64,000 nucleotides of DNA, taken from contig NZ_SLYW01000002.1 in NCBI RefSeq assembly GCF_004343585.1, forward strand, positions 992,001 to 1,056,000. The letters are read 5' to 3'. The stretch's first letter is position 1; every line of letters starts with the position of its first letter. The notes below the pieces were generated by a model. That model made no database searches and was not told the DNA's origin. It was given only the letters and a program-made list of their open reading frames with translations. Positions 1 to 64,000 of the stretch are shown here, in pieces. A program made the translations under genes and the position numbers. Source of the DNA: Neorhizobium sp. JUb45 (lineage in GTDB: Bacteria; Pseudomonadota; Alphaproteobacteria; Rhizobiales; Rhizobiaceae).

Positions 1-2
1 CT

Positions 3-2405
3 GTCATGGGCGCGTGCAATGTCAATCTGGATAACCTTCGCAAGACGGTTTCCGATTACGTCGATAACGAACTCGCAAATCTCGTCACCGGTTACGACGA
101 GGATTCTAAACCCACATCCGGCTTCCAGCGCGTCATCCAGCGCGCCGTCATTCACGTCCAGTCTTCCGGCCGTGAAGAAGTGACCGGCGCCAACGTGCTC
201 GTCGCGATTTTTGCCGAGCGCGAAAGCCATGCCGCCTTCTTCCTGCAGGAGCAGGAGATGACGCGTTATGATGCGGTCAACTATATCAGCCACGGCATCG
301 GCAAGCGGCCCGGCGCTTCGCAGGCGCGCACGCCGCGTGGTGCCGAAGAGGGCGATGCGGACGCAAAATCCTCCTCCTCGCGTGAGCAGGACGATGGTGC
401 GACCAAGAAGCCGGCAGATGCACTCAAGGCCTATTGCGTCAACCTCAACGACAAGGCCAAGGATGGCCGTATCGATCCGCTGATCGGTCGTCATTCCGAG
501 GTCAACCGCACCATTCAGGTCCTGTGCCGTCGTTCCAAGAACAACCCGCTTTATGTGGGGGATCCGGGCGTCGGCAAGACGGCGATCGCCGAAGGTCTCG
601 CCAAACGTATCGTTGAAGGCAAGGTGCCTGAAGCGCTGGCCGACGCGACGATCTTCTCGCTCGACATGGGCACGCTGCTCGCCGGTACCCGTTATCGCGG
701 TGATTTCGAGGAGCGTCTGAAGCAGGTCGTCAAGGAACTGGAAGATTTTCCGGGTGCCGTCCTGTTCATCGACGAAATCCACACCGTCATTGGTGCGGGT
801 GCGACGTCCGGCGGCGCCATGGATGCGTCCAACCTGTTGAAGCCGGCTCTGTCCTCCGGGCAGATCCGCTGCATCGGTTCGACCACCTACAAGGAATATC
901 GCCAGTTCTTCGAAAAGGACCGGGCTCTGGTCCGTCGTTTCCAGAAAATCGACGTCAATGAGCCGTCGATCGATGATGCGATCGAGATCATGAAGGGCCT
1001 GAAGCCTTATTTCGAAGAATACCATAAGCTGCGTTACACCAACGAGGCGATCAAGGCGGCTGTCGAACTGTCGGCGCGCTACATTTCCGACCGCAAGCTG
1101 CCGGACAAGGCGATCGACGTGATCGACGAGACCGGTGCGGCGCAGATGCTGCTGACGGCCTCCAAGCGCCGCAAGCTGATCACCGAGAAGGAAATCGAGG
1201 CGACGATCGCCACGATGGCCCGCATCCCGGCAAAGACGGTGTCCAAGGATGACGAGATGGTTCTCGCCAACCTGGAAAAGGAACTGCGTTCCGTCGTCTA
1301 CGGTCAGGACAAGGCGATCGAGGCACTGTCGACCGCGATCAAGCTTGCCCGTGCGGGTCTGCGCGAACCGAACAAGCCGATCGGCTCCTATGTCTTCTCC
1401 GGCCCGACAGGCGTCGGCAAGACGGAAGTCGCCAAACAGCTTGCCTCGTCGCTCGGCGTGGAAATGCTGCGCTTCGACATGTCGGAATACATGGAACGCC
1501 ACACGGTCTCGCGACTGCTCGGCGCGCCTCCCGGTTATGTCGGTTTCGACCAGGGCGGTCTTCTGACCGATGGCGTCGACCAGCATCCGCATTCCGTGGT
1601 TCTGCTCGACGAAATCGAGAAGGCGCATCCGGATATCTACAATATCCTGCTGCAGGTCATGGACCATGGTTCGCTGACCGACCACAACGGCAAGAAGATC
1701 GACTTCCGTAACGTCATCCTGATCATGACGACCAATGCGGGCGCTTCGGAAATGGCCAAGGCCGCCATCGGTTTCGGTTCCTCCAAGCGCACCGGTGAAG
1801 ACGAAGAGGCATTGAACCGCCTGTTCACGCCGGAATTCCGCAACCGTCTCGATGCGATCATCCCGTTCGCACCGCTGCCGACGGAAGTCATTCATCAGGT
1901 CGTGCAGAAGTTCGTGATGCAGCTGGAAACCCAGCTGTCTGAGCGCAACGTCACGTTCGACCTGCATCAGGATGCGATCGCCTGGCTGGCCGAAAAGGGC
2001 TATGACGAAAAGATGGGCGCACGGCCTTTGTCGCGTGTCATCCAGGAACACATCAAGAAGCCGCTCGCCAACGAGATCCTGTTCGGCAAGCTGCGCAAGG
2101 GTGGTGTGGTCAACGTCACTGTCGGCAAGGACGAGGATGGCAAGAGCACGCTGAAGCTCGACTGCATTTCCGAGACCGCGCCGGTGAAGCCGAAGCCGGA
2201 GGCCGAGGTCAAGGACGCAGCCGACGAGGTAAAGGGCAAGGTTTCGAAGCCGAAGGCGGCCAAGAAAGCTGCACCGAAAACCAAGGGCGGAAGTTCTGCG
2301 AAGGCGCAGGCTGCGGATGATGGCGAAGTGATTGCCGAGGAAAAGCCGATCAAGCCGGTACCCAAAAAGAGCAGCGCCGTACCGAAGGTGCCGAAGAAAA
2401 AGTGA
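3..2405 (+). CDS. clpA: ATP-dependent Clp protease ATP-binding subunit ClpA (5' partial)
   Basis: Hexameric AAA+ unfoldase that feeds substrates, including ClpS-delivered N-degron proteins, to the ClpP peptidase in the cytoplasm. The reading frame is open to the left edge of the window (a Val codon at 3-5 precedes the first Met at 6), and roughly 45 residues of the usual N-domain are missing, so the true start is outside the window. Both ATPase modules are visible: Walker A GDPGVGKT (nt 558-581) and GPTGVGKT (nt 1401-1424), with Walker B regions LFIDEIH and VLLDEIEKAH. After the D2 domain, from about nt 2178, comes a tail of some 75 residues rich in Lys, Ala and Pro, longer than the end of E. 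coli ClpA. A strong terminator follows directly. The clpS partner usually lies upstream and cannot be seen here. Confidence 0.97.
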   Translation, partial: VMGACNVNLDNLRKTVSDYVDNELANLVTGYDEDSKPTSGFQRVIQRAVIHVQSSGREEVTGANVLVAIFAERESHAAFFLQEQEMTRYDAVNYISHGIGKRPGASQARTPRGAEEGDADAKSSSSREQDDGATKKPADALKAYCVNLNDKAKDGRIDPLIGRHSEVNRTIQVLCRRSKNNPLYVGDPGVGKTAIAEGLAKRIVEGKVPEALADATIFSLDMGTLLAGTRYRGDFEERLKQVVKELEDFPGAVLFIDEIHTVIGAGATSGGAMDASNLLKPALSSGQIRCIGSTTYKEYRQFFEKDRALVRRFQKIDVNEPSIDDAIEIMKGLKPYFEEYHKLRYTNEAIKAAVELSARYISDRKLPDKAIDVIDETGAAQMLLTASKRRKLITEKEIEATIATMARIPAKTVSKDDEMVLANLEKELRSVVYGQDKAIEALSTAIKLARAGLREPNKPIGSYVFSGPTGVGKTEVAKQLASSLGVEMLRFDMSEYMERHTVSRLLGAPPGYVGFDQGGLLTDGVDQHPHSVVLLDEIEKAHPDIYNILLQVMDHGSLTDHNGKKIDFRNVILIMTTNAGASEMAKAAIGFGSSKRTGEDEEALNRLFTPEFRNRLDAIIPFAPLPTEVIHQVVQKFVMQLETQLSERNVTFDLHQDAIAWLAEKGYDEKMGARPLSRVIQEHIKKPLANEILFGKLRKGGVVNVTVGKDEDGKSTLKLDCISETAPVKPKPEAEVKDAADEVKGKVSKPKAAKKAAPKTKGGSSAKAQAADDGEVIAEEKPIKPVPKKSSAVPKVPKKK

Positions 2406-2435
2406 GCCGTTCCCCGACGGTTCGTTGAAAGTTGG

Positions 2436-2468
2436 CGATGCCGGGCTTGTCCCGGCATCGTCGTTTTT
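2436..2468 (+). terminator. Intrinsic terminator of clpA
   Basis: A perfect 10-bp stem (CGATGCCGGG with CCCGGCATCG) around the loop CTTGT is followed by a run of five T. It lies 30 bp after the clpA stop codon. Its core CGGGCTTGTCCCG is the same as the core of the palindromic repeat at 3622-3714. Confidence 0.85.
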
Positions 2469-2502
2469 GTAGGCCGGTTGATGAACGACAACCGGACAGC
2501 TC

Positions 2503-3234
2503 ATGTCTCCACCTCGCGGTAATCTCGGCTGGTTCTTCACAGGCATGCGCGGCATCATTTCCTTGCCGGCCTTCATTCTGATGACGTCCTATGTCGGCTT
2601 CAGCGCCTTTGCGCTGGAATCGGGCATGACGCGTGGCGAAGCGGTGGCGATGACGCTCGGTATCTGGGCTCTGCCCGCGCAGATGATTCTCGTCGGCAGC
2701 ATGCTCGGCAATGCACATATCGCCGCGTCATTCCTTGCGGTGACGCTGTCGTCGATCCGCATGATGCCGATGGTGGCGTCTATCATGCCGGAAATGCGCA
2801 CGAAAAAGACGCCGCTGCCGATGCTGCTGTTCGTTTCGCATTTCATCGCCATCACATCCTGGGTGTTTGCCTCGCGGCATCTGCGCGATGTGCCGAGGGA
2901 TTTTCGCGTCGCCTATTTCGCTGGTTTCGGCATGACGCTGACGCTGACCAACACGCTGATCGTCGGTGTCAGTTACGGCGTCGTGTCGCAATTCCCGCCA
3001 GTGGTCGCCGGTGCGCTGTTCATGCTTACGCCGGTCTATTTCATCGCGTCGATCTGGGCGAGCGCGGTGCAGCCGGTGGTGAAAATCGCCTTTGTCATCG
3101 GTATCGTTGCAGGGCCGACGCTGGCGCTGGTGGTGCCGGGTTTTGATGTGCTGGTCGCCGGAATTGGGGGCGGCACGGTCGCGTATCTGATCGATCGTTA
3201 TCGGCGTCGCAAGGCCGGTGGAGGGCGGGTGTGA
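2503..3234 (+). CDS. azlC: AzlC-family branched-chain amino acid exporter, large subunit
   Basis: Inner-membrane protein of 243 residues, the large subunit of an AzlC/AzlD two-component exporter of branched-chain amino acids and analogues (known for the family). The protein is almost entirely hydrophobic, with several predicted membrane segments, an N-terminal GMRGIISLPAFILMTSYVGF stretch and a short basic tail (RYRRRKAGGGR). The stop codon overlaps the start of the small subunit as TGATG, so the two are translationally coupled. The exact substrate here cannot be told from sequence. Confidence 0.88.
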   Translation: MSPPRGNLGWFFTGMRGIISLPAFILMTSYVGFSAFALESGMTRGEAVAMTLGIWALPAQMILVGSMLGNAHIAASFLAVTLSSIRMMPMVASIMPEMRTKKTPLPMLLFVSHFIAITSWVFASRHLRDVPRDFRVAYFAGFGMTLTLTNTLIVGVSYGVVSQFPPVVAGALFMLTPVYFIASIWASAVQPVVKIAFVIGIVAGPTLALVVPGFDVLVAGIGGGTVAYLIDRYRRRKAGGGRV

Positions 3235-3572
3235 TGGCCGACGGCTGGTGGACGTATGTGGTGATCGTGGTTGCCGGCTTTCTGGCAACCGACATCTGGC
3301 GCTGGATGGGCGTTCTGATCGGCCATCGTCTCAACGAGGATTCCGAAGCGCTCTATTGGGTGAGGGCCGTTGCGACGGCGTTGGTGATGGCGGTCACCGC
3401 CAAGCTGATCGTTTTCCCGACCGGCACGCTTGCCAACTCACCGCTCTGGCTGCGTCTCGCCGCCGCCGGTATCGGTTTTGCGGTTTTCCTGGGGACAGGA
3501 AAAAGAGTGGCGGTCGGCGTGCTGGTGCCGATCGCCATCCTCATTGCCGGGTTGCTGTTTCTGCAGCCGTAG
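3234..3572 (+). CDS. azlD: AzlD-family branched-chain amino acid exporter, small subunit
   Basis: Small hydrophobic partner of AzlC, 112 residues with about four membrane segments (for example residues 5-20, 41-60, 66-85 and 90-110). I chose the ATG that overlaps the azlC stop codon; a GTG one codon earlier at 3231 is also possible. A purine-rich GGAGGG lies 8-13 bases upstream inside azlC. The gene ends about 50 bp before a double palindromic repeat that separates it from the convergent HIT gene. Confidence 0.85.
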   Translation: MADGWWTYVVIVVAGFLATDIWRWMGVLIGHRLNEDSEALYWVRAVATALVMAVTAKLIVFPTGTLANSPLWLRLAAAGIGFAVFLGTGKRVAVGVLVPIAILIAGLLFLQP

Positions 3573-3621
3573 AGTCGTTCAGTGATGCCCGTCTCAAACT
3601 GCCGACAAAGATCGAAAACCC

Positions 3622-3714
3622 CTCCGTCGTCATCCTCGGGCTTGTCCCGAGGATCTGCAAGCGATTGATATCATTGATGTGATTAGATCCTCGGCATAAG
3701 GCCGAGGATGACGT
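3622..3714. repeat. RIME-like double palindrome between convergent genes
   Basis: Two hairpins face each other. The first has a 9-bp stem ATCCTCGGG/CCCGAGGAT (3632-3640 and 3646-3654, loop CTTGT). The second has a 9-bp stem ATCCTCGGC/GCCGAGGAT (3687-3695 and 3701-3709, loop ATAAG). The outer flanks GTCATCCTCGG and CCGAGGATGAC are also inverted, so the whole unit can fold as one long structure. Two-palindrome layouts of about 100 bp are known in Rhizobiaceae as RIME elements; assignment to that family is inference. It may also end transcription of azlCD and of the HIT gene. A copy matching at 31 of 32 positions lies in uvrB at 61136-61167. Confidence 0.8.
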
Positions 3715-3734
3715 AGTCACCGAATTGATGTTGA

Positions 3735-4166
3735 TCAGTTGCCGAGTTCGCCGATGATCTTTTCTGCGTTTGCAGCGAGAATTTCGCCATCTTCCATCTT
3801 GCCGGAATGCGGCTTCAGGGCTTCGCCTTCATGGCGTGGCACGATGTGGAAATGCAGGTGGAATACGGTCTGGCCTGCCGCCGGTTCGTTGAACTGGGCG
3901 ATGTAGATGCCGTCGGCATCAAACGCGTCCTGCGCTGCTCGGGCCAGTTTCTGCACGACCGCAATGGTCTTGGCGAGAACGGCCGGATCGGCATCCAGCA
4001 TGTTGCGCGAAGGCTGCTTGGGGATCACCAGCAGATGTCCCGGCGCCTGCGGCATCACATCCATGAAGGCCAGCGTATCGGTATCTTCATAAACGCGGTG
4101 GCAGGGAATTTCGCCGCGCAGGATCTTTGCAAAGATGTTGCCGTCGTCATAGGCGATGCCGCTCAT
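3735..4166 (-). CDS. HIT-family (histidine triad) nucleotide hydrolase, HinT-like
   Basis: Cytoplasmic purine-nucleotide phosphoramidase/hydrolase of the HIT superfamily, 143 residues, the normal length. The histidine triad HLHFHIVPR gives catalytic-region His at 103, 105 and 107, and the N-terminal part FAKILRGEIPCHRVYED followed by PGHLLVIPK is typical of HinT. The start ATG is preceded on the minus strand by GGAGAGGA. It is convergent with azlD and lies 36 bp downstream of the acyltransferase gene on the same strand. The physiological substrate is unknown. Confidence 0.93.
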   Translation of the reverse strand: MSGIAYDDGNIFAKILRGEIPCHRVYEDTDTLAFMDVMPQAPGHLLVIPKQPSRNMLDADPAVLAKTIAVVQKLARAAQDAFDADGIYIAQFNEPAAGQTVFHLHFHIVPRHEGEALKPHSGKMEDGEILAANAEKIIGELGN

Positions 4167-4202
4167 GGATAAATCCTCTCCGTCGTTGCGCTTTTCCGCG
4201 CT

Positions 4203-5390
4203 TCAGTCTTGTTCGTGCCGTTCGCCTTTGCGGAACGGGCTGTGTTCGCTCAAGTAACCGCTCATCTCCTCGACGTCACGCCGTTCACGCTCGAGATAAT
4301 CGGCAATGGCGTTTCGAAGGCCCGGATGCGCGATGTAATGGGCCGAATGGGTGGTGACGGGCAGATAACCACGCGCCAGCTTGTGTTCGCCCTGCGCCCC
4401 GGCCTCGACGCGTTTCAGCCCCTTTTCCAGCGCAAAATCGATGGCCTGATGATAACAGACCTCGAAATGCAGGAAGGGATGATCCTCGATACAGCCCCAA
4501 TGGCGGCCGTAAAGCGCATCCTCGCCGATGAAGTTGATGGCGCCGGCAACGTATTTGCCTTCGCGCTTGGCCATCACCAGCAGGATGTCGTCCGGCATGC
4601 GCTCGCCGATCAGAGAATAGAATTGGCGTGTGAGGTATGGCCGGCCCCATTTGCGGCCGCCGGTGTCCATGTAGAAGGTAAAAAACTGATCCCAGATCTC
4701 TTCGGTCAGGTCCGATCCGGTTAGCCAGTCGATGCTGATGCCATTTTCCAGTGCGGCGCGGCGTTCCTTTTTCAGGTCCTTGCGCTTGCGCGACGATAAC
4801 GTGTCCAGAAAGGCGGCGTGATCGGCATAACCGTTGTTGATGAAGTGAAACTGCTGGTCGGTGCGGTGCAGATAACCGTCATCCTCCAGCGCCGGCAGTT
4901 CCTCTTTCCGCACGAAGGTGACATGCGCGGATGAGATGCCGAGCTGTCGCGTGACTTCCTGCAAGCCGGCTGCCAGCGTGTCCTGCATCACATCGGCGTC
5001 GTAGCCCTCGGCCGTCAGCAGCCGTGGCCCTGTCGCGGGCGTGAAGGGTACGGTGCATTGCAGCTTTGGATAATAACGCCCGCCTGCACGCTCGAAAGCG
5101 TCGGCCCAGCCGTGATCGAACACGTATTCGCCCTGGCTGTGGCTTTTCAGATAGCCGGGAATGGCGCCGATCAGCTTGCCGCCTTCGGTTTCGAGCAGCA
5201 GGTGATGGCCGTGCCAACCGGTCTTGGCGGTTGCCGAGCCCGACTCTTCCAGTGCGGAGAGATAGGCATGCGACAGGAATGGATTATAGGGCAGGGTGCC
5301 GCCCCGGTGGGTACCGGAAAGGCGCGACCAGCCCTCAGGGCTGATCGCTTTGAAAGAGTTTTCGATGCGGATCGTGAGATTTCCGGTCAT
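4203..5390 (-). CDS. FemAB-like/GNAT-fold acyltransferase (DUF482 family)
   Basis: Protein of 395 residues resembling the conserved DUF482 group, related to peptidoglycan-type FemAB aminoacyltransferases and widespread in alphaproteobacteria. Visible features are a basic patch SSRKRKDLKKERRAA in the middle and a C-terminal GNAT-like half with AGAINFIGEDALYGRHWG and GLKRVEAGAQGEHKLARGY. The frame is open upstream to 5450, but that start would overlap the next gene; the ATG at 5388-5390 begins TGNLTIRIENSF and clears it, so I chose it. Its reaction is not established from sequence. Confidence 0.82.
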   Translation of the reverse strand: MTGNLTIRIENSFKAISPEGWSRLSGTHRGGTLPYNPFLSHAYLSALEESGSATAKTGWHGHHLLLETEGGKLIGAIPGYLKSHSQGEYVFDHGWADAFERAGGRYYPKLQCTVPFTPATGPRLLTAEGYDADVMQDTLAAGLQEVTRQLGISSAHVTFVRKEELPALEDDGYLHRTDQQFHFINNGYADHAAFLDTLSSRKRKDLKKERRAALENGISIDWLTGSDLTEEIWDQFFTFYMDTGGRKWGRPYLTRQFYSLIGERMPDDILLVMAKREGKYVAGAINFIGEDALYGRHWGCIEDHPFLHFEVCYHQAIDFALEKGLKRVEAGAQGEHKLARGYLPVTTHSAHYIAHPGLRNAIADYLERERRDVEEMSGYLSEHSPFRKGERHEQD

Positions 5391-5421
5391 GCGTCTCTTC
5401 GAATGTGGGCAGGTCTGCTTG

Positions 5422-6150
5422 TTAACGCGCAGAAGTCTCCCTCGGGTCAAAACCCTCGAAGGTCATCTGGTCTGCATACTTATAGGTATGTTCGCGGGCA
5501 TTTTCATCCCTCACCGTCCAGGTGATGATGGGAATGCCAGCTTTCTGCTGTGCAGTGATGAAACTGTTGGGCAGGTGCGGCCAGTGATAGGAGATGAAAT
5601 CCAAACCCAGATGCATGGCATCATCGTGCTTGAAGAAATCATCCGGCTTGTCGCCCATAGCGGTGAGACCGAGCGGGTAGGGTGCTTCCACACGTTTCAG
5701 GTCGCGCAGGATGTGGTGGTCGAAGCTCATCAGGGCAACCGTGCCCTTGTAGCCTTCCAGCACTTCCAGCACAGCCTCGACAAAACCGTCATCCAGTTCG
5801 GCGGTGCGTCCCTTGATCTCGATGACCAGAGGCACGCGCCCATCCACCAGCTTCAGCATTTGCTTCAGCGTCGGGATGCGGTCCTTGGTGCCGCCGATCG
5901 ACAGCATGCCGAGTTCTGCGGCGGTGCGCTCGCGTACATCACCGCTGATGCCGCAAAGACGGTCCAGCGTGTCGTCATGGAAAACCATGACTTCGCTGTC
6001 TGCGGAAAGCTGCAGGTCGCATTCGATGGCGAATCCGGCGACCGCTGCCCGCTCGAAGGCGGACAGCGTGTTTTCCCAGATCTCGTTGTTCATGTCGTGG
6101 TAGCCGCGATGGGCGACCGGCAGTTCCTTGATCCAGGCTGCAGAAGTCAT
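5422..6150 (-). CDS. Glycerophosphodiester phosphodiesterase family protein
   Basis: Hydrolyses glycerophosphodiesters to glycerol-3-phosphate and an alcohol. At 242 residues it is a single GDPD TIM-barrel. The signature residues are present: HRG (His14, Arg15), ENT (26-28), ECDLQLSAD with metal-binding Glu43 and Asp45, and FHDDTLDR with His58. The C-terminal ITWTVRDEN strand is also typical. There is no signal peptide, so a cytoplasmic enzyme is likely. Its start codon overlaps the stop of the upstream RidA gene as ATGA, indicating a two-gene operon, probably extended by the acyltransferase gene 31 bp downstream. Confidence 0.92.
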   Translation of the reverse strand: MTSAAWIKELPVAHRGYHDMNNEIWENTLSAFERAAVAGFAIECDLQLSADSEVMVFHDDTLDRLCGISGDVRERTAAELGMLSIGGTKDRIPTLKQMLKLVDGRVPLVIEIKGRTAELDDGFVEAVLEVLEGYKGTVALMSFDHHILRDLKRVEAPYPLGLTAMGDKPDDFFKHDDAMHLGLDFISYHWPHLPNSFITAQQKAGIPIITWTVRDENAREHTYKYADQMTFEGFDPRETSAR

Positions 6151-6617
6151 GCGTCGATCTCGATAATGGCTTCGATTTCAACGGCGGCGTTGAGCGGAAG
6201 TGCAGCCATGCCGACGGCAGCGCGGGCGTGCTTGCCGGCTTCGCCGAGCACGTTGGCGATCAGGTTCGATGCGCCATTGGTGACGATATGCTGATCGGTG
6301 AAGCCCGGAGCAGACGCAACGAAGCTCGAAAGCTTGACGACGCGCTTGATCTTTCCGAGATCGCCGTTAAGCGCTGCCTTGGCCTGCGAAAGAATGTTGA
6401 TCGCGCAAAGTTCCGCGGCGCGGCTGGCGGCCGCGACATCGACGTCCTGGCCGACAAGTCCCTTGATCTCAAGCTTGCCATTTTCGGTTGGTAGCTGACC
6501 GGAGATGTAGAGCAGGTTGCCACTGATGACGTAGGATACGTAATTGGCGGCGGGCGCTGCTGCGACGGGCAGGGTGATCCCCAGTTCGGTCAGGCGGCTT
6601 TCGATGGCATCGGACAT
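6147..6617 (-). CDS. RidA/YjgF-family imine/enamine deaminase-like protein
   Basis: RidA-family proteins hydrolyse reactive enamine/imine intermediates made by PLP enzymes. This one has 156 residues, as in the longer subgroup that begins with an extra N-terminal strand. It keeps the Arg of the ARAAVGMAALP block (Arg132) followed by VEIEAIIEID, corresponding to the Arg needed for imine hydrolysis in active members. The frame is open to 6677, but the ATG at 6617 with the typical start SDAIESRLTELGI and a preceding GGAG-like purine tract (CCGGAGACC) fits best. It is divergent from eipB across about 110 bp. Confidence 0.9.
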   Translation of the reverse strand: MSDAIESRLTELGITLPVAAAPAANYVSYVISGNLLYISGQLPTENGKLEIKGLVGQDVDVAAASRAAELCAINILSQAKAALNGDLGKIKRVVKLSSFVASAPGFTDQHIVTNGASNLIANVLGEAGKHARAAVGMAALPLNAAVEIEAIIEIDA

Positions 6618-6730
6618 TTCGGTCTCCGGCTTTTGTTGTAATATGTGCAGAAATCCTGCATGCAGGACGATAAGCATTACTCGATGGCGTTCTTATAACA
6701 TTGCGCCGTGAGTCCGATAGGAGAGATTGA

Positions 6731-7561
6731 ATGTTTCGTTTGACGCTCGGGCTGGCATTCACAGCGACGATGATGGCATCGACCGCCACATCTGCCGCCG
6801 CCGGCGTCGAAGGTGCGCGCGCACTGATCCCGCACCGGGCCGTCTACGATCTCAAGCTCAAGGATGTTTCGGAGCGCTCGGGTATCGAAGGCATGTATGG
6901 CCGCATGGTCTATGAGTTCACCGGCTCGGCCTGCACCGGCTTTACCACGAATTTCCGCTTCGTGACCAAGACCGATACCGGCGAAGACCAGCGCACCACC
7001 GATCAGCAGACGACGACCTTCGAAAATGCCGACCTGAAGGAATTCCGTTTCGAGACCAAGTCGTTCACCGACGAGCAGCTCGACAAGCAGGTCAGCGGCG
7101 AGGCAACCAATGTTTCAACAGGCGTCAAGGTCGAGTTGCAGAAGCCGGATACGCGCGAGCTGGATCTGACGCCGAGCCAGTTCCCGACCCAGCATATGCT
7201 CGATGTTCTCGACAATGCCCGCAAGGGAAAGCGCTTCTTCGAAGCCCGGATTTTTGACGGTTCCGAAGACGGCGACAAGAGCCTTCTGACCTCGACGGTG
7301 GTTGGCAAGAAGCAGACGCCGGAAGCCGATGACAGCGATGCAGGGCAGGCGGGGCAGTTCTCCAAACAGGCCTACTGGCCTGTGACGATCGCCTATTTCA
7401 ACGATAGCGGCACAGGCGATGCGGTTCCCGTCTACCGCATGTCGTTCAAGCTCTACGACAACGGCATCACCCGCGATCTGACCATGGATTATGGCGATTT
7501 CGTCCTGACCGGGCAGCTTGCCAAGCTGGAAGTGCTCGACCGCGCGCCGGACTGTAAATAA
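6731..7561 (+). CDS. eipB: Periplasmic cell-envelope integrity protein EipB (DUF1849)
   Basis: EipB is a periplasmic beta-spiral protein needed for envelope integrity in Brucella and conserved in Rhizobiales. This copy has 276 residues with a signal peptide (residues 1 to about 23, ending SAAA), the hallmark LIPHRAVYDLKL just after it, and two cysteines: Cys68 in SACTG and Cys275 next to the C-terminus. In Brucella EipB the equivalent cysteines form a conserved disulfide. Upstream, AGGAGAGATTG gives a good ribosome-binding site. It stands alone, divergent from ridA and followed by another exported protein. Confidence 0.92.
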   Translation: MFRLTLGLAFTATMMASTATSAAAGVEGARALIPHRAVYDLKLKDVSERSGIEGMYGRMVYEFTGSACTGFTTNFRFVTKTDTGEDQRTTDQQTTTFENADLKEFRFETKSFTDEQLDKQVSGEATNVSTGVKVELQKPDTRELDLTPSQFPTQHMLDVLDNARKGKRFFEARIFDGSEDGDKSLLTSTVVGKKQTPEADDSDAGQAGQFSKQAYWPVTIAYFNDSGTGDAVPVYRMSFKLYDNGITRDLTMDYGDFVLTGQLAKLEVLDRAPDCK

Positions 7562-7654
7562 ACGACAGTTTATCAGCGGAAAGTGATGACGTCGTCATTG
7601 GTTTGCCCCATATATATGGGGAGAATTTCGAAATTGGGTTGGAATTCGGGCGCT

Positions 7655-8368
7655 ATGTATCGGCAGTCAGGTGTTTTTTCCGGTCTTTTCTTGGCGACGG
7701 TGATTTCCGGCGCAAGTTACCTCGTTGCGCCGGCCGCGAGCGGCGCCGGCAGCTGTGGATCATCGGCTGCCGCCAAGGTCGACTGGAGCGGCTGCGTCAA
7801 GAAAAACCTGATGATGTCGGGCAACGACTTTCAGGGCGCCAATCTTTCGGAAGCCGATTTTTCGATGACCGACCTCAGGAACAACAACCTGACGGGCGCC
7901 AATCTGCAGAAGACCCGTATCATTCGTGCATGGTTCACCGGATCGACCGCCGACAAGGCGGACTTTTCGCGGGCCGAAGGTTATCGCGCCGGCTTGCAGA
8001 ACGTTTCGGCCAAGGGTGCCAGTTTCGAGTCGGCGGAGTTGCAGCGCGCCAATTTCGGCGGTGCCGATCTGACCGGCGCCAATTTCGAAAAGGCGGAACT
8101 CGGCCGGACGTCTTTCGACAAGACAAATCTGACCGATGTGGATTTCACGCTCGCAAACCTGTCGCGCGCCGATCTCAGCAAGGCGATATTCACGACCGCA
8201 CCGCGTTTCGATCGGGCTTTCATGTTCCTGACCCGCATCGAGGGGCTGGATCTATCCGGCGCTGTTGATCTGGCGCAGTCGCAGGTCGATCTGTCCTGCG
8301 GCAATGCGGAGACGAAATTGCCGAAGGGTTTGCGTGCGCCGGCAATGTGGCCGTGCCCTGACGATTGA
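7655..8368 (+). CDS. Exported pentapeptide-repeat protein
   Basis: Protein of 237 residues with a hydrophobic N-terminus that looks like a signal peptide (GVFSGLFLATVISGASYLVA) and then a right-handed beta-helix of A(D/N)LXX pentapeptides, for example GANLSEADFS, GANLQ, GADLTGANFE and SRADLSKA. Cysteines occur near both ends (GSCGSS, SGCV, LSCGN, WPCP), suggesting disulfides in the periplasm. The frame is open to a GTG/ATG region at 7583, but the ATG at 7655 places the signal peptide at the terminus. Function unknown; pentapeptide proteins range from gyrase mimics to structural proteins. Confidence 0.8.
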   Translation: MYRQSGVFSGLFLATVISGASYLVAPAASGAGSCGSSAAAKVDWSGCVKKNLMMSGNDFQGANLSEADFSMTDLRNNNLTGANLQKTRIIRAWFTGSTADKADFSRAEGYRAGLQNVSAKGASFESAELQRANFGGADLTGANFEKAELGRTSFDKTNLTDVDFTLANLSRADLSKAIFTTAPRFDRAFMFLTRIEGLDLSGAVDLAQSQVDLSCGNAETKLPKGLRAPAMWPCPDD

Positions 8369-8389
8369 TCATCGAACAATCTTTTTTAA

Positions 8390-8510
8390 CGCTTCGCCTT
8401 GATCTGACGGGCGAAGCGCTGTATGGGCACCAATATTCCACACGTAAGGCATGGGATCGTCCGGGAGAAATCCGGGCAGTTCCGCCCGGTGGCATTCTCA
8501 AAAGAGAGTG
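8390..8510 (+). promoter_or_regulatory. Structured leader upstream of rpsB
   Basis: The 185 bp between the pentapeptide gene and rpsB hold three inverted repeats: a 9-bp stem CGCTTCGCC/GGCGAAGCG (8390-8398, 8410-8418), a 6-bp stem CCGGGC/GCCCGG (8472-8477, 8484-8489) and a 7-bp stem with one G-T pair CATTCTC/GAGAGTG (8493-8499, 8504-8510, loop AAAA). In E. coli, ribosomal protein S2 represses its own rpsB-tsf message through a leader structure; a similar role here is inference. Confidence 0.45.
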
Positions 8511-8553
8511 CTGTTCGCCTTGCGGAGGTTCAACCGGTAAAGGATAACAAGGC

Positions 8554-9327
8554 ATGGCATTGCCCGATTTCTCTATGCGCCAGCTGCTTGAAGCAGGCGT
8601 TCACTTTGGTCACCAGACTCACCGCTGGAACCCGAAGATGAAGCCGTACATTTTCGGCGATCGTAACAACATCCACATCATCGACCTCGCGCAGACCGTT
8701 CCGATGCTGTCGCGCGCCCTGCAGGTCATCTCGGACACCGTTGCCCGTGGCGGCCGCGTTCTGTTCGTTGGCACCAAGCGTCAGGCTTCCGAGCTGATCG
8801 CCGATTCGGCCAAGCGTTCTGCCCAGTACTACGTCAACTCGCGTTGGCTCGGCGGCATGATGACCAACTGGAAGACCATTTCGAACTCGATCGCCCGTCT
8901 GCGCAAGCTCGACGAGATCCTGGCTTCGGAACAGTCCGGCTACAACAAGAAAGAGCGCCTGAACCTCGAGCGCGAACGCGAGAAGCTGGACAAGGCTCTC
9001 GGCGGTATCCGCGACATGGGCGGCACCCCTGACCTGATGGTGATCATCGACACCAACAAGGAAAAGATCGCTATCGACGAAGCCAAGCGCCTGGGCATCC
9101 CGGTCGTTGCTATCATCGACTCGAACTGCGATCCGGACCTCATCGACTACCCGATCCCGGGTAACGACGATGCTTCGCGCGCCATCTCGCTGTATTGCGA
9201 CCTGATCGCTCGCGCTGCCATCGACGGCATCGCTCGCCAGCAGGGCGCTTCCGGTCGTGACCTCGGCGGTATGGCCGAAGCTCCGATCGAGCCGGCTCTC
9301 GAAGGCGAAGCCGAAGCTCAGGCTTAA
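8554..9327 (+). CDS. rpsB: 30S ribosomal protein S2
   Basis: Small-subunit ribosomal protein S2, 257 residues, standard length. The N-terminal sequence [20 protein letters not shown] and the block [12 protein letters not shown], then [13 protein letters not shown], are the S2 hallmarks. An acidic, Ala/Glu-rich tail (EGEAEAQA) follows the globular part, as in other rhizobia. The ATG is preceded by a purine run AAAGGATAAC. It opens the rpsB-tsf-pyrH-frr block conserved across proteobacteria; codon use is strongly biased to C-ending codons, as expected for a highly expressed gene. Confidence 0.98.
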
Positions 9328-9374
9328 TTGTCTGGGGCGGAGCGGCACTGACCGCTCCATCTTTGCGAATTCGT

Positions 9375-9406
9375 CCAAGGCCAGAGATCACAATCCCTGG
9401 CCTTGG
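9375..9406 (+). terminator. Hairpin between rpsB and tsf (possible attenuator)
   Basis: A perfect 10-bp stem CCAAGGCCAG/CTGGCCTTGG encloses a 12-base loop. A second, weaker hairpin (GGAGCGG/CCGCTCC, 9339-9345 and 9352-9358) lies just upstream. Neither is followed by a long T run, so they more likely attenuate, process or stabilise the message than fully stop it. Confidence 0.45.
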
Positions 9407-9573
9407 CCGTTTAAGGACCTGTCCTCCCGCAGCAATGACGTCAGCGGTTGAGACGACAGGCCGGTGATGATCTTCATCACCCTGTCACACTTCCGGGTAC
9501 ATTCGTTCCCAAGACCTTGAGTTCGCCGAGGTTTTTCCGGCGGCACGCAACTCGAACCGACAAGAGGCTCACA

Positions 9574-10500
9574 ATGGCTGAAATCACCGCTGCACTGGTG
9601 AAGGAACTGCGCGAAAAGTCTGGCGCAGGCATGATGGACTGCAAGAAGGCGCTGACCGAAAACAACGGCGACATCGAAGCAGCAATCGACTGGCTGCGCG
9701 CCAAGGGCATCGCAAAGGCCGACAAGAAGTCGGGCCGCACGGCTGCTGAAGGCCTGATCGGCGTTGCATCGACCGGCACCAAGGCTGTCGTCGTCGAAGT
9801 CAACTCCGAAACCGACTTCGTTGCCCGTAACGACGCTTTCCAGGTCATGGTTCGCGGCATTGCCGACGTAGCGCTGACCACCGATGGCACCGTTGAAGCC
9901 GTTAGCGAAGCCACCTATCCGGCAACCGGCAAGTCGGTCTCCGACACCATCAAGGATGCGATCGCCACCATCGGCGAGAACATGAGCCTGCGTCGCTCGG
10001 TTGCCCTTGAAGTCGAAGACGGTGTTGTCGCGACCTACATCCACAACGCTGCCGCCGATCGTCTCGGCAAGCTCGGCGTTCTGGTTGCCCTGAAGTCGAC
10101 CGGCGACAAGGAAGCCCTCAGCGCCATCGGCCGCCAGGTTGCCATGCACATCGCTGCAACGGCTCCGCTCGCCATCCGTTCGGAAGAAGTCGATGCTGCT
10201 GTCGCCGAGCGCGAACGCAACGTCTTCATCGAACAGTCGCGCGAATCCGGCAAGCCGGAAGCCATCATCGAAAAGATGGTTGAAGGCCGCATGCGCAAGT
10301 TCTTCGAAGAAGTCGCCCTTCTGTCGCAGGCTTTCGTCATCAATCCTGACCTGACCGTCGGCGAAGCTGTCAAGGCTGCCGAAAAGGAAGTCGGCGCTCC
10401 GATCGAAGTCACCGGCATGGCTCGCCTGCTGCTCGGCGACGGCATCGAAAAGGAAGAGACCGACTTCGCAGCTGAAGTCGCAGCCGTTTCCAAGGGCTGA
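9574..10500 (+). CDS. tsf: Translation elongation factor Ts
   Basis: Guanine-nucleotide exchange factor that recycles EF-Tu-GDP. 308 residues, the normal length. The N-terminal UBA-like domain with [19 protein letters not shown] and the core motif [10 protein letters not shown] are unmistakable. The frame is open further upstream (to 9448), but the family start [12 protein letters not shown] matches the ATG at 9574, which follows GAGGCTCACA. The distance from rpsB (246 bp, with two hairpins) is larger than between later genes in the block. Confidence 0.98.
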
Positions 10501-10528
10501 TATCTCTATACAATATCAATAATCACAG

Positions 10529-10554
10529 GGGCATCGCGTGACAACGCGGTGCCC
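10529..10554 (+). terminator. Hairpin between tsf and pyrH
   Basis: An 11-bp stem with one G-T pair, GGGCATCGCGT/ACGCGGTGCCC, closed by the loop GACA. It is followed by TTCGTG rather than a T run, so it may be a partial terminator separating the very highly expressed rpsB-tsf from pyrH-frr. Confidence 0.5.
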
Positions 10555-10597
10555 TTCGTGTATCGGGCTTGGCGGTGCGAGCCTCGAAGGAGTATCC

Positions 10598-11320
10598 ATG
10601 TCTGCCCAGCCAATCTACAAACGCGTGCTTTTGAAAGTCTCTGGTGAAGCCCTTATGGGTAGCCAGGGTTTCGGCATCGACGTCAACGTTGCCGACCGTA
10701 TCGCTGCCGATATCTCCGATGCACGCCGTATGGGCGTCGATGTCGGGATCGTTGTCGGCGGCGGTAATATTTTCCGCGGTGTTGCCGTTGCCTCCAAGGG
10801 TGGCGACCGCGTCACCGGCGACCACATGGGCATGCTCGGTACTGTGATCAACGCACTGGCGCTGGCGACATCGCTGCGCAAGCTCGGCGTCGATACGGTC
10901 GTGCTGTCGGCGATCTCCATGCCGGAAATTTGCGAAAGCTTCTCTCAGCGCCAGGCGCTGCATCATCTGTCGCAGGGCAGGGTGGTGATTTTTGCCGGCG
11001 GTACCGGCAACCCGTTCTTCACGACCGATAGTGCCGGCGCTCTGCGTGCGGCCGAAATCGGCGCAGAAGCCCTGTTCAAGGGCACGCAGGTGGACGGCAT
11101 CTATACGGCCGACCCGAAGAAGGATCCGACGGCCACCCGCTTCGACCAGCTTACCCACGCGGAAGTTCTGGAAAAGGGTCTTGCCGTGATGGATGTGACC
11201 GCGGTTGCGCTTGCGCAGGAGAACACGATCCCGATTATTGTGTTCTCGATCCACGAGCGTGGCGGTTTCGCCGATATCTTGACCGGCGGTGGTCTCAAGA
11301 CCATCGTTTCAGACAATTGA
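10598..11320 (+). CDS. pyrH: UMP kinase (uridylate kinase)
   Basis: Hexameric bacterial UMP kinase of the amino-acid-kinase fold, making UDP from UMP and ATP; in bacteria it is allosterically controlled by GTP and UTP. 240 residues. Visible motifs: KRVLLKVSGEALMG at the N-terminus, VVGGGNIFRG (phosphate-binding Gly-rich loop), and TADPKKDPTA. The ATG at 10598 follows a strong CGAAGGAGT ribosome-binding site, so the in-frame extension to 10538 is not used. It precedes frr as in most proteobacteria. Confidence 0.97.
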   Translation: MSAQPIYKRVLLKVSGEALMGSQGFGIDVNVADRIAADISDARRMGVDVGIVVGGGNIFRGVAVASKGGDRVTGDHMGMLGTVINALALATSLRKLGVDTVVLSAISMPEICESFSQRQALHHLSQGRVVIFAGGTGNPFFTTDSAGALRAAEIGAEALFKGTQVDGIYTADPKKDPTATRFDQLTHAEVLEKGLAVMDVTAVALAQENTIPIIVFSIHERGGFADILTGGGLKTIVSDN

Positions 11321-11380
11321 TCTTCAGACAGGTCCGCGCGGACGACCGCAGCGGACCTCAAACAACATACGGAGTGTAAG

Positions 11381-11941
11381 ATGAGCGGTGCCATCGATCT
11401 CAACGACATCAAGCGTCGCATGGACGGCGCTGTTACGGCCTTCAAGAGCGACATCGCCTCGCTGCGTACGGGCCGCGCCTCTGCCAACATTCTCGATCCG
11501 GTCACGGTCGAAGCCTATGGTTCGCGTGTGCCGCTGAACCAGGTTGCCAATATTACCGTGCCTGAGCCGCGCATGCTCGGCGTATCCATCTGGGATAAGT
11601 CGATGGTCAATGCTGTCGACCGCGCCATCCGCGAATCGAATCTCGGCCTCAATCCGATCATGGACGGTCAGAACCTGCGCATCCCGCTGCCGGAGCTCAA
11701 CGAAGAGCGCCGCAAGTCGCTGGTCAAGGTTGCGCACGACTACACGGAAAAGAGCAAGGTTGCTGTGCGCAACGTTCGCCGTGATGGCATGGACGCCTTG
11801 AAGAAGGCTGAAAAGGACGGCGATATCGGCCAGGACGACAGCCGTGCGCAGTCCGAAAAAATCCAGAAGATGACAGATGATGCGATTTCCGAGCTGGACC
11901 GCTTGCTTGCGGAGAAGGAAAAGGAAATCATGCAGGTCTAG
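11381..11941 (+). CDS. frr: Ribosome recycling factor
   Basis: Works with EF-G to split post-termination ribosomes. 186 residues, the usual length, with the three-helix-bundle signature: [21 protein letters not shown] near the start, [21 protein letters not shown] in the middle and a Lys/Glu-rich helical C-terminus. A GGAGTGTAAG tract stands before the ATG. It lies 60 bp after pyrH and 48 bp before uppS in the same direction. Confidence 0.98.
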
Positions 11942-11989
11942 AACCTGCATCAAAGCCCGCTCGTCGCTGTCACAAACGCCGGACTGAAC

Positions 11990-12733
11990 ATGGTGAAGCC
12001 TGATCTACCCGTGATCCCGAAGCATGTTGCCATCATCATGGATGGCAACGGTCGCTGGGCAAACCAGCGCGGCCTGCCGCGCACCGTCGGGCACACAAAA
12101 GGTGTCGAGGCCGTGCGTCAGGCTGTGCGTGCCGCAGGCGAGGCGGGCGTCGAGTTCCTGACGCTCTTCGCATTCTCCTCGGAGAACTGGAGCCGGCCGG
12201 AAGCCGAGGTGACGGACCTGCTCGGGCTGATGCGGCGGTTCATCCGCCGCGATCTGGCCGAACTGCATCGTTCGAACGTCCGGATTCGTATCATCGGCGA
12301 TCGCCGCAACCTGCAGGGCGATCTGCTGCCGATGTTGCTGGAGGCTGAAGAAACCACCAGCGGCAATACCGGCCTCACCCTTGTCATCGCCTTCAATTAC
12401 GGTTCGCGGAACGAAATTCTGCGCGCCATCGAACGTCTGGCAAGCGAAGTGGCGGCTGGACTGCTGCGCCCGGAAGATATCGATATGGCGATGGTTGACG
12501 AACGCCTCGATACCGCCGGCATCCCCGATCCGGACCTGATCATCCGCACCAGCGGCGAGGAGCGTCTTTCCAACTTCCTGCTGTGGCAGGCCGCCTATTC
12601 CGAATTCCTGTTCCTGCCGAATTTCTGGCCGGATTTCGACCGCGAGATGTTTTTTGACGCGCTGAAGATCTATGCGGCGCGCGATCGCCGTTTTGGCGGC
12701 CTAGCTGCCAAGCCAGCGGCGGTTGCCGGCTGA
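11990..12733 (+). CDS. uppS: Isoprenyl transferase (undecaprenyl diphosphate synthase)
   Basis: cis-Prenyltransferase making the C55 carrier lipid for peptidoglycan and polysaccharide export. 247 residues. The catalytic segment [13 protein letters not shown] has Asp18 in the position of E. coli Asp26, followed by the [11 protein letters not shown] block; the C-terminal [15 protein letters not shown] and YSEF motif completes the active site. The stop codon overlaps the cdsA start as TGATG, so expression of the two is coupled. Confidence 0.96.
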
Positions 12734-13566
12734 TGGCAAGCGAACTTCGCAAGCGTACGATTTCCGCGCTCGTCATGGCCGCGGTCACCCTTGCCGCAAC
12801 ATGGTATGGCGGAACGCCTTTCCGGCTGTTTGCCGCCGGCATGTCGCTGCTGATCTATCACGAATGGTCGAAGATGACGCGTCTGCCCGAGGTGGATTTG
12901 CGCGGCGACGCTTTCGGCTGGGTGGCAGTGGTCTGCGTGGCGGCCAATCTGGCTTTTGGCGATCTTGGTCTGGGTGCCCCCCTGTTGGGCGGTTTTGCCA
13001 TCACGGCCCTTCTGCTGAAGTTTTTGCGGCGTGGCAGCGGCTGGATGCCCGGTGGTGTGCTTTATGCGGGCCTGAGTGGTATTTCGCTTGCCGCGATCCG
13101 TGGCAGCGACCAGTTCGGGCTGATGGCGACGCTGTTTCTGTTCGCCGTCGTCTGGGGCACCGATATCCTGGCCTATTTCTTCGGGCGTTCGATTGGCGGG
13201 CCGAAACTTGCACCGCGGATCTCTCCCGGCAAGACCTGGTCCGGCGCCATTGGTGGCACGGTGTCAGGCGTCGCGCTCGGCAGCGCCATCACGCTTTCGT
13301 TCTTCTCGCAGGTGTCGCTGCGCACCGTGGCGCTGGCGCTGGCGCTGTCTGTGGCCAGCCAGATCGGCGATCTGTTCGAATCCTTCATCAAGCGCCGCTT
13401 TGGCGTCAAGGATTCCGGCCATCTGATTCCCGGTCACGGTGGCGTGATGGACCGTGTCGATGGTCTCGTTTTCGCCTGTTTCGCGGCGTTTCTCCTGGCC
13501 ATGGCGCATGCCGCCTGGACCGGATATGGCGAGACCCCTGTTGCCGGTTTTCTTTTCGGTCTTTAA
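12733..13566 (+). CDS. cdsA: Phosphatidate cytidylyltransferase (CDP-diglyceride synthase)
   Basis: Inner-membrane enzyme forming CDP-diacylglycerol from phosphatidate and CTP, the branch point to all phospholipids. 277 residues with several membrane helices. The CdsA signature runs from SFIKRRFGVKDSG to HGGVMDR at about residues 217-243. It starts inside the uppS stop codon and is followed after about 60 bp by rseP; dxr, which sits between these two genes in some alphaproteobacteria, is not present here. Confidence 0.95.
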   Translation: MASELRKRTISALVMAAVTLAATWYGGTPFRLFAAGMSLLIYHEWSKMTRLPEVDLRGDAFGWVAVVCVAANLAFGDLGLGAPLLGGFAITALLLKFLRRGSGWMPGGVLYAGLSGISLAAIRGSDQFGLMATLFLFAVVWGTDILAYFFGRSIGGPKLAPRISPGKTWSGAIGGTVSGVALGSAITLSFFSQVSLRTVALALALSVASQIGDLFESFIKRRFGVKDSGHLIPGHGGVMDRVDGLVFACFAAFLLAMAHAAWTGYGETPVAGFLFGL

Positions 13567-13628
13567 AGACCGTCACAGAGACATGAAATCGTGCATATAA
13601 AATTGGGCAGGGAGCCGGCGAAGCAGGA

Positions 13629-14765
13629 ATGGATGGCGTGATGGCAATTTTCGGCGTGCTTACCGGGTATATCATCCCGTTTATCCTCGTCCTTTCGGTG
13701 CTCGTGTTCGTACATGAGATGGGTCACTATCTCGTCGGGCGCTGGAGCGGCATTCGTGTTCTGGCATTTTCTGTCGGTTTCGGGCCTGAACTGATCGGTT
13801 ATACCGACAGCCACGGCACCCGCTGGAAGATCTCGGCAATCCCGCTTGGCGGCTATGTGAAATTTTATGGCGACGAGGATGCCGCCAGCATGCCGGGCAC
13901 CGATTCGCTGTCGGGCATGAGCGACGCAGAGCGCGCGCAGACACTTGCCGGCGCAAAACTGTGGAAAAGGGCCGCGACCGTTGCGGCAGGCCCGATCGCC
14001 AACTTCATCCTTGCAATCGCCATTTTTGCGGTTCTGTTCACGGTCTACGGCAAGGTCGTTGCTGATCCGGTCGTGGCCGAAGTGCGCCCCGATAGCGCGG
14101 CACAGGTTGCCGGCGTCGAGGTTGGCGACAAGCTGGTGGCGCTTGATGGCCATGAGGTCGCGACCTTCGATGAAGTGCGCCGTTACGTCAGTATTCGCCC
14201 GCTGGTGCCCATCATCGTGACTGTCGAGCGCGAAGGTTCGCGATTGGATCTGCCGATGGTGCCGAAGCGCGAGGAAATCACCGATCAGTTCGGCAACAAG
14301 GTCGAGCTTGGCCTCATCGGTATCGTTACCAACGAGCAGCGCGGCAATTTCCGTGTCCAGCAGTATTCGCCGGGCGCCGCCGTCATCGAGGGCTTCAAGG
14401 AAACCGGCAATATCATCACCGGCACGGGGCGTTATATCGCCAACATCTTTGCCGGCCGCATGCGCGCCGATCAGATCGGTGGCCCGATCCGCATCGCCGA
14501 AACGACGGGACAGATGGCGACGCTCGGTTTTGTTGCCGTCCTGAATTTTGCCGCCGTCATTTCCGTTTCGCTTGGTCTGATGAATTTGCTGCCGGTTCCG
14601 GTGCTTGACGGTGGTCACTTGCTGCTTTACGCGCTTGAGGCACTGAGAGGACGTCCACTGAATGCGCGGGTTCAGGAGATCGTCTTCAGGCTCGGCTTCG
14701 CGCTGATTCTGACGCTGATGGTGTTCGCCACATGGAATGACACGATCGGCAGGTGGATCGGTTAA
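13629..14765 (+). CDS. rseP: Site-2 intramembrane zinc metalloprotease RseP/MmpA
   Basis: Regulated intramembrane protease that cleaves membrane-anchored regulators such as anti-sigma factors; the Caulobacter orthologue MmpA trims PodJ. 378 residues. The first membrane segment carries the HEXXH site (VFVHEMGHYLVGR, His29, Glu30, His33). A PDZ domain lies roughly at residues 130-220, and the second metal motif NLLPVPVLDGGH at about 320-332 supplies the third ligand, Asp. ATG 13629 follows GCAGGA; an ATG four codons later is an alternative. Confidence 0.96.
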   Translation: MDGVMAIFGVLTGYIIPFILVLSVLVFVHEMGHYLVGRWSGIRVLAFSVGFGPELIGYTDSHGTRWKISAIPLGGYVKFYGDEDAASMPGTDSLSGMSDAERAQTLAGAKLWKRAATVAAGPIANFILAIAIFAVLFTVYGKVVADPVVAEVRPDSAAQVAGVEVGDKLVALDGHEVATFDEVRRYVSIRPLVPIIVTVEREGSRLDLPMVPKREEITDQFGNKVELGLIGIVTNEQRGNFRVQQYSPGAAVIEGFKETGNIITGTGRYIANIFAGRMRADQIGGPIRIAETTGQMATLGFVAVLNFAAVISVSLGLMNLLPVPVLDGGHLLLYALEALRGRPLNARVQEIVFRLGFALILTLMVFATWNDTIGRWIG

Positions 14766-14955
14766 GTGTTTCAGAACGGTGCAGAAACCGTTTATTTACC
14801 CTGTTTGCATGTCCGCGTGGCGAATGCGCCACGGCTGCGAAGGAAGTAAATAGAAATTAACGCGATGCCTTGCTTGTAGGACAAAAGAAGGTAAAACGAC
14901 ACACGTGGCCGGAGTCGGGTGCCACCCGTCTAGGGACAACGGAAAAAGGTAAGAA
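14766..14955 (+). promoter_or_regulatory. bamA leader region
   Basis: The 190 bp between rseP and bamA carry a 7-bp stem CGTGGCG/CGCCACG (14816-14822 and 14827-14833, loop AATG) and a shorter inverted repeat CGGGT/ACCCG near 14917. The stretch before bamA is purine-rich (GGAAAAAGGTAAGAAG) and supplies the ribosome-binding site. A separate bamA promoter here is plausible, but I see no convincing -35/-10 pair. Confidence 0.3.
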
Positions 14956-17292
14956 GTGAATATGAAAGCTGGTTCAAAGTTTTTGAACGCAGTGTCGGCG
15001 TTTGCGCTGTCTGCTAGTGTTGTCGCATCGGGTGCGGGTGTCGTTGTGCTTGCCTCTGCCCCGGTTGCTGAGGCCGCCACCATCCAGCGGGTTGAAGTCC
15101 GTGGTGCGCAGCGCGCCGGCGAGGAGGCCGTCCGCTCCAACATCACCATTCGTCCAGGTGTGAGCTTCTCTGAAGCCGACATCGACGAGTCGGTGAAGCG
15201 TTTGTATTCCACAGGTTATTTCTCCGACGTTCGCATCAGCGTTTCCGGCCGTTCTCTCGTTGTGTCCGTCAATGAGAACCAGCTCGTGAACCAGGTCGTG
15301 TTCAACGGCAACCGCAAGATCAAGGACGACAAGCTGGCTGGCGCCGTTCAGACGCAGCCGCTCGGTCCGTATAGCGATGCTCTGCTCGCTTCCGACGTCG
15401 AGCGCCTCAAGCAGGCCTATTCGGCCACTGGCCGCAGCGATGTCGAAATCACCACGCAGGTCGTTCCGGTTGGTCAGGGTCGCGTAAACATCGCTTTCCA
15501 GATCAACGAAGGCGATCGCACCAAGATCGACTCCATCAACTTTGTCGGCAACCAGGCCTATGGCAATCGCCGTCTGCGTGATGTGATCGCGACGAAGGAA
15601 TCCGGTCCTCTGTCGTTCCTGACCCGCAAGGATGTCTATAACGACGACAAGCGCCGCGCCGATGAAGAAGCGCTGCGTCAGTTCTATTACAACCACGGTT
15701 ACGCCGACTTCCGCGTCGTTTCCTCGGATGCTGTTCTGGATGAATCCAAGAACGCATACACGGTAAACTTCACTGTCGAAGAAGGTCAGCGCTACACGTT
15801 TGGTGATGTCCGCGTCGAATCGACGGTTGATGGCGTCAATGCTGAAGACCTGCAGGGCCTCGTCGAGACCCATACGGGCGACACCTACAGCGCCAAGGAC
15901 ATTCAGAAGTCCATGGAAGCCATCTCCGAGCGCGTCGCTGCTGCGGGTTACCCGTTTGCACGTGTTACGCCGCGCGGCGATCGTAACTTCCAGAACAACA
16001 CGATCGGCGTCTCCTATCTGGTCGACCAGGGCGAGCGCGCCTATGTCGAGCGTATCGAGATCCGTGGCAACACCCGTACGCGTGACTACGTCATTCGTCG
16101 CGAGTTCGATATCAGCGAAGGCGACGCCTTCAACCAGACCATGATCACGCGCGCCAAGCGTCGTCTCGAGGCTCTGGGCTATTTCGGCAAGGTCAATATC
16201 TCGACCACGCAGGGCACGTCTGCCGACCGCGTCATCATCATCGTTGATGTTGAAGACCAGTCGACCGGTTCGTTCGGTATCGGCGTCGGTTACTCGCCGA
16301 GCAGCGACAGCGCCATCCTCGAAGCTTCGATCGAAGAAAAGAACTTCCTCGGCCGCGGCCAGTACATCCGCGTTGCAGTCGGTGGCGGTCTCGATGATGC
16401 CCGTACCTACTCGCTGTCCTTCACCGAGCCCTATTTCCTCGGTTATCGTCTGGCTGCCGGTTTCGATGTCTTCAAGAGCCAGTCTTCTTCCGAAGACTAC
16501 TATGACTACAACGAGCAGGGCTTCACGCTGCGCGTAACGGCGCCGATCACCGAAGATCTGGCGACGACGTTCCGCTACACCTACAAGGAAATCAATTACG
16601 ACGGTAACGACGATTACCTGAGCAATGGTAACCTTTCCCAGCCGTATATCGACATGATCCAGCATGGCGATTACCTGCAGTCTTCGATCTCGCAGACGCT
16701 GACCTACAACACGGTCGACAGCATGACCCTTCCGCGCGAAGGCATCTATGCGACGGTGACGCATGAATATGCGGGTCTCGGTGGCGATTCCGAATTCTAC
16801 AAGATCTATGGTCGTGCCCGTTACTTTACGCTCCTGTCTGACGAAGCCGATATCATCGGTCAGATCGGTGTCGGTGCAGGTCACGTCGTAGCGACCGGCG
16901 ATAAGCTGAACATTTTCGATCAGTTCACCTTCGGCGGCAAGCAGGTTCGTGGTTTCGAAAACAACGGTCTCGGCCCGCGTATGCCGAACGGCGATGCTCT
17001 CGGCGGCACGACCTACTTCAACGCCTCGGCGGAAGTCAGTATCCCGGCTCCGGGCCTGCCTGAAGACTTTGGTCTCCGTCTGAACGCGTTTGCTGATGCT
17101 GGCGTGCTTTACGGAAACGACGTGCCGGCTGTTGGTGTACGTGATGACAATTCCATCCGTGCATCGGTTGGTGCAGGTGTGACCTGGGCTTCGCCCTTCG
17201 GTGCTCTGCGCGTCGATTACGCCGTGCCGGTTGCCAAGGAAGACTACGACGAAGTCCAGGAATTCCGCTTCAGCATGGCCAACCAGTTCTGA
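14956..17292 (+). CDS. bamA: Outer membrane protein assembly factor BamA
   Basis: Omp85 protein that folds and inserts beta-barrel proteins into the outer membrane. 778 residues: a long signal peptide (about residues 1-40, ending VAEA), five POTRA domains (from IQRVEVRGAQRAGEE to about residue 430) and a 16-strand barrel ending in Phe (FRFSMANQF), the outer-membrane C-terminal signature. The conserved VRGF motif of the L6 loop is at residues 664-667. Start is the GTG at 14956; an ATG two codons later (14962) is equally possible. In enterobacteria skp lies between bamA and lpxD; here lpxD follows directly. Confidence 0.97.
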   Translation: MNMKAGSKFLNAVSAFALSASVVASGAGVVVLASAPVAEAATIQRVEVRGAQRAGEEAVRSNITIRPGVSFSEADIDESVKRLYSTGYFSDVRISVSGRSLVVSVNENQLVNQVVFNGNRKIKDDKLAGAVQTQPLGPYSDALLASDVERLKQAYSATGRSDVEITTQVVPVGQGRVNIAFQINEGDRTKIDSINFVGNQAYGNRRLRDVIATKESGPLSFLTRKDVYNDDKRRADEEALRQFYYNHGYADFRVVSSDAVLDESKNAYTVNFTVEEGQRYTFGDVRVESTVDGVNAEDLQGLVETHTGDTYSAKDIQKSMEAISERVAAAGYPFARVTPRGDRNFQNNTIGVSYLVDQGERAYVERIEIRGNTRTRDYVIRREFDISEGDAFNQTMITRAKRRLEALGYFGKVNISTTQGTSADRVIIIVDVEDQSTGSFGIGVGYSPSSDSAILEASIEEKNFLGRGQYIRVAVGGGLDDARTYSLSFTEPYFLGYRLAAGFDVFKSQSSSEDYYDYNEQGFTLRVTAPITEDLATTFRYTYKEINYDGNDDYLSNGNLSQPYIDMIQHGDYLQSSISQTLTYNTVDSMTLPREGIYATVTHEYAGLGGDSEFYKIYGRARYFTLLSDEADIIGQIGVGAGHVVATGDKLNIFDQFTFGGKQVRGFENNGLGPRMPNGDALGGTTYFNASAEVSIPAPGLPEDFGLRLNAFADAGVLYGNDVPAVGVRDDNSIRASVGAGVTWASPFGALRVDYAVPVAKEDYDEVQEFRFSMANQF

Positions 17293-17301
17293 TCCTTTTG
17301 G

Positions 17302-17330
17302 TCCAGAACGACCACAAAAAATGTTCTGGA
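17302..17330 (+). promoter_or_regulatory. Hairpin touching the lpxD ribosome-binding site
   Basis: An 8-bp perfect inverted repeat TCCAGAAC/GTTCTGGA (17302-17309 and 17323-17330) with a 13-base loop sits between bamA and lpxD. The likely Shine-Dalgarno GGAG (17328-17331) of lpxD is partly inside the 3' arm. It could act as a weak terminator or limit lpxD translation; both are inference. Confidence 0.4.
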
Positions 17331-17340
17331 GCTTTGGCTG

Positions 17341-18405
17341 ATGGACGATAATCGTTTCTTTCCGCCCCATGAGGGGGTGAGCTTGAAAGAGCTCGCCCGC
17401 CACTTGGGGGCGGAGCTTTTGGATGAGACGGTCGGCGATACGCTGATCCGTTCGGTTTCTCCGGTGTCGCGTGCCAAGGCTGGCGACATTTGTTACATCC
17501 TTTCCCGCAAGAACAAGGCAGAACTCGAAACCTGCCAGGCCTCTGCGATCCTGTGTGATGCCGGATTGCGGTCTGCCGTTCCCGATCATATCCCGGTGCT
17601 TTTGACCCGCACGCCGCATTCTGCATTTGCAGCTGCGGGCGCGTTGCTGCACCCGGAAGGCTTGCGTCCTTCTGCGATCACGTCGGAACCGGCCGGCATT
17701 TCTCCCGCAGCTTACGTCGATCCGACGGCGCGTCTGGAAGACGGTGTGCATGTCGAGCCTATGGCCGTCATCGGCGCCGGTGTCGAAATCGGGTCAGGCA
17801 CGCGGATCGGCGCAGGTGCGGTGATCGGCGCCAATGTCACGATCGGTCGTGATTGCACCATTGCTGCCGGCGCATCCATCGTCGCCTCGATGATCGGCAA
17901 CGGCGTGATCATCCATAATGGTGCCCGGCTTGGCCAGGACGGTTTCGGTTATGCGCCGGGGCCGCGCGGCTTCATGAAGATCGTGCAGGTCGGCCGCGTT
18001 ATCATTCAGGACAATGTCGAGATCGGCGCGAATACCACGATCGACCGTGGTGCGATGGATGATACCGTGATCGGCGAGGGCACAAAGATCGACAATCTGG
18101 TGCAGATTGCCCACAACGTGCGCATCGGGCGTCATTGCGGCCTTGCCTCGGGAACCGGTATTGCCGGCTCGACGACGATAGGCGACGGTGTGATGATCGG
18201 CGGTGCTTCGGGTATCAACGGTCACATTACAATCGGTGACGGTGTGCAGATCGCTGCCATGAGTGGCGTTGTCGGCGATATTCCGCCGAAGGCCAAATAT
18301 GGTGGTATTCCGGCGCGACCAATGCCCGATTTCCTGAGAGATATTGCAGAAATAATGATGCGCTCCGATGAGCGCTCCAAGAAAAGAGGAGACCGGAATG
18401 GCTGA
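17341..18405 (+). CDS. lpxD: UDP-3-O-(3-hydroxyacyl)glucosamine N-acyltransferase LpxD
   Basis: Third step of lipid A synthesis: adds the second hydroxyacyl chain, on the amino group. 354 residues. A non-repeat N-terminal uridine-binding domain (about 1-115) is followed by a left-handed beta-helix of hexapeptide repeats ([20 protein letters not shown] and so on). His258 in [10 protein letters not shown] matches the catalytic His of the family. Its last codons overlap the start of fabZ by 8 bp, which couples lipid A and fatty acid synthesis genes. Confidence 0.96.
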
Positions 18406-18859
18406 GGGCAACACGACCCTGGCGTCGGCAGACATCCAGCAGATCATGAAGCTCTTGCCGCACCGCTACCCTTTCCTGCTGGTGGACAAGATCATCGAGA
18501 TCGACGGCGACAATTCCGCCATCGGCATCAAGAATGTCACCGCCAATGAGCCGCATTTTACCGGACATTTTCCGGAACAGCCGATCATGCCGGGCGTTCT
18601 GCTCGTGGAAGGCATGGCCCAGACGGCCGGTGCCATCTGCGCGCTGAAGGAAGGCGAGGGCGGCAATCTGGTCTACTTCATGACCATCGATAACGCACGT
18701 TTCCGCAAGCCGGTCGTGCCGGGTGACCGCGTCGAGTTCCATGTGACCAAGCAGAAACAGCGTGGCAACATCTGGAAGTTCCACTGCGATGCCAAGGTAG
18801 ACGGCGCTGTCGTCGCAGAAGCAGATATCGGCGCGATGATCCGTCGTAAGGACGCGTAA
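18398..18859 (+). CDS. fabZ: 3-hydroxyacyl-[acyl-carrier-protein] dehydratase FabZ
   Basis: Hot-dog-fold dehydratase of fatty acid elongation, competing with LpxA for 3-hydroxyacyl-ACP. 153 residues. The motif [11 protein letters not shown] and the catalytic pair His57 (GHFP) and Glu71 (LLVEGMAQ) are present. The ATG at 18398 follows AAGAGGAGACCGGA, a strong ribosome-binding site, and lies inside the end of lpxD. The stop codon overlaps the lpxA start (TAATG). Confidence 0.97.
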
Positions 18860-19674
18860 TGAGCACGATAGCAGCAAGCGCACGCATCCATCCGATGGCA
18901 GTTGTCGAGGATGGTGCGGTCATCGGTGAAAACGTTTCGATTGGTCCGTTTTGCCGGGTCGGTCCAAAAGTCGTGCTCGGCGATGATGTTGAACTCGTCT
19001 CCAACGCCGTTGTGACCGGCCGCACCAAGATCGGCCGCGGTTCGCGTATCTTCCCGATGGCCGTTATTGGCGGCGATCCGCAGAGCGTGCATCATGCCGG
19101 TGAGGAAACGACGCTTTTCATCGGTGAGAATTGCACCATGCGTGAAGGCGTGACGATGAACACCGGTACGGCAGAAGGCGGCGGCACGACTGTTGTCGGC
19201 GATCGCTGCCTGTTGCTTGCCAATTCGCATGTCGCCCATGACTGCATTCTCGGCAATGACATCATCATGTCGAACAATGTCATGCTGGCCGGCCATGTGA
19301 AGGTTGCCGATCGCGTCATTCTCGGTGGTGGATCTGCCGTGCACCAGTTCAGCCGTATCGGTCGTCAGGCCTTCATTGGCGGCCTGTCTGCCGTGAACTA
19401 CGACGTCATCCCTTATGGCATGTTGAACGGTAATCCCGGCCTTCTCGGTGGCCTCAACGTCGTCGGCATGACGCGCGCCGGTATCGAACGGGCGACGATC
19501 CACAAGGTGCGTCGCGCCTTCAAGGATATTTTCGAAGGCGAAGGCAATATCCGCACCAATGCCGCGGCTCTGCGCGACGATTATCTGGATTGCCCGGAAG
19601 TTCTGGAAATCCTCGACTTCATCGGCGCCGATAGCGATCGTGCGATTTCCTCGCCGCATCGTGGCAAGGCCTGA
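18859..19674 (+). CDS. lpxA: Acyl-ACP--UDP-N-acetylglucosamine O-acyltransferase LpxA
   Basis: First enzyme of lipid A synthesis, transferring a 3-hydroxyacyl chain to UDP-GlcNAc. 271 residues. The left-handed beta-helix occupies the first two thirds ([20 protein letters not shown] onwards), with the catalytic His127 in HVAHDC, followed by the C-terminal helical domain (RRAFKDIFE). Start overlaps the fabZ stop by one base; its own end overlaps the likely lpxI start. Confidence 0.97.
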
Positions 19675-20563
19675 TCCCTTGGCCGGCGCTCCGGCAGAAC
19701 ATTCGAAAGGCCGCTTGGCGATCATCGCCGGAAGCGGCCTTTTGCCGTTATATGTGGCCGAAGCTGCCCGTCGGGCCGGTGAAAACCCGCTGATCGTTCC
19801 GCTGAAAAATGAAGCGGATCGTGATTTCTCCGCTTTCGAATGCGTGGTGGCGAGTGTCGGTGATCTTGCGACCATCGAAAAGGCTGTGCGTGAGCGTGGT
19901 ATTGGCCGGGTCGTGATGTCCGGCGGCGTTTCTCGCAGGCCGGAATGGCGCGAGATCCATCCCACATGGCGCACGATCCGCAAAATGCCGTCTGTGGTGC
20001 GCACGCTGCTGGCCGGCGGCGACGACACCGTTTTACAGATGGTGATCCGCCTGTTCGAGGCGATGGGCTGCGAGGTCATGGGTGTGCACCAGATCGCGCC
20101 GGACCTTCTGGCAACGGTCGGCCCGCTCGGCCGTATTTCTCCGTCCGACGACGACCTGCGTGATATCCGCAAGGCCGGAGCCGCGGCGCGGTTGCTCGGC
20201 GAGCTTGATGTCGGCCAGGGTTCGGTCAGCGTCGGCGGCCGCATCGTTGCTTTGGAAGGTGTCGAAGGTACGGATGCTATGCTTCAGCGTGTGGCCGCCC
20301 TTCGTGCTGCGGGCCGCGTTTCGGCGCGCCGCAAGGGCGTGCTGGTAAAGCTTTGCAAACCGCAGCAGGATATCCGCGCCGACCTGCCGACCATCGGTCC
20401 TTCGACGGTTCGCAATGCGGTTGCCGCAGGCCTTGCCGGTATTGCCGTGCAGGCCGGCCACGCGCTGGTCCTCGACCGCGAGGAGATGATTGCGCTGGCG
20501 GATGCCGAGGGCATTTTTGTCTGCGGTATCGATGCAGGCTTGCCGAATGAGGGATTGTCATGA
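19661..20563 (+). CDS. lpxI: UDP-2,3-diacylglucosamine pyrophosphatase LpxI
   Basis: Hydrolyses UDP-2,3-diacylglucosamine to lipid X, the role LpxH plays in enterobacteria; LpxI replaces it in alphaproteobacteria. About 300 residues, formerly DUF1009. The family begins with [20 protein letters not shown], seen here 17 residues in. No ATG is suitably placed. The GTG at 19661, overlapping the lpxA stop, is the best start; a TTG at 19679 is an alternative. The stop overlaps the lpxB ATG as ATGA. Confidence 0.92.
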
Positions 20564-21738
20564 GTGAGCGCTCCCTCAAAATCGCCGTGGTCGCCGGCGA
20601 GGTATCAGGTGATCTGCTCGGTGGCGATCTGATCGCGGCGCTGAAGGCAAGAACCGGCGGCCATTTGGAACTGGTCGGCGTCGGCGGTGATGCGCTGGAA
20701 GGCCAAGGTCTGCACTCGCTGTTCGATTTCTCCGAACTCTCGATCATGGGAATAACCCAGGTTCTGGCGCGTCTTCCAGGCCTGATCCGCCGGATCGGCC
20801 AGACGGCGGATGCCATCATCGCCGCAAAACCGGATGTGCTGATCATCATCGACAGCCCGGATTTTACCCATCGGGTGGCGAAGAAGGTGAGGGCGGCTTT
20901 GCCCGATCTGCCGGTGGTCAACTATGTCTGCCCCAGTGTCTGGGCGTGGAAGGAATACCGCGCCAAGGCGATGCTGCCTTATGTGGATCGGGTTCTCGCC
21001 GTGCTGCCCTTCGAACCCGAGGCCATGCGCCGTCTGGATGGACCGCGCACCGATTTTGTCGGCCATCGCCTGACGGCTGATGCAGATATTCTGCGCGTGC
21101 GCGAATTGCGGGCACAGCGGCCGCTTAAAAATGCAGGCGATGCGAAAACGATCCTGCTCTTGCCGGGATCGCGCGGCGCCGAGATCAAGGCGTTGCTGCC
21201 GATCTTTGGTGAGGTGATGCAGGAGTTTGTGCGCCGCAACGGGCCGACACGTTTCATCCTGCCGACGGTCAAACGCCGCGAAGCTCTGGTGCAGGAGATC
21301 GTTGCGGGTTTCGAGAACAGACCCGAGATCGTGGTTGATCAGACGGGTAAGTGGGCCGCTTTTGCGCAAGCGGATGCGGCAATCGCAGCGTCGGGCACCG
21401 TCATTCTCGAACTGGCCCTGGCAACGGTACCGGTCGTCTCGGCCTACAAGGCCGACTGGCTGATTACCATGATGGCCAAGCGCATCAAGATATGGTCCGG
21501 CGCGCTGCCCAACCTCATTGCCGACCGTGTTGTGGTGCCTGAATATATCAATGAAGTCGTGCGTCCCGGCGCGCTCTGCCGTTGGGCGGAGCAGCTTTCG
21601 TATGACAGCGGCCCGCGCCGCGCCATGCTCGAAGGTTTCGATCTGACCTGGAAAAATCTCACCGTACCGGTGCCACCGGGTGAGGCTGCGGCAGCCATCG
21701 TGCTCGATCTCCTGGACAATAAAAAACCCGGCCATTGA
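20560..21738 (+). CDS. lpxB: Lipid-A-disaccharide synthase LpxB
   Basis: Inverting GT-B glycosyltransferase (family 19) joining lipid X and UDP-diacylglucosamine into the lipid A disaccharide at the inner membrane. 392 residues. Motifs: AGEVSGDLLGGDLIAAL at the N-terminus, YVCPSVWAWKEYRAK, LLPGSRGAEIKALLP and AASGTVILELAL. It is the last gene of the long envelope run, and its stop codon lies in the loop of the following terminator. Confidence 0.97.
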   Translation: MSERSLKIAVVAGEVSGDLLGGDLIAALKARTGGHLELVGVGGDALEGQGLHSLFDFSELSIMGITQVLARLPGLIRRIGQTADAIIAAKPDVLIIIDSPDFTHRVAKKVRAALPDLPVVNYVCPSVWAWKEYRAKAMLPYVDRVLAVLPFEPEAMRRLDGPRTDFVGHRLTADADILRVRELRAQRPLKNAGDAKTILLLPGSRGAEIKALLPIFGEVMQEFVRRNGPTRFILPTVKRREALVQEIVAGFENRPEIVVDQTGKWAAFAQADAAIAASGTVILELALATVPVVSAYKADWLITMMAKRIKIWSGALPNLIADRVVVPEYINEVVRPGALCRWAEQLSYDSGPRRAMLEGFDLTWKNLTVPVPPGEAAAAIVLDLLDNKKPGH

Positions 21739-21748
21739 CCGGGTTTTT
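21722..21748. terminator. Bidirectional terminator between lpxB and gltA
   Basis: A perfect 10-bp stem AAAAACCCGG/CCGGGTTTTT with loop CCATTGA. The A run on one side and T run on the other make it work in both directions, ending lpxB (+) and gltA (-). The left arm encodes the last lpxB codons and the loop contains the lpxB stop TGA. Confidence 0.92.
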
Positions 21749-21769
21749 CTTTGTCTGATGTTTCTTAGC

Positions 21770-23059
21770 TTAGCGCTTGGAAACCGGAACGTAATCGCGC
21801 TGCGGTTCGCCGGTGTAAAGCTGGCGCGGGCGACCGATACGCTGCTGCGGATCTTCGATCATTTCGGCCCACTGGGCGATCCAGCCGACGGTGCGGGCCA
21901 GCGCGAAGAGCACGGTGAACATCGTGGTCGGGAAACCCATCGCCTTCAGCGTGATGCCCGAATAGAAATCGATGTTCGGATAGAGCTTCTTCTCGATGAA
22001 ATAAGGATCGGTAAGAGCGATCTTTTCCAGCTCCATGGCGACCTGCAGAAGCGGATCGTCCTTGTGGCCGAGTTCGGCGAGAACTTCATGCGTGGTCTTC
22101 TGCATGATTTTCGCGCGCGGATCGTAGTTCTTGTAGACGCGGTGACCAAAGCCCATCAGGCGGAACGGATCGTTCTTGTCCTTTGCGCGGGCGATATATT
22201 CCGGAATACGGTCAACCGTGCCGATTTCCTGCAGCATGTTGAGCGCCGCTTCATTGGCGCCGCCATGAGCGGGGCCCCAGAGGCAGGCAATGCCGGCGGC
22301 GATACAGGCAAACGGGTTGGCACCCGACGAGCCGGCGAGGCGCACGGTCGAGGTCGAGGCGTTCTGCTCGTGATCCGCGTGCAGAATGAAGATGCGGTCC
22401 ATGGCGCGGGCCAGAACCGGGTTCACCTTGTATTCTTCACACGGCACGGCAAAGCACATGCGCAGGAAGTTCGACGAATAGTCGAGATCGTTCTGCGGAT
22501 AAACGAACGGCTGGCCGATATGGTACTTGTAGGCCATCGCCGCGATCGTCGGCATCTTTGCGATCATGCGCAGCGACGCAACCATGCGCTGGTGCGGATC
22601 GGTGATGTCGGTCGAGTCGTGATAGAAAGCCGACAGTGCACCAACGGTGCCGACCATGACGGCCATCGGATGGGCGTCACGACGGAAGCCGCTGAAGAAC
22701 TTGTTCATCTGCTCGTGCACCATGGTGTGGTGCGTTACGCGATGATCGAAATCCTTCTTCTGTGCTGCAGTCGGCAGATCGCCGTACAGCAGCAGATAGC
22801 AGGTTTCCAGGAAGTCGCCGTGCTCGGCCAGCTGCTCGATCGGGTAACCGCGATGCAGAAGAACGCCGTTGTCGCCATCGATATAGGTGATCTTGGATTC
22901 GCACGATGCAGTGGAGGTGAAGCCGGGGTCGTAGGTAAAGGCGCCGGTGTTCTTGTACAGCGCGCCGATGTCTATCACGTCAGGGCCGATAGTGCCCTTC
23001 TTGACCGGCATCTCTACTTTTTTATCGCCAAGAACGATGTTTGCGCTCGTATCCGTCAT
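21770..23059 (-). CDS. gltA: Citrate synthase
   Basis: Type II (hexameric, NADH-regulated class) citrate synthase condensing oxaloacetate and acetyl-CoA at the entry to the TCA cycle. 429 residues, typical for Gram-negative GltA. The catalytic residues are visible as His in [10 protein letters not shown], His in [12 protein letters not shown] and Asp in PNIDFYSGI. The minus-strand ATG follows GGAGGATTAT, an excellent ribosome-binding site. It converges with lpxB and diverges from comEC. Confidence 0.97.
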
Positions 23060-23391
23060 ATAATCCTCCGAAATAGGCGGAAATGGCGCTGGAGAAGCGC
23101 CAAAAGAAAAGAAGCGTCCTGATTAGCTATATGATCCGGCGCTCGCTGCCAAGCGCCTGTGGGCGGTATTTGTGCAATGCGAAAATTAACTAGGCAAACG
23201 ACCTATAATAGCGGCAATCTGGGGTTTATATTTTCACATTTCCGATCTCGTCGTTCAGCCACTGCGCAGGAGGCTTGGGCCAGTCTGATCGGCTGGAAAG
23301 TGGCGTGACAGACATGTCTGCCGATTGACCTGAGAGTACCGAAAATGCAATCCTAAGTCGTGTTCGCTTGAATTTCATTTGGGAGGGCTGG
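23060..23391. other. Intergenic region between divergent gltA and comEC
   Basis: 332 bp without a convincing gene. It should contain the promoters of both flanking genes. A TATAAT hexamer occurs at 23204-23209 on the plus strand in an AT-rich patch, but without a good -35 partner. In several Rhizobiales, as I recall, gltX lies between gltA and comEC; no trace of a glutamyl-tRNA synthetase is seen here. Confidence 0.6.
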
Positions 23392-26124
23392 ATGTCGACG
23401 GAGACGATGCAGCAGTCGGCAAATCAGCCGAATTTGCCCTGCCAAAACGCTCTGCCGGACAGCTCGGAAACTCAGATATTGGCCGTGAAAGACTCAGTCC
23501 ATGCGTCTCTGACGCAGACTGGCAATAGGCCGTATGGTCGCAGCCCGCTCCAGAGGGTTGCCGCAGGCGTCTCGTCCCTCTCAAGGTTCAGGCCGGGTGG
23601 CGCCGCTCCGGCCGCGCATCGTCCCTCATATGGCCTCGCCGCACGCCTGCTGAGCGCCTGGGCGCGTATGCAGTCCGCCACGATCGGGATGATAGCCGAG
23701 GAGCAGGCACACGGTCATGCCTTTCTGGCTCTGCCTGTTCTGATTGGCCTCGGGGCAGCCATATGGTTTGCGATGCCTTCCGAGCCTTCGGCGGGGCTTT
23801 TATCCGTGGCGTTTCTGTTCAGCCTGGGGTTCGCGTTTATCCTTCGAGGCACGTACGGCCGCTTTCGTTCCGTCGTGCTGATCGCTGTTCTGCTGACCGC
23901 GGGCATGTTGCTGGCGGCTTTTCAGGACTGGCGACGCTCCACCGTCGTTCTGGATCAGCCGGTCACGACGGTGGTGACGGGTGTCGTCGAAATGCGCGAA
24001 CCCAGTGGCGAGGGGCGCTGGCGGTATGTGCTGGCGCTCGAAAGCACGGCGTCGCCGCAGCTTCGTCGGCCGCCGACACGCATCACGCTGTTGTCGCGAA
24101 CGCGCCAGCCTGCTTTCGACATCGGAGACCGGATTGGCGGGCGGGCGCGGATATCGCCGCCTTCCGGACCGGCGTTGCCCGGCCTCGTCGATTTCGCCTT
24201 TTCCTCCTATTACGACGGCATAGGCGCGATCGGCTTTTTCTACGGTGCCCCCACGCTGATGAGTGGACCGGTTGCCGAGACCTGGGCGCAAACACTTGAG
24301 CGAACCGTCTTTGCATGGCGCAGCGCGATCGCCTCGCGCATCCGCGCAACCGTGCCCGGTGATCCCGGCGCGTTTGCCGCCGCCATCGTCACCGACGAAC
24401 GGCGAGCGATTTCCGATGAAACGACCGAGGCTTTGCGCGTGTCGGGCCTTGCCCATATCGTTGCCATATCCGGTCTGAACATGGCGCTGGCGGCGGGCAT
24501 CTTTTTTATCGGCATGCGCAGTCTGCTTGCGCTTCTGCCAGGATTTGCCCAGGCCTTTCCGGTGAAGAAACTGGCCGCGGCCGCGGCGCTGTTGATGGCA
24601 ACCGGCTATTACCTGACTTCGGGCTTCGGTGTATCGGCAGAGCGCGCCTACATCATGATGGCGATCATGCTGGCCGCCGTGTTTTTCGATCGCCCATCGA
24701 TCAGCCTGCGCAATGTGGCGTTGGCGGCGCTTGTCGTTCTTGTCGTCTCACCCTCGGAGATATTGGGGCCGAGTTTTCAGATGTCTTTTGCGGCAACGGT
24801 GGCGCTGGTCGCAGGTTATTCTGCATGGAGCAGGCGCGGGGCGGCGCAAGACGGCGAAACGCCATGGCGACCCGCGGCACTCAAGCCCGTTCTGGCGATC
24901 GGGCATCTGGCCGGCGGGGTTTTCGCCACATCGCTGATCGGCGGTCTGTCGACGGCTATCTTTTCCATCGACCATTTTCACCGGATATCGACCTATGGAC
25001 TGGCGGCGAACCTGGCCGCCATGCCGTTGGTCTCCTTCATCGTCATGCCCTTCGGCCTGATCGGTATGCTGTTGATGCCATTTGGCCTCGACGGCTTTTT
25101 CCTGAAGGTGATGGGCGTCGGGCTGGAGGGCGTTATCGTTGTCGCCAAGATGGTTGCGACCTGGGGAGGTGATGTTGCCATCGGGCGCCAACCGTCGTGG
25201 TTTCTGCCCGTCGCCACAGCCGGTTTTCTGATGCTGACCTTGCTGCGCACACGCCTTCATCTGCTGGGTTTGCCGCTTCTGGCACTGGCCATCTTTCTGT
25301 CATGGCGGGTGGCGCATGATCCGCCGCCGGATTTTCTGGTTTCCGAAGATGGAAGCCTTGCCGCCTTGCTGGGCAATAAGCAGGTCGCGACCAATCGCGC
25401 GCGTCCGCCCGGTTTCATTTATTCGCAGTGGCGCCACGCATTGTCATTGCCCCAGCCTGCGGCGCCGACATTGCTGGACACGCCATCGCCGAAAAACGGT
25501 ACAACGACATCGGCAGAGGTTGCGGTGCTGCTGCCGAATGGAGCGGCCGTTCCAAAAACTGCGGATGGATTGAGGTCAGTCTCGACGAGCATGGGAGGAG
25601 AGCAGCAGGCCACCGCACTGCGAGAGGCCAACGCACCGAAAGAACGAGCGACATCACGACGACCGCCCCTCACGCCCGAAGAAGTATTTCAAGCGCGGCA
25701 GGCGATGCAAAAGGCTCTGCGCGAAAGTGTCTTGGATACATTCGTCTGCGCAGGCCGGTCATGGTGTGTCGCAAGAACAACCAGCGGCCCGGCGGTCGCT
25801 GTGGTGGAAGATGCCCGCTTTGCCGGGCCTGCCTGCGATGTCGCGCAAATGGTTGTTGCGGCACGTGCCCGTTTTGATCGCTGTCGTTCGGGCGCATTGA
25901 TGATCAACGGCGAGGCGTTACGCAGAACAGGAGCATTGGAAATCCGCTTCAACGGAAATTCTGATCCCAAACAATGGTCGATCGCCGCCGCCATGGTCGG
26001 CGCCGATCGCTCCTGGACGCGTCACCGCGACTATGACTGGCGGCGCAATCTTTTTGATCCGACACTGCCGGAGCCGCTGCGCTTTTTGAGCGGCAAGGCA
26101 GGTATCAGTGGTAACGGCGAATGA
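23392..26124 (+). CDS. comEC: ComEC/Rec2-family competence-type membrane protein
   Basis: Polytopic inner-membrane protein of 910 residues related to the DNA-uptake channel ComEC. In order: a variable N-terminus (about 1-90), a DUF4131-like region with a small beta domain (about 130-300), the competence domain of many membrane helices starting near the hallmark [20 protein letters not shown], then a hydrophilic C-terminal region. That last region, which in full ComEC proteins resembles a metallo-beta-lactamase, shows no HXHXDH motif. ATG 23392 follows GGGAGGG; a TTG at 23368 is less likely. It ends 20 bp inside the convergent lexA gene. No natural transformation genes are nearby. Confidence 0.88.
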
Positions 26125-26824
26125 GGCCGACGAGCTTGCCCTGCACCTTGACGCGTTCCTGCGGGAAAATGCGGGTCTCATAGGCCGGGTTGGCCGCTTC
26201 GAGCGCGATCGATGCGCCCTTGCGGCGGAAACGCTTGAGCGTCGCTTCCTCGTCGTCGACCAGCGCCACGATGATATCGCCCGGCATTGCCGTGCTGCCG
26301 TTGCGGATGATGACCGTATCGCCATCCAGAATGCCGGCCTCGATCATCGAATCACCACGCACTTCCAGTGCATAATGCTCACCGCTGCCCAGCATTTCCG
26401 GTGGCACGGCAATTTCATGCGTCGTGTTCTGGATCGCCGAGATCGGCACGCCGGCCGCAATGCGGCCCATGACCGGCACGGTTGTTGCGGGCATACTGTC
26501 ATTGGCAACAGGCGGCGGTGTCACCTGACGCACGGGCTGCGTCTTGCCGAGGCTGCCTTCGATGACGCTCGGTGCAAACGGTTTGCGCGGCTGCAGGCTT
26601 GCATTGTAGGCGTCCGGCAGCTTGATGACTTCCAGTGCGCGGGCACGGTTCGGCAAACGGCGGATGAAACCGCGTTCTTCAAGCGCAGTGATCAGGCGAT
26701 GGATGCCTGATTTGGATGCCAGATCCAGCGCATCCTTCATCTCGTCGAACGATGGAGGGACGCCGGATTCCTTCATTCGTTCGTGAATGAACAGAAGCAG
26801 TTCCTGCTGTTTGCGCGTGAGCAT
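26105..26824 (-). CDS. lexA: SOS response transcriptional repressor LexA
   Basis: Represses DNA-damage genes and cleaves itself when RecA filaments form. 239 residues, the longer alphaproteobacterial form. N-terminal winged helix-turn-helix (about 1-65, with [23 protein letters not shown]), a long linker rich in Pro, the Ala124-Gly125 cleavage site (RIAAGVPI), and the catalytic dyad Ser159 (GDSMIEAG) and Lys197 ([10 protein letters not shown]). A matching SOS box lies 45 bp upstream, so it is autoregulated. Its 3' end overlaps comEC by 20 bp. Confidence 0.97.
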
Positions 26825-26861
26825 GGCGGGTCCTCAAAGGTGAAACAAATCCAGAACGGAC

Positions 26862-26888
26862 ACTATATGTTCCATGTGTGTTCTGCAA
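26862..26888 (-). promoter_or_regulatory. lexA promoter with SOS box GTTC-N7-GTTC
   Basis: The direct repeat GTTC-CATGTGT-GTTC at 26869-26883 is an exact match to the alphaproteobacterial LexA operator. On the minus strand it lies between a -35-like TTGCAG (26883-26888) and a -10-like TATAGT (26862-26867), a placement that would block RNA polymerase. The 15-bp hexamer spacing is short, so the promoter boxes are less certain than the operator. Confidence 0.8.
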
Positions 26889-26996
26889 GTGGCGAAAAAT
26901 GGTAGTTGCGCGGAACGAACAGTGCTGCGGCTGGTCTTGATCGTGCAGCCGGAAAGATCGATCACTAAGACAATCAACGCTTGGAAATGGGCTGCC

Positions 26997-27875
26997 ATGT
27001 TCACGATCGATCATCTCGTCCTGCCGACCATGTCGCTTGATGGCGCCCGCCGCCGATTGAAAGCACTGGGCTTCACCGTGGCTGCAGATGCCGCCCATCC
27101 CTTCGGGACGGGAAATGCCTGTGTTTTCATGGGTGACGGTACTTATCTCGAGCCGCTTTCCATAGTGGATCAGGCTGCCTATGATCAGGCATTCGCCGAT
27201 GGAAACGTGTTTGTCCGGCAGGATGGTGAGTTTCGCACTCCTGCAGGTGAGGAGGGACTGTCCGCCATGGCGCTGGCAACCGACGATGCGCAGGCGGATG
27301 ATGCCCGGTTTGTCGAGGCCGGGGTCTCTGCCGGCAAGATGCTGGAATTTTCGAGATTTGCCAAATTGCCGGACGGGACCGAAAAACTGGCCCGTTTTCG
27401 GCTGGCCTTTGCGGCGCGGAGTGACGCTGATTCTTTCGGCGTCTTCACATGCCAGCGGCTCGATCCCCTGCCGGCAGATCGATCGGCGCTGGAACGTCAT
27501 GAAAATGGTGTCGCGGCTTTGTCCCAGGTTGTTCTGCTGGCGGGGAATACGCAGGAAGACGTCGAGCGGATTGGGACCGTGCTTGATGCAAGCGCTGAAA
27601 AATTCGATTTCGGTGATCACAGGTTTGCCGCAAGCAATGCGGTTTTAAGGCTCGTTGACGCCAAAACCTTTGCCGACACGTTTTCTTCCGCAGGCGATGC
27701 GGCGTCATTGTCGCGAACCGGTCTTGGCCGTGCCGCGGTGATATTCCGTGTTCCCGATCTTGCCGTGACACGGGCGGTGCTTGCTGCTAATGACGTCGCA
27801 TTCATGGATAAGGGCAGTCGCATCGTGGTTGCCCCGGCGCCCGGACAGGGTGCCGTATTTGCTTTCGAGGAGTGA
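26997..27875 (+). CDS. VOC/glyoxalase-like domain protein
   Basis: Protein of 292 residues beginning [27 protein letters not shown], the start of a glyoxalase-like (vicinal oxygen chelate) domain, with a second half that has a similar beta-alpha-beta pattern ([14 protein letters not shown] onwards). His5 and a later Glu could bind metal, but the active site cannot be assigned. The frame is open to 26874; ATG 26997 is chosen because the domain begins there. It ends 2 bp before the kdsA ATG, so the pair is co-transcribed. Substrate unknown. Confidence 0.8.
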
Positions 27876-27877
27876 TC

Positions 27878-28726
27878 ATGGCTGTCAGCGCCAAGGCCGA
27901 AGTAACCGTCGGCGAGGGGGCCAAGCAGGTCCTTTTTTCCAACAGCAAGAAACTCTCCCTGATTGCCGGCCCCTGCCAGATGGAAAGCCGCGATCATGCC
28001 TTCATGATCGCCGGCACTCTGTCTGAGCTTTGCGGCAAGCTCGGCATCGGCCTGGTGTACAAATCCTCCTTCGACAAGGCGAACCGCACCTCGATCGCCG
28101 GCAAACGCGGCATCGGGCTTGATACCGCGATGGAGATCTTTGCCGATCTCAAGAAGGAGTTCGGTTTTCCGGTTCTCACCGACATCCACACCGAAGAGCA
28201 GTGCGCAGTCGTCGCCGAGACGGTGGATATCCTGCAGATTCCGGCCTTCCTGTCGCGCCAGACCGATCTTCTGGTGGCTGCCGCCAAGACCGGCCGCGCC
28301 ATCAACGTCAAGAAGGGCCAGTTTCTGGCGCCCTGGGACATGAAGAACGTCCAGGCTAAATTCACGGAAAGCGGCAACGGCAACGTGCTGCTGTGCGAGC
28401 GAGGCGCCTCGTTCGGCTATAATACGCTGGTGTCCGACATGCGCTCGCTGCCGATCATGGCGTCGCTTGGTTCGCCGGTCGTCTTCGACGCTACCCACTC
28501 GGTACAGCAGCCGGGCGGGCAGGGTGGCTCGAGCGGCGGTCAGCGTGAGTTCGTTGAGACTCTGGCGCGCGCAGCGGTGGCTGTCGGTGTCGCCGGCGTC
28601 TTCATCGAGACTCATGAGGATCCGGACAATGCGCCATCGGATGGCCCGAACATGGTGCATTTGAAGGACATGCCAAAGCTGCTGGAAAAGCTTTTGGCAT
28701 TCGATGCCATTGCCAAGGCTGCGTGA
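27878..28726 (+). CDS. kdsA: 3-deoxy-8-phosphooctulonate synthase (Kdo-8-phosphate synthase)
   Basis: Condenses phosphoenolpyruvate and arabinose-5-phosphate into Kdo-8-phosphate, the first committed step to the Kdo of lipopolysaccharide. 282 residues, TIM barrel. Motifs: [48 protein letters not shown] and [15 protein letters not shown] 27878 follows GAGGAGTG. It is downstream of the VOC gene and 133 bp before eno, both PEP enzymes. Confidence 0.97.
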
Positions 28727-28752
28727 TAAAGCCTGTGTGACAAATTGCGCTT

Positions 28753-28766
28753 TTGATCACCGTCAA
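28753..28766. promoter_or_regulatory. FNR/FixK-like half-conserved box upstream of eno
   Basis: TTGATCACCGTCAA fits TTGA-N6-TCAA, with one arm ATCAA changed to GTCAA, a variant accepted by rhizobial FixK-type regulators. It lies about 95 bp before eno. About one TTGA-N6-TCAA is expected by chance in 64 kb, so this alone is weak evidence. Confidence 0.25.
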
Positions 28767-28826
28767 GGAACCAAAAGTGCCTGCACTGTAATTGCCGTGT
28801 CATTGATTGTGAGCCATTTTCAGTGA

Positions 28827-30134
<1,308 letters not shown>

Positions 30135-30176
30135 AAGGCCGGTCGGCTCTGCTGAGGGCTGATTTCATACTTCAAG

Positions 30177-30203
30177 GCCCGTGCCGCAAGGCGCGGGCTT
30201 TTT
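30177..30203 (+). terminator. Intrinsic terminator of eno
   Basis: A 9-bp stem with one T-G pair, GCCCGTGCC/GGCGCGGGC, capped by a GCAA tetraloop (GNRA type), followed by five T. It lies 43 bp after the eno stop. Confidence 0.9.
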
Positions 30204-30298
30204 CGTATCTGCAGCGTCGGCGATATGGTCAACGATTGCTTAAACAAGTTCTGCGAACCTGCGACTCGTTTATTGCGTGACGGGATTTCGGAACGAGC

Positions 30299-30616
30299 AT
30301 GTGGACCAAACATCACAAACAGAGAAAACTGGGCCGATTTGTCCTTCCGGCCATCACCGTCGCTTTTCTTTCCTATTTCGGTTATCATTCCGTCCATGGT
30401 GATCTCGGGTTGATCGCAACGGAGGAATTCGAGCGCCAGCGCGTGCTGCGCGCAGACGACCTTGCCAAGCTGACTGAAAAACGTCAGGCGCTCGAGCGCC
30501 AGGTCGCGTTGCTCAGTGATGGCTCCATGGAGCGGGATATGCTCGACGAGACGGCGCGTTACCAGCTGAATGTCTCGCGCACGGACGAGATTGTCATTTT
30601 TAACGGCAGTCGCTAA
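30299..30616 (+). CDS. ftsB: Septum formation initiator FtsB/DivIC-like protein
   Basis: Small bitopic divisome protein, 105 residues: a basic cytoplasmic N-terminus (MWTKHHKQRKLGR), one membrane helix (about 15-33, FVLPAITVAFLSYFGYHSV) and a periplasmic coiled coil (about 45-80, with ERQRVLRADDLAKLTEKRQALERQ). With FtsL and FtsQ it activates septal peptidoglycan synthesis. Location between eno and pdhA is the usual rhizobial one. Confidence 0.93.
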   Translation: MWTKHHKQRKLGRFVLPAITVAFLSYFGYHSVHGDLGLIATEEFERQRVLRADDLAKLTEKRQALERQVALLSDGSMERDMLDETARYQLNVSRTDEIVIFNGSR

Positions 30617-30802
30617 CTTAACCTGATTTGAGTTAATCTCGATTTTTCTTGATAAATCATAGGTTTATCAAGCATGTGAGCCATGCAAATATGGCATTGC
30701 TGGGGCGTGCTTTTGTCCCTATGTTACGCCTCGAAACCGGGACGCGCCACATTGGCTTGGGCGGGCCCTACTTCGATAAGCGCAGTACATAGGGAGGGAT
30801 TG
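30617..30802 (+). promoter_or_regulatory. ftsB-pdhA intergenic region with perfect palindrome
   Basis: Contains a 9-bp perfect inverted repeat CTTGATAAA/TTTATCAAG (30648-30656 and 30664-30672, loop TCATAGG) and a smaller one GCCAT/ATGGC around 30680-30695. There is no T run after the main palindrome, so it is as likely an operator for pdhA as an ftsB terminator. The pdhA ribosome-binding site AGGGAGGG ends the region. Confidence 0.4.
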
Positions 30803-31861
30803 ATGGCGCCTGCTAAAACCGCGTCTACATCCGGCCGCAGATCCGCGGCAAAGTCTGCAACCAAGAACGTTTCCAAGGAATTTACCGGCAAGAACACGCC
30901 GGATTTCGGCAAGGAAGACGAGCTTCACGCCTATCGTGAAATGCTGCTCATCCGCCGTTTTGAAGAAAAGGCCGGCCAGCTTTACGGCATGGGCTTTATC
31001 GGCGGCTTCTGCCACCTCTATATCGGCCAGGAAGCTGTCGTAGTCGGCATGCAGATGGCCCAGAAGGAAGGTGATCAGGTTATCACCGCCTATCGTGACC
31101 ATGGTCACATGCTCGCAGCCGGCATGACCGCGCGCGGCGTCATGGCCGAGTTGACCGGACGCCAGGGTGGTTATTCCCGCGGCAAGGGCGGCTCGATGCA
31201 CATGTTCTCGAAAGAGAAGCATTTTTACGGCGGTCACGGCATCGTCGGTGCGCAGGTTTCGCTCGGTACCGGTCTCGCTTTTGCGAACTCCTATCGCGGC
31301 AATGACTCTGTTTCGGTCGCCTATTTCGGTGACGGCGCTGCCAACCAGGGTCAGGTCTACGAGAGCTTCAACATGGCTGCTCTCTGGAAACTGCCGATCA
31401 TCTATATCGTCGAGAACAACCGTTACGCCATGGGTACCTCGACCGCCCGTGCAACGGCGCAGTCGAACTACTCGCTGCGCGGCTCCGGCTTCGGCATTCC
31501 CGGCATCCAGGTGGATGGCATGGATGTGCGTGCCGTCAAGGCTGCCGGTGAAGAGGCGCTCGCCCATTGCCGCGCCGGCAAGGGTCCGATCATTCTCGAA
31601 ATGCTGACCTATCGTTACCGTGGTCACTCGATGTCCGACCCGGCCAAGTACCGCACGAAGGAAGAAGTGCAGAAGATGCGCTCCGAGCAGGATCCGATCG
31701 AACAGGTCCGTCTGCGCGTGCTCGAAAACGGCTGGGCCACCGAAGAAGACCTGAAGGTGATCGACAAGGATATCCGTGACGTCGTCTCGGATAGTGCCGA
31801 CTTCGCCCAGAACGATCCCGAGCCGGATGCGTCCGAGCTCTACACCGACATTCTGCTGTGA
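30803..31861 (+). CDS. pdhA: Pyruvate dehydrogenase E1 component, alpha subunit
   Basis: Thiamine-diphosphate-binding half of the heterotetrameric E1, decarboxylating pyruvate. 352 residues. The TPP signature runs from GDGAANQG to [13 protein letters not shown]; the phosphorylation-loop-like region [19 protein letters not shown] is also typical. An N-terminal Lys/Ser-rich extension ([16 protein letters not shown]) precedes the domain, as in other rhizobia. ATG 30803 has AGGGAGGG eight bases upstream. First gene of pdhABC. Confidence 0.97.
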
Positions 31862-31880
31862 TCGCGGGGAGGGAACTATA

Positions 31881-33287
<1,407 letters not shown>

Positions 33288-33301
33288 GGAAGGGTGATAC
33301 G

Positions 33302-34642
33302 ATGCCTATCAACATCACCATGCCTGCCCTTTCTCCGACCATGGAAGAGGGTAACCTCGCCAAGTGGCTGGTCAAGGAAGGCGACAAGGTCAAGTCCGGC
33401 GATGTGATCGCCGAGATCGAAACCGACAAGGCAACGATGGAAGTGGAAGCCGTGGACGAGGGCGTGATCGCCAAGATCGTTGTCCCGGCCGGCACCGAAG
33501 CGGTCAAGGTCAACGCCCTGATCGCCATCATCGCTGAAGAAGGCGAAGACGTTGCGGCCGCTGCCGCAGGTGCGGGTTCGTCCGCACCTGCGGCAGAAGC
33601 TGCTCCGGCTGAAAAGGCTGCAGACGCTCCGAAGGCCGAAAAGCCGGTGACCGATGCTGCTCCGGCACCGTCGACACCTGCACCGGTTGCTGCAGATGGC
33701 AAGCGCGTCTTCTCGTCGCCGCTTGCCCGTCGCCTGGCCAAGGAAGCCGGTCTCGACCTGTCTGCCGTCACCGGCACCGGCCCGCATGGCCGTGTCGTCA
33801 AGGCCGATATCGAGAAGGCTGCTGCCGGTGGTACGGCGAAGGCCGCTCCGGCGACTGCGTCTCAGGCTTCGGCCCCTGCCGCTGCCAAGGGTCCTTCGGA
33901 CGACAACGTGCTGAAGCTGTTTGCGGAAGGTTCCTACGAACTGCTGCCGCATGACGGCATGCGCAAGACGATCGCCGCACGCCTCACCGAGTCGACCCAG
34001 ACGGTTCCGTCCTACACGATCTCGATGGATTGCCTGCTCGACGCGCTGATGGCGCTCAGAGCCGAGATCAACAAGTCGGCGCCGGTGAAGAAGACGGAAA
34101 AGGGCGAGGTCCCGGCCTTCAAGCTTTCCGTCAACGACTTCATCATCAAGGCGATGGCGCTTGCACTGCGCGATGTTCCGATGGCAAATGCCTCGTGGAC
34201 CTCGACCGCTCGTGTTCTGCACAAACACGCCGACGTTGGCGTTGCGGTGTCGATCCCGGATGGCCTGATCACGCCGATCGTTCGCAAGGCGGAAACAAAA
34301 TCCCTGTCGGTCATCTCCAACGAGGTGAAGGACATGGCCAAGCGCGCCCGCGACAAGAAGCTGAAGCCGGAAGAGTACCAGGGTGGCACGACCTCCGTGT
34401 CCAACCTCGGCATGTTCGGCGTCTCCAACTTCACGTCGATCGTCAACCTGCCGCAGGCTTCGATCGTGTCGATCGGCGCCGGCGTCGAGAAGCCGGTCGT
34501 CAAGAACGGCGAGATCAAGGTCGGCACGGTGATGACGGCAACCTTTGCCTTCGACCACCGCGTCATCGATGGTGCACTCGGCGCGGAACTGGCTTCCGCG
34601 TTCAAGCGCTACATCGAAAACCCGATGTCGATGCTGGTGTAG
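33302..34642 (+). CDS. pdhC: Dihydrolipoamide acetyltransferase (E2) of pyruvate dehydrogenase
   Basis: Forms the PDH core and transfers acetyl from lipoamide to CoA. 446 residues: lipoyl domain (1-80, Lys43), flexible Ala/Pro linker, peripheral-subunit-binding domain (about 137-172, [21 protein letters not shown] then [12 protein letters not shown]), second linker, and the catalytic domain with His419 and Asp423 in FDHRVIDG. 14 bp after pdhB with an AAGGAAGGGTG ribosome-binding site. The E3 gene lies 1.5 kb downstream, past three small genes. Confidence 0.97.
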
Positions 34643-34651
34643 TGGTGTTTT

Positions 34652-34673
34652 GGCCGCGGTGAAAGCCGCGGCC
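34652..34673 (+). terminator. Hairpin after pdhC
   Basis: An 8-bp self-complementary stem GGCCGCGG/CCGCGGCC with loop TGAAAG, 10 bp after the pdhC stop, followed by TGTTTCG. Probably the end of the pdhABC message, though the T run is poor. Confidence 0.6.
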
Positions 34674-34787
34674 TGTTTCGCCTGGTGGGTGTCGCCGACG
34701 CTTTACAACTCGATCGTGACTTTTGGCTGTTCTATATCCATATTTGGAGATGGAGCGACAGTCAGAAAGCGCGAAGGAGCGTATTCG

Positions 34788-35009
34788 ATGGCGAATGAAC
34801 TTGCAGACATGATCGTGCCGATGCTGCGAGAAATTCGCAGCGATATCGCAGATATAAAGCAGCAATTGCATAAGCTCGATACAGGTCAAAAGAGCATTCG
34901 AAATGCTCTGACCGCAGACACGATGATGTCGAAATTCATTACCGGTGACTTTGAGGATCGGATTGCCGAGCTTGAAAGTCAGGTTGAGGCGCTGATGAAG
35001 GGCAAGTGA
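34788..35009 (+). CDS. Small coiled-coil protein of unknown function
   Basis: 73-residue soluble protein, almost entirely helical by composition, with heptad-like hydrophobic spacing in MLREIRSDIADIKQQLHKLD and again in FEDRIAELESQVEALMK. No signal peptide or membrane segment. ATG 34788 is preceded by GAAGGAGCG at a good distance, which favours a real gene over the longer in-frame extension that would run back into pdhC. Similar short coiled coils are common in rhizobia, but I cannot assign a function. Confidence 0.65.
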   Translation: MANELADMIVPMLREIRSDIADIKQQLHKLDTGQKSIRNALTADTMMSKFITGDFEDRIAELESQVEALMKGK

Positions 35010-35069
35010 TCAACGTAGCAGCTTTCGGGTTGTTCGTATTGAGCTTCGCTCGCAGGGAATGACTGGCAT

Positions 35070-35717
35070 ATGGACAATATGAAAACCGTTCTCTGCTTCG
35101 GCGACAGCATTACCTGGGGTTACGACCCGGAAGGTCGTGGCCGTCATGCTTTCGAAGATCGCTGGCCAAGCGTTCTGGATGCGGCTCTCGGCGAAGGTGT
35201 TACCGTCATTGCCGAAGGCCTAAACGGCCGCACCACCGGTTATGATGATCATCTGGCCGATTGCGATCGCAACGGCGTCAAGAACCTGCCGACGATCCTG
35301 CATTCGCATCAACCGCTCGATCTCGTCGTCATCATGCTTGGCACGAACGACATGAAGCCGGTGATCGCCGGGACGGCGCATGCGGCGCGGGCCGGTATTC
35401 AGCGTCTGGTCGGTCTGATCCGCCACCACGAATATTCGTTTGACTACGACGCACCGGATATCCTGATCGTTTCGCCGCCGCCGCTTGCGGAAACGGCTGA
35501 TCCGATATTTTCGGCGATCTTTCGCGGCAGTATCGAACAATCGGCCATGCTGGCATCGCTCTATCGCGATCTGGCGGACGATCTTGGTTGCGGCTTCTTC
35601 GATGCGGGCTCGGTTGCCAGGACCAGTCCGATCGATGGTGTGCATCTGACGGTGGACCATACGCGCGCAATTGGTCGCGGTCTGGAGCCGATCGTACGCA
35701 TGATGCTTGGTCTTTGA
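35070..35717 (+). CDS. SGNH/GDSL hydrolase (arylesterase-like)
   Basis: Cytoplasmic esterase/lipase-type hydrolase of 215 residues with all four SGNH blocks: GDSITWG (nucleophile Ser13), GLNGRTT, GTNDMK (block III Asn) and DGVHLT near the C-terminus (catalytic Asp and His). No signal peptide. Closely resembles the rhizobial family of about 215 residues annotated as arylesterase or acyl-CoA thioesterase-like. The start is ATG 35070 or, three codons later, ATG 35079. Natural substrate unknown. Its stop codon lies inside an FNR-type palindrome. Confidence 0.88.
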   Translation: MDNMKTVLCFGDSITWGYDPEGRGRHAFEDRWPSVLDAALGEGVTVIAEGLNGRTTGYDDHLADCDRNGVKNLPTILHSHQPLDLVVIMLGTNDMKPVIAGTAHAARAGIQRLVGLIRHHEYSFDYDAPDILIVSPPPLAETADPIFSAIFRGSIEQSAMLASLYRDLADDLGCGFFDAGSVARTSPIDGVHLTVDHTRAIGRGLEPIVRMMLGL

Positions 35718-35727
35718 TCTGGATCAA
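35714..35727 (+). promoter_or_regulatory. Perfect FNR/FixK/FnrN-type box upstream of ydcH-lpd
   Basis: TTGATCTGGATCAA is an exact TTGAT-N4-ATCAA palindrome. Its centre is about 66 bp before the YdcH start codon, a spacing that would allow a class II activator position with a leader of about 25 bases. The first arm overlaps the stop codon of the SGNH gene. Binding by a CRP/FNR-family regulator is inference. Confidence 0.5.
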
Positions 35728-35786
35728 CGGAGGAAATTTGCGGCGGACCTAGCCTTGGGCCTTTCGAACCAAACGGGACGTGGGTC

Positions 35787-36059
35787 ATGTCTGAGACGCC
35801 GAATGAACTGGCTGAGGAATTTCCGGACTTTGTGGCGCTGATGCGCCATCTCCAGCAGATCGATGGGCATTTTGCCCACCTCTGCCGGCGTTACGAAGAC
35901 CTGAACCGGAAGGTTTTCAAAGCCAATACAAGCAGCGAGCCTGCTGACGCCAACCTGCTCATGGATATGTGCAAGAAGCGGATGCGGCTCAAGGATGAAA
36001 TCTACGGGATGCTGGTTCAGCCTGAACCAGAAGCGGAAGCGATCAAGCTGGCGGTATGA
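35787..36059 (+). CDS. YdcH-family (DUF465) small protein
   Basis: 90-residue helical-hairpin protein. The family pattern is visible: FPDFVALMRHLQQIDGHFAH, then CRRYEDLNRKV, and the conserved C-terminal KKRMRLKDEIYGML. The role of YdcH/DUF465 proteins is not established. The start ATG 35787 follows GGGACGTGGGTC, a modest ribosome-binding site. It is 75 bp upstream of lpd in the same direction and may be co-transcribed with it under the upstream FNR-type site. Confidence 0.82.
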   Translation: MSETPNELAEEFPDFVALMRHLQQIDGHFAHLCRRYEDLNRKVFKANTSSEPADANLLMDMCKKRMRLKDEIYGMLVQPEPEAEAIKLAV

Positions 36060-36134
36060 CGCCGGGCGCTTTTCATCCCCAAAGGCTTCGGGCATCCGCC
36101 TGCGGCCTATGACAAAAGAGGATTGGAAGCGCTC

Positions 36135-37580
36135 ATGTCCAACGCTTATGACATTATCGTAATCGGCTCCGGCCCCGGTGGTTATATCGCGGCTATCCGT
36201 GCAGCCCAGCTCGGCATGAAGGTTGCCGTCGTCGAACGCGAGCATCTTGCCGGCATTTGCTCCAACTGGGGCTGCATTCCGACCAAGGCTTTGTTGCGCT
36301 CCGCCGACGTGCTCCACACCGCCACCCATGCCAAGGATTACGGCCTGACGCTGGAAGGCTCGATCAAGCCGGACGTCAAGGCGATCGTCGCGCGTTCGCG
36401 TGGCATTGCGGCGCGCATGAACAACGGCGTCGGCTTCCTGTTCAAGAAGAACAAGATCGACATCATCTGGGGTGAAGCGAAGATCACCAAGCCGGGCGAG
36501 ATCGTTGTCGGCAAATCCACCAAGCCGGTCGTCGAGCCGCAGGGGCCGGTGCCGAAGAACACGCTGGGCGAGGGCACCTATACCGCCAAGCATATCATCG
36601 TTGCCACCGGTGCTCGTCCGCGCGCGCTGCCGGGCATCGAGCCGGACGGCAAGCTGATCTGGACCTACTTTGAAGCGATGAAGCCGGAAGAACTGCCGAA
36701 GTCGCTGCTGGTCATGGGCTCGGGCGCCATCGGCATTGAATTCGCCTCCTTCTACCGCACCATGGGCGTCGATGTCACCGTCGTCGAAATCATGAGCCAG
36801 GTCATGCCGGTCGAAGATGCGGAAATCTCCGCCTTCGCCAAAAAGCAGTTCGAAAAGCAGGGCATCAAGATCCTTCTCGAGGCCAAGGTCGCCAAGATCG
36901 AGAAGGGTGCGAACTCCGTCACCGCCACCATCGAGAAGAAGGACGGTTCGTCTGAAAAGATCACCGCCGACCGGATGATCTCGGCTGTCGGCGTTCAGGC
37001 GAACATCGAAAACATCGGCCTCGAAGCCGCTGGCGTGAAGACCGACCGTGGTTTCATCGTCATCGACGGTTACGGCAAGACCAACGTTCCCGGCATCTAC
37101 GCGATCGGCGACGTTGCTGGTGGTCCGCTGCTCGCCCACAAGGCAGAGCATGAAGCCGTCGTCTGCGTCGAAAAGATCGCCGGCCTTCCGAATGTTCATG
37201 CGACCGACAAGAGCAAGATTCCGGGCTGCACCTATTGCAACCCGCAGGTCGCCTCGGTTGGCCTGACGGAAGCCAAGGCCAAGGAACAGGGCCGCGACAT
37301 TCGCGTCGGCCGCTTCTCCTTTGCGGCCAACGGCAAGGCTGTCGCGCTCGGCGAAGACCAGGGTATGGTCAAGACGATCTTCGACAAGAAGACCGGCGAA
37401 CTGCTCGGCGCCCACATGGTCGGTGCGGAAGTCACCGAACTGATCCAGGGTTTTGTCGTCGCCATGAACCTGGAAACGACCGAAGAAGACCTGATGCACA
37501 CGATTTTCCCGCATCCGACCATTTCGGAATCGATGAAGGAAAGCGTGCTGGACGCCTATGGTCGCGTGCTGAACGCCTGA
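36135..37580 (+). CDS. lpdA: Dihydrolipoyl dehydrogenase (E3) of the PDH complex
   Basis: FAD- and NAD-dependent enzyme reoxidising the lipoyl groups of PdhB and PdhC. 481 residues. FAD-binding GSGPGGY near the start, redox disulfide Cys42-Cys47 in AGICSNWGCIPTK, NAD-binding GSGAIGIEF, second FAD motif YAIGDVAGGP, and the C-terminal His-Glu pair in HPHPTISE. ATG 36135 begins the family sequence SNAYDIIVIG; a TTG four codons upstream is less likely. Lies 1.5 kb after pdhC. Confidence 0.97.
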   Translation: MSNAYDIIVIGSGPGGYIAAIRAAQLGMKVAVVEREHLAGICSNWGCIPTKALLRSADVLHTATHAKDYGLTLEGSIKPDVKAIVARSRGIAARMNNGVGFLFKKNKIDIIWGEAKITKPGEIVVGKSTKPVVEPQGPVPKNTLGEGTYTAKHIIVATGARPRALPGIEPDGKLIWTYFEAMKPEELPKSLLVMGSGAIGIEFASFYRTMGVDVTVVEIMSQVMPVEDAEISAFAKKQFEKQGIKILLEAKVAKIEKGANSVTATIEKKDGSSEKITADRMISAVGVQANIENIGLEAAGVKTDRGFIVIDGYGKTNVPGIYAIGDVAGGPLLAHKAEHEAVVCVEKIAGLPNVHATDKSKIPGCTYCNPQVASVGLTEAKAKEQGRDIRVGRFSFAANGKAVALGEDQGMVKTIFDKKTGELLGAHMVGAEVTELIQGFVVAMNLETTEEDLMHTIFPHPTISESMKESVLDAYGRVLNA

Positions 37581-37587
37581 TATTGCG

Positions 37588-37621
37588 GGGCTTCATCCGG
37601 CATTGTGCCCGGATGAAGCCC
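37588..37621 (+). terminator. Hairpin after lpdA
   Basis: A perfect 13-bp stem GGGCTTCATCCGG/CCGGATGAAGCCC with an 8-base loop, 7 bp after the lpdA stop. No T run follows (CTAACCAT), so Rho or processing may finish the job. Confidence 0.65.
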
Positions 37622-37657
37622 TAACCATATCTGGGCTTTGAATATCAGGAGAATGGA

Positions 37658-37903
37658 ATGGGCGTCGGCTGGTTTGCAGCAATCATTATCGGGGGCTTGG
37701 CGGGCTGGCTCGCCGGCAAGCTAATGGATATGCGGTTTGGCATATTCATGAACATCATCATCGGCATTGTCGGCGCGGTGCTGGCCAATGCCATCTTCGA
37801 CAGTGCCAACATCCATGTCGCCAGCGGATGGCTGGGTTACCTTGTGCAGGGTTTCGTCGGTTCTTGCATTTTGCTATTTGTCGCCAAACTCGTCAGGCGT
37901 TGA
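37658..37903 (+). CDS. GlsB/YeaQ/YmgE-family stress-response membrane protein
   Basis: 81 residues with three hydrophobic helices and glycine-rich turns: WFAAIIIGGLAGWLAGKLM, then FMNIIIGIVGAVLANAIF and LVQGFVGSCILLFVAKLV. This is the pattern of the transglycosylase-associated/GlsB family, small membrane proteins induced by stress; the molecular role is unknown. ATG 37658 follows CAGGAGAATG. It sits alone between two lipoate-related genes (lpdA and lipA). Confidence 0.87.
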   Translation: MGVGWFAAIIIGGLAGWLAGKLMDMRFGIFMNIIIGIVGAVLANAIFDSANIHVASGWLGYLVQGFVGSCILLFVAKLVRR

Positions 37904-37942
37904 CGGGGGTCGCAGGTCCAAGCGGCGGAGGAACAGTCTAAC

Positions 37943-38917
37943 ATGGTCACAATTCTCGACAGGACGTCGCTCTCGGAAGAGAAGCGCATCCGTCACCCTG
38001 AAAAAGCGCACCGGCCGGATACCGAGGTCCTGCGCAAGCCCGAATGGATCCGCGTCAAGGCGCCGGTCTCCAAGGGTTATCAGGAAACCCGCTCGATCGT
38101 GAAGGAGCACAAGCTCGTCACGGTCTGCGAAGAGGCGGGCTGTCCCAACATCGGTGAGTGCTGGGATAAAAAGCACGCCACCTTTATGATCATGGGTGAA
38201 ATCTGTACCCGCGCCTGTGCCTTCTGCAATGTCGCCACAGGCAAGCCCAACGCACTCGATCTGGCCGAACCGGAAAACGTCGCCAAGGCGGTGAAGGAAA
38301 TGGGCCTGTCCCACGTCGTCATCACCTCGGTGGACCGTGACGATCTGGCCGATGGTGGTGCCGAGCACTTTGAAAAGGTGATCTGGGCGATCCGTGCGGC
38401 TTCACCGCTGACGACGATCGAGATCCTGACGCCGGACTTTTTGAAGAAGCCGGGTGCGCTGGAGCGTGTCGTTGCCGCCAAGCCCGATGTCTTTAACCAC
38501 AATATGGAAACGGTGCCGGGCAATTACCTGACGGTGCGCCCCGGTGCGCGTTATTTCCACTCCGTGCGCCTGCTGCAGCGGGTGAAGGAACTGGATCCGA
38601 CCATGTTCACCAAGTCCGGCATCATGGTTGGCCTTGGCGAAGAGCGCAATGAAGTGCTGCAGCTGATGGACGACCTCAGAACCGCTGACGTCGATTTCCT
38701 CACCATCGGCCAGTATCTCCAGCCGACGCGCAAGCATCACAAGGTCGAAAAGTTCGTCACGCCGGAAGAGTTCAAGTCCTACGAGACTGTCGCCTACACC
38801 AAAGGCTTTCTGATGGTTGCCTCCAGCCCGCTGACGCGCTCCTCGCACCATGCCGGTGACGATTTTGCGCGTCTGAGGGCGGCGCGCGAAAAGAAGGTTC
38901 TGGCGGCGGCCGAGTAG
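37943..38917 (+). CDS. lipA: Lipoyl synthase LipA
   Basis: Radical-SAM enzyme inserting two sulfurs into octanoyl groups on lipoyl domains such as those of PdhB and PdhC. 324 residues. The auxiliary-cluster motif [12 protein letters not shown] and the radical-SAM CTRACAFC motif are both present, as is the C-terminal RSSHHAGD block with the Ser ligand. ATG 37943 follows GCGGAGGAAC. Placement beside lpdA and the pdh genes matches its substrate proteins. It converges with a 60-residue gene after 5 bp. Confidence 0.97.
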
Positions 38918-38922
38918 GTTTT

Positions 38923-39105
38923 CTAGCCGGCAGCACCCTTGCCGGCGATCGCTTCACCGCGCTTCTTTTCGCGCAGATCGAAGCGGTTGCCGCGCGCTTC
39001 GGCTTTCGCCACTTCGATCAGATAGACGAGGAGCGGCAACTGGTTCATGTCGGCCAGTTGCCGTGCCGATTCGAGCATTTTCATGATCTGCGTAAAGTCG
39101 TCCAT
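38923..39105 (-). CDS. Small conserved-looking protein, 60 residues, unknown function
   Basis: Starts DDFTQIMKMLESARQLADMN with a mostly helical middle (PLLVYLIEVAKAEARG) and a basic C-terminus (DLREKKRGEAIAGKG). The start is preceded on the minus strand by GGAAGAAGAAG, an acceptable ribosome-binding site, and the frame fills the space to lipA exactly. No signal peptide, no recognisable motif. I judge it a real gene from its amino-acid composition and start context, but assign no function. Confidence 0.6.
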   Translation of the reverse strand: MDDFTQIMKMLESARQLADMNQLPLLVYLIEVAKAEARGNRFDLREKKRGEAIAGKGAAG

Positions 39106-39193
39106 GTGCTTCTTCTTCCGGAGTCATTCCGGTGTTTGAGTTTCTATTGCGCTTTTTACGCGAGATTTTGTGTTTGGATCAGGGCCGCGAGCT

Positions 39194-39307
39194 CCCAAAA
39201 CCACATTTTTGGGATGCAATGGTTAATATGTGAGCATATGTTAAAATAACAGTCAGTGTTGCTGACTGTTCCCACTTATGATGGCGGAGATGCGGCGTTG
39301 AAAACGC
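39194..39307. repeat. Run of four inverted repeats upstream of the COQ10-like gene
   Basis: In 114 bp: CCCAAAA/TTTTGGG (39194-39200, 39207-39213, loop CCACAT); ATATG/CATAT around TGAG (39226-39239); AACAGTCAG/CTGACTGTT (39248-39256, 39262-39270, loop TGTTG); and GCGTT/AACGC (39295-39299, 39303-39307). The stretch is more AT-rich than its neighbours. It lies in the 259-bp gap between two divergently read genes and could hold operators or encode a small structured RNA; neither is shown. Confidence 0.5.
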
Positions 39308-39364
39308 ACGCCTTTATGTGTTCTCGCGCTTGATCTTCGCAAACGGCGCGCTTAACTGCTCACC

Positions 39365-39811
39365 ATGCCCAAGTTCGAAAATCATCGCCCGGTCCGCCAT
39401 TCGCCTGAACAGATGTACGCGCTCGTGGCCGACATCGAGAAATATCCCGAGTTTCTGCCGCTCTGCGAGGCGCTCACTGTCCGCACGCGCAAGGAGCGCG
39501 ATGGCAAGGAACTGCTCGTTGCCGACATGACGGTCGGTTACAAGGCGATCAAGGAAACTTTCACCACCCAGGTTCTCCTCAATCCGGCCGAGCGGGTCAT
39601 CGATGTGAAATATATCGAAGGGCCGTTCAAATATCTCGACAACCGCTGGCGGTTCGAACCGGACGGGCAGGGCGGCTGCACAGTCCATTTCTTCATCGAT
39701 TACGAATTCAAGAGCATGATTCTGGGTGCCGTCATGGGCTCGATGTTCGACCGCGCCTTCCGCATGTTTGCTGAAGCATTCGAAACGCGGGCCGACAAGA
39801 TCTACGCCTGA
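39365..39811 (+). CDS. COQ10/RatA-like START-domain protein
   Basis: 148-residue protein of the polyketide-cyclase/START superfamily, in the branch containing mitochondrial COQ10 (ubiquinone binding, needed for respiration) and E. coli RatA. Motifs: RHSPEQMYALVADIEKYPEF near the start, VNE-like basic middle, and the family C-terminal helix SMFDRAFRMFAEAFETRA. In alphaproteobacteria a COQ10-like role in ubiquinone chemistry seems more likely than a toxin, but that is inference. It ends in a palindrome shared with convergent cinA. Confidence 0.87.
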   Translation: MPKFENHRPVRHSPEQMYALVADIEKYPEFLPLCEALTVRTRKERDGKELLVADMTVGYKAIKETFTTQVLLNPAERVIDVKYIEGPFKYLDNRWRFEPDGQGGCTVHFFIDYEFKSMILGAVMGSMFDRAFRMFAEAFETRADKIYA

Positions 39812-39822
39812 CGATCAGGCGT
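39804..39822. terminator. Palindrome spanning both stop codons of convergent genes
   Basis: ACGCCTGA/TCAGGCGT, an 8-bp perfect stem with a 3-base loop CGA. The TGA at 39809-39811 ends the COQ10-like gene, and the complement of 39815-39817 ends cinA. The two genes are only 3 bp apart, so one structure could mark both transcript ends. There is no T run. Confidence 0.45.
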
Positions 39823-40315
39823 CGGCGATGTCCTGAAGCATTTCGAATGCGGTACGCAGCGTGGCAAGTCGCACGCTGCTTCGGCCGATATCCCCAAAGC
39901 GCATTTCACGGTGAATGGTTTTGCCGTCGCGATTGCCGGCGGCAAGATGCACGAGGCCGACGGGTTTTGCATCAGACCCGCCACCCGGACCAGCTATGCC
40001 GGTAACGGCTACGGAGATCTGTGCGCGAGAATTCTTCAAGGCACCGGCGGCCATTTCCAGGGCCGTTTCGCGAGACACGGCACCAAACGTCTTCAATGTC
40101 TCGTTGCTGACGCCGAGAATCTCCGCCTTGGCTTCATTGGTATAGGTCACCAGCCCTCTGTCGACGACGGTGGAGGAGCCGGCAATCTCGGTCAGTGCAC
40201 CGGCAATCAAGCCGCCTGTGCAGGATTCCGCCGTCACCACCATCAAGCCTTTCGCCGTAAACTCGGCGATGATCTTTGCGGCTGTCGCTTTGATATCCGG
40301 CGGAAACAGGCTCAT
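39815..40315 (-). CDS. CinA-family nicotinamide-nucleotide amidohydrolase (PncC-like)
   Basis: Deamidates nicotinamide mononucleotide in the pyridine-nucleotide salvage cycle (known for PncC). 166 residues, a stand-alone C-terminal CinA domain without the N-terminal half of full CinA. Motifs: VVTAESCTGGLIAGALTEI (nucleophilic Ser region), GLVTYTNEAKAE, and VAVTGIAGPGGGSDAKPVG. The start ATG at 40315 directly follows the ispDF stop (1-bp gap), so it is co-transcribed with ispDF. The frame is open further upstream but inside ispDF. Confidence 0.93.
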   Translation of the reverse strand: MSLFPPDIKATAAKIIAEFTAKGLMVVTAESCTGGLIAGALTEIAGSSTVVDRGLVTYTNEAKAEILGVSNETLKTFGAVSRETALEMAAGALKNSRAQISVAVTGIAGPGGGSDAKPVGLVHLAAGNRDGKTIHREMRFGDIGRSSVRLATLRTAFEMLQDIADA

Positions 40316-40316
40316 C

Positions 40317-41516
40317 TCAATCCTTCTGGAAGACGACGGTCGCAGTTGCGATCGCAGCAATGCCTTCGCGGCGGCCGACAAAACCGATCGTCTCATTGGT
40401 TGTCGCCTTCACCGAACAACGCTCCATGTCGATGTCAAGAAACTCGGAAAGATTGCGGCGCATCGCTTCCCGGTGCGGGCCGACCTTGGGGGCTTCAGCG
40501 ATCAGGGAAACGTCGGCATTCATGATTGTGCCGCCATGTTCGCGCACGATCTTTGCCGCATGCTCGAGAAAGATACGCGACGCGGCCCCCTTCCACTGCA
40601 TGTCGGACGGAGGAAAGTGATCGCCGATATCGCCGGCACCACAGGTGGCCAGCAGCGCGTCGGTCAGCGCATGCAAGGCCACGTCGGCATCCGAATGGCC
40701 GCTGAGTTTCTGATCATGCGGCATGAAGACACCGCACAGTGTCACGCCGTCGCCGGGCACGAGCTGGTGCACGTCGTAACCGTTGCCGGTGCGCACGTCG
40801 GGCAGGGGCATCCGTGTCGCCTGTCTGGAAAGCCGCTCGTCTGCCATTTCTATATCCCGTTTCACTGTCAGTTTGATGTTGTCGGCCGAACCTTCGATCA
40901 GAACCACCGGCAGGCCGGCCCATTCGGCAATCGATGCATCGTCGGTAAAATCGTCGCGGCGCAGCGCTGCGGCCTTCTCGTGTGCTGATCGGATCTCGTT
41001 GAGGGCAAAACTCTGCGGCGTCTGGGCAGCATAGAGGCCGGCTCGTGGAACGGTCTCATGCACCAGGCCATCGGCTCCACCGCGTTTCAGCGTGTCGGCC
41101 ACCGACATTGCCGGCAGAACACCGTCATGACCGGCATCGAGCGTGGCAGCGATTCTGTCCAGCAGCGCGAGATCGACAAAGGGCCGCGCTGCGTCATGGA
41201 TCATGACATGTGTCGCACCGGTGGCCGCGAGCGCGCGCAATCCCTCATAGACAGAGCGCTGCCTGGTATCGCCGCCAAATGTCGTCAGCACTTCCTTCGC
41301 GCGCGGAAGGGTCGATACGGATGCGGCATAAAGTCCCTCGTCGTCGGGATGGATGACCGTGACGATCGGGCCGCTTCTGTGCCAGTTCAGAAAAGTTTCC
41401 AGCGTATGCGCAATGACCGGGCGTCCGCCGATCGGGCGATATTGTTTCGGGCCCTCTTGCGGAGATCCGGCCCGTTCGCCGCGTCCCGCGGCTACGATGA
41501 CGATGCCGATTGTCAT
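40317..41516 (-). CDS. ispDF: Bifunctional IspD/IspF enzyme of the MEP isoprenoid pathway
   Basis: 399-residue fusion. The N-terminal half (about 1-225) is 2-C-methyl-D-erythritol 4-phosphate cytidylyltransferase, with [12 protein letters not shown] and DAARPFV. The C-terminal half (about 240-399) is 2-C-methyl-D-erythritol 2,4-cyclodiphosphate synthase, with [13 protein letters not shown] and [16 protein letters not shown] (metal-binding Asp/His). The fusion is known from alphaproteobacteria and epsilonproteobacteria. Products feed ubiquinone and the polyprenyl made by uppS. Divergent from dusB across 158 bp. Confidence 0.97.
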
Positions 41517-41674
41517 GGATTTGTCGTCCCCGGACGATAGCTCGAATTATAATTGACAGCGCAGCACTATAGACTCAAAAGACCCATTTCCAGCAGGTCG
41601 CTCAAAAATAACGCAATCTTGGAATTGCTCTTGGCAAACGCGCAAAGCCTGAATAAAAATAGTGCAGCCCACCA

Positions 41675-42694
41675 ATGTGCCCGAAAGATCATCAATTGAG
41701 TGTCGTCGATCTTGCAGACCCTTTCCATATCGGGCCTGTCGCCATACGCAACCGCGTCGTGCTGGCGCCGATGTCCGGAGTGACGGATCTGCCGTTCCGG
41801 CAACTGGCATGGCAGCATGGTGCAGGCCTTGTCGTGACAGAGATGATTGCCAGTGGCGAACTGGTGCGTAACCGTGGCGAATCGTGGGAGCGCCTGAAGA
41901 GCACAGGTATCAAGCCGCATATGGTGCAGCTTGCCGGCCGCGAGGCGCAATTCATGGCGGAGGCGGCAAAAATCGTCGAAGGCGAGGGCGCCGATATCAT
42001 CGATATCAACATGGGCTGTCCTGCCAAGAAGGTGACGGGCGGTTATTCCGGCTCGGCGCTGATGCGCGATCCGGACCATGCGCTGTCGCTGATCGAAGCG
42101 ACGGTCAAGGCCGTAAAGGTGCCCGTGACGCTGAAGATGCGCCTTGGCTGGGATGAAAATTCCATCAACGCGCCGGAAATTGCCCGTCGTGCGCAGGATG
42201 CAGGCGTTCAACTGGTCACCATTCATGGCCGCACCCGCATGCAGTTTTATGAAGGCAAGGCCGACTGGGATGCGATCCGCGCGGTGCGCGACGTGCTGAC
42301 CATTCCACTGATCGCCAACGGCGATGTGCAAAGTGCCGAAGATGCGCAGGATATTCTTCGTCGTTCCGGCGCCGATGCGGTCATGCTCGGGCGTGGGGCG
42401 CAGGGGCGTCCCTGGCATGTCGGCGCACTTGCCGGTGCAAATGTGCCGGAGGTCAATGCGATCGCCGACATCGCCTGCCATCATTACGAAATGATGCTCG
42501 AATTTTACGGTCGCGAGGCGGGTCTGCGCCATGCGCGAAAACATCTCGGCTGGTATCTCGATTGCAATGCGCCACACACCGACGCTGCCGACAAAGCGGC
42601 AATGATGGTGGAGCGTGACCCCGCTGTGGTGGTTTCGCGTTTGCGTGAATTGCTGTTGCGACCACCGCAACCTGAACGGAAGGCTGCCGCATGA
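41675..42694 (+). CDS. dusB: tRNA-dihydrouridine synthase DusB (NifR3-like)
   Basis: FMN/NADPH enzyme reducing specific uridines in tRNA. 339 residues. FMN-binding [15 protein letters not shown], catalytic Cys115 in [10 protein letters not shown], and the barrel motifs [15 protein letters not shown] and NGDVQS. The start ATG is at 41675 with no strong ribosome-binding site. The stop overlaps the ntrB start as ATGA; the historical nifR3-ntrB-ntrC operon order is preserved, so the nitrogen two-component genes are transcribed with it. Confidence 0.95.
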
Positions 42695-43848
42695 CGTCGA
42701 AACCGACGCCGCAGGACAACGCGACCGGCAATACACTGGCGATGGCGGTGCTGAACTCGGTTCAGAACCCCGTTATCCTGGTGGATGCCGAGGGCAAGGT
42801 GGCTTTTGCCAACTGGGAGGCCGAATCGTTTTTCGGCTCCAGCGCCTCCTATCTGGCGAAGAACAAGATCTCGACCTTCATCCCCTTCGGCAGCCCGCTG
42901 CTGGCGTTGATCGATCAGGTGCGCGAGCGCAAGGCTCCGGTCAATGAGTACCGGGTAGACCTGTCGTCTCCGCGGCTTGGTCAGGAAAAACTGGTGGACC
43001 TCTATGTCGCGCCGGTGACCAGTGAGCCGGGTTCGGTTGTGGTCGTCTTTCAGGAACGGTCCATGGCCGACAAGATCGACCGCCAGCTGACCCATCGTGC
43101 CGCGGCGCGTTCGGTCACAGGGCTGGCATCAATGCTGGCGCACGAGATCAAGAACCCGCTTTCTGGTATCCGTGGTGCAGCCCAGCTTCTGGAAACGTCC
43201 GTGCCGGACGAGGATCGCGCCCTGACCCGGCTGATCTGTGACGAGACAGATCGTATCGTCTCGCTGGTCGATCGCATGGAAGTGTTCTCCGACGAGCGCC
43301 CGGTCGATCGCACGGCACTGAACATCCATTCGGTGCTCGATCACGTGAAGGCGGTGGCCAAGGCCGGTTTTGCCCGCGAGATCAAGTTCATGGAGCTGTA
43401 CGATCCGTCGCTGCCGCCCGTCTATGCCAACCGTGATCAGTTGATCCAGGTCTTTCTCAACCTCATCAAGAATGCAGCCGAGGCGATCGGCGGCCAGTCG
43501 GACGGCGAGATCACGCTGACCACCGCCTATCGTCCAGGCATCCGCCTGTCCGTCGCCGGTACGCGCGAAAAGATTTCGCTGCCGCTCGAATTCTGCGTCA
43601 TCGACAACGGTCCCGGCGTCCCCTCCGACATTCTGCCGCATCTCTTCGACCCGTTCATCACCACCAAGACCAATGGCTCCGGCCTCGGCCTTGCGCTGGT
43701 GGCCAAAATCATCGGCGCCCATGGCGGCATCATCGAATGCGACAGCCAGCCGCGCCGCACCGTGTTCCGTGTTCTGATGCCCATGCACAAGGAAGACAGC
43801 GCATTTGACGACGCCGTCGCCTTGAACTCCACAGGAAGCGTAAAATGA
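42691..43848 (+). CDS. ntrB: Nitrogen regulation sensor histidine kinase NtrB
   Basis: Cytoplasmic kinase/phosphatase for NtrC, controlled through PII. 385 residues: PAS domain (about 18-120), phosphoacceptor His151 in [12 protein letters not shown], and the ATPase domain with [18 protein letters not shown], and SGLGLALV. No membrane segments. Start and stop overlap dusB and ntrC as ATGA junctions, indicating strict translational coupling of the three genes. Confidence 0.97.
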
Positions 43849-45296
43849 CCGCCACGATCCTTGTCGCCGACGATGATGCGGCCATCCGCACAGTACTGAA
43901 CCAGGCGCTCACCCGCGCCGGATATGATGTGCGTATCACCTCGAATGCCGCCACGCTGTGGCGCTGGATTTCCGCCGGCGACGGCGATCTGGTGGTGACA
44001 GACGTGGTCATGCCGGATGAAAACGCCTTCGATCTGCTGCCGCGCATCAAGAAGGCGCGGCCGGATCTGCCGGTTCTCGTCATGAGCGCCCAGAACACCT
44101 TCATGACCGCCATCAAGGCGTCGGAAAAGGGCGCCTACGATTACCTGCCAAAGCCGTTCGACCTCACCGAGCTGATCGCCATCATCGGACGTGCGCTGGC
44201 CGAACCGAAGAAGAAGCCGGCCAAGCTGGACGATGATGCGCAGGACGGCATGCCGCTGGTCGGCCGCTCCGCCGCCATGCAGGAAATCTACCGCGTGCTT
44301 GCTCGTCTGATGCAGACGGACCTGACGCTGATGATCACCGGCGAGAGCGGCACCGGCAAGGAACTGGTAGCCCGCGCGCTGCATGATTACGGCAAGCGCC
44401 GCAACGGCCCGTTCGTCGCCATCAACATGGCGGCCATCCCGCGCGATCTGATTGAGTCTGAACTGTTCGGCCATGAGAAGGGCGCTTTTACCGGCGCGCA
44501 GAACCGCTCCACCGGTCGTTTCGAGCAGGCCGAGGGTGGCACGCTCTTTCTCGATGAAATCGGCGATATGCCGATGGATGCCCAGACACGTCTTCTGCGC
44601 GTGCTGCAGCAGGGCGAATATACGACGGTCGGCGGGCGCACCCCCATCCGCACCGACGTTCGCATCGTGGCCGCCACCAACAAGGATCTGAAAGTCCTCA
44701 TCAATCAGGGCCTGTTCCGCGAGGATCTCTATTACCGGCTCAACGTCGTGCCGCTGCGGCTGCCGCCGCTGCGTGATCGTGCGGAAGACATTCCCGATCT
44801 CGTCCGCCACTTCATGCAGATGGGCGAAAAGGAAGGTCTGGACGGCAAACGTTTCGACACCGAAGCGCTCGACGTGATGAAGGGGTATGCCTGGCCCGGC
44901 AACGTGCGTGAGCTGGAAAACCTCATCCGTCGCCTGATGGCACTTTATCCACAGGATGTTATCACCCGCGAAATCATCGACAGCGAACTGCGTTCCGATG
45001 TGCCGGATAGCCCGATCGACAAGATGGGCGCGCGTTCCGGCTCGCTGACGATCTCGCAGGCGGTCGAGGAAAACATGCGCAGCTATTTCGCCAGCTTCGG
45101 CGACAACCTGCCGCCACCCGGCCTTTACGACCGTGTGCTGACGGAAATGGAATATCCGCTGATCCTCGCTGCACTGACTGCGACGCGCGGAAACCAGATC
45201 AAGGCAGCCGATCTGCTGGGATTGAACCGCAACACGTTGCGCAAGAAAATCCGCGAGCTTGGCGTTTCCGTCTATCGCAGCTCGCGCACGAGCTGA
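43845..45296 (+). CDS. ntrC: Nitrogen response regulator NtrC
   Basis: Sigma-54-dependent enhancer-binding activator of nitrogen-assimilation genes. 483 residues: receiver domain with phospho-acceptor Asp53 ([10 protein letters not shown]), AAA+ domain with Walker A GESGTGKE, the sigma-54-contact loop GAFTGA (in [10 protein letters not shown]), Walker B FLDEIGD, and a C-terminal Fis-type helix-turn-helix ([17 protein letters not shown]). A GC-rich hairpin follows 5 bp after the stop. Confidence 0.97.
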
Positions 45297-45301
45297 GCCG
45301 G

Positions 45302-45319
45302 CGCGGGTTGACACCCGCG
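45302..45319 (+). terminator. Hairpin after ntrC
   Basis: A 7-bp stem CGCGGGT/ACCCGCG with loop TGAC, 5 bp after the ntrC stop. Followed by TCATATTCGTTGC rather than a T run. The rest of the 193-bp gap up to ntrY shows no gene and probably contains the ntrYX promoter. Confidence 0.5.
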
Positions 45320-45489
45320 TCATATTCGTTGCATTTTCGCCACATTGCGTTGCTTAAAGGTCACGCATGCTCAGGTTTTCTGGCGGGCGGGCGATTCTTG
45401 CAACAGGGCCTTCAGGCCCGGTGTTCCCCAGAGTGCCGAGTTTCTCATTGTCTCATTGATTCCGCACCAGGCGGCGTCGGGAGTGGCTT

Positions 45490-47775
45490 ATGACAGATGG
45501 CGTCCTGACGCCTTCGACCGACGAGGATTCACCGGCTCTGGTTCAGGACCGGCGGGCTACCTTTGCCTTGCCCGGACTTCTGCTGGCCGTCGGGGCGCTT
45601 ATTTGCGCGATCGTCAGCCTGCTCGTCCTTCTGGGGGCGACGCCGATCGCGCCGACCACCAATGTGGTCATCGCGTCGGCGGGCGTGAATTCGGTTTTCG
45701 TTCTCGGTCTGATTTACCTCATCGCCCGCGAAGTGTTTCGTCTGGTCAAGGCCCGCAACCGTGGACGCGCCGCAGCCCGGCTGCATGTGCGCATCGTCGT
45801 GCTGTTTTCGATCGTTGCCATCACGCCGGCAGTTCTCGTCGCAATCTTTGCCAGTCTGACATTGAATGTCGGCCTCGACCGCTGGTTTTCGCTGCGCACG
45901 CAATCGATCGTGCAGTCGTCTCTTGATGTCGCCAAGGCCTATATGCTGGAAAATGCCAGCTACCTTCAGGGCCAGACTGTATCGATGGCCAACGACCTCG
46001 AGCGCAATCGCCCGATGTTCTACCTCGACCGCACCGGCTTCGTTGATCTGATGACACGCCAGGCCAAAGGCCGTGGCCTGCTCGGCGCGTTTCTTGTGCG
46101 TGACGACGGTGATGCCATCGCGCAAGCCGAAATCAAGACAGACCGGCCGCTGCCGGCCATTCCTTCGGATGCGCTGGCCACCGCCGCGGCAGGCCAGCCG
46201 ACTCTGATCCCGCCGGGCGTGACCAATCTCGTCGGTGCCGTCATCAAGTTCGATGCCATTCCCGGCTCCTTCCTCTACACCGTTCGTGCGGTTGATCCGA
46301 AGGTGATGTCGGCGATGCGGCTGATGGAGGAAAACCGCGACGAATATCAGTCGATGGAGGCCGGGCGTACGTCTCTGCAGGTCGCCTTTGCCGTTCTCTA
46401 CATCGGTTTTGCGTTGATCGTGCTGCTTGCCGCCATCTGGACGGCCATTGCTGTCGCCGACCGCATCGTCAGGCCCATCCGGCTTCTCATCAGTGCGGCC
46501 GACAGCGTCGGTGCGGGCAATCTCAACGTTGTCGTGCCGGTTCGTGCGGCTGATGGCGATGTCGGCAGCCTGTCGCGCACCTTCAATAAGATGATTTCGG
46601 AAATCCGCAGCCAGCGAGACGAAATCCTTGAAGCCAAGGATGAGGTTGATGACCGTCGTCGCTTTATCGAGGCGGTGTTGTCCGGTGTTTCGGCCGCCGT
46701 CATCGGCGTCGAGGACGACCACCAGGTCACCATCGTCAACCCGACTGCAGAGCATTTTCTCGGTGTGAATGCCGATCAGCTGATCGGCCAGCGGCTCGAA
46801 GACGTGGCGCCCGAGATCGATCAGGTTCTGAAAGAAGCTACGTTCCGCGCCCGCAATGATTTTCGCAAGCAGATCAATCTGATGCGTGGCGGCAAGGAGC
46901 GAACCCTGTCGGTACAGGTGACGCGCGAGGAGCAGCGGTCCAGCCGTGAATCCTACGTGATAACGCTGGATGACATTACCGATCTCGTCATCGCCCAGCG
47001 ATCCACCGCATGGGCGGACGTGGCGCGCCGCATTGCCCATGAAATCAAGAACCCGCTGACGCCAATCCAGCTTTCCGCCGAGCGTCTGAAGCGCCGTTAC
47101 GGCAAGCAAATCAACGAGGATGACCGCGCGGTCTTTGACCAGTGCACCGATACGATCGTGCGACAGGTGGGGGATATCGGCCGCATGGTCGATGAGTTTT
47201 CTTCCTTTGCCCGCATGCCGAAGCCGGCCAAGGAACAGGCCGACCTGCGCGATATTCTGCGCGACGCGGTTTTCCTTCGGGAAATGGGCGCGAGCCATGT
47301 GGATTTCGGGCGCGAACTCGGCGATGCGCCGCTGATCGGCATGTTCGATGCGCGCATGCTCGGACAGGCTTTCGGCAACCTCGTCAAGAATGCCGTCGAG
47401 GCGATCGAGGCGGTGCCGGGTGATCAGGAGCGCGAGGGCCGCAAGGTCTGGGTGCGGGCTGCCTATGACGAAGCGCGCGACCTGTTCTGCGCCGACATCA
47501 TCGACAATGGCAGCGGCCTGCCGGCGGAAAACCGCCACCGTATATTGGAACCATACATGACGATGCGCGAGAAGGGCACCGGCCTGGGTCTCGCGATCGT
47601 CAAGAAGATCATTGAGGAACATGGCGGTCAGCTTGAACTGCATGATGCACCCGTCGAATTCGATCATGGCCGCGGCGCCATGATCAGGGTGCTGTTGCCG
47701 CGCATCGAAGCGGCAGGTTTGCAGGGCGCTGACGCCGAAGAAGATAAGAACAAGGAAGCAGCTTATGGCGTCTGA
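45490..47775 (+). CDS. ntrY: Membrane sensor histidine kinase NtrY
   Basis: Inner-membrane kinase paired with NtrX, linked to nitrogen, redox and envelope responses in alphaproteobacteria. 761 residues: hydrophobic helices near the N-terminus (about 28-55, 60-85 and 100-125), a periplasmic or extracytoplasmic sensor segment, another membrane helix (about 295-325, VAFAVLYIGFALIVLLAAIW), HAMP (to about 380), PAS (about 385-500), phosphoacceptor His517 in [17 protein letters not shown], and the ATPase domain (DNGSGLP, GTGLGLAIVKKI). Its last 11 bp overlap ntrX. Confidence 0.96.
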   Translation: MTDGVLTPSTDEDSPALVQDRRATFALPGLLLAVGALICAIVSLLVLLGATPIAPTTNVVIASAGVNSVFVLGLIYLIAREVFRLVKARNRGRAAARLHVRIVVLFSIVAITPAVLVAIFASLTLNVGLDRWFSLRTQSIVQSSLDVAKAYMLENASYLQGQTVSMANDLERNRPMFYLDRTGFVDLMTRQAKGRGLLGAFLVRDDGDAIAQAEIKTDRPLPAIPSDALATAAAGQPTLIPPGVTNLVGAVIKFDAIPGSFLYTVRAVDPKVMSAMRLMEENRDEYQSMEAGRTSLQVAFAVLYIGFALIVLLAAIWTAIAVADRIVRPIRLLISAADSVGAGNLNVVVPVRAADGDVGSLSRTFNKMISEIRSQRDEILEAKDEVDDRRRFIEAVLSGVSAAVIGVEDDHQVTIVNPTAEHFLGVNADQLIGQRLEDVAPEIDQVLKEATFRARNDFRKQINLMRGGKERTLSVQVTREEQRSSRESYVITLDDITDLVIAQRSTAWADVARRIAHEIKNPLTPIQLSAERLKRRYGKQINEDDRAVFDQCTDTIVRQVGDIGRMVDEFSSFARMPKPAKEQADLRDILRDAVFLREMGASHVDFGRELGDAPLIGMFDARMLGQAFGNLVKNAVEAIEAVPGDQEREGRKVWVRAAYDEARDLFCADIIDNGSGLPAENRHRILEPYMTMREKGTGLGLAIVKKIIEEHGGQLELHDAPVEFDHGRGAMIRVLLPRIEAAGLQGADAEEDKNKEAAYGV

Positions 47776-49129
47776 TATTCTGGTCGTGGATGACGAGGCG
47801 GATATCCGCGATATCGTTTCCGGCATCCTGTCCGACGAAGGGCACGAAACTCGCACGGCGCACGATGCCGATAGCGCGCTCGCCGCCATCTCGGATCGCG
47901 TGCCGCGTCTGGTTTTCCTCGATATCTGGATGCAGGGGTCTCGGCTTGACGGTCTGGCCTTGCTCGACGAGATCAAGACACGCCACCCGGATCTGCCGGT
48001 GGTGATGATTTCCGGTCACGGTAATGTCGAGACGGCGGTTTCCGCCATCAAGCGCGGCGCTTTCGACTTCATCGAAAAACCTTTCAAGGCGGATCGTCTG
48101 ATCCTGATTGCCGAGCGCGCTTTGGAAAACTCCAAGCTCAAGCGCGAAGTCACCGAGCTCAAGAAACGCACCGGTGACGCGCTGGAACTGGTGGGCACGT
48201 CCGTCGCAGTCTCGCAACTTCGCCAGACAATCGACAAGGTGGCGCCGACCAACAGCCGCATCATGATCCTCGGCCCGTCCGGTTCCGGCAAGGAACTGGT
48301 GGCTCGCATGATCCACAAGAAGTCGGCGCGTGGAGCTGGTCCGTTTGTTGCGCTGAATGCTGCAACGATTACGCCAGATCGAATGGAAGTGGCGCTGTTC
48401 GGCACCGAAGGCACACCCGGCCAGCCGCGCAAGATCGGCGCGCTGGAAGAGGCGCATCGCGGTATTCTCTACCTCGACGAAGTTGGTGAGATGCCGCGCG
48501 AGACGCAGAACAAGATTCTTCGTGTGCTGGTCGAACAGCAGTTCGAGCGCGTTGGCGGCTCCAAGCGCGTCAAGGTCGATGTCCGCATCATCTCGTCGAC
48601 GGCCTACAATCTCGAAAGCCTGATCGCCGAGGGTATTTTCCGCGAAGACCTTTATCATCGCCTTGCTGTCGTGCCGGTCAAGGTGCCGGCGCTTGCCGAA
48701 CGCCGCGAAGACATCCCGTTCCTCGTCGATAATTTCATGCGGCAGGTGTCCGAGCAGGCCGGTATCCGCAATCGCCGTATCGGTGACGACGCCATGGCGG
48801 TGCTGCAAGCCAATGACTGGCCGGGCAATAACCGCCAGCTTCGCAACAATATCGAACGCCTGATGATCCTGGCGCGTGGTGATGGTCCGGACTCACCGAT
48901 CACGGCCGATATGTTGCCGCAGGATCTGGGGGACATGCTGCCCAAGGTCGCCGGCAGCGGTGATCACCACATCATGACCTTGCCGCTGCGTGAGGCGCGT
49001 GAAATGTTCGAGCGTGATTATCTGATCGCGCAGATCAACCGTTTCGGCGGCAATATTTCCCGCACGGCGGAGTTCGTCGGCATGGAACGCTCGGCTCTGC
49101 ACCGCAAGTTGAAATCCCTGGGCGTTTGA
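47765..49129 (+). CDS. ntrX: Response regulator NtrX, lacking the GAFTGA motif
   Basis: NtrC-like regulator phosphorylated by NtrY. 454 residues: receiver with Asp53 (LVFLDIWMQG), AAA+ domain with Walker A GPSGSGKE and Walker B YLDEVGEM, and a C-terminal Fis-type HTH (ISRTAEFVGMERSALHRKL). At the place where NtrC has GAFTGA this protein reads ALFGTEGTPGQPRKIG (about nt 48393-48440), so the sigma-54 contact loop is missing. Brucella NtrX is reported to lack it too, and probably acts without sigma-54. Confidence 0.96.
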   Translation: MASDILVVDDEADIRDIVSGILSDEGHETRTAHDADSALAAISDRVPRLVFLDIWMQGSRLDGLALLDEIKTRHPDLPVVMISGHGNVETAVSAIKRGAFDFIEKPFKADRLILIAERALENSKLKREVTELKKRTGDALELVGTSVAVSQLRQTIDKVAPTNSRIMILGPSGSGKELVARMIHKKSARGAGPFVALNAATITPDRMEVALFGTEGTPGQPRKIGALEEAHRGILYLDEVGEMPRETQNKILRVLVEQQFERVGGSKRVKVDVRIISSTAYNLESLIAEGIFREDLYHRLAVVPVKVPALAERREDIPFLVDNFMRQVSEQAGIRNRRIGDDAMAVLQANDWPGNNRQLRNNIERLMILARGDGPDSPITADMLPQDLGDMLPKVAGSGDHHIMTLPLREAREMFERDYLIAQINRFGGNISRTAEFVGMERSALHRKLKSLGV

Positions 49130-49422
49130 GCCCCTTGGATTTCAAGGGGCAGTCGGCTTCTGCGACCGCAAAGCCGATCGCATACGTTGTTTTGCCGATT
49201 GCGGAGCGCATCCCGATTTGCTAACCAATGCCGGGGGACAGGGAGTTGCAAACTTGCATCTCTTCGCTCGCTTTGCGCATCTCTTCCCGGACCTGACTCG
49301 ATCTGGTTTGGGAATCATGCGCAAATGAGCGGTCGCGACCGATTCCGGATGGGGAAGGGTTGCGCCTCAGGGTATAAACATAATTCCGGCGACAGGCCGG
49401 CAAGAAAGAAAGAAGCGGCGCC
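49130..49422 (+). other. ntrX-hfq intergenic region
   Basis: 293 bp with no credible gene. It begins with an 8-bp perfect hairpin GCCCCTTG/CAAGGGGC (49130-49137 and 49143-49150, loop GATTT), whose left arm starts one base after the ntrX stop. A short CCGGC/GCCGG repeat lies near 49388, just before the hfq ribosome-binding site AAGAAAGAAG. In some other alphaproteobacteria trkA and other genes lie in this interval; no remnant is seen. Confidence 0.65.
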
Positions 49423-49665
49423 ATGGCGGAACGTTCTCAGAATTTGCAGGATCTTTTCCTCAATACAGTTCGCAAGCAGAAGATCTCGCTTACGATTTTC
49501 CTCATCAACGGCGTCAAGCTGACAGGTGTCGTCACCTCGTTCGACAACTTCTGTGTTTTGCTGCGCCGTGACGGACACTCCCAGCTCGTGTATAAGCACG
49601 CGATCTCGACCATCATGCCGGGCCAGCCGATGCAGATGTTCGAGACCGAAGAAAACGCGGCCTGA
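49423..49665 (+). CDS. hfq: RNA chaperone Hfq
   Basis: Hexameric Sm-like protein pairing small RNAs with messages. 80 residues. The Sm1 motif [20 protein letters not shown] and the Sm2 motif [10 protein letters not shown], including the KH pair, are intact; the rhizobial C-terminus is short and acidic. Its place between ntrX and hflX is common to rhizobia, and links it with nitrogen regulation, where Hfq affects NifA expression. Confidence 0.98.
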
Positions 49666-49742
49666 TAGGACATTTCGAAATAGCAACGCGCGATACCTCG
49701 AATGAATCCCTCGTCCCGGAAGCTGAAAAGCACCGGGATGAC

Positions 49743-51083
49743 ATGCGCGCTCTCGTGCTGGTGCCGGTTCTCAAGCAGAACCGGACCCGCGGAGCCCAAA
49801 CGGATGCGCCGCTTGTCGCGGCACCTCAGCGTTCCAATGAAGCCAGGCTGGAAGAGGCGATCGGGCTTGCCCGCGCCATCGACCTTGTCATCGCACAGGG
49901 CCTGATCGTTGGGGTCAATCAGCCGCGTCCGGCGACCCTGATCGGCACCGGCAAGATGGAAGAGATCAAGGCGCTGCTCGACGAGCATGATGCCGGTCTG
50001 GTGATCGTCGATCATCCGCTGACGCCTGTGCAGCAGCGCAATCTCGAAAAGGAATGGGGCGCCAAGGTCATCGACCGTACCGGCCTCATCCTCGAAATTT
50101 TTGGCCGCCGCGCCTCCACGAAGGAAGGCACGCTGCAGGTCGATCTTGCACATCTGAACTACCAGAAGGGCCGACTGGTTCGCAGCTGGACCCACCTGGA
50201 ACGCCAGCGCGGTGGCGCGGGCTTCATGGGTGGTCCGGGTGAAACCCAGATCGAGGCCGACCGGCGGCAGTTGCAGGACAAGATCATCAAGCTGGAGCGC
50301 GAGCTCGAGCAGGTGGTGCGGACCCGTCAGCTTCACCGTGCCAAGCGCCGCAAGGTGCCGCATCCGATCGTGGCGCTGGTGGGTTACACCAACGCCGGCA
50401 AATCGACGCTGTTCAACCGCATCACCGGTGCGGGTGTTCTGGCCGAAGACATGCTGTTTGCAACGCTCGACCCGACGCTGCGCCGCATGAAGCTGCCGCA
50501 TGGCCGCACGGTCATTCTCTCCGATACTGTCGGCTTCATTTCCGACCTGCCGACGCATCTGGTCGCTGCCTTCCGTGCAACGCTGGAAGAGGTGCTGGAA
50601 GCGGATCTCATCCTGCATGTGCGTGACATGTCCGACCCGGACAATGCCGCCCAATCGGGTGATGTTCTTCGCATCCTTGCCGATCTGGGGATCGGCGAGA
50701 AGGAAGGTGCCGAACGCATCATCGAGGTATGGAACAAGATTGATCGTCTTGAGCCGGAAACGCATGACGCATTGGCGGATCGGGCTGCGGGCCGCGACAA
50801 CATCATGGCGCTGTCCGCTGTCACCGGCGAGGGCGTCGATCCGCTGATGGACGAGATCTCGCGCCGTCTTTCCGGCGTGCTGACCGAAACCGCCGTGACC
50901 ATTCCGCCGGAAAAGCTGGCGCTGGTGTCGTGGGTCTATGCCAATGCCATCGTCGATGACCGCAAGGACAACGAGGACGGTTCCGTGACGCTGGAAGTGC
51001 GCATGTCGGAAGCGCAGGCGGCGGAACTGGACCGCAAGCTAGGCAATGGCACCAGGCCGGACAAGGAAGATTGGGAACGCTGA
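49743..51083 (+). CDS. hflX: Ribosome-associated GTPase HflX
   Basis: Splits stalled 70S ribosomes during heat and other stress. 446 residues: HflX N-terminal domain (about 1-200, with LIGTGKMEEIKALL and LAHLNYQKGRLVRSWTHLER), GGPGETQIEADRR before the GTPase domain, G1 GYTNAGKSTLF, G3 DTVGFISDLP, G4 NKID, then a short C-terminal domain. The first ATG is at 49743 with a weak ribosome-binding site. The frame stays open back to a stop at 49593 but has no ATG, GTG or TTG there. Confidence 0.95.
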   Translation: MRALVLVPVLKQNRTRGAQTDAPLVAAPQRSNEARLEEAIGLARAIDLVIAQGLIVGVNQPRPATLIGTGKMEEIKALLDEHDAGLVIVDHPLTPVQQRNLEKEWGAKVIDRTGLILEIFGRRASTKEGTLQVDLAHLNYQKGRLVRSWTHLERQRGGAGFMGGPGETQIEADRRQLQDKIIKLERELEQVVRTRQLHRAKRRKVPHPIVALVGYTNAGKSTLFNRITGAGVLAEDMLFATLDPTLRRMKLPHGRTVILSDTVGFISDLPTHLVAAFRATLEEVLEADLILHVRDMSDPDNAAQSGDVLRILADLGIGEKEGAERIIEVWNKIDRLEPETHDALADRAAGRDNIMALSAVTGEGVDPLMDEISRRLSGVLTETAVTIPPEKLALVSWVYANAIVDDRKDNEDGSVTLEVRMSEAQAAELDRKLGNGTRPDKEDWER

Positions 51084-51116
51084 CCTTACGGCATACCGTA
51101 ACGTCAAGAGATCAAC

Positions 51117-51149
51117 ATGCCCGCGTCACAGGCTGACGCGGGCATTTCT
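51117..51149 (+). terminator. Intrinsic terminator of hflX
   Basis: A perfect 12-bp stem ATGCCCGCGTCA/TGACGCGGGCAT (51117-51128, 51134-51145) with loop CAGGC, followed by TTCT. It lies 33 bp after hflX and 32 bp before the next gene, so the hfq-hflX transcript probably ends here. Confidence 0.8.
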
Positions 51150-51181
51150 ACGTTAAGCGGCGGCTGTTTTCGAGGAATGTG

Positions 51182-51517
51182 ATGAACGATCTCAAGATCC
51201 GTCTGATGGGCGTATTGCTGCTGGCCATCGGCATCGTTCTTGGCTGGCATGGGGTGCTGCGGCCGATGGAAAAAGCGTGGGCGGGCGTGGCGGAGGTCAA
51301 TTACCAGCCGAATGTCTTTTTGCTCGTTCCGGCCTCACTGATATTTGGAATCGGTTTCGCGCTTTATGGTAAGCGCCTCAATTATCGCAATGCTGACAGG
51401 CAGACGCTGACGGCCCTGGGATGGCTGATGTTCGCGGTCGTGGCAGTGCTGACCGCCGGCGGCTACTGGTATTTCAAGCAGCAGCTCGCAGCGGTCGGTT
51501 ATCAGTCGACGCGCTGA
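51182..51517 (+). CDS. Small inner-membrane protein of unknown function
   Basis: 111 residues with three predicted membrane helices (about 8-26, 44-60 and 77-97), joined by a loop that contains GWHGVLRPMEKAWAG and a basic KRLNYRNADRQ turn. No family recognised. ATG 51182 follows CGAGGAATGT; a GTG one codon earlier is possible. The gene ends 16 bp inside the convergent monooxygenase gene. In rhizobia hflX is, as I recall, usually close to mazG; this gene and the next lie between them here. Confidence 0.72.
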   Translation: MNDLKIRLMGVLLLAIGIVLGWHGVLRPMEKAWAGVAEVNYQPNVFLLVPASLIFGIGFALYGKRLNYRNADRQTLTALGWLMFAVVAVLTAGGYWYFKQQLAAVGYQSTR

Positions 51518-52692
51518 TCGAAGCCGATCCTCTTCACCGGATCGAGAAATTCTCCCGTGACAAGCCGGCTGATCAACTGGCGCATCAGCGGTAGCTGCGT
51601 TGTCGGGGCAATGGCGATGTCGCGGATGACCGGCAGAATTTTGCTGTCGGACTGATAGAAGGGCGTCATCACCAAGCTCAGTGTCTGGTAGAGCCAGATG
51701 TGCAGGCGGCGTTGCCTGAGATGCAGGTCGAGCGCATCCTCGATCGTTGCGGATCGCTCCAGCGCCGTTATCAGGGAGGCGGCGTCGAGCAGGGCCATGT
51801 TGGCACCCTGGCCAAGCTGCGGGCTTGTCGCATGCCATGCGTCGCCGATGCGCAGCAGGCGACGGCCGGCGATCGGCTTGCGGGTATGATGACGGTAGCG
51901 CGCATGCACCGGTTCGGCGATCTCGGCAAAGGGCACCGTCTCCGGCCACATTTTTGCGACTTCGGCGATCCAGACATCGCGGCCGGAATTCCGCCAGGCG
52001 TCGATATCCTGATTTCGGAGGCTCCAGAAAAACGTCGCCATTTTTGACGCGCCGTCGCGGGCAGTGCCGACCGGCAGCACGCCGGCCATGCGGCTGGCGC
52101 GAAAATAACGCTGTTCCAGTTCATGCGGATGAAACGGACCATCTTCCGGCCACGGCACGGTTGCCCAGAGGGCGCCGTAACCGAGTTCCTTCGATGCGAT
52201 GTGCCCAATCGGCGAATTGGCGCCCATGCCGTCGATGGCGAGATCCGCGGGCGGCGTTACGCGGCCGCCTTCCAGAACGATTGTCGGCCTTTCGCCACCG
52301 GTCATGTCCACGGCTTTCGACGAGGTCTCGAAAGTTACGCCGGCCGACACTGCCGCTTTGAGAAGAATATCGAACAGGGCGACGCGCTGGATGGCGATGC
52401 CGTGCCGCGCCTTGCCGTAGCCGATTTCCAGAACCGTCCTGTTCGATCCCGCAAGCTTGCCATGCATGCGGTTGATGACGGCGCCGCGTGCCGCCGCCTT
52501 GTCGAGCAGGCCCATATGCGACAGAACGGTTGCCCCGGTCGGCTGTAGCACGAAGCCGGAGCCGACCGGTTGCGGTGCGGCCATCTGGTCGTAGATGACG
52601 ACCTTTGCGCCACGGCTGGCCAGCATGGCGGCAAGCGACAACCCGCCAATGCCCGCGCCGGCAATGGCGATCTCGAGTTTTTCAAATCGCAT
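51502..52692 (-). CDS. FAD-dependent monooxygenase (UbiH/PHBH-type)
   Basis: 396 residues of the flavoprotein aromatic-hydroxylase fold. The dinucleotide-binding motif AGAGIGGLSLAAMLASRGAK at the N-terminus ends in a Tyr-Asp (VIYDQ), the DG motif appears as AIDGMGANSPI, and the GD motif as RIGDAWHATSPQLGQGANMAL. The substrate cannot be told; members range from ubiquinone biosynthesis to catabolism of aromatic compounds. No TetR/LysR regulator or pathway genes are adjacent. Upstream of mazG by reading order on the minus strand is a gap of about 33 bp. Confidence 0.88.
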   Translation of the reverse strand: MRFEKLEIAIAGAGIGGLSLAAMLASRGAKVVIYDQMAAPQPVGSGFVLQPTGATVLSHMGLLDKAAARGAVINRMHGKLAGSNRTVLEIGYGKARHGIAIQRVALFDILLKAAVSAGVTFETSSKAVDMTGGERPTIVLEGGRVTPPADLAIDGMGANSPIGHIASKELGYGALWATVPWPEDGPFHPHELEQRYFRASRMAGVLPVGTARDGASKMATFFWSLRNQDIDAWRNSGRDVWIAEVAKMWPETVPFAEIAEPVHARYRHHTRKPIAGRRLLRIGDAWHATSPQLGQGANMALLDAASLITALERSATIEDALDLHLRQRRLHIWLYQTLSLVMTPFYQSDSKILPVIRDIAIAPTTQLPLMRQLISRLVTGEFLDPVKRIGFDQRVD

Positions 52693-52725
52693 GCTGGTGG
52701 CCTGTCGTGATCATGTCGTCTTGGC

Positions 52726-53559
52726 TCACGTCAGTTCTCGCTCGATCGCCTTGGCCGCCTGCCAAAGCTCTTCCATCTTCTCCAGCGATGCCGCCTCGAG
52801 CGTCTCATTTCGTTTCTCAAGAGACGTTTCGATATGGTTGAATCGGCGACGAAACTTTGTGTTGGTGCCGCGCAGGGCATTTTCCGGATCGGCACCGACA
52901 TGGCGGCCGATATTGACCAGAGCAAAGATCAGGTCGCCGAGTTCGTCGCTGACGGATTCCGGCTTGCCGGCCTTCATCGCCTCGCGCAATTCGCCGATTT
53001 CTTCCTCGATCTTGTCGAGGATCGGTTCCGCCTCGGACCAGTCGAAACCGACACGGGCCGCCTGTTCCTGCAGTTTCAGGGCTTCGGTCAGTGCGGGCTG
53101 GCTGCGCTGGACGCCGCCGAGATGGCCGGCCTTGAAGTCTTCCGTGATGCCACGCTTGGCACGTCGTTCGGCACGATCGCGCTTTTCCTGTTTCTTGATG
53201 GCGTCCCATTGCAGTTTTACGGCTTCCGGTGTGTCGGCATCGGAGCGGGCAAACACATGCGGGTGGCGGCGGATCATCTTTTGGGTAACTGCCTCGACGA
53301 CGTCGCCGAAGCCGAACTCGCCGGCTTCTTCGGCGATACGCGAATGGAAGACCACCTGCAGCAGAAGGTCGCCGAGTTCATCGCAGAGATCGTCCATGTC
53401 CTTGCGCTCGATCGCGTCGGCCACCTCATAGGCTTCCTCGATCGTGTAGGGCTTGATCGTCTCATAGGTCTGGACGATGTCCCAGGGGCAACCCGTTTCG
53501 GGATTGCGCAGCGCCGCCATGATCTCGATCAGCCGCGAAATGTCCTGCGATGCTTCCAT
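52726..53559 (-). CDS. mazG: Nucleoside triphosphate pyrophosphohydrolase MazG
   Basis: Hydrolyses (d)NTPs to monophosphates, cleaning the nucleotide pool and lowering ppGpp signalling in E. coli. 277 residues with two MazG modules. The active first module has the metal-binding pattern EEAYEVADAIERKDMDDL then CDELGDLLLQVVFHSRIAEE. The second (EEEIGELREAMKAG then SDELGDLIFALVNIGRH) is also well conserved. The N-terminal RNPETGCPWDIVQT is typical. It lies 25 bp after the deaminase gene on the same strand. Confidence 0.95.
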   Translation of the reverse strand: MEASQDISRLIEIMAALRNPETGCPWDIVQTYETIKPYTIEEAYEVADAIERKDMDDLCDELGDLLLQVVFHSRIAEEAGEFGFGDVVEAVTQKMIRRHPHVFARSDADTPEAVKLQWDAIKKQEKRDRAERRAKRGITEDFKAGHLGGVQRSQPALTEALKLQEQAARVGFDWSEAEPILDKIEEEIGELREAMKAGKPESVSDELGDLIFALVNIGRHVGADPENALRGTNTKFRRRFNHIETSLEKRNETLEAASLEKMEELWQAAKAIERELT

Positions 53560-53584
53560 GCCAATAAATCCTTCGAACGTCGCT

Positions 53585-54172
53585 TCAGCGAAGCGGAATG
53601 CTGTTATCGGCCTTGGCCGATTGGTAAAGGCCGGACAGGCTGTCGTAGATCGACCTGATCAGCGTCGTCTGCTCCCTGAGCTGTTTGCGCAGTGGCTTGT
53701 CTTCGGTCTCGACCAGATCGCCGATATAGTAGGAATGCCAGAAGGCGTTGTTTCGCCGATAGCCGCCCGGCTCCAGTCCAAACACCTCCTTGAGGATCTT
53801 CAGATCATGCGGGATGGCGAAAGCGTCGCGCGAATCCTCGTGGCTGAAGAAATAGTAGAAATTGTCGAAACCGGCCCATGTGATCGCCGACATGCACATC
53901 GTGCAGGGTTCATGGGTGGAGAGAAAGATCAGTTCCTTCGGATCGAACTTTTCCTTCAATTCATGAAAACGTTTGAGTGCATGGATTTCGCCATGCCAGA
54001 GCGGGTTTTCCGTCTCGTTATTGGTTTCGGCGATGACTAGCGACAGGTCGGACTTGCGCAGGATGGCGGCGCCGAACACCTTGTTGCCGGCAGCAACGCC
54101 TTTTGCCGTTAGCGGCAGGATGTTATGCTCGATGACGTCGAGCAGGCGTGGTGCCAGTGTCTTTGCGGCCAT
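53585..54172 (-). CDS. Zinc-dependent nucleoside/nucleobase deaminase family protein
   Basis: 195 residues of the cytidine/guanine-type deaminase fold. Zinc site: His-Gly-Glu in WHGEIHAL and the PCTMCMSAI motif with two Cys ligands. The sequence after the PCxxC motif (WAGFDNFYYFFSHEDSRDAF) is unlike TadA, so tRNA editing is unlikely. ATG 54172 follows CCGGAGCTTC. It would be transcribed ahead of mazG, another nucleotide-pool enzyme, which suggests salvage or damaged-nucleotide clearance. Substrate unknown. Confidence 0.82.
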   Translation of the reverse strand: MAAKTLAPRLLDVIEHNILPLTAKGVAAGNKVFGAAILRKSDLSLVIAETNNETENPLWHGEIHALKRFHELKEKFDPKELIFLSTHEPCTMCMSAITWAGFDNFYYFFSHEDSRDAFAIPHDLKILKEVFGLEPGGYRRNNAFWHSYYIGDLVETEDKPLRKQLREQTTLIRSIYDSLSGLYQSAKADNSIPLR

Positions 54173-54523
54173 GATCGAAGCTCCGGTTATTGCGCCGCAC
54201 CTTAGAACATGTCTCGGGCAAGTGTGCAGCGGTTTTGCCCTTTGGATTTGCATAACAACAGGAAATCCCGTCGGCTCGCAATTTAAGCGGCAAAGCCTGA
54301 TCAAATCGCAGGTTGCGGCATTGCGGCCAAAGGCTAGGCGCTTTAATCCGCAACTTTCAATTCTCGGCATCGCCGCCTGCAAAAATGGATGGCGGTTGCT
54401 TTTACTCAGCCTGAGCGGTTGCGGAGTAGGAAAATGTCGGCATTCTGGTTTCTGCGCACGCCCTTTTCTTCTAAGGAACGGCGAAATCGCGCTAAATTGC
54501 AATTCGCAATAGATGAGTTGGCA
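54173..54523. other. Intergenic region between divergent deaminase and cysG genes
   Basis: 351 bp that should hold promoters of both units. An ATTGC-N5-GCAAT inverted repeat at 54496-54510 has LysR-type character and lies 14 bp before the chosen cysG start. The last 90 bp are in frame with cysG and contain an ATG at 54434 preceded by GGAGTAGG, so part of this region may be translated. No other gene seen. Confidence 0.5.
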
Positions 54524-55966
54524 ATGAGCAGTGAAAACGCACGCCTGAATGTTTTTCCCGCCTTCTTCCGGGTGTCCGGTAAGACTGTTGCGGTTTTCGG
54601 CAATGGTGACGAAGCCTTCGCCAAGGCACGTCTTCTGAGGAATACCGACGCCACGATCGTCGCTTACGCCGCCGAGCCGGAAGCCGAATATGCGGCTTTC
54701 CTGGCTGAGCAGCACATCGCCACCCGTCATCTCGATTTTTCGCCTGAGCTTCTCGATGGCACCACGCTGGTTTTTGCCGCGACCGGTGATGCCGCACTGG
54801 ATCGCCGCATCGTGGCCGCCGCCCGCGAGCGCCGCATTCCGGCTAATGCCGTCGATCAGCCCGAAGTCTGCGATTTCTACACGCCGGCTCTCGTCAGCCG
54901 CGCGCCCGTTGCAATTGCGATCGGCACCGAAGGGGCAGGGCCGGTTCTCGCCCAGATGATCCGCGCCCGTATCGACCAGATGCTGTCGCCTTCGCTCGGC
55001 CGCCTTGCCACTCTTGCCGCCGACTATCGTGACGCCGCCGAAAAGCTGGTGCCGCGTGGCGTGGCGCGCCGCATTTTCTGGCGCCGGTTCTTTTCCGCAA
55101 GCGTTGCCGATGCGGTCGATGCCGGCGATATCGCCACTGCGCGCCGCACCGCCAATGCGCTTCTGTCCGCCGATAACAGTGTTTCCGGCCATGTCTGGCT
55201 GGTGGGTGCTGGTCCGGGTGCCGAAGACCTTTTGACGTTGCGCGCCCAGCGCGTGCTGATGGAAGCCGATGTGATCGTTTACGACGCCTTGGTGCCGCAG
55301 GCGATCGTCGATATGGGTCGCCGCGATGCCGAACGTATTTCAGTCGGCAAGCGCAAGAACGCGCATTCGAAGACGCAGGGCGAGATCAACGATCTGCTGG
55401 TCGAGCTCGGCAAGGCCGGCCAGCGTGTTGTGCGCCTGAAATCCGGTGATCCGCTGGTTTATGGTCGTGCGGCCGAAGAAATGGACGCGTTGCGCAAGGC
55501 CGGCATTTCCTATGAAATCGTGCCCGGCATCACCTCCGCCTTTGCCGCCGCTGCCGATTTCGATCTGCCGCTGACGCTGCGCGGTGTTGCTTCCTCGCTG
55601 ATCTTCACGACCGGTCATGACCTGACCGGCGACACGCTGCCCGACTGGGCAAGCCTTGCGGTCAACGGTGCCACGGTTGCCGTCTATATGGGCCGCACGG
55701 TTGCCGCCTCCGTCACGGATCGTCTGATCGAAGCCGGTCTTTCGCCCGATACGCATGTGGCCGCGATCGAAAACGCCAGCCGCCGGGATCGCCGGCTGTT
55801 TCATGGCCGTCTCTCCGATCTGCCAGATCTGGAGCTGCGCGACGAACTGACAGGCCCTGTCATGGTGATCATCGGCGACGCCGTTGCCGGTGCGAATTTG
55901 CAAAAGTCCGAGCCGATGGCGGTGGGTATCGTCACGGCACGCGAAGGAATGGGATCAAAACAATGA
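54524..55966 (+). CDS. cysG: Siroheme synthase CysG (precorrin-2 dehydrogenase / uroporphyrinogen-III C-methyltransferase)
   Basis: Makes siroheme for the sulfite reductase encoded downstream. 480 residues: N-terminal NAD-dependent dehydrogenase/ferrochelatase domain (about 1-210, FRVSGKTVAVFGNGDEAFAK) and C-terminal SAM-dependent methyltransferase (from about 222, VWLVGAGPGAEDLLTLRAQ, then VVRLKSGDPLVYGRA and VYMGRT). Start chosen at ATG 54524, where the family sequence begins; ATG 54434, with a better ribosome-binding site, would add 30 residues. Stop overlaps the next gene as ATGA. Confidence 0.95.
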   Translation: MSSENARLNVFPAFFRVSGKTVAVFGNGDEAFAKARLLRNTDATIVAYAAEPEAEYAAFLAEQHIATRHLDFSPELLDGTTLVFAATGDAALDRRIVAAARERRIPANAVDQPEVCDFYTPALVSRAPVAIAIGTEGAGPVLAQMIRARIDQMLSPSLGRLATLAADYRDAAEKLVPRGVARRIFWRRFFSASVADAVDAGDIATARRTANALLSADNSVSGHVWLVGAGPGAEDLLTLRAQRVLMEADVIVYDALVPQAIVDMGRRDAERISVGKRKNAHSKTQGEINDLLVELGKAGQRVVRLKSGDPLVYGRAAEEMDALRKAGISYEIVPGITSAFAAAADFDLPLTLRGVASSLIFTTGHDLTGDTLPDWASLAVNGATVAVYMGRTVAASVTDRLIEAGLSPDTHVAAIENASRRDRRLFHGRLSDLPDLELRDELTGPVMVIIGDAVAGANLQKSEPMAVGIVTAREGMGSKQ

Positions 55967-56277
55967 CTGACAAGGTTTTGACTGCCAACCGCCTGTCCGA
56001 CGGCATTGCCGTCTGGCTGGACGCGACCGGCCAGTGGAACGAACGCCTGCAGGATGCGCTGGTGGCGCGCCATGCGGAAGCCGTCACTTCGCTGGAAGCC
56101 ATCGGCAAGCGCGATTTTGTCGATAACCGGGTCGTCGATGTGGCCGTTGTCGATGTGCAGGAGATCAATGGCCAGCTCTGGCCGGTTCGTCTGCGCGAGC
56201 GCATCCGCGCCCAGGGGCCGACCATGCATTACGCTACCGGTTACGGCACCGCCGACCCGGCCTTCATCGCAGTCTGA
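55963..56277 (+). CDS. DUF2849-domain protein in the sulfite-reduction operon
   Basis: 104 residues, soluble, beginning TDKVLTANRLSDGIAVWLDATG and ending with GPTMHYATGYGTADPAF. This family is regularly found between cysG and cysI in alphaproteobacteria. No catalytic motif is evident. ATGA overlap with cysG and an 18-bp gap to cysI place it firmly in the operon. A role in assembling or regulating sulfite reduction is inference from context. Confidence 0.87.
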   Translation: MTDKVLTANRLSDGIAVWLDATGQWNERLQDALVARHAEAVTSLEAIGKRDFVDNRVVDVAVVDVQEINGQLWPVRLRERIRAQGPTMHYATGYGTADPAFIAV

Positions 56278-56295
56278 GTTTGATCCGGGACCGTC

Positions 56296-57969
56296 ATGTA
56301 TCGTTACGATGAATTCGACCACGCTTTTGTTGCCGACCGCGTGGAGCAGTTTCGCGATCAGGTATCGCGCCGTCTGTCGGGTGAACTGGCCGAGGATGCG
56401 TTCAAGCCGCTGCGGCTGATGAACGGTGTTTATCTTCAGCTGCATGCCTATATGCTGCGCGTCGCCATTCCCTATGGCACGCTGAATGGCAAACAGATGC
56501 GCATGCTGGCGCATATCGCCCGTAAATATGACCGCGGTTACGGCCATTTCACCACCCGCCAGAACATCCAGTATAACTGGCCAAGGCTTTCGGACACACC
56601 GGACATTCTGGCCGAACTGGCAAGCGTGGAAATGCACGCGCTGCAGACGTCCGGCAACTGCATACGCAATGTCACCGCCGACCACTTTGCTGGTGCTGCT
56701 GCCGACGAAGTGGCCGACCCGCGCCCTTATGCGGAAATCCTGCGCCAGTGGTCGTCGGTTCACCCGGAATTTTCGTTTCTTCCGCGCAAATTCAAGATCG
56801 CCGTGACCGGTGCCGAGCGCGACCGTGCCGCCATTCAGGTCCACGATATCGGCCTGCATCTGAAAAAGAATGCGGCTGGCGAGATCGGCTTTGCCGTTTA
56901 TGTCGGTGGCGGACAGGGTCGCACGCCGCTGATCGCCAAGAAGATCAAGGACTTTCTGCCCGAGGCCGATCTCCTGACCTACATCACCGCGATCATGCGC
57001 GTTTATAACCTGCATGGCCGCCGCGACAACAAGTACAAGGCACGTATCAAGATCCTCGTGCATGAGACGGGTGTCGAGGAACTGACGCGGCAGGTCGAGG
57101 AAGAGTTTTCGCATCTGGCCGGCACCGAGTTGACGCTGCCTGTCGCCGATATCGAAGCCATCAGCGCCTATTTTGCGCCGCCCGCCCTGCCGGCGCGTGC
57201 CGAAGGCTGGGCGCAACTGGCGGGCTGGAAAAAGGCCGATGCCGGGTTTGCCCGCTGGGTGGATCAGAACGTCTGTCCCCACAAACATCCCGATTACGGG
57301 ATGGTGACGATTTCGCTGAAACCGATCGGCGGCATTCCGGGTGATGCCTCGGATGTGCAGATGGATGCGATTGCCGATTTGGCCGAAGAATTCGGCAATG
57401 ACGAAATCCGCATCAGCCATGAGCAGAACGTCATCCTGCCACATGTGGCGCTGGCCGATCTGGAGCCGCTTTATCGCGCGCTGCTGGCGCAGGGGCTGGA
57501 GACCGCCAATGCCGGGCTGATCACCGATATCATTGCCTGTCCCGGCCTGGACTATTGCGCACTGGCGAATGCCCGCTCGATCCCGGTGGCGCAGGAGATT
57601 TCCACCCGTTTTGGCGCGCCGGAGCGGCAGGCGGAAATCGGTGAGCTGAAGATCAAGATTTCGGGCTGCATCAATGCCTGCGGTCACCACCATGTCGGCC
57701 ATATCGGTCTGCTGGGGGTCGAAAAGAAGGGCGCGGAGCTCTACCAGATCACCCTGGGTGGCTCTGGCGACGAACACACGTCGATCGGCGAGATCATCGG
57801 CCGTGGTTTCGAACCGTCCAAGGTGACGGATGCGATCGAAAAGATCGTCGATACCTATCTCGGACTTCGGCTGTCCAGGGACGAGATCTTTCTGGATGCC
57901 TATCGGCGCGTCGGGCCGCAGCCTTTCAAGGATGCGCTCTATGGCGATGCCAAGGCGGAGGCGGCTTGA
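56296..57969 (+). CDS. cysI: Sulfite reductase hemoprotein subunit (nitrite/sulfite reductase family)
   Basis: Siroheme/[4Fe-4S] enzyme making six-electron reductions, here most likely sulfite to sulfide. 557 residues with two ferredoxin-like half domains and two siroheme-binding halves. The cluster ligands are Cys415 and Cys421 (IACPGLDYCAL) and Cys458 and Cys462 (SGCINACGHHH). The first half has TTRQNIQYNW and GNCIRNVT. The nitrite reductase alternative is less likely because cysG and DUF934 neighbours are typical of assimilatory sulfate reduction. DUF934 follows after 3 bp. Confidence 0.94.
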   Translation: MYRYDEFDHAFVADRVEQFRDQVSRRLSGELAEDAFKPLRLMNGVYLQLHAYMLRVAIPYGTLNGKQMRMLAHIARKYDRGYGHFTTRQNIQYNWPRLSDTPDILAELASVEMHALQTSGNCIRNVTADHFAGAAADEVADPRPYAEILRQWSSVHPEFSFLPRKFKIAVTGAERDRAAIQVHDIGLHLKKNAAGEIGFAVYVGGGQGRTPLIAKKIKDFLPEADLLTYITAIMRVYNLHGRRDNKYKARIKILVHETGVEELTRQVEEEFSHLAGTELTLPVADIEAISAYFAPPALPARAEGWAQLAGWKKADAGFARWVDQNVCPHKHPDYGMVTISLKPIGGIPGDASDVQMDAIADLAEEFGNDEIRISHEQNVILPHVALADLEPLYRALLAQGLETANAGLITDIIACPGLDYCALANARSIPVAQEISTRFGAPERQAEIGELKIKISGCINACGHHHVGHIGLLGVEKKGAELYQITLGGSGDEHTSIGEIIGRGFEPSKVTDAIEKIVDTYLGLRLSRDEIFLDAYRRVGPQPFKDALYGDAKAEAA

Positions 57970-57972
57970 AGC

Positions 57973-58500
57973 ATGGCGACCGAACAAAAGATCTGGCGCG
58001 AGAGTGGTTTTGTCGACAACGATCCCTGGGTGATCGAGACAGACGAGGTGAAGGCGGGCGAGGGCCAGAAGGTTCTGCTGCCGCTGGACGCTCTCATCGC
58101 CAGGGCAGAGGAGAGCAACGATGTCGGTCTTGGCGTTGTGCTTTACCCGGCGGACGATGTGACGAAGTTGGAGCCCTATCTGTCGCGGCTGGACGTCGTG
58201 GCGGTGAGCTTTCCGGCCTTCAATGATGGCCGGGCGTTTTCGCAAGGCACGCTGTTGCGAGATCGGCTGGGTTATGGCGGAGAAGTGCGCGCCGTCGGTG
58301 ACGTGCTGATCGACCAGGTGCCGCTGATGCTGCGGGTGGGGATCGACACGTTTGCTGTGACCAATGCGACGGCCATCAAGCGGTTGTCGGAAGGACGCCT
58401 GCCGGGTATCAACGAACATTACCAGCCGGCGGTGAAGGCAGCGGAAGCGGGCCAGGGCTATAGCTGGCGCCGCCGTGCACTGGCTGCGCAGCAGGCGTGA
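57973..58500 (+). CDS. DUF934-domain protein of the sulfite-reduction operon
   Basis: 175 residues. The family appears next to cysI or cysH in proteobacteria that lack the flavoprotein CysJ, and is thought to help sulfite reduction; its chemistry is not known. Visible conserved patches are WVIETDEV near residue 15, FPAFNDGRAFSQGTLLRDRLGY in the middle and GDVLIDQVPLMLRVGIDTF. Only 3 bp separate it from cysI, so translation is coupled. Confidence 0.9.
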   Translation: MATEQKIWRESGFVDNDPWVIETDEVKAGEGQKVLLPLDALIARAEESNDVGLGVVLYPADDVTKLEPYLSRLDVVAVSFPAFNDGRAFSQGTLLRDRLGYGGEVRAVGDVLIDQVPLMLRVGIDTFAVTNATAIKRLSEGRLPGINEHYQPAVKAAEAGQGYSWRRRALAAQQA

Positions 58501-58511
58501 CAAGCTGACCG

Positions 58512-58539
58512 CTTTGAAACCTGAGGATTTTGGTATAAT
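58512..58539 (+). promoter_or_regulatory. Possible fpr promoter
   Basis: A TATAAT hexamer at 58534-58539 follows a CTTTGA (58512-58517) after 16 bp, resembling an alphaproteobacterial housekeeping promoter with a weak -35. It lies about 100 bp before fpr. A GC-rich 7-bp inverted repeat GCGGCGC/GCGCCGC is in the leader. Confidence 0.4.
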
Positions 58540-58634
58540 TCCGAAAACCATTGAGGGTCTCTCCGTGATATGAGGGACTGGAGGGCGGCGCCGATGCGCC
58601 GCGAAACGATGACGAACGAGACTGGACCGGCCTA

Positions 58635-59447
58635 ATGAACGCTCCCGCCAAGCCTGAAGAATTCGCAGCAAAAATCCCGGACGGTGTGTTTGCCGAGACG
58701 GTTTTGTCCGTCGAGCATTACACCGACCACCTTTTTCGCTTCCGCATGACGCGGCCGGCCGGTTACCGTTTCCGCTCGGGCGAGTTTGCGATGATCGGGC
58801 TGATGGTGGGTGAAAAGCCGATCTACCGTGCCTATTCGATCGCCAGCCCCGCCTGGGACGAGGAACTCGAATTTTTCTCGATCAAGGTGCCGGATGGTCC
58901 GCTGACCTCGCATCTCCAGAAGATCAAGCCGGGCGATACCGTGCTGATGCGCAAGAAGCCGACCGGTACACTGGTTCTCGATGCGCTCACGCCCGGCAAG
59001 CGGCTCTACATGTTTTCGACCGGCACCGGCATCGCGCCGTTTGCCAGCCTGATCCGCGACCCGGAAACCTATGAAAAATTCGAGGAAGTCATCCTCACCC
59101 ATACCTGCCGCGAAGTGGCGGAGCTGAAATATGGTTTTGACCTCGTGGACGAGATCAGGAACCACGAATTCCTGTCGGAAATCGTCGGCGACAAGCTGAA
59201 ACTTTATTCGACCGTGACCCGCGAAGACTACCCGTTCCAGGGCCGCATCACCGACCTCATCGACAATGGCAAACTGTTTGCCGATCTCGGTGTGCCGGCG
59301 CTCGACCCGGCGGTGGATCGCGGCATGATCTGCGGCTCGGCGGCGATGCTGAAGGACACCAAGGAACGTCTGGAACGCGCCGGCCTGACCGAAGGCGCCA
59401 ACAACAAGCCGAGCGAGTTTGTCATTGAGCGGGCGTTTGTGGGGTGA
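58635..59447 (+). CDS. fpr: Ferredoxin--NADP reductase
   Basis: FAD flavoprotein shuttling electrons between NADPH and ferredoxin or flavodoxin; it can supply electrons to CysI and protects against oxidative stress. 270 residues. FAD-binding RAYSIASP and the PLTSHLQKIKPGD turn, then the NADP-binding half with FSTGTGIAPFASLIRD and CGSAAMLKD. Without a signal peptide or ferredoxin domain. ATG 58635 follows GACCGGCCTA, a weak ribosome-binding site. A repeat element begins a few bases after the stop. Confidence 0.95.
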   Translation: MNAPAKPEEFAAKIPDGVFAETVLSVEHYTDHLFRFRMTRPAGYRFRSGEFAMIGLMVGEKPIYRAYSIASPAWDEELEFFSIKVPDGPLTSHLQKIKPGDTVLMRKKPTGTLVLDALTPGKRLYMFSTGTGIAPFASLIRDPETYEKFEEVILTHTCREVAELKYGFDLVDEIRNHEFLSEIVGDKLKLYSTVTREDYPFQGRITDLIDNGKLFADLGVPALDPAVDRGMICGSAAMLKDTKERLERAGLTEGANNKPSEFVIERAFVG

Positions 59448-59454
59448 CGAGCGG

Positions 59455-59517
59455 TCGGGCGAAAGCCCGAGCAATCGATCCAGTGAATCGATTGCAGCGA
59501 GGAACGCCCTGAGCGTT
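59455..59517. repeat. Mosaic of three palindromes after fpr
   Basis: TCGGGC/GCCCGA with a GAAA tetraloop (59455-59460, 59465-59470); GCAATCGAT/ATCGATTGC (59471-59479, 59487-59495, loop CCAGTGA); AACGC/GCGTT (59503-59507, 59513-59517, loop CCTGA). Three adjoining hairpins of different sequence suggest a mosaic intergenic repeat of the rhizobial type. No second copy is seen in this window. Confidence 0.65.
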
Positions 59518-59557
59518 AGCGAAGGGCCGGGCGCGGCCACAAAAACAAGCATACACG

Positions 59558-59590
59558 AAAAAGCCGCCGGATATGTCCTGCGGCTTTTTT
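59558..59590. terminator. Bidirectional terminator between fpr and the small minus-strand gene
   Basis: A 10-bp perfect stem AAAAAGCCGC/GCGGCTTTTT with a 12-base loop; T runs arise on both strands. It ends fpr (+) and the 71-residue gene whose stop is at 59606 (-). Confidence 0.88.
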
Positions 59591-59605
59591 TGTTCTGTGA
59601 TGGTG

Positions 59606-59821
59606 TCAGCGCGCCGGAACGGCGGCGGGCGCTGGCGGTGCGGAAAGTTTGGAGGCGACCAGCTCGACGCTGCCGCGCACATGCACGGTCACCGGCTTGC
59701 CGCCGGACCCGGCCAAGGCCAGCGCGATGACGGAAACGTCTTCCTCGAATGTCGTGACATATAGGACCTGCGCCCGGTTCACGTAGATGGGCTGGTTATG
59801 GGTGTTTCTGAAGCCGATCAT
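59606..59821 (-). CDS. Small protein of unknown function, 71 residues
   Basis: Sequence begins IGFRNTHNQPIYVNRAQVLYV and continues with alternating hydrophobic strands (DVSVIALALAG, KPVTVHVRGSVELVASKL), so a small beta-rich fold is likely; the C-terminus is Pro/Ala-rich. No signal peptide. The ATG follows AAGGAGTCCCGCC on the minus strand, a strong ribosome-binding site, and a terminator lies just beyond the stop, so it looks like a real single-gene unit. No family recognised. Confidence 0.72.
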   Translation of the reverse strand: MIGFRNTHNQPIYVNRAQVLYVTTFEEDVSVIALALAGSGGKPVTVHVRGSVELVASKLSAPPAPAAVPAR

Positions 59822-59986
59822 CGTGGCGGGACTCCTTGCAGGGTGGTGAAGGAGATATGGCATGAGGTTGGTTTATGGAGGGTGAATCTGCGGATGAGGA
59901 AGTGTCGGTTTTTGCGACCCATGCCCGTCTGTACGTTTCCAGCGGTCAAGATGAGCAGCAGGTGTTCTGGGCGCTGGTCGCGACTA

Positions 59987-60730
59987 TCAGAACATGGAAA
60001 TTGTCTCACCGGGAGGCGCAGGTGCTGTTTGCGTCTCGTATCGGGCGATCTCATCGCGCAGCGCGGTGGCGATGATCTGGTAACCGGCATCTTTCAGATG
60101 GATGCCGTCGGCGCTCAGTTCCGCACGTACGAGGCCATTGGTCGAGAGTGCGTCCGTCAGGTCGAGGTAGAAACAGCCGCTGCCGCAGGCCAGCCGCTGT
60201 TGCTCGCGCAGCAGCCGGATGTTGGCATTGATACTTGGTGTCGATGTGGGCGGGGGTGCCAGAAAAATGACGTGTTTCGCTCTCTTCTGCGCTTCAGCTA
60301 GAACGACACGGGTATTGGCGTCGCTTTCGGCAAGGCTCATATTGTCGATGTCGTTCGTGCCGATAGAAATGACGATGACCGAGGGCGCTATGTCATAACG
60401 GCCCAGCCGGTTGCGCAATTGCGACGACCGCTCGCCACCAATGCCGAGATTGGTGACATCGTTGCGATGCAGCAGTTTTGACCAGTCACCATATTGGACG
60501 TGGGAGTCGCCGATCAGTGTGATGTTATCGGAGATTCGGCTTTTGTAGATCGTATCGAGCGTGTCGTAAGAGGTGTTGACCGCTATATTATGACCAATAA
60601 TATTTTGCTGAAGACGGACAGCGTATTGATAGGGAAAAATACGGGTTTGACCTACCATGATGCCGTAAAACACTGCAGAAAGACAAAGGAAGGCAAGGGC
60701 CAGTAGACGTAACACGATGTAGATCCCCAT
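59987..60730 (-). CDS. Membrane-anchored SGNH/GDSL hydrolase
   Basis: 247 residues: an N-terminal hydrophobic segment (about 5-26, VLRLLALAFLCLSAVFYGIM) acting as membrane anchor or uncleaved signal, then an SGNH hydrolase domain with GDSHVQYGDW (nucleophile Ser), IGGERSSQ, SIGTNDID and ADGIHLKDAGY (catalytic Asp-His). Two cysteines in ACGSGCFYLD. The 5' end and its upstream stretch are visibly richer in A and T than neighbours, so horizontal acquisition is possible. ATG at 60730; a TTG 15 codons upstream is less likely. It could deacylate an exported polysaccharide or lipid. Confidence 0.8.
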   Translation of the reverse strand: MGIYIVLRLLALAFLCLSAVFYGIMVGQTRIFPYQYAVRLQQNIIGHNIAVNTSYDTLDTIYKSRISDNITLIGDSHVQYGDWSKLLHRNDVTNLGIGGERSSQLRNRLGRYDIAPSVIVISIGTNDIDNMSLAESDANTRVVLAEAQKRAKHVIFLAPPPTSTPSINANIRLLREQQRLACGSGCFYLDLTDALSTNGLVRAELSADGIHLKDAGYQIIATALRDEIARYETQTAPAPPGETISMF

Positions 60731-60841
60731 GACGAATTCATGGGAAGAAACTATACTGGAGTTTTTGCAGTGCAATAGCCATTTTCGGTCATGCGGTTTT
60801 TACCGTGGTCCAATGCCATCTTCCCAATGATCGGGGGAGGC

Positions 60842-63790
<2,949 letters not shown>

Positions 63791-63857
63791 GCCGCGAATA
63801 TGGAGTGCGTTTTCTCCATTGTGAAGAGGGCGGGGCCATAAAACCAGTACAAAAAGT

Positions 63858-63870
63858 GAACCGGAGGTTC
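63858..63870 (-). terminator. Weak hairpin at the end of the EAL gene
   Basis: GAACC/GGTTC around TCC on the minus strand, followed by ACTTTTTG. The 5-bp stem is short, but the T run and its position at the stop codon at 63869 suggest a terminator for the EAL-domain gene. Confidence 0.4.
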
Positions 63871-64000
63871 AGGTCTTGCGGCCGGCGCTGCGCTTGAAAT
63901 CGACCTCTGTCGTGTTGGACGGGCGTTCGGCGATCCAGCCGGCGAGGCGTTCGGGCGGCATCGGCCGGGCGAAGAAATAACCCTGCGCGGTGTGGCAGCC
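63869..64000 (-). CDS. C-terminal end of an EAL-domain cyclic-di-GMP phosphodiesterase (partial)
   Basis: Only the last 43 codons are inside the window; the gene continues past the right edge. The translated end starts GCHTAQGYFFARPMPPERLAGW, which is the closing part of EAL domains (the AQGYFFARP stretch of the last barrel strand), followed by a short basic tail ending GRKT. The full protein probably hydrolyses cyclic di-GMP or is a GGDEF-EAL hybrid; catalytic residues are outside the window. Confidence 0.8.
   Translation of the reverse strand, partial: GCHTAQGYFFARPMPPERLAGWIAERPSNTTEVDFKRSAGRKT

Follow-up and report, generated by a model that had tools for sequence, protein, structure and literature searches.

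A probable divergent promoter region with one conserved putative protein-binding site between a small orphan gene and ratA in Neorhizobium sp. JUb45

The interval 39194-39307 of the Neorhizobium sp. JUb45 window (the whole 64,000-nucleotide stretch of DNA that was analysed) lies inside a 259-bp intergenic gap, 39106-39364, which separates two divergent genes. To the left, on the minus strand, is a 60-aa open reading frame (38923-39105), beyond which lies a gene that we take, from its sequence, to be lipA. To the right, on the plus strand, is a 148-aa ratA-like gene (39365-39811), followed by a convergent minus-strand open reading frame (39815-40396) that is presumably cinA-like, again judging by its sequence. 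The interval has a G+C content of 43%, while 200-bp windows of the neighboring genes mostly lie at 55-64%, which bears out the original prediction of an AT-rich island between divergent genes. The four inverted repeats on which that prediction focused are likewise all present where it had placed them. The features discussed below are the following.

38923-39105, minus strand: conserved 60-aa orphan gene (MDDFTQIMKMLESARQLADM..., MDDFTQIMKML...), divergent to ratA; open reading frame
39153-39181, minus strand: predicted core promoter of the orphan gene, with a weak -35 element TGATCC (39181-39176), a 17-nt spacer and a -10 element TAAAAA (39158-39153); called by eye from conservation
39193-39214, no strand: palindrome 1, TCCCAAAA-CCACAT-TTTTGGGA, 8-bp arms; originally noted as CCCAAAA/TTTTGGG, which corresponds to 39194-39213
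39196-39231, minus strand: conserved block CAAAACCACATTTTTGGGATGCAATGGTTAATATGT, containing TTAACCAT (39226-39219 on the minus strand); probable protein-binding site, from a four-genome alignment
39226-39239, no strand: palindrome 2, ATATG-TGAG-CATAT, from the inverted-repeat search
39248-39270, no strand: palindrome 3, AACAGTCAG-TGTTG-CTGACTGTT, 9-bp arms; lineage-specific spacer hairpin
39295-39307, no strand: palindrome 4, GCGTT-GAA-AACGC, overlapping a TTGAA that is identical in all four genomes
39329-39357, plus strand: predicted ratA core promoter, with CTTGAT (39329-39334), a 17-nt spacer and TTAACT (39352-39357), 7 nt before the ATG; from positions in 81 sequences
39365-39811, plus strand: ratA / Coq10-like START-domain gene, 148 aa; Pfam PF03364, E 9e-36

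For the ratA-like protein, the best NCBIfam model is PRK10724 (RatA), at 84.4 bits and thus below its cut-off of 258. As for the orphan protein, searches of Pfam, NCBIfam and PDB gave no match with an E value of 1 or less. By tblastn, 39 of 80 loci have its gene in the 1.5 kb before ratA (at only 35% identity in one of them, L058), including loci titled Agrobacterium, Rhizobium and Neorhizobium, and it occurs in 28 of the 56 genomes searched, our own included, all 28 of them in the genus of the window. Among the matches listed by a literature search, no title or abstract concerns the region, and nothing on the orphan gene or ratA was found in the accessible part of PMC10117765.

The gap itself is clade-specific at the DNA level. 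Matches to the 259 bp were found in four of 57 genomes of the genus, again including our own. At the family level, two of 394 genomes besides our own match it, over 31 and 22 bases, and both of these matches are located in unrelated open reading frames. A blastn search against plasmids returned no match, and within its own genome the gap matches only itself. For comparison, we aligned the window with the nearest relatives found by means of the ratA protein, namely Endobacterium cereale (L007), Neorhizobium huautlense DS1307 (L005) and isolate AFS080716 (L006), the last of which matches the gap over only 124 of the 259 bases. A plus-strand open reading frame at 39058-39249 was considered as a coding candidate and rejected: it is open in L005, but its fourth codon is a stop in L007 and the frame is lost in L006.

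Palindrome density, which had been described as far above that of the rest of the window, was compared with chance in several ways. In dinucleotide shuffles of the 114 bp, the observed summed arm length of 26 was reached in none of 2000, four hairpins in three of 2000, and a 9-bp arm in six of 2000. Since none of 3363 window stretches on a 19-bp grid reaches a summed arm length of 26, 39194-39307 is the densest stretch of the window by this measure, while at least four hairpins occur in 14 of the 3363. The second densest stretch, 59433-59546, has summed arms of 25. The window also contains 29 perfect hairpins with arms of at least 8 bp and loops of 3-10, the longest of which is a 15-bp hairpin at 33561-33596 (CTGCCGCAGGTGCGG/CCGCACCTGCGGCAG). 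When whole 64-kb windows were shuffled locally and scanned in steps of 5 bp, a spacing at which the real window has a maximum of 25, 11 of 120 contained a stretch scoring at least 26. The cluster is therefore not exceptional in a scan of 64 kb, and a comparable one is expected about once per ten such windows. Consequently, the first rank by summed arms stands, but the claim of a density far above the rest was overstated, considering the runner-up at 25, the 29 hairpins and the shuffled windows.

We also considered that the palindromes might belong to a dispersed palindromic repeat of the REP or Bru-RS type, and rejected this candidate. The core of palindrome 1, CCAAAA-N6-TTTTGG, and its control pattern each have a single occurrence in the genome, and palindrome 3 has, besides itself, four near copies with two to three mismatches against three for its control. 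The gap is single copy, and so is the conserved block, at up to 3 mismatches when 26 of its bases were searched.

The original prediction had pointed to conservation in relatives as something to examine, and the palindromes as such proved not to be conserved in the three relatives. Counting G-T pairs as well, and listing the window, L007, L005 and L006 in that order, palindrome 1 keeps 8, 7, 6 and 7 of its 8 pairs, palindrome 2 keeps 5, 5, 5 and 2 of 5 (two through G-T), palindrome 3 keeps 9, 5, 8 and 4 of 9, and palindrome 4 keeps 5, 5, 3 and 2 of 5. None of the three nearest relatives found thus preserves palindrome 3, the strongest of the four, in full, and only two of its 23 positions are identical in the four genomes. 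Palindrome 2 has a conserved left arm and a right arm that is not. In palindrome 1, variation among the four genomes is confined to the three outer pairs, the five inner pairs and the loop being invariant. Its outermost pair forms in the window alone, the next is broken once and the third is a wobble once. The right arm does not vary at all, so that all the changes fall in 39193-39195, the outer end of the left arm.

The proposal of a small structured RNA encoded here found no support in these data. Its best evidence is a covariation count, made as the original prediction had suggested on the aligned sequences. Both-sided changes affect five pairs, four of them in helix 3, of which L005 retains 8 of 9 pairs, but as many were reached by 27 of 500 shuffles, and the same helix falls to 5 and 4 pairs in L007 and L006. 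The covariation score of 0.265 was reached by 24 of 500 shuffles, with slid versions attaining at most 0.123, and the overall count of 79.6% of cells paired by 68 of 500. This evidence is weak, because a single one of the four aligned sequences supplied the tested structure and because the L007 spacer folds worse, and that of L006 no better, than its shuffles. The sequence of the window itself folds better than its shuffles (z of -2.3 on the plus and -3.1 on the minus strand); in the aligned RNA fold, however, the z of -3.6 for the window is followed by -2.2 in L005, -0.2 in L006 and +1.4 in L007. Palindrome 1, moreover, does not look like a helix under selection, since its loop is invariant and changes affect only its outer pairs. 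Rfam gives no match at gathering score in 39194-39307; the sole sub-threshold match there, to a model of a long noncoding RNA, CLRN1-AS1, scores 16.5 bits (E 0.088), where the cut-off is 48. The only Rfam match of the window at gathering score is an rpsB sRNA (RF01815) at 8439-8549, with 49.1 bits. In addition, a terminator scan of 38900-39900 listed two sites, with 1.6 expected, neither of which falls within the interval. Its helices are not kept in L007 and L006, and a structured RNA is highly improbable here.

The same scan bears on palindrome 3 as an intrinsic terminator, a candidate that we rejected in its plain form because the scan does not list it. In a weaker version, palindrome 3 and the ATTTTAAC that comes after it on the minus strand would stop antisense transcription that reads through ratA before it enters the orphan gene. 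The 9-bp stem with its tail, the presence of a convergent minus-strand open reading frame beyond ratA (39815-40396) and the retention of ATTTTAAC in L005 and L007 all fit such a role. The tail, however, has four T in eight bases where the scan requires five, and the stem is down to 5 of 9 pairs in L007 and 4 in L006, so that we regard a weak terminator as very unlikely.

What is conserved in the gap is a 36-bp block, 39196-39231, which takes in the loop and most of the arms of palindrome 1 together with the left arm of palindrome 2. In the four genomes, 34 of its 36 positions are identical, as against 22 of 84 in the adjoining 39232-39315 (Fisher p 8e-13, a value to be read in the light of block limits picked after the alignment had been seen). 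Against L006, the window retains the same 34 of 36 positions in the block and 33 of 61 fourfold sites in ratA (p 1e-5). Conservation of the loop matches that of the arms, and the outer left arm is variable. Such a pattern suits a site bound by a protein better than it suits a helix, and the block is probably a site of that kind. Of the clustered operators proposed originally, one is thus plausible, in the form of this strongly conserved block, and beyond it the proposal finds no support.

Could the palindrome itself be the operator? A dimeric repressor of one or both divergent genes might bind palindrome 1, and perhaps palindrome 3, in which case the TTAA box described below would be incidental. 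Palindrome 1 does lie largely in the block, upstream of the leftward -35 element, and its five inner pairs are invariant. A loop conserved like the arms and a variable outer left arm are not what such an operator would lead one to expect, no second CCAAAA-N6-TTTTGG exists in the genome, and palindrome 3 is neither intact in the relatives nor present in near copies above the control level. We therefore consider a repressor operator of this kind unlikely.

Within the block, the sequence TTAACCAT (39226-39219 on the minus strand) is invariant in the four genomes. Its presence alone is unremarkable, as one copy was found in the window against 0.47 expected, and 36 of 100 window shuffles contained at least one. 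Its position draws attention when 40 sequences upstream of the orphan gene are compared. Nineteen of the 40 have TTAA-N6-TTAA at -105 to -116 (0.16 expected from shuffles), four, all of the clade of the window, have TTAACCAT at -121/-122 (0.14 expected), and three have TAA-N7-TTAAC (0.06 expected), twice at -126/-128 and once at -79. TTAA-N7-TTAA occurs in none of the 40, and 14 have none of the three forms found. These counts are not independent, because the 40 sequences are related. Three box forms at about one place make a regulator that binds TTAA boxes worth testing, and no more than that.

Such boxes are reminiscent of the sites of CtrA. According to PMC6180460 and PMC11527210, CtrA motifs are TTAA-N7-TTAA and the ungapped variant TTAACCAT, and PMC3616915 gives TAA-N7-TTAAC as the consensus in Sinorhizobium meliloti and a low affinity for spacings other than 7 in Caulobacter. 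The main text of PMC4433202, as far as accessible, yielded no motif letters. The box at 39226-39219 is an exact copy of the ungapped variant, and TTAA-N6-TTAA and TAA-N7-TTAAC stand at similar places elsewhere. In contrast to alphaproteobacterial CtrA boxes, TTAA-N7-TTAA is missing from the 40 upstream sequences, and whereas CtrA activator sites are reported near the -35 element (PMC6180460), the box here (39219-39226) precedes the predicted -35 (39176-39181) by about 38 bp and lies at about -76 from the inferred start. Since the box is that far upstream, we do not file the region as a CtrA promoter; the conserved site is possibly of the CtrA type. The S. meliloti Motif 2 described in PMC3616915 offers another comparison. 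It has a central TTTGTTAACCAT and is found upstream of 19 genes, within 40 nt of their starts. TTAACCAT is common to both, but the window has CATATTAACCAT, in which no TTTG precedes it, and a greater distance separates the box of the window from the inferred start. With TTNGTTAACCAT occurring four times in the genome, as often as its control, Motif 2 is not enriched and was set aside.

The orphan gene that this site would serve has a predicted core promoter whose CTGATCC and TCGCGTAAAAAGCG (minus strand) are kept in the three near relatives. The boxes of the window align with TGATCC-N17-TACAAT-like and GCGTAnAA-like boxes of other Rhizobiaceae, in an alignment of 28 of the 40 sequences. A scan with the Escherichia coli-type sigma-70 consensus found no promoter here, so our call rests on conservation.

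On the other side of the gap, the predicted ratA promoter was tallied in 81 sequences, that is, the window and 80 loci. The boxes have constant places, -36 and -13, in almost every one of these Rhizobiaceae sequences. The first base of CTTG is at -36 in 75 of them and one base further upstream, at -37, in five, and CTTG is missing at -34 to -37 only in L052, while the -10 box has a T at -12 in 75, an A at -11 in 79 and a T at -8 in 74. Because TTAACT ends 7 nt before the ATG, transcription is predicted to start on or next to the ATG, giving a leaderless ratA mRNA. The arrangement, with its 17-nt spacer, is the one seen in rhizobial leaderless promoters, in which the -10 element lies about 7 nt before the ATG. 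In S. meliloti, 171 leaderless mRNAs were mapped (PMC3616915); the ratA promoter resembles theirs in the place of its -10 element, the start being a prediction here.

Some of the conservation of the ratA boxes has another source. In L028, a 197-aa P-loop gene (898-1491), with AAA matches below cut-off only, separates ratA from the orphan gene, and the ratA promoter boxes fall within its final codons. As the boxes encode the end of the upstream gene there, part of their conservation elsewhere is coding. Among the 39 loci, the distance between the orphan gene and ratA is 175-328 bp in 15 and 748-913 bp in 24, so that 24 loci have room for a gene of this size and the window and the other 15 do not. 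We asked whether the spacer of the window might be a relic of the P-loop gene. Of 13 donors, only L017 scored well (2 of 200 shuffles as high), a score explicable by 13 trials, and for the three relatives the best result was 24 of 200; a relic is therefore not supported. Our own genome holds only distant relatives of the P-loop gene (best 27% identity, E 5.5e-7).

Taken together, we read 39106-39364 as a divergent promoter region with one conserved putative protein-binding site, not a structured RNA, with a probability of roughly two in three. Leftward, the weak -35 promoter TGATCC-N17-TAAAAA would drive the 60-aa orphan gene, whose expression would most likely be tuned by a transcription factor binding the block 39196-39231 upstream of it. 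Rightward, CTTGAT-N17-TTAACT would drive ratA, the transcript beginning at or next to the ATG. A rapidly evolving spacer would separate the two promoters, and palindromes 3 and 4, which lie in it, appear to have no conserved role. Several findings speak against this reading: the footprint is clade-specific (four of 57 genus genomes), 14 of 40 upstream sequences are free of the three box forms, the consensus promoter scan is empty, the box is far from the -35 element, and the conservation of the ratA boxes in other genomes is partly coding. As to the regulator, CtrA or another TTAA-box protein is a tentative identification, and one that we would expect to fail more often than to succeed. The fuller proposal, in which a TTAA-box regulator, probably CtrA, would control the orphan protein through a site that changed its form while roughly keeping its place, is likewise doubtful.

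The region is thus most likely an ordinary divergent promoter region that provides a modest lead on a small orphan gene. The focus shifts from the palindromes to a probable regulator site before a small protein and to a probable leaderless ratA promoter. Should the TTAA box not be a CtrA site, the region would be ordinary; should it be one, it would offer a starting point for work on an unstudied small protein of rhizobia. If control by such a regulator were true, the Rhizobiaceae would have, in the 60-aa protein, an undescribed small protein linked to the cell cycle.
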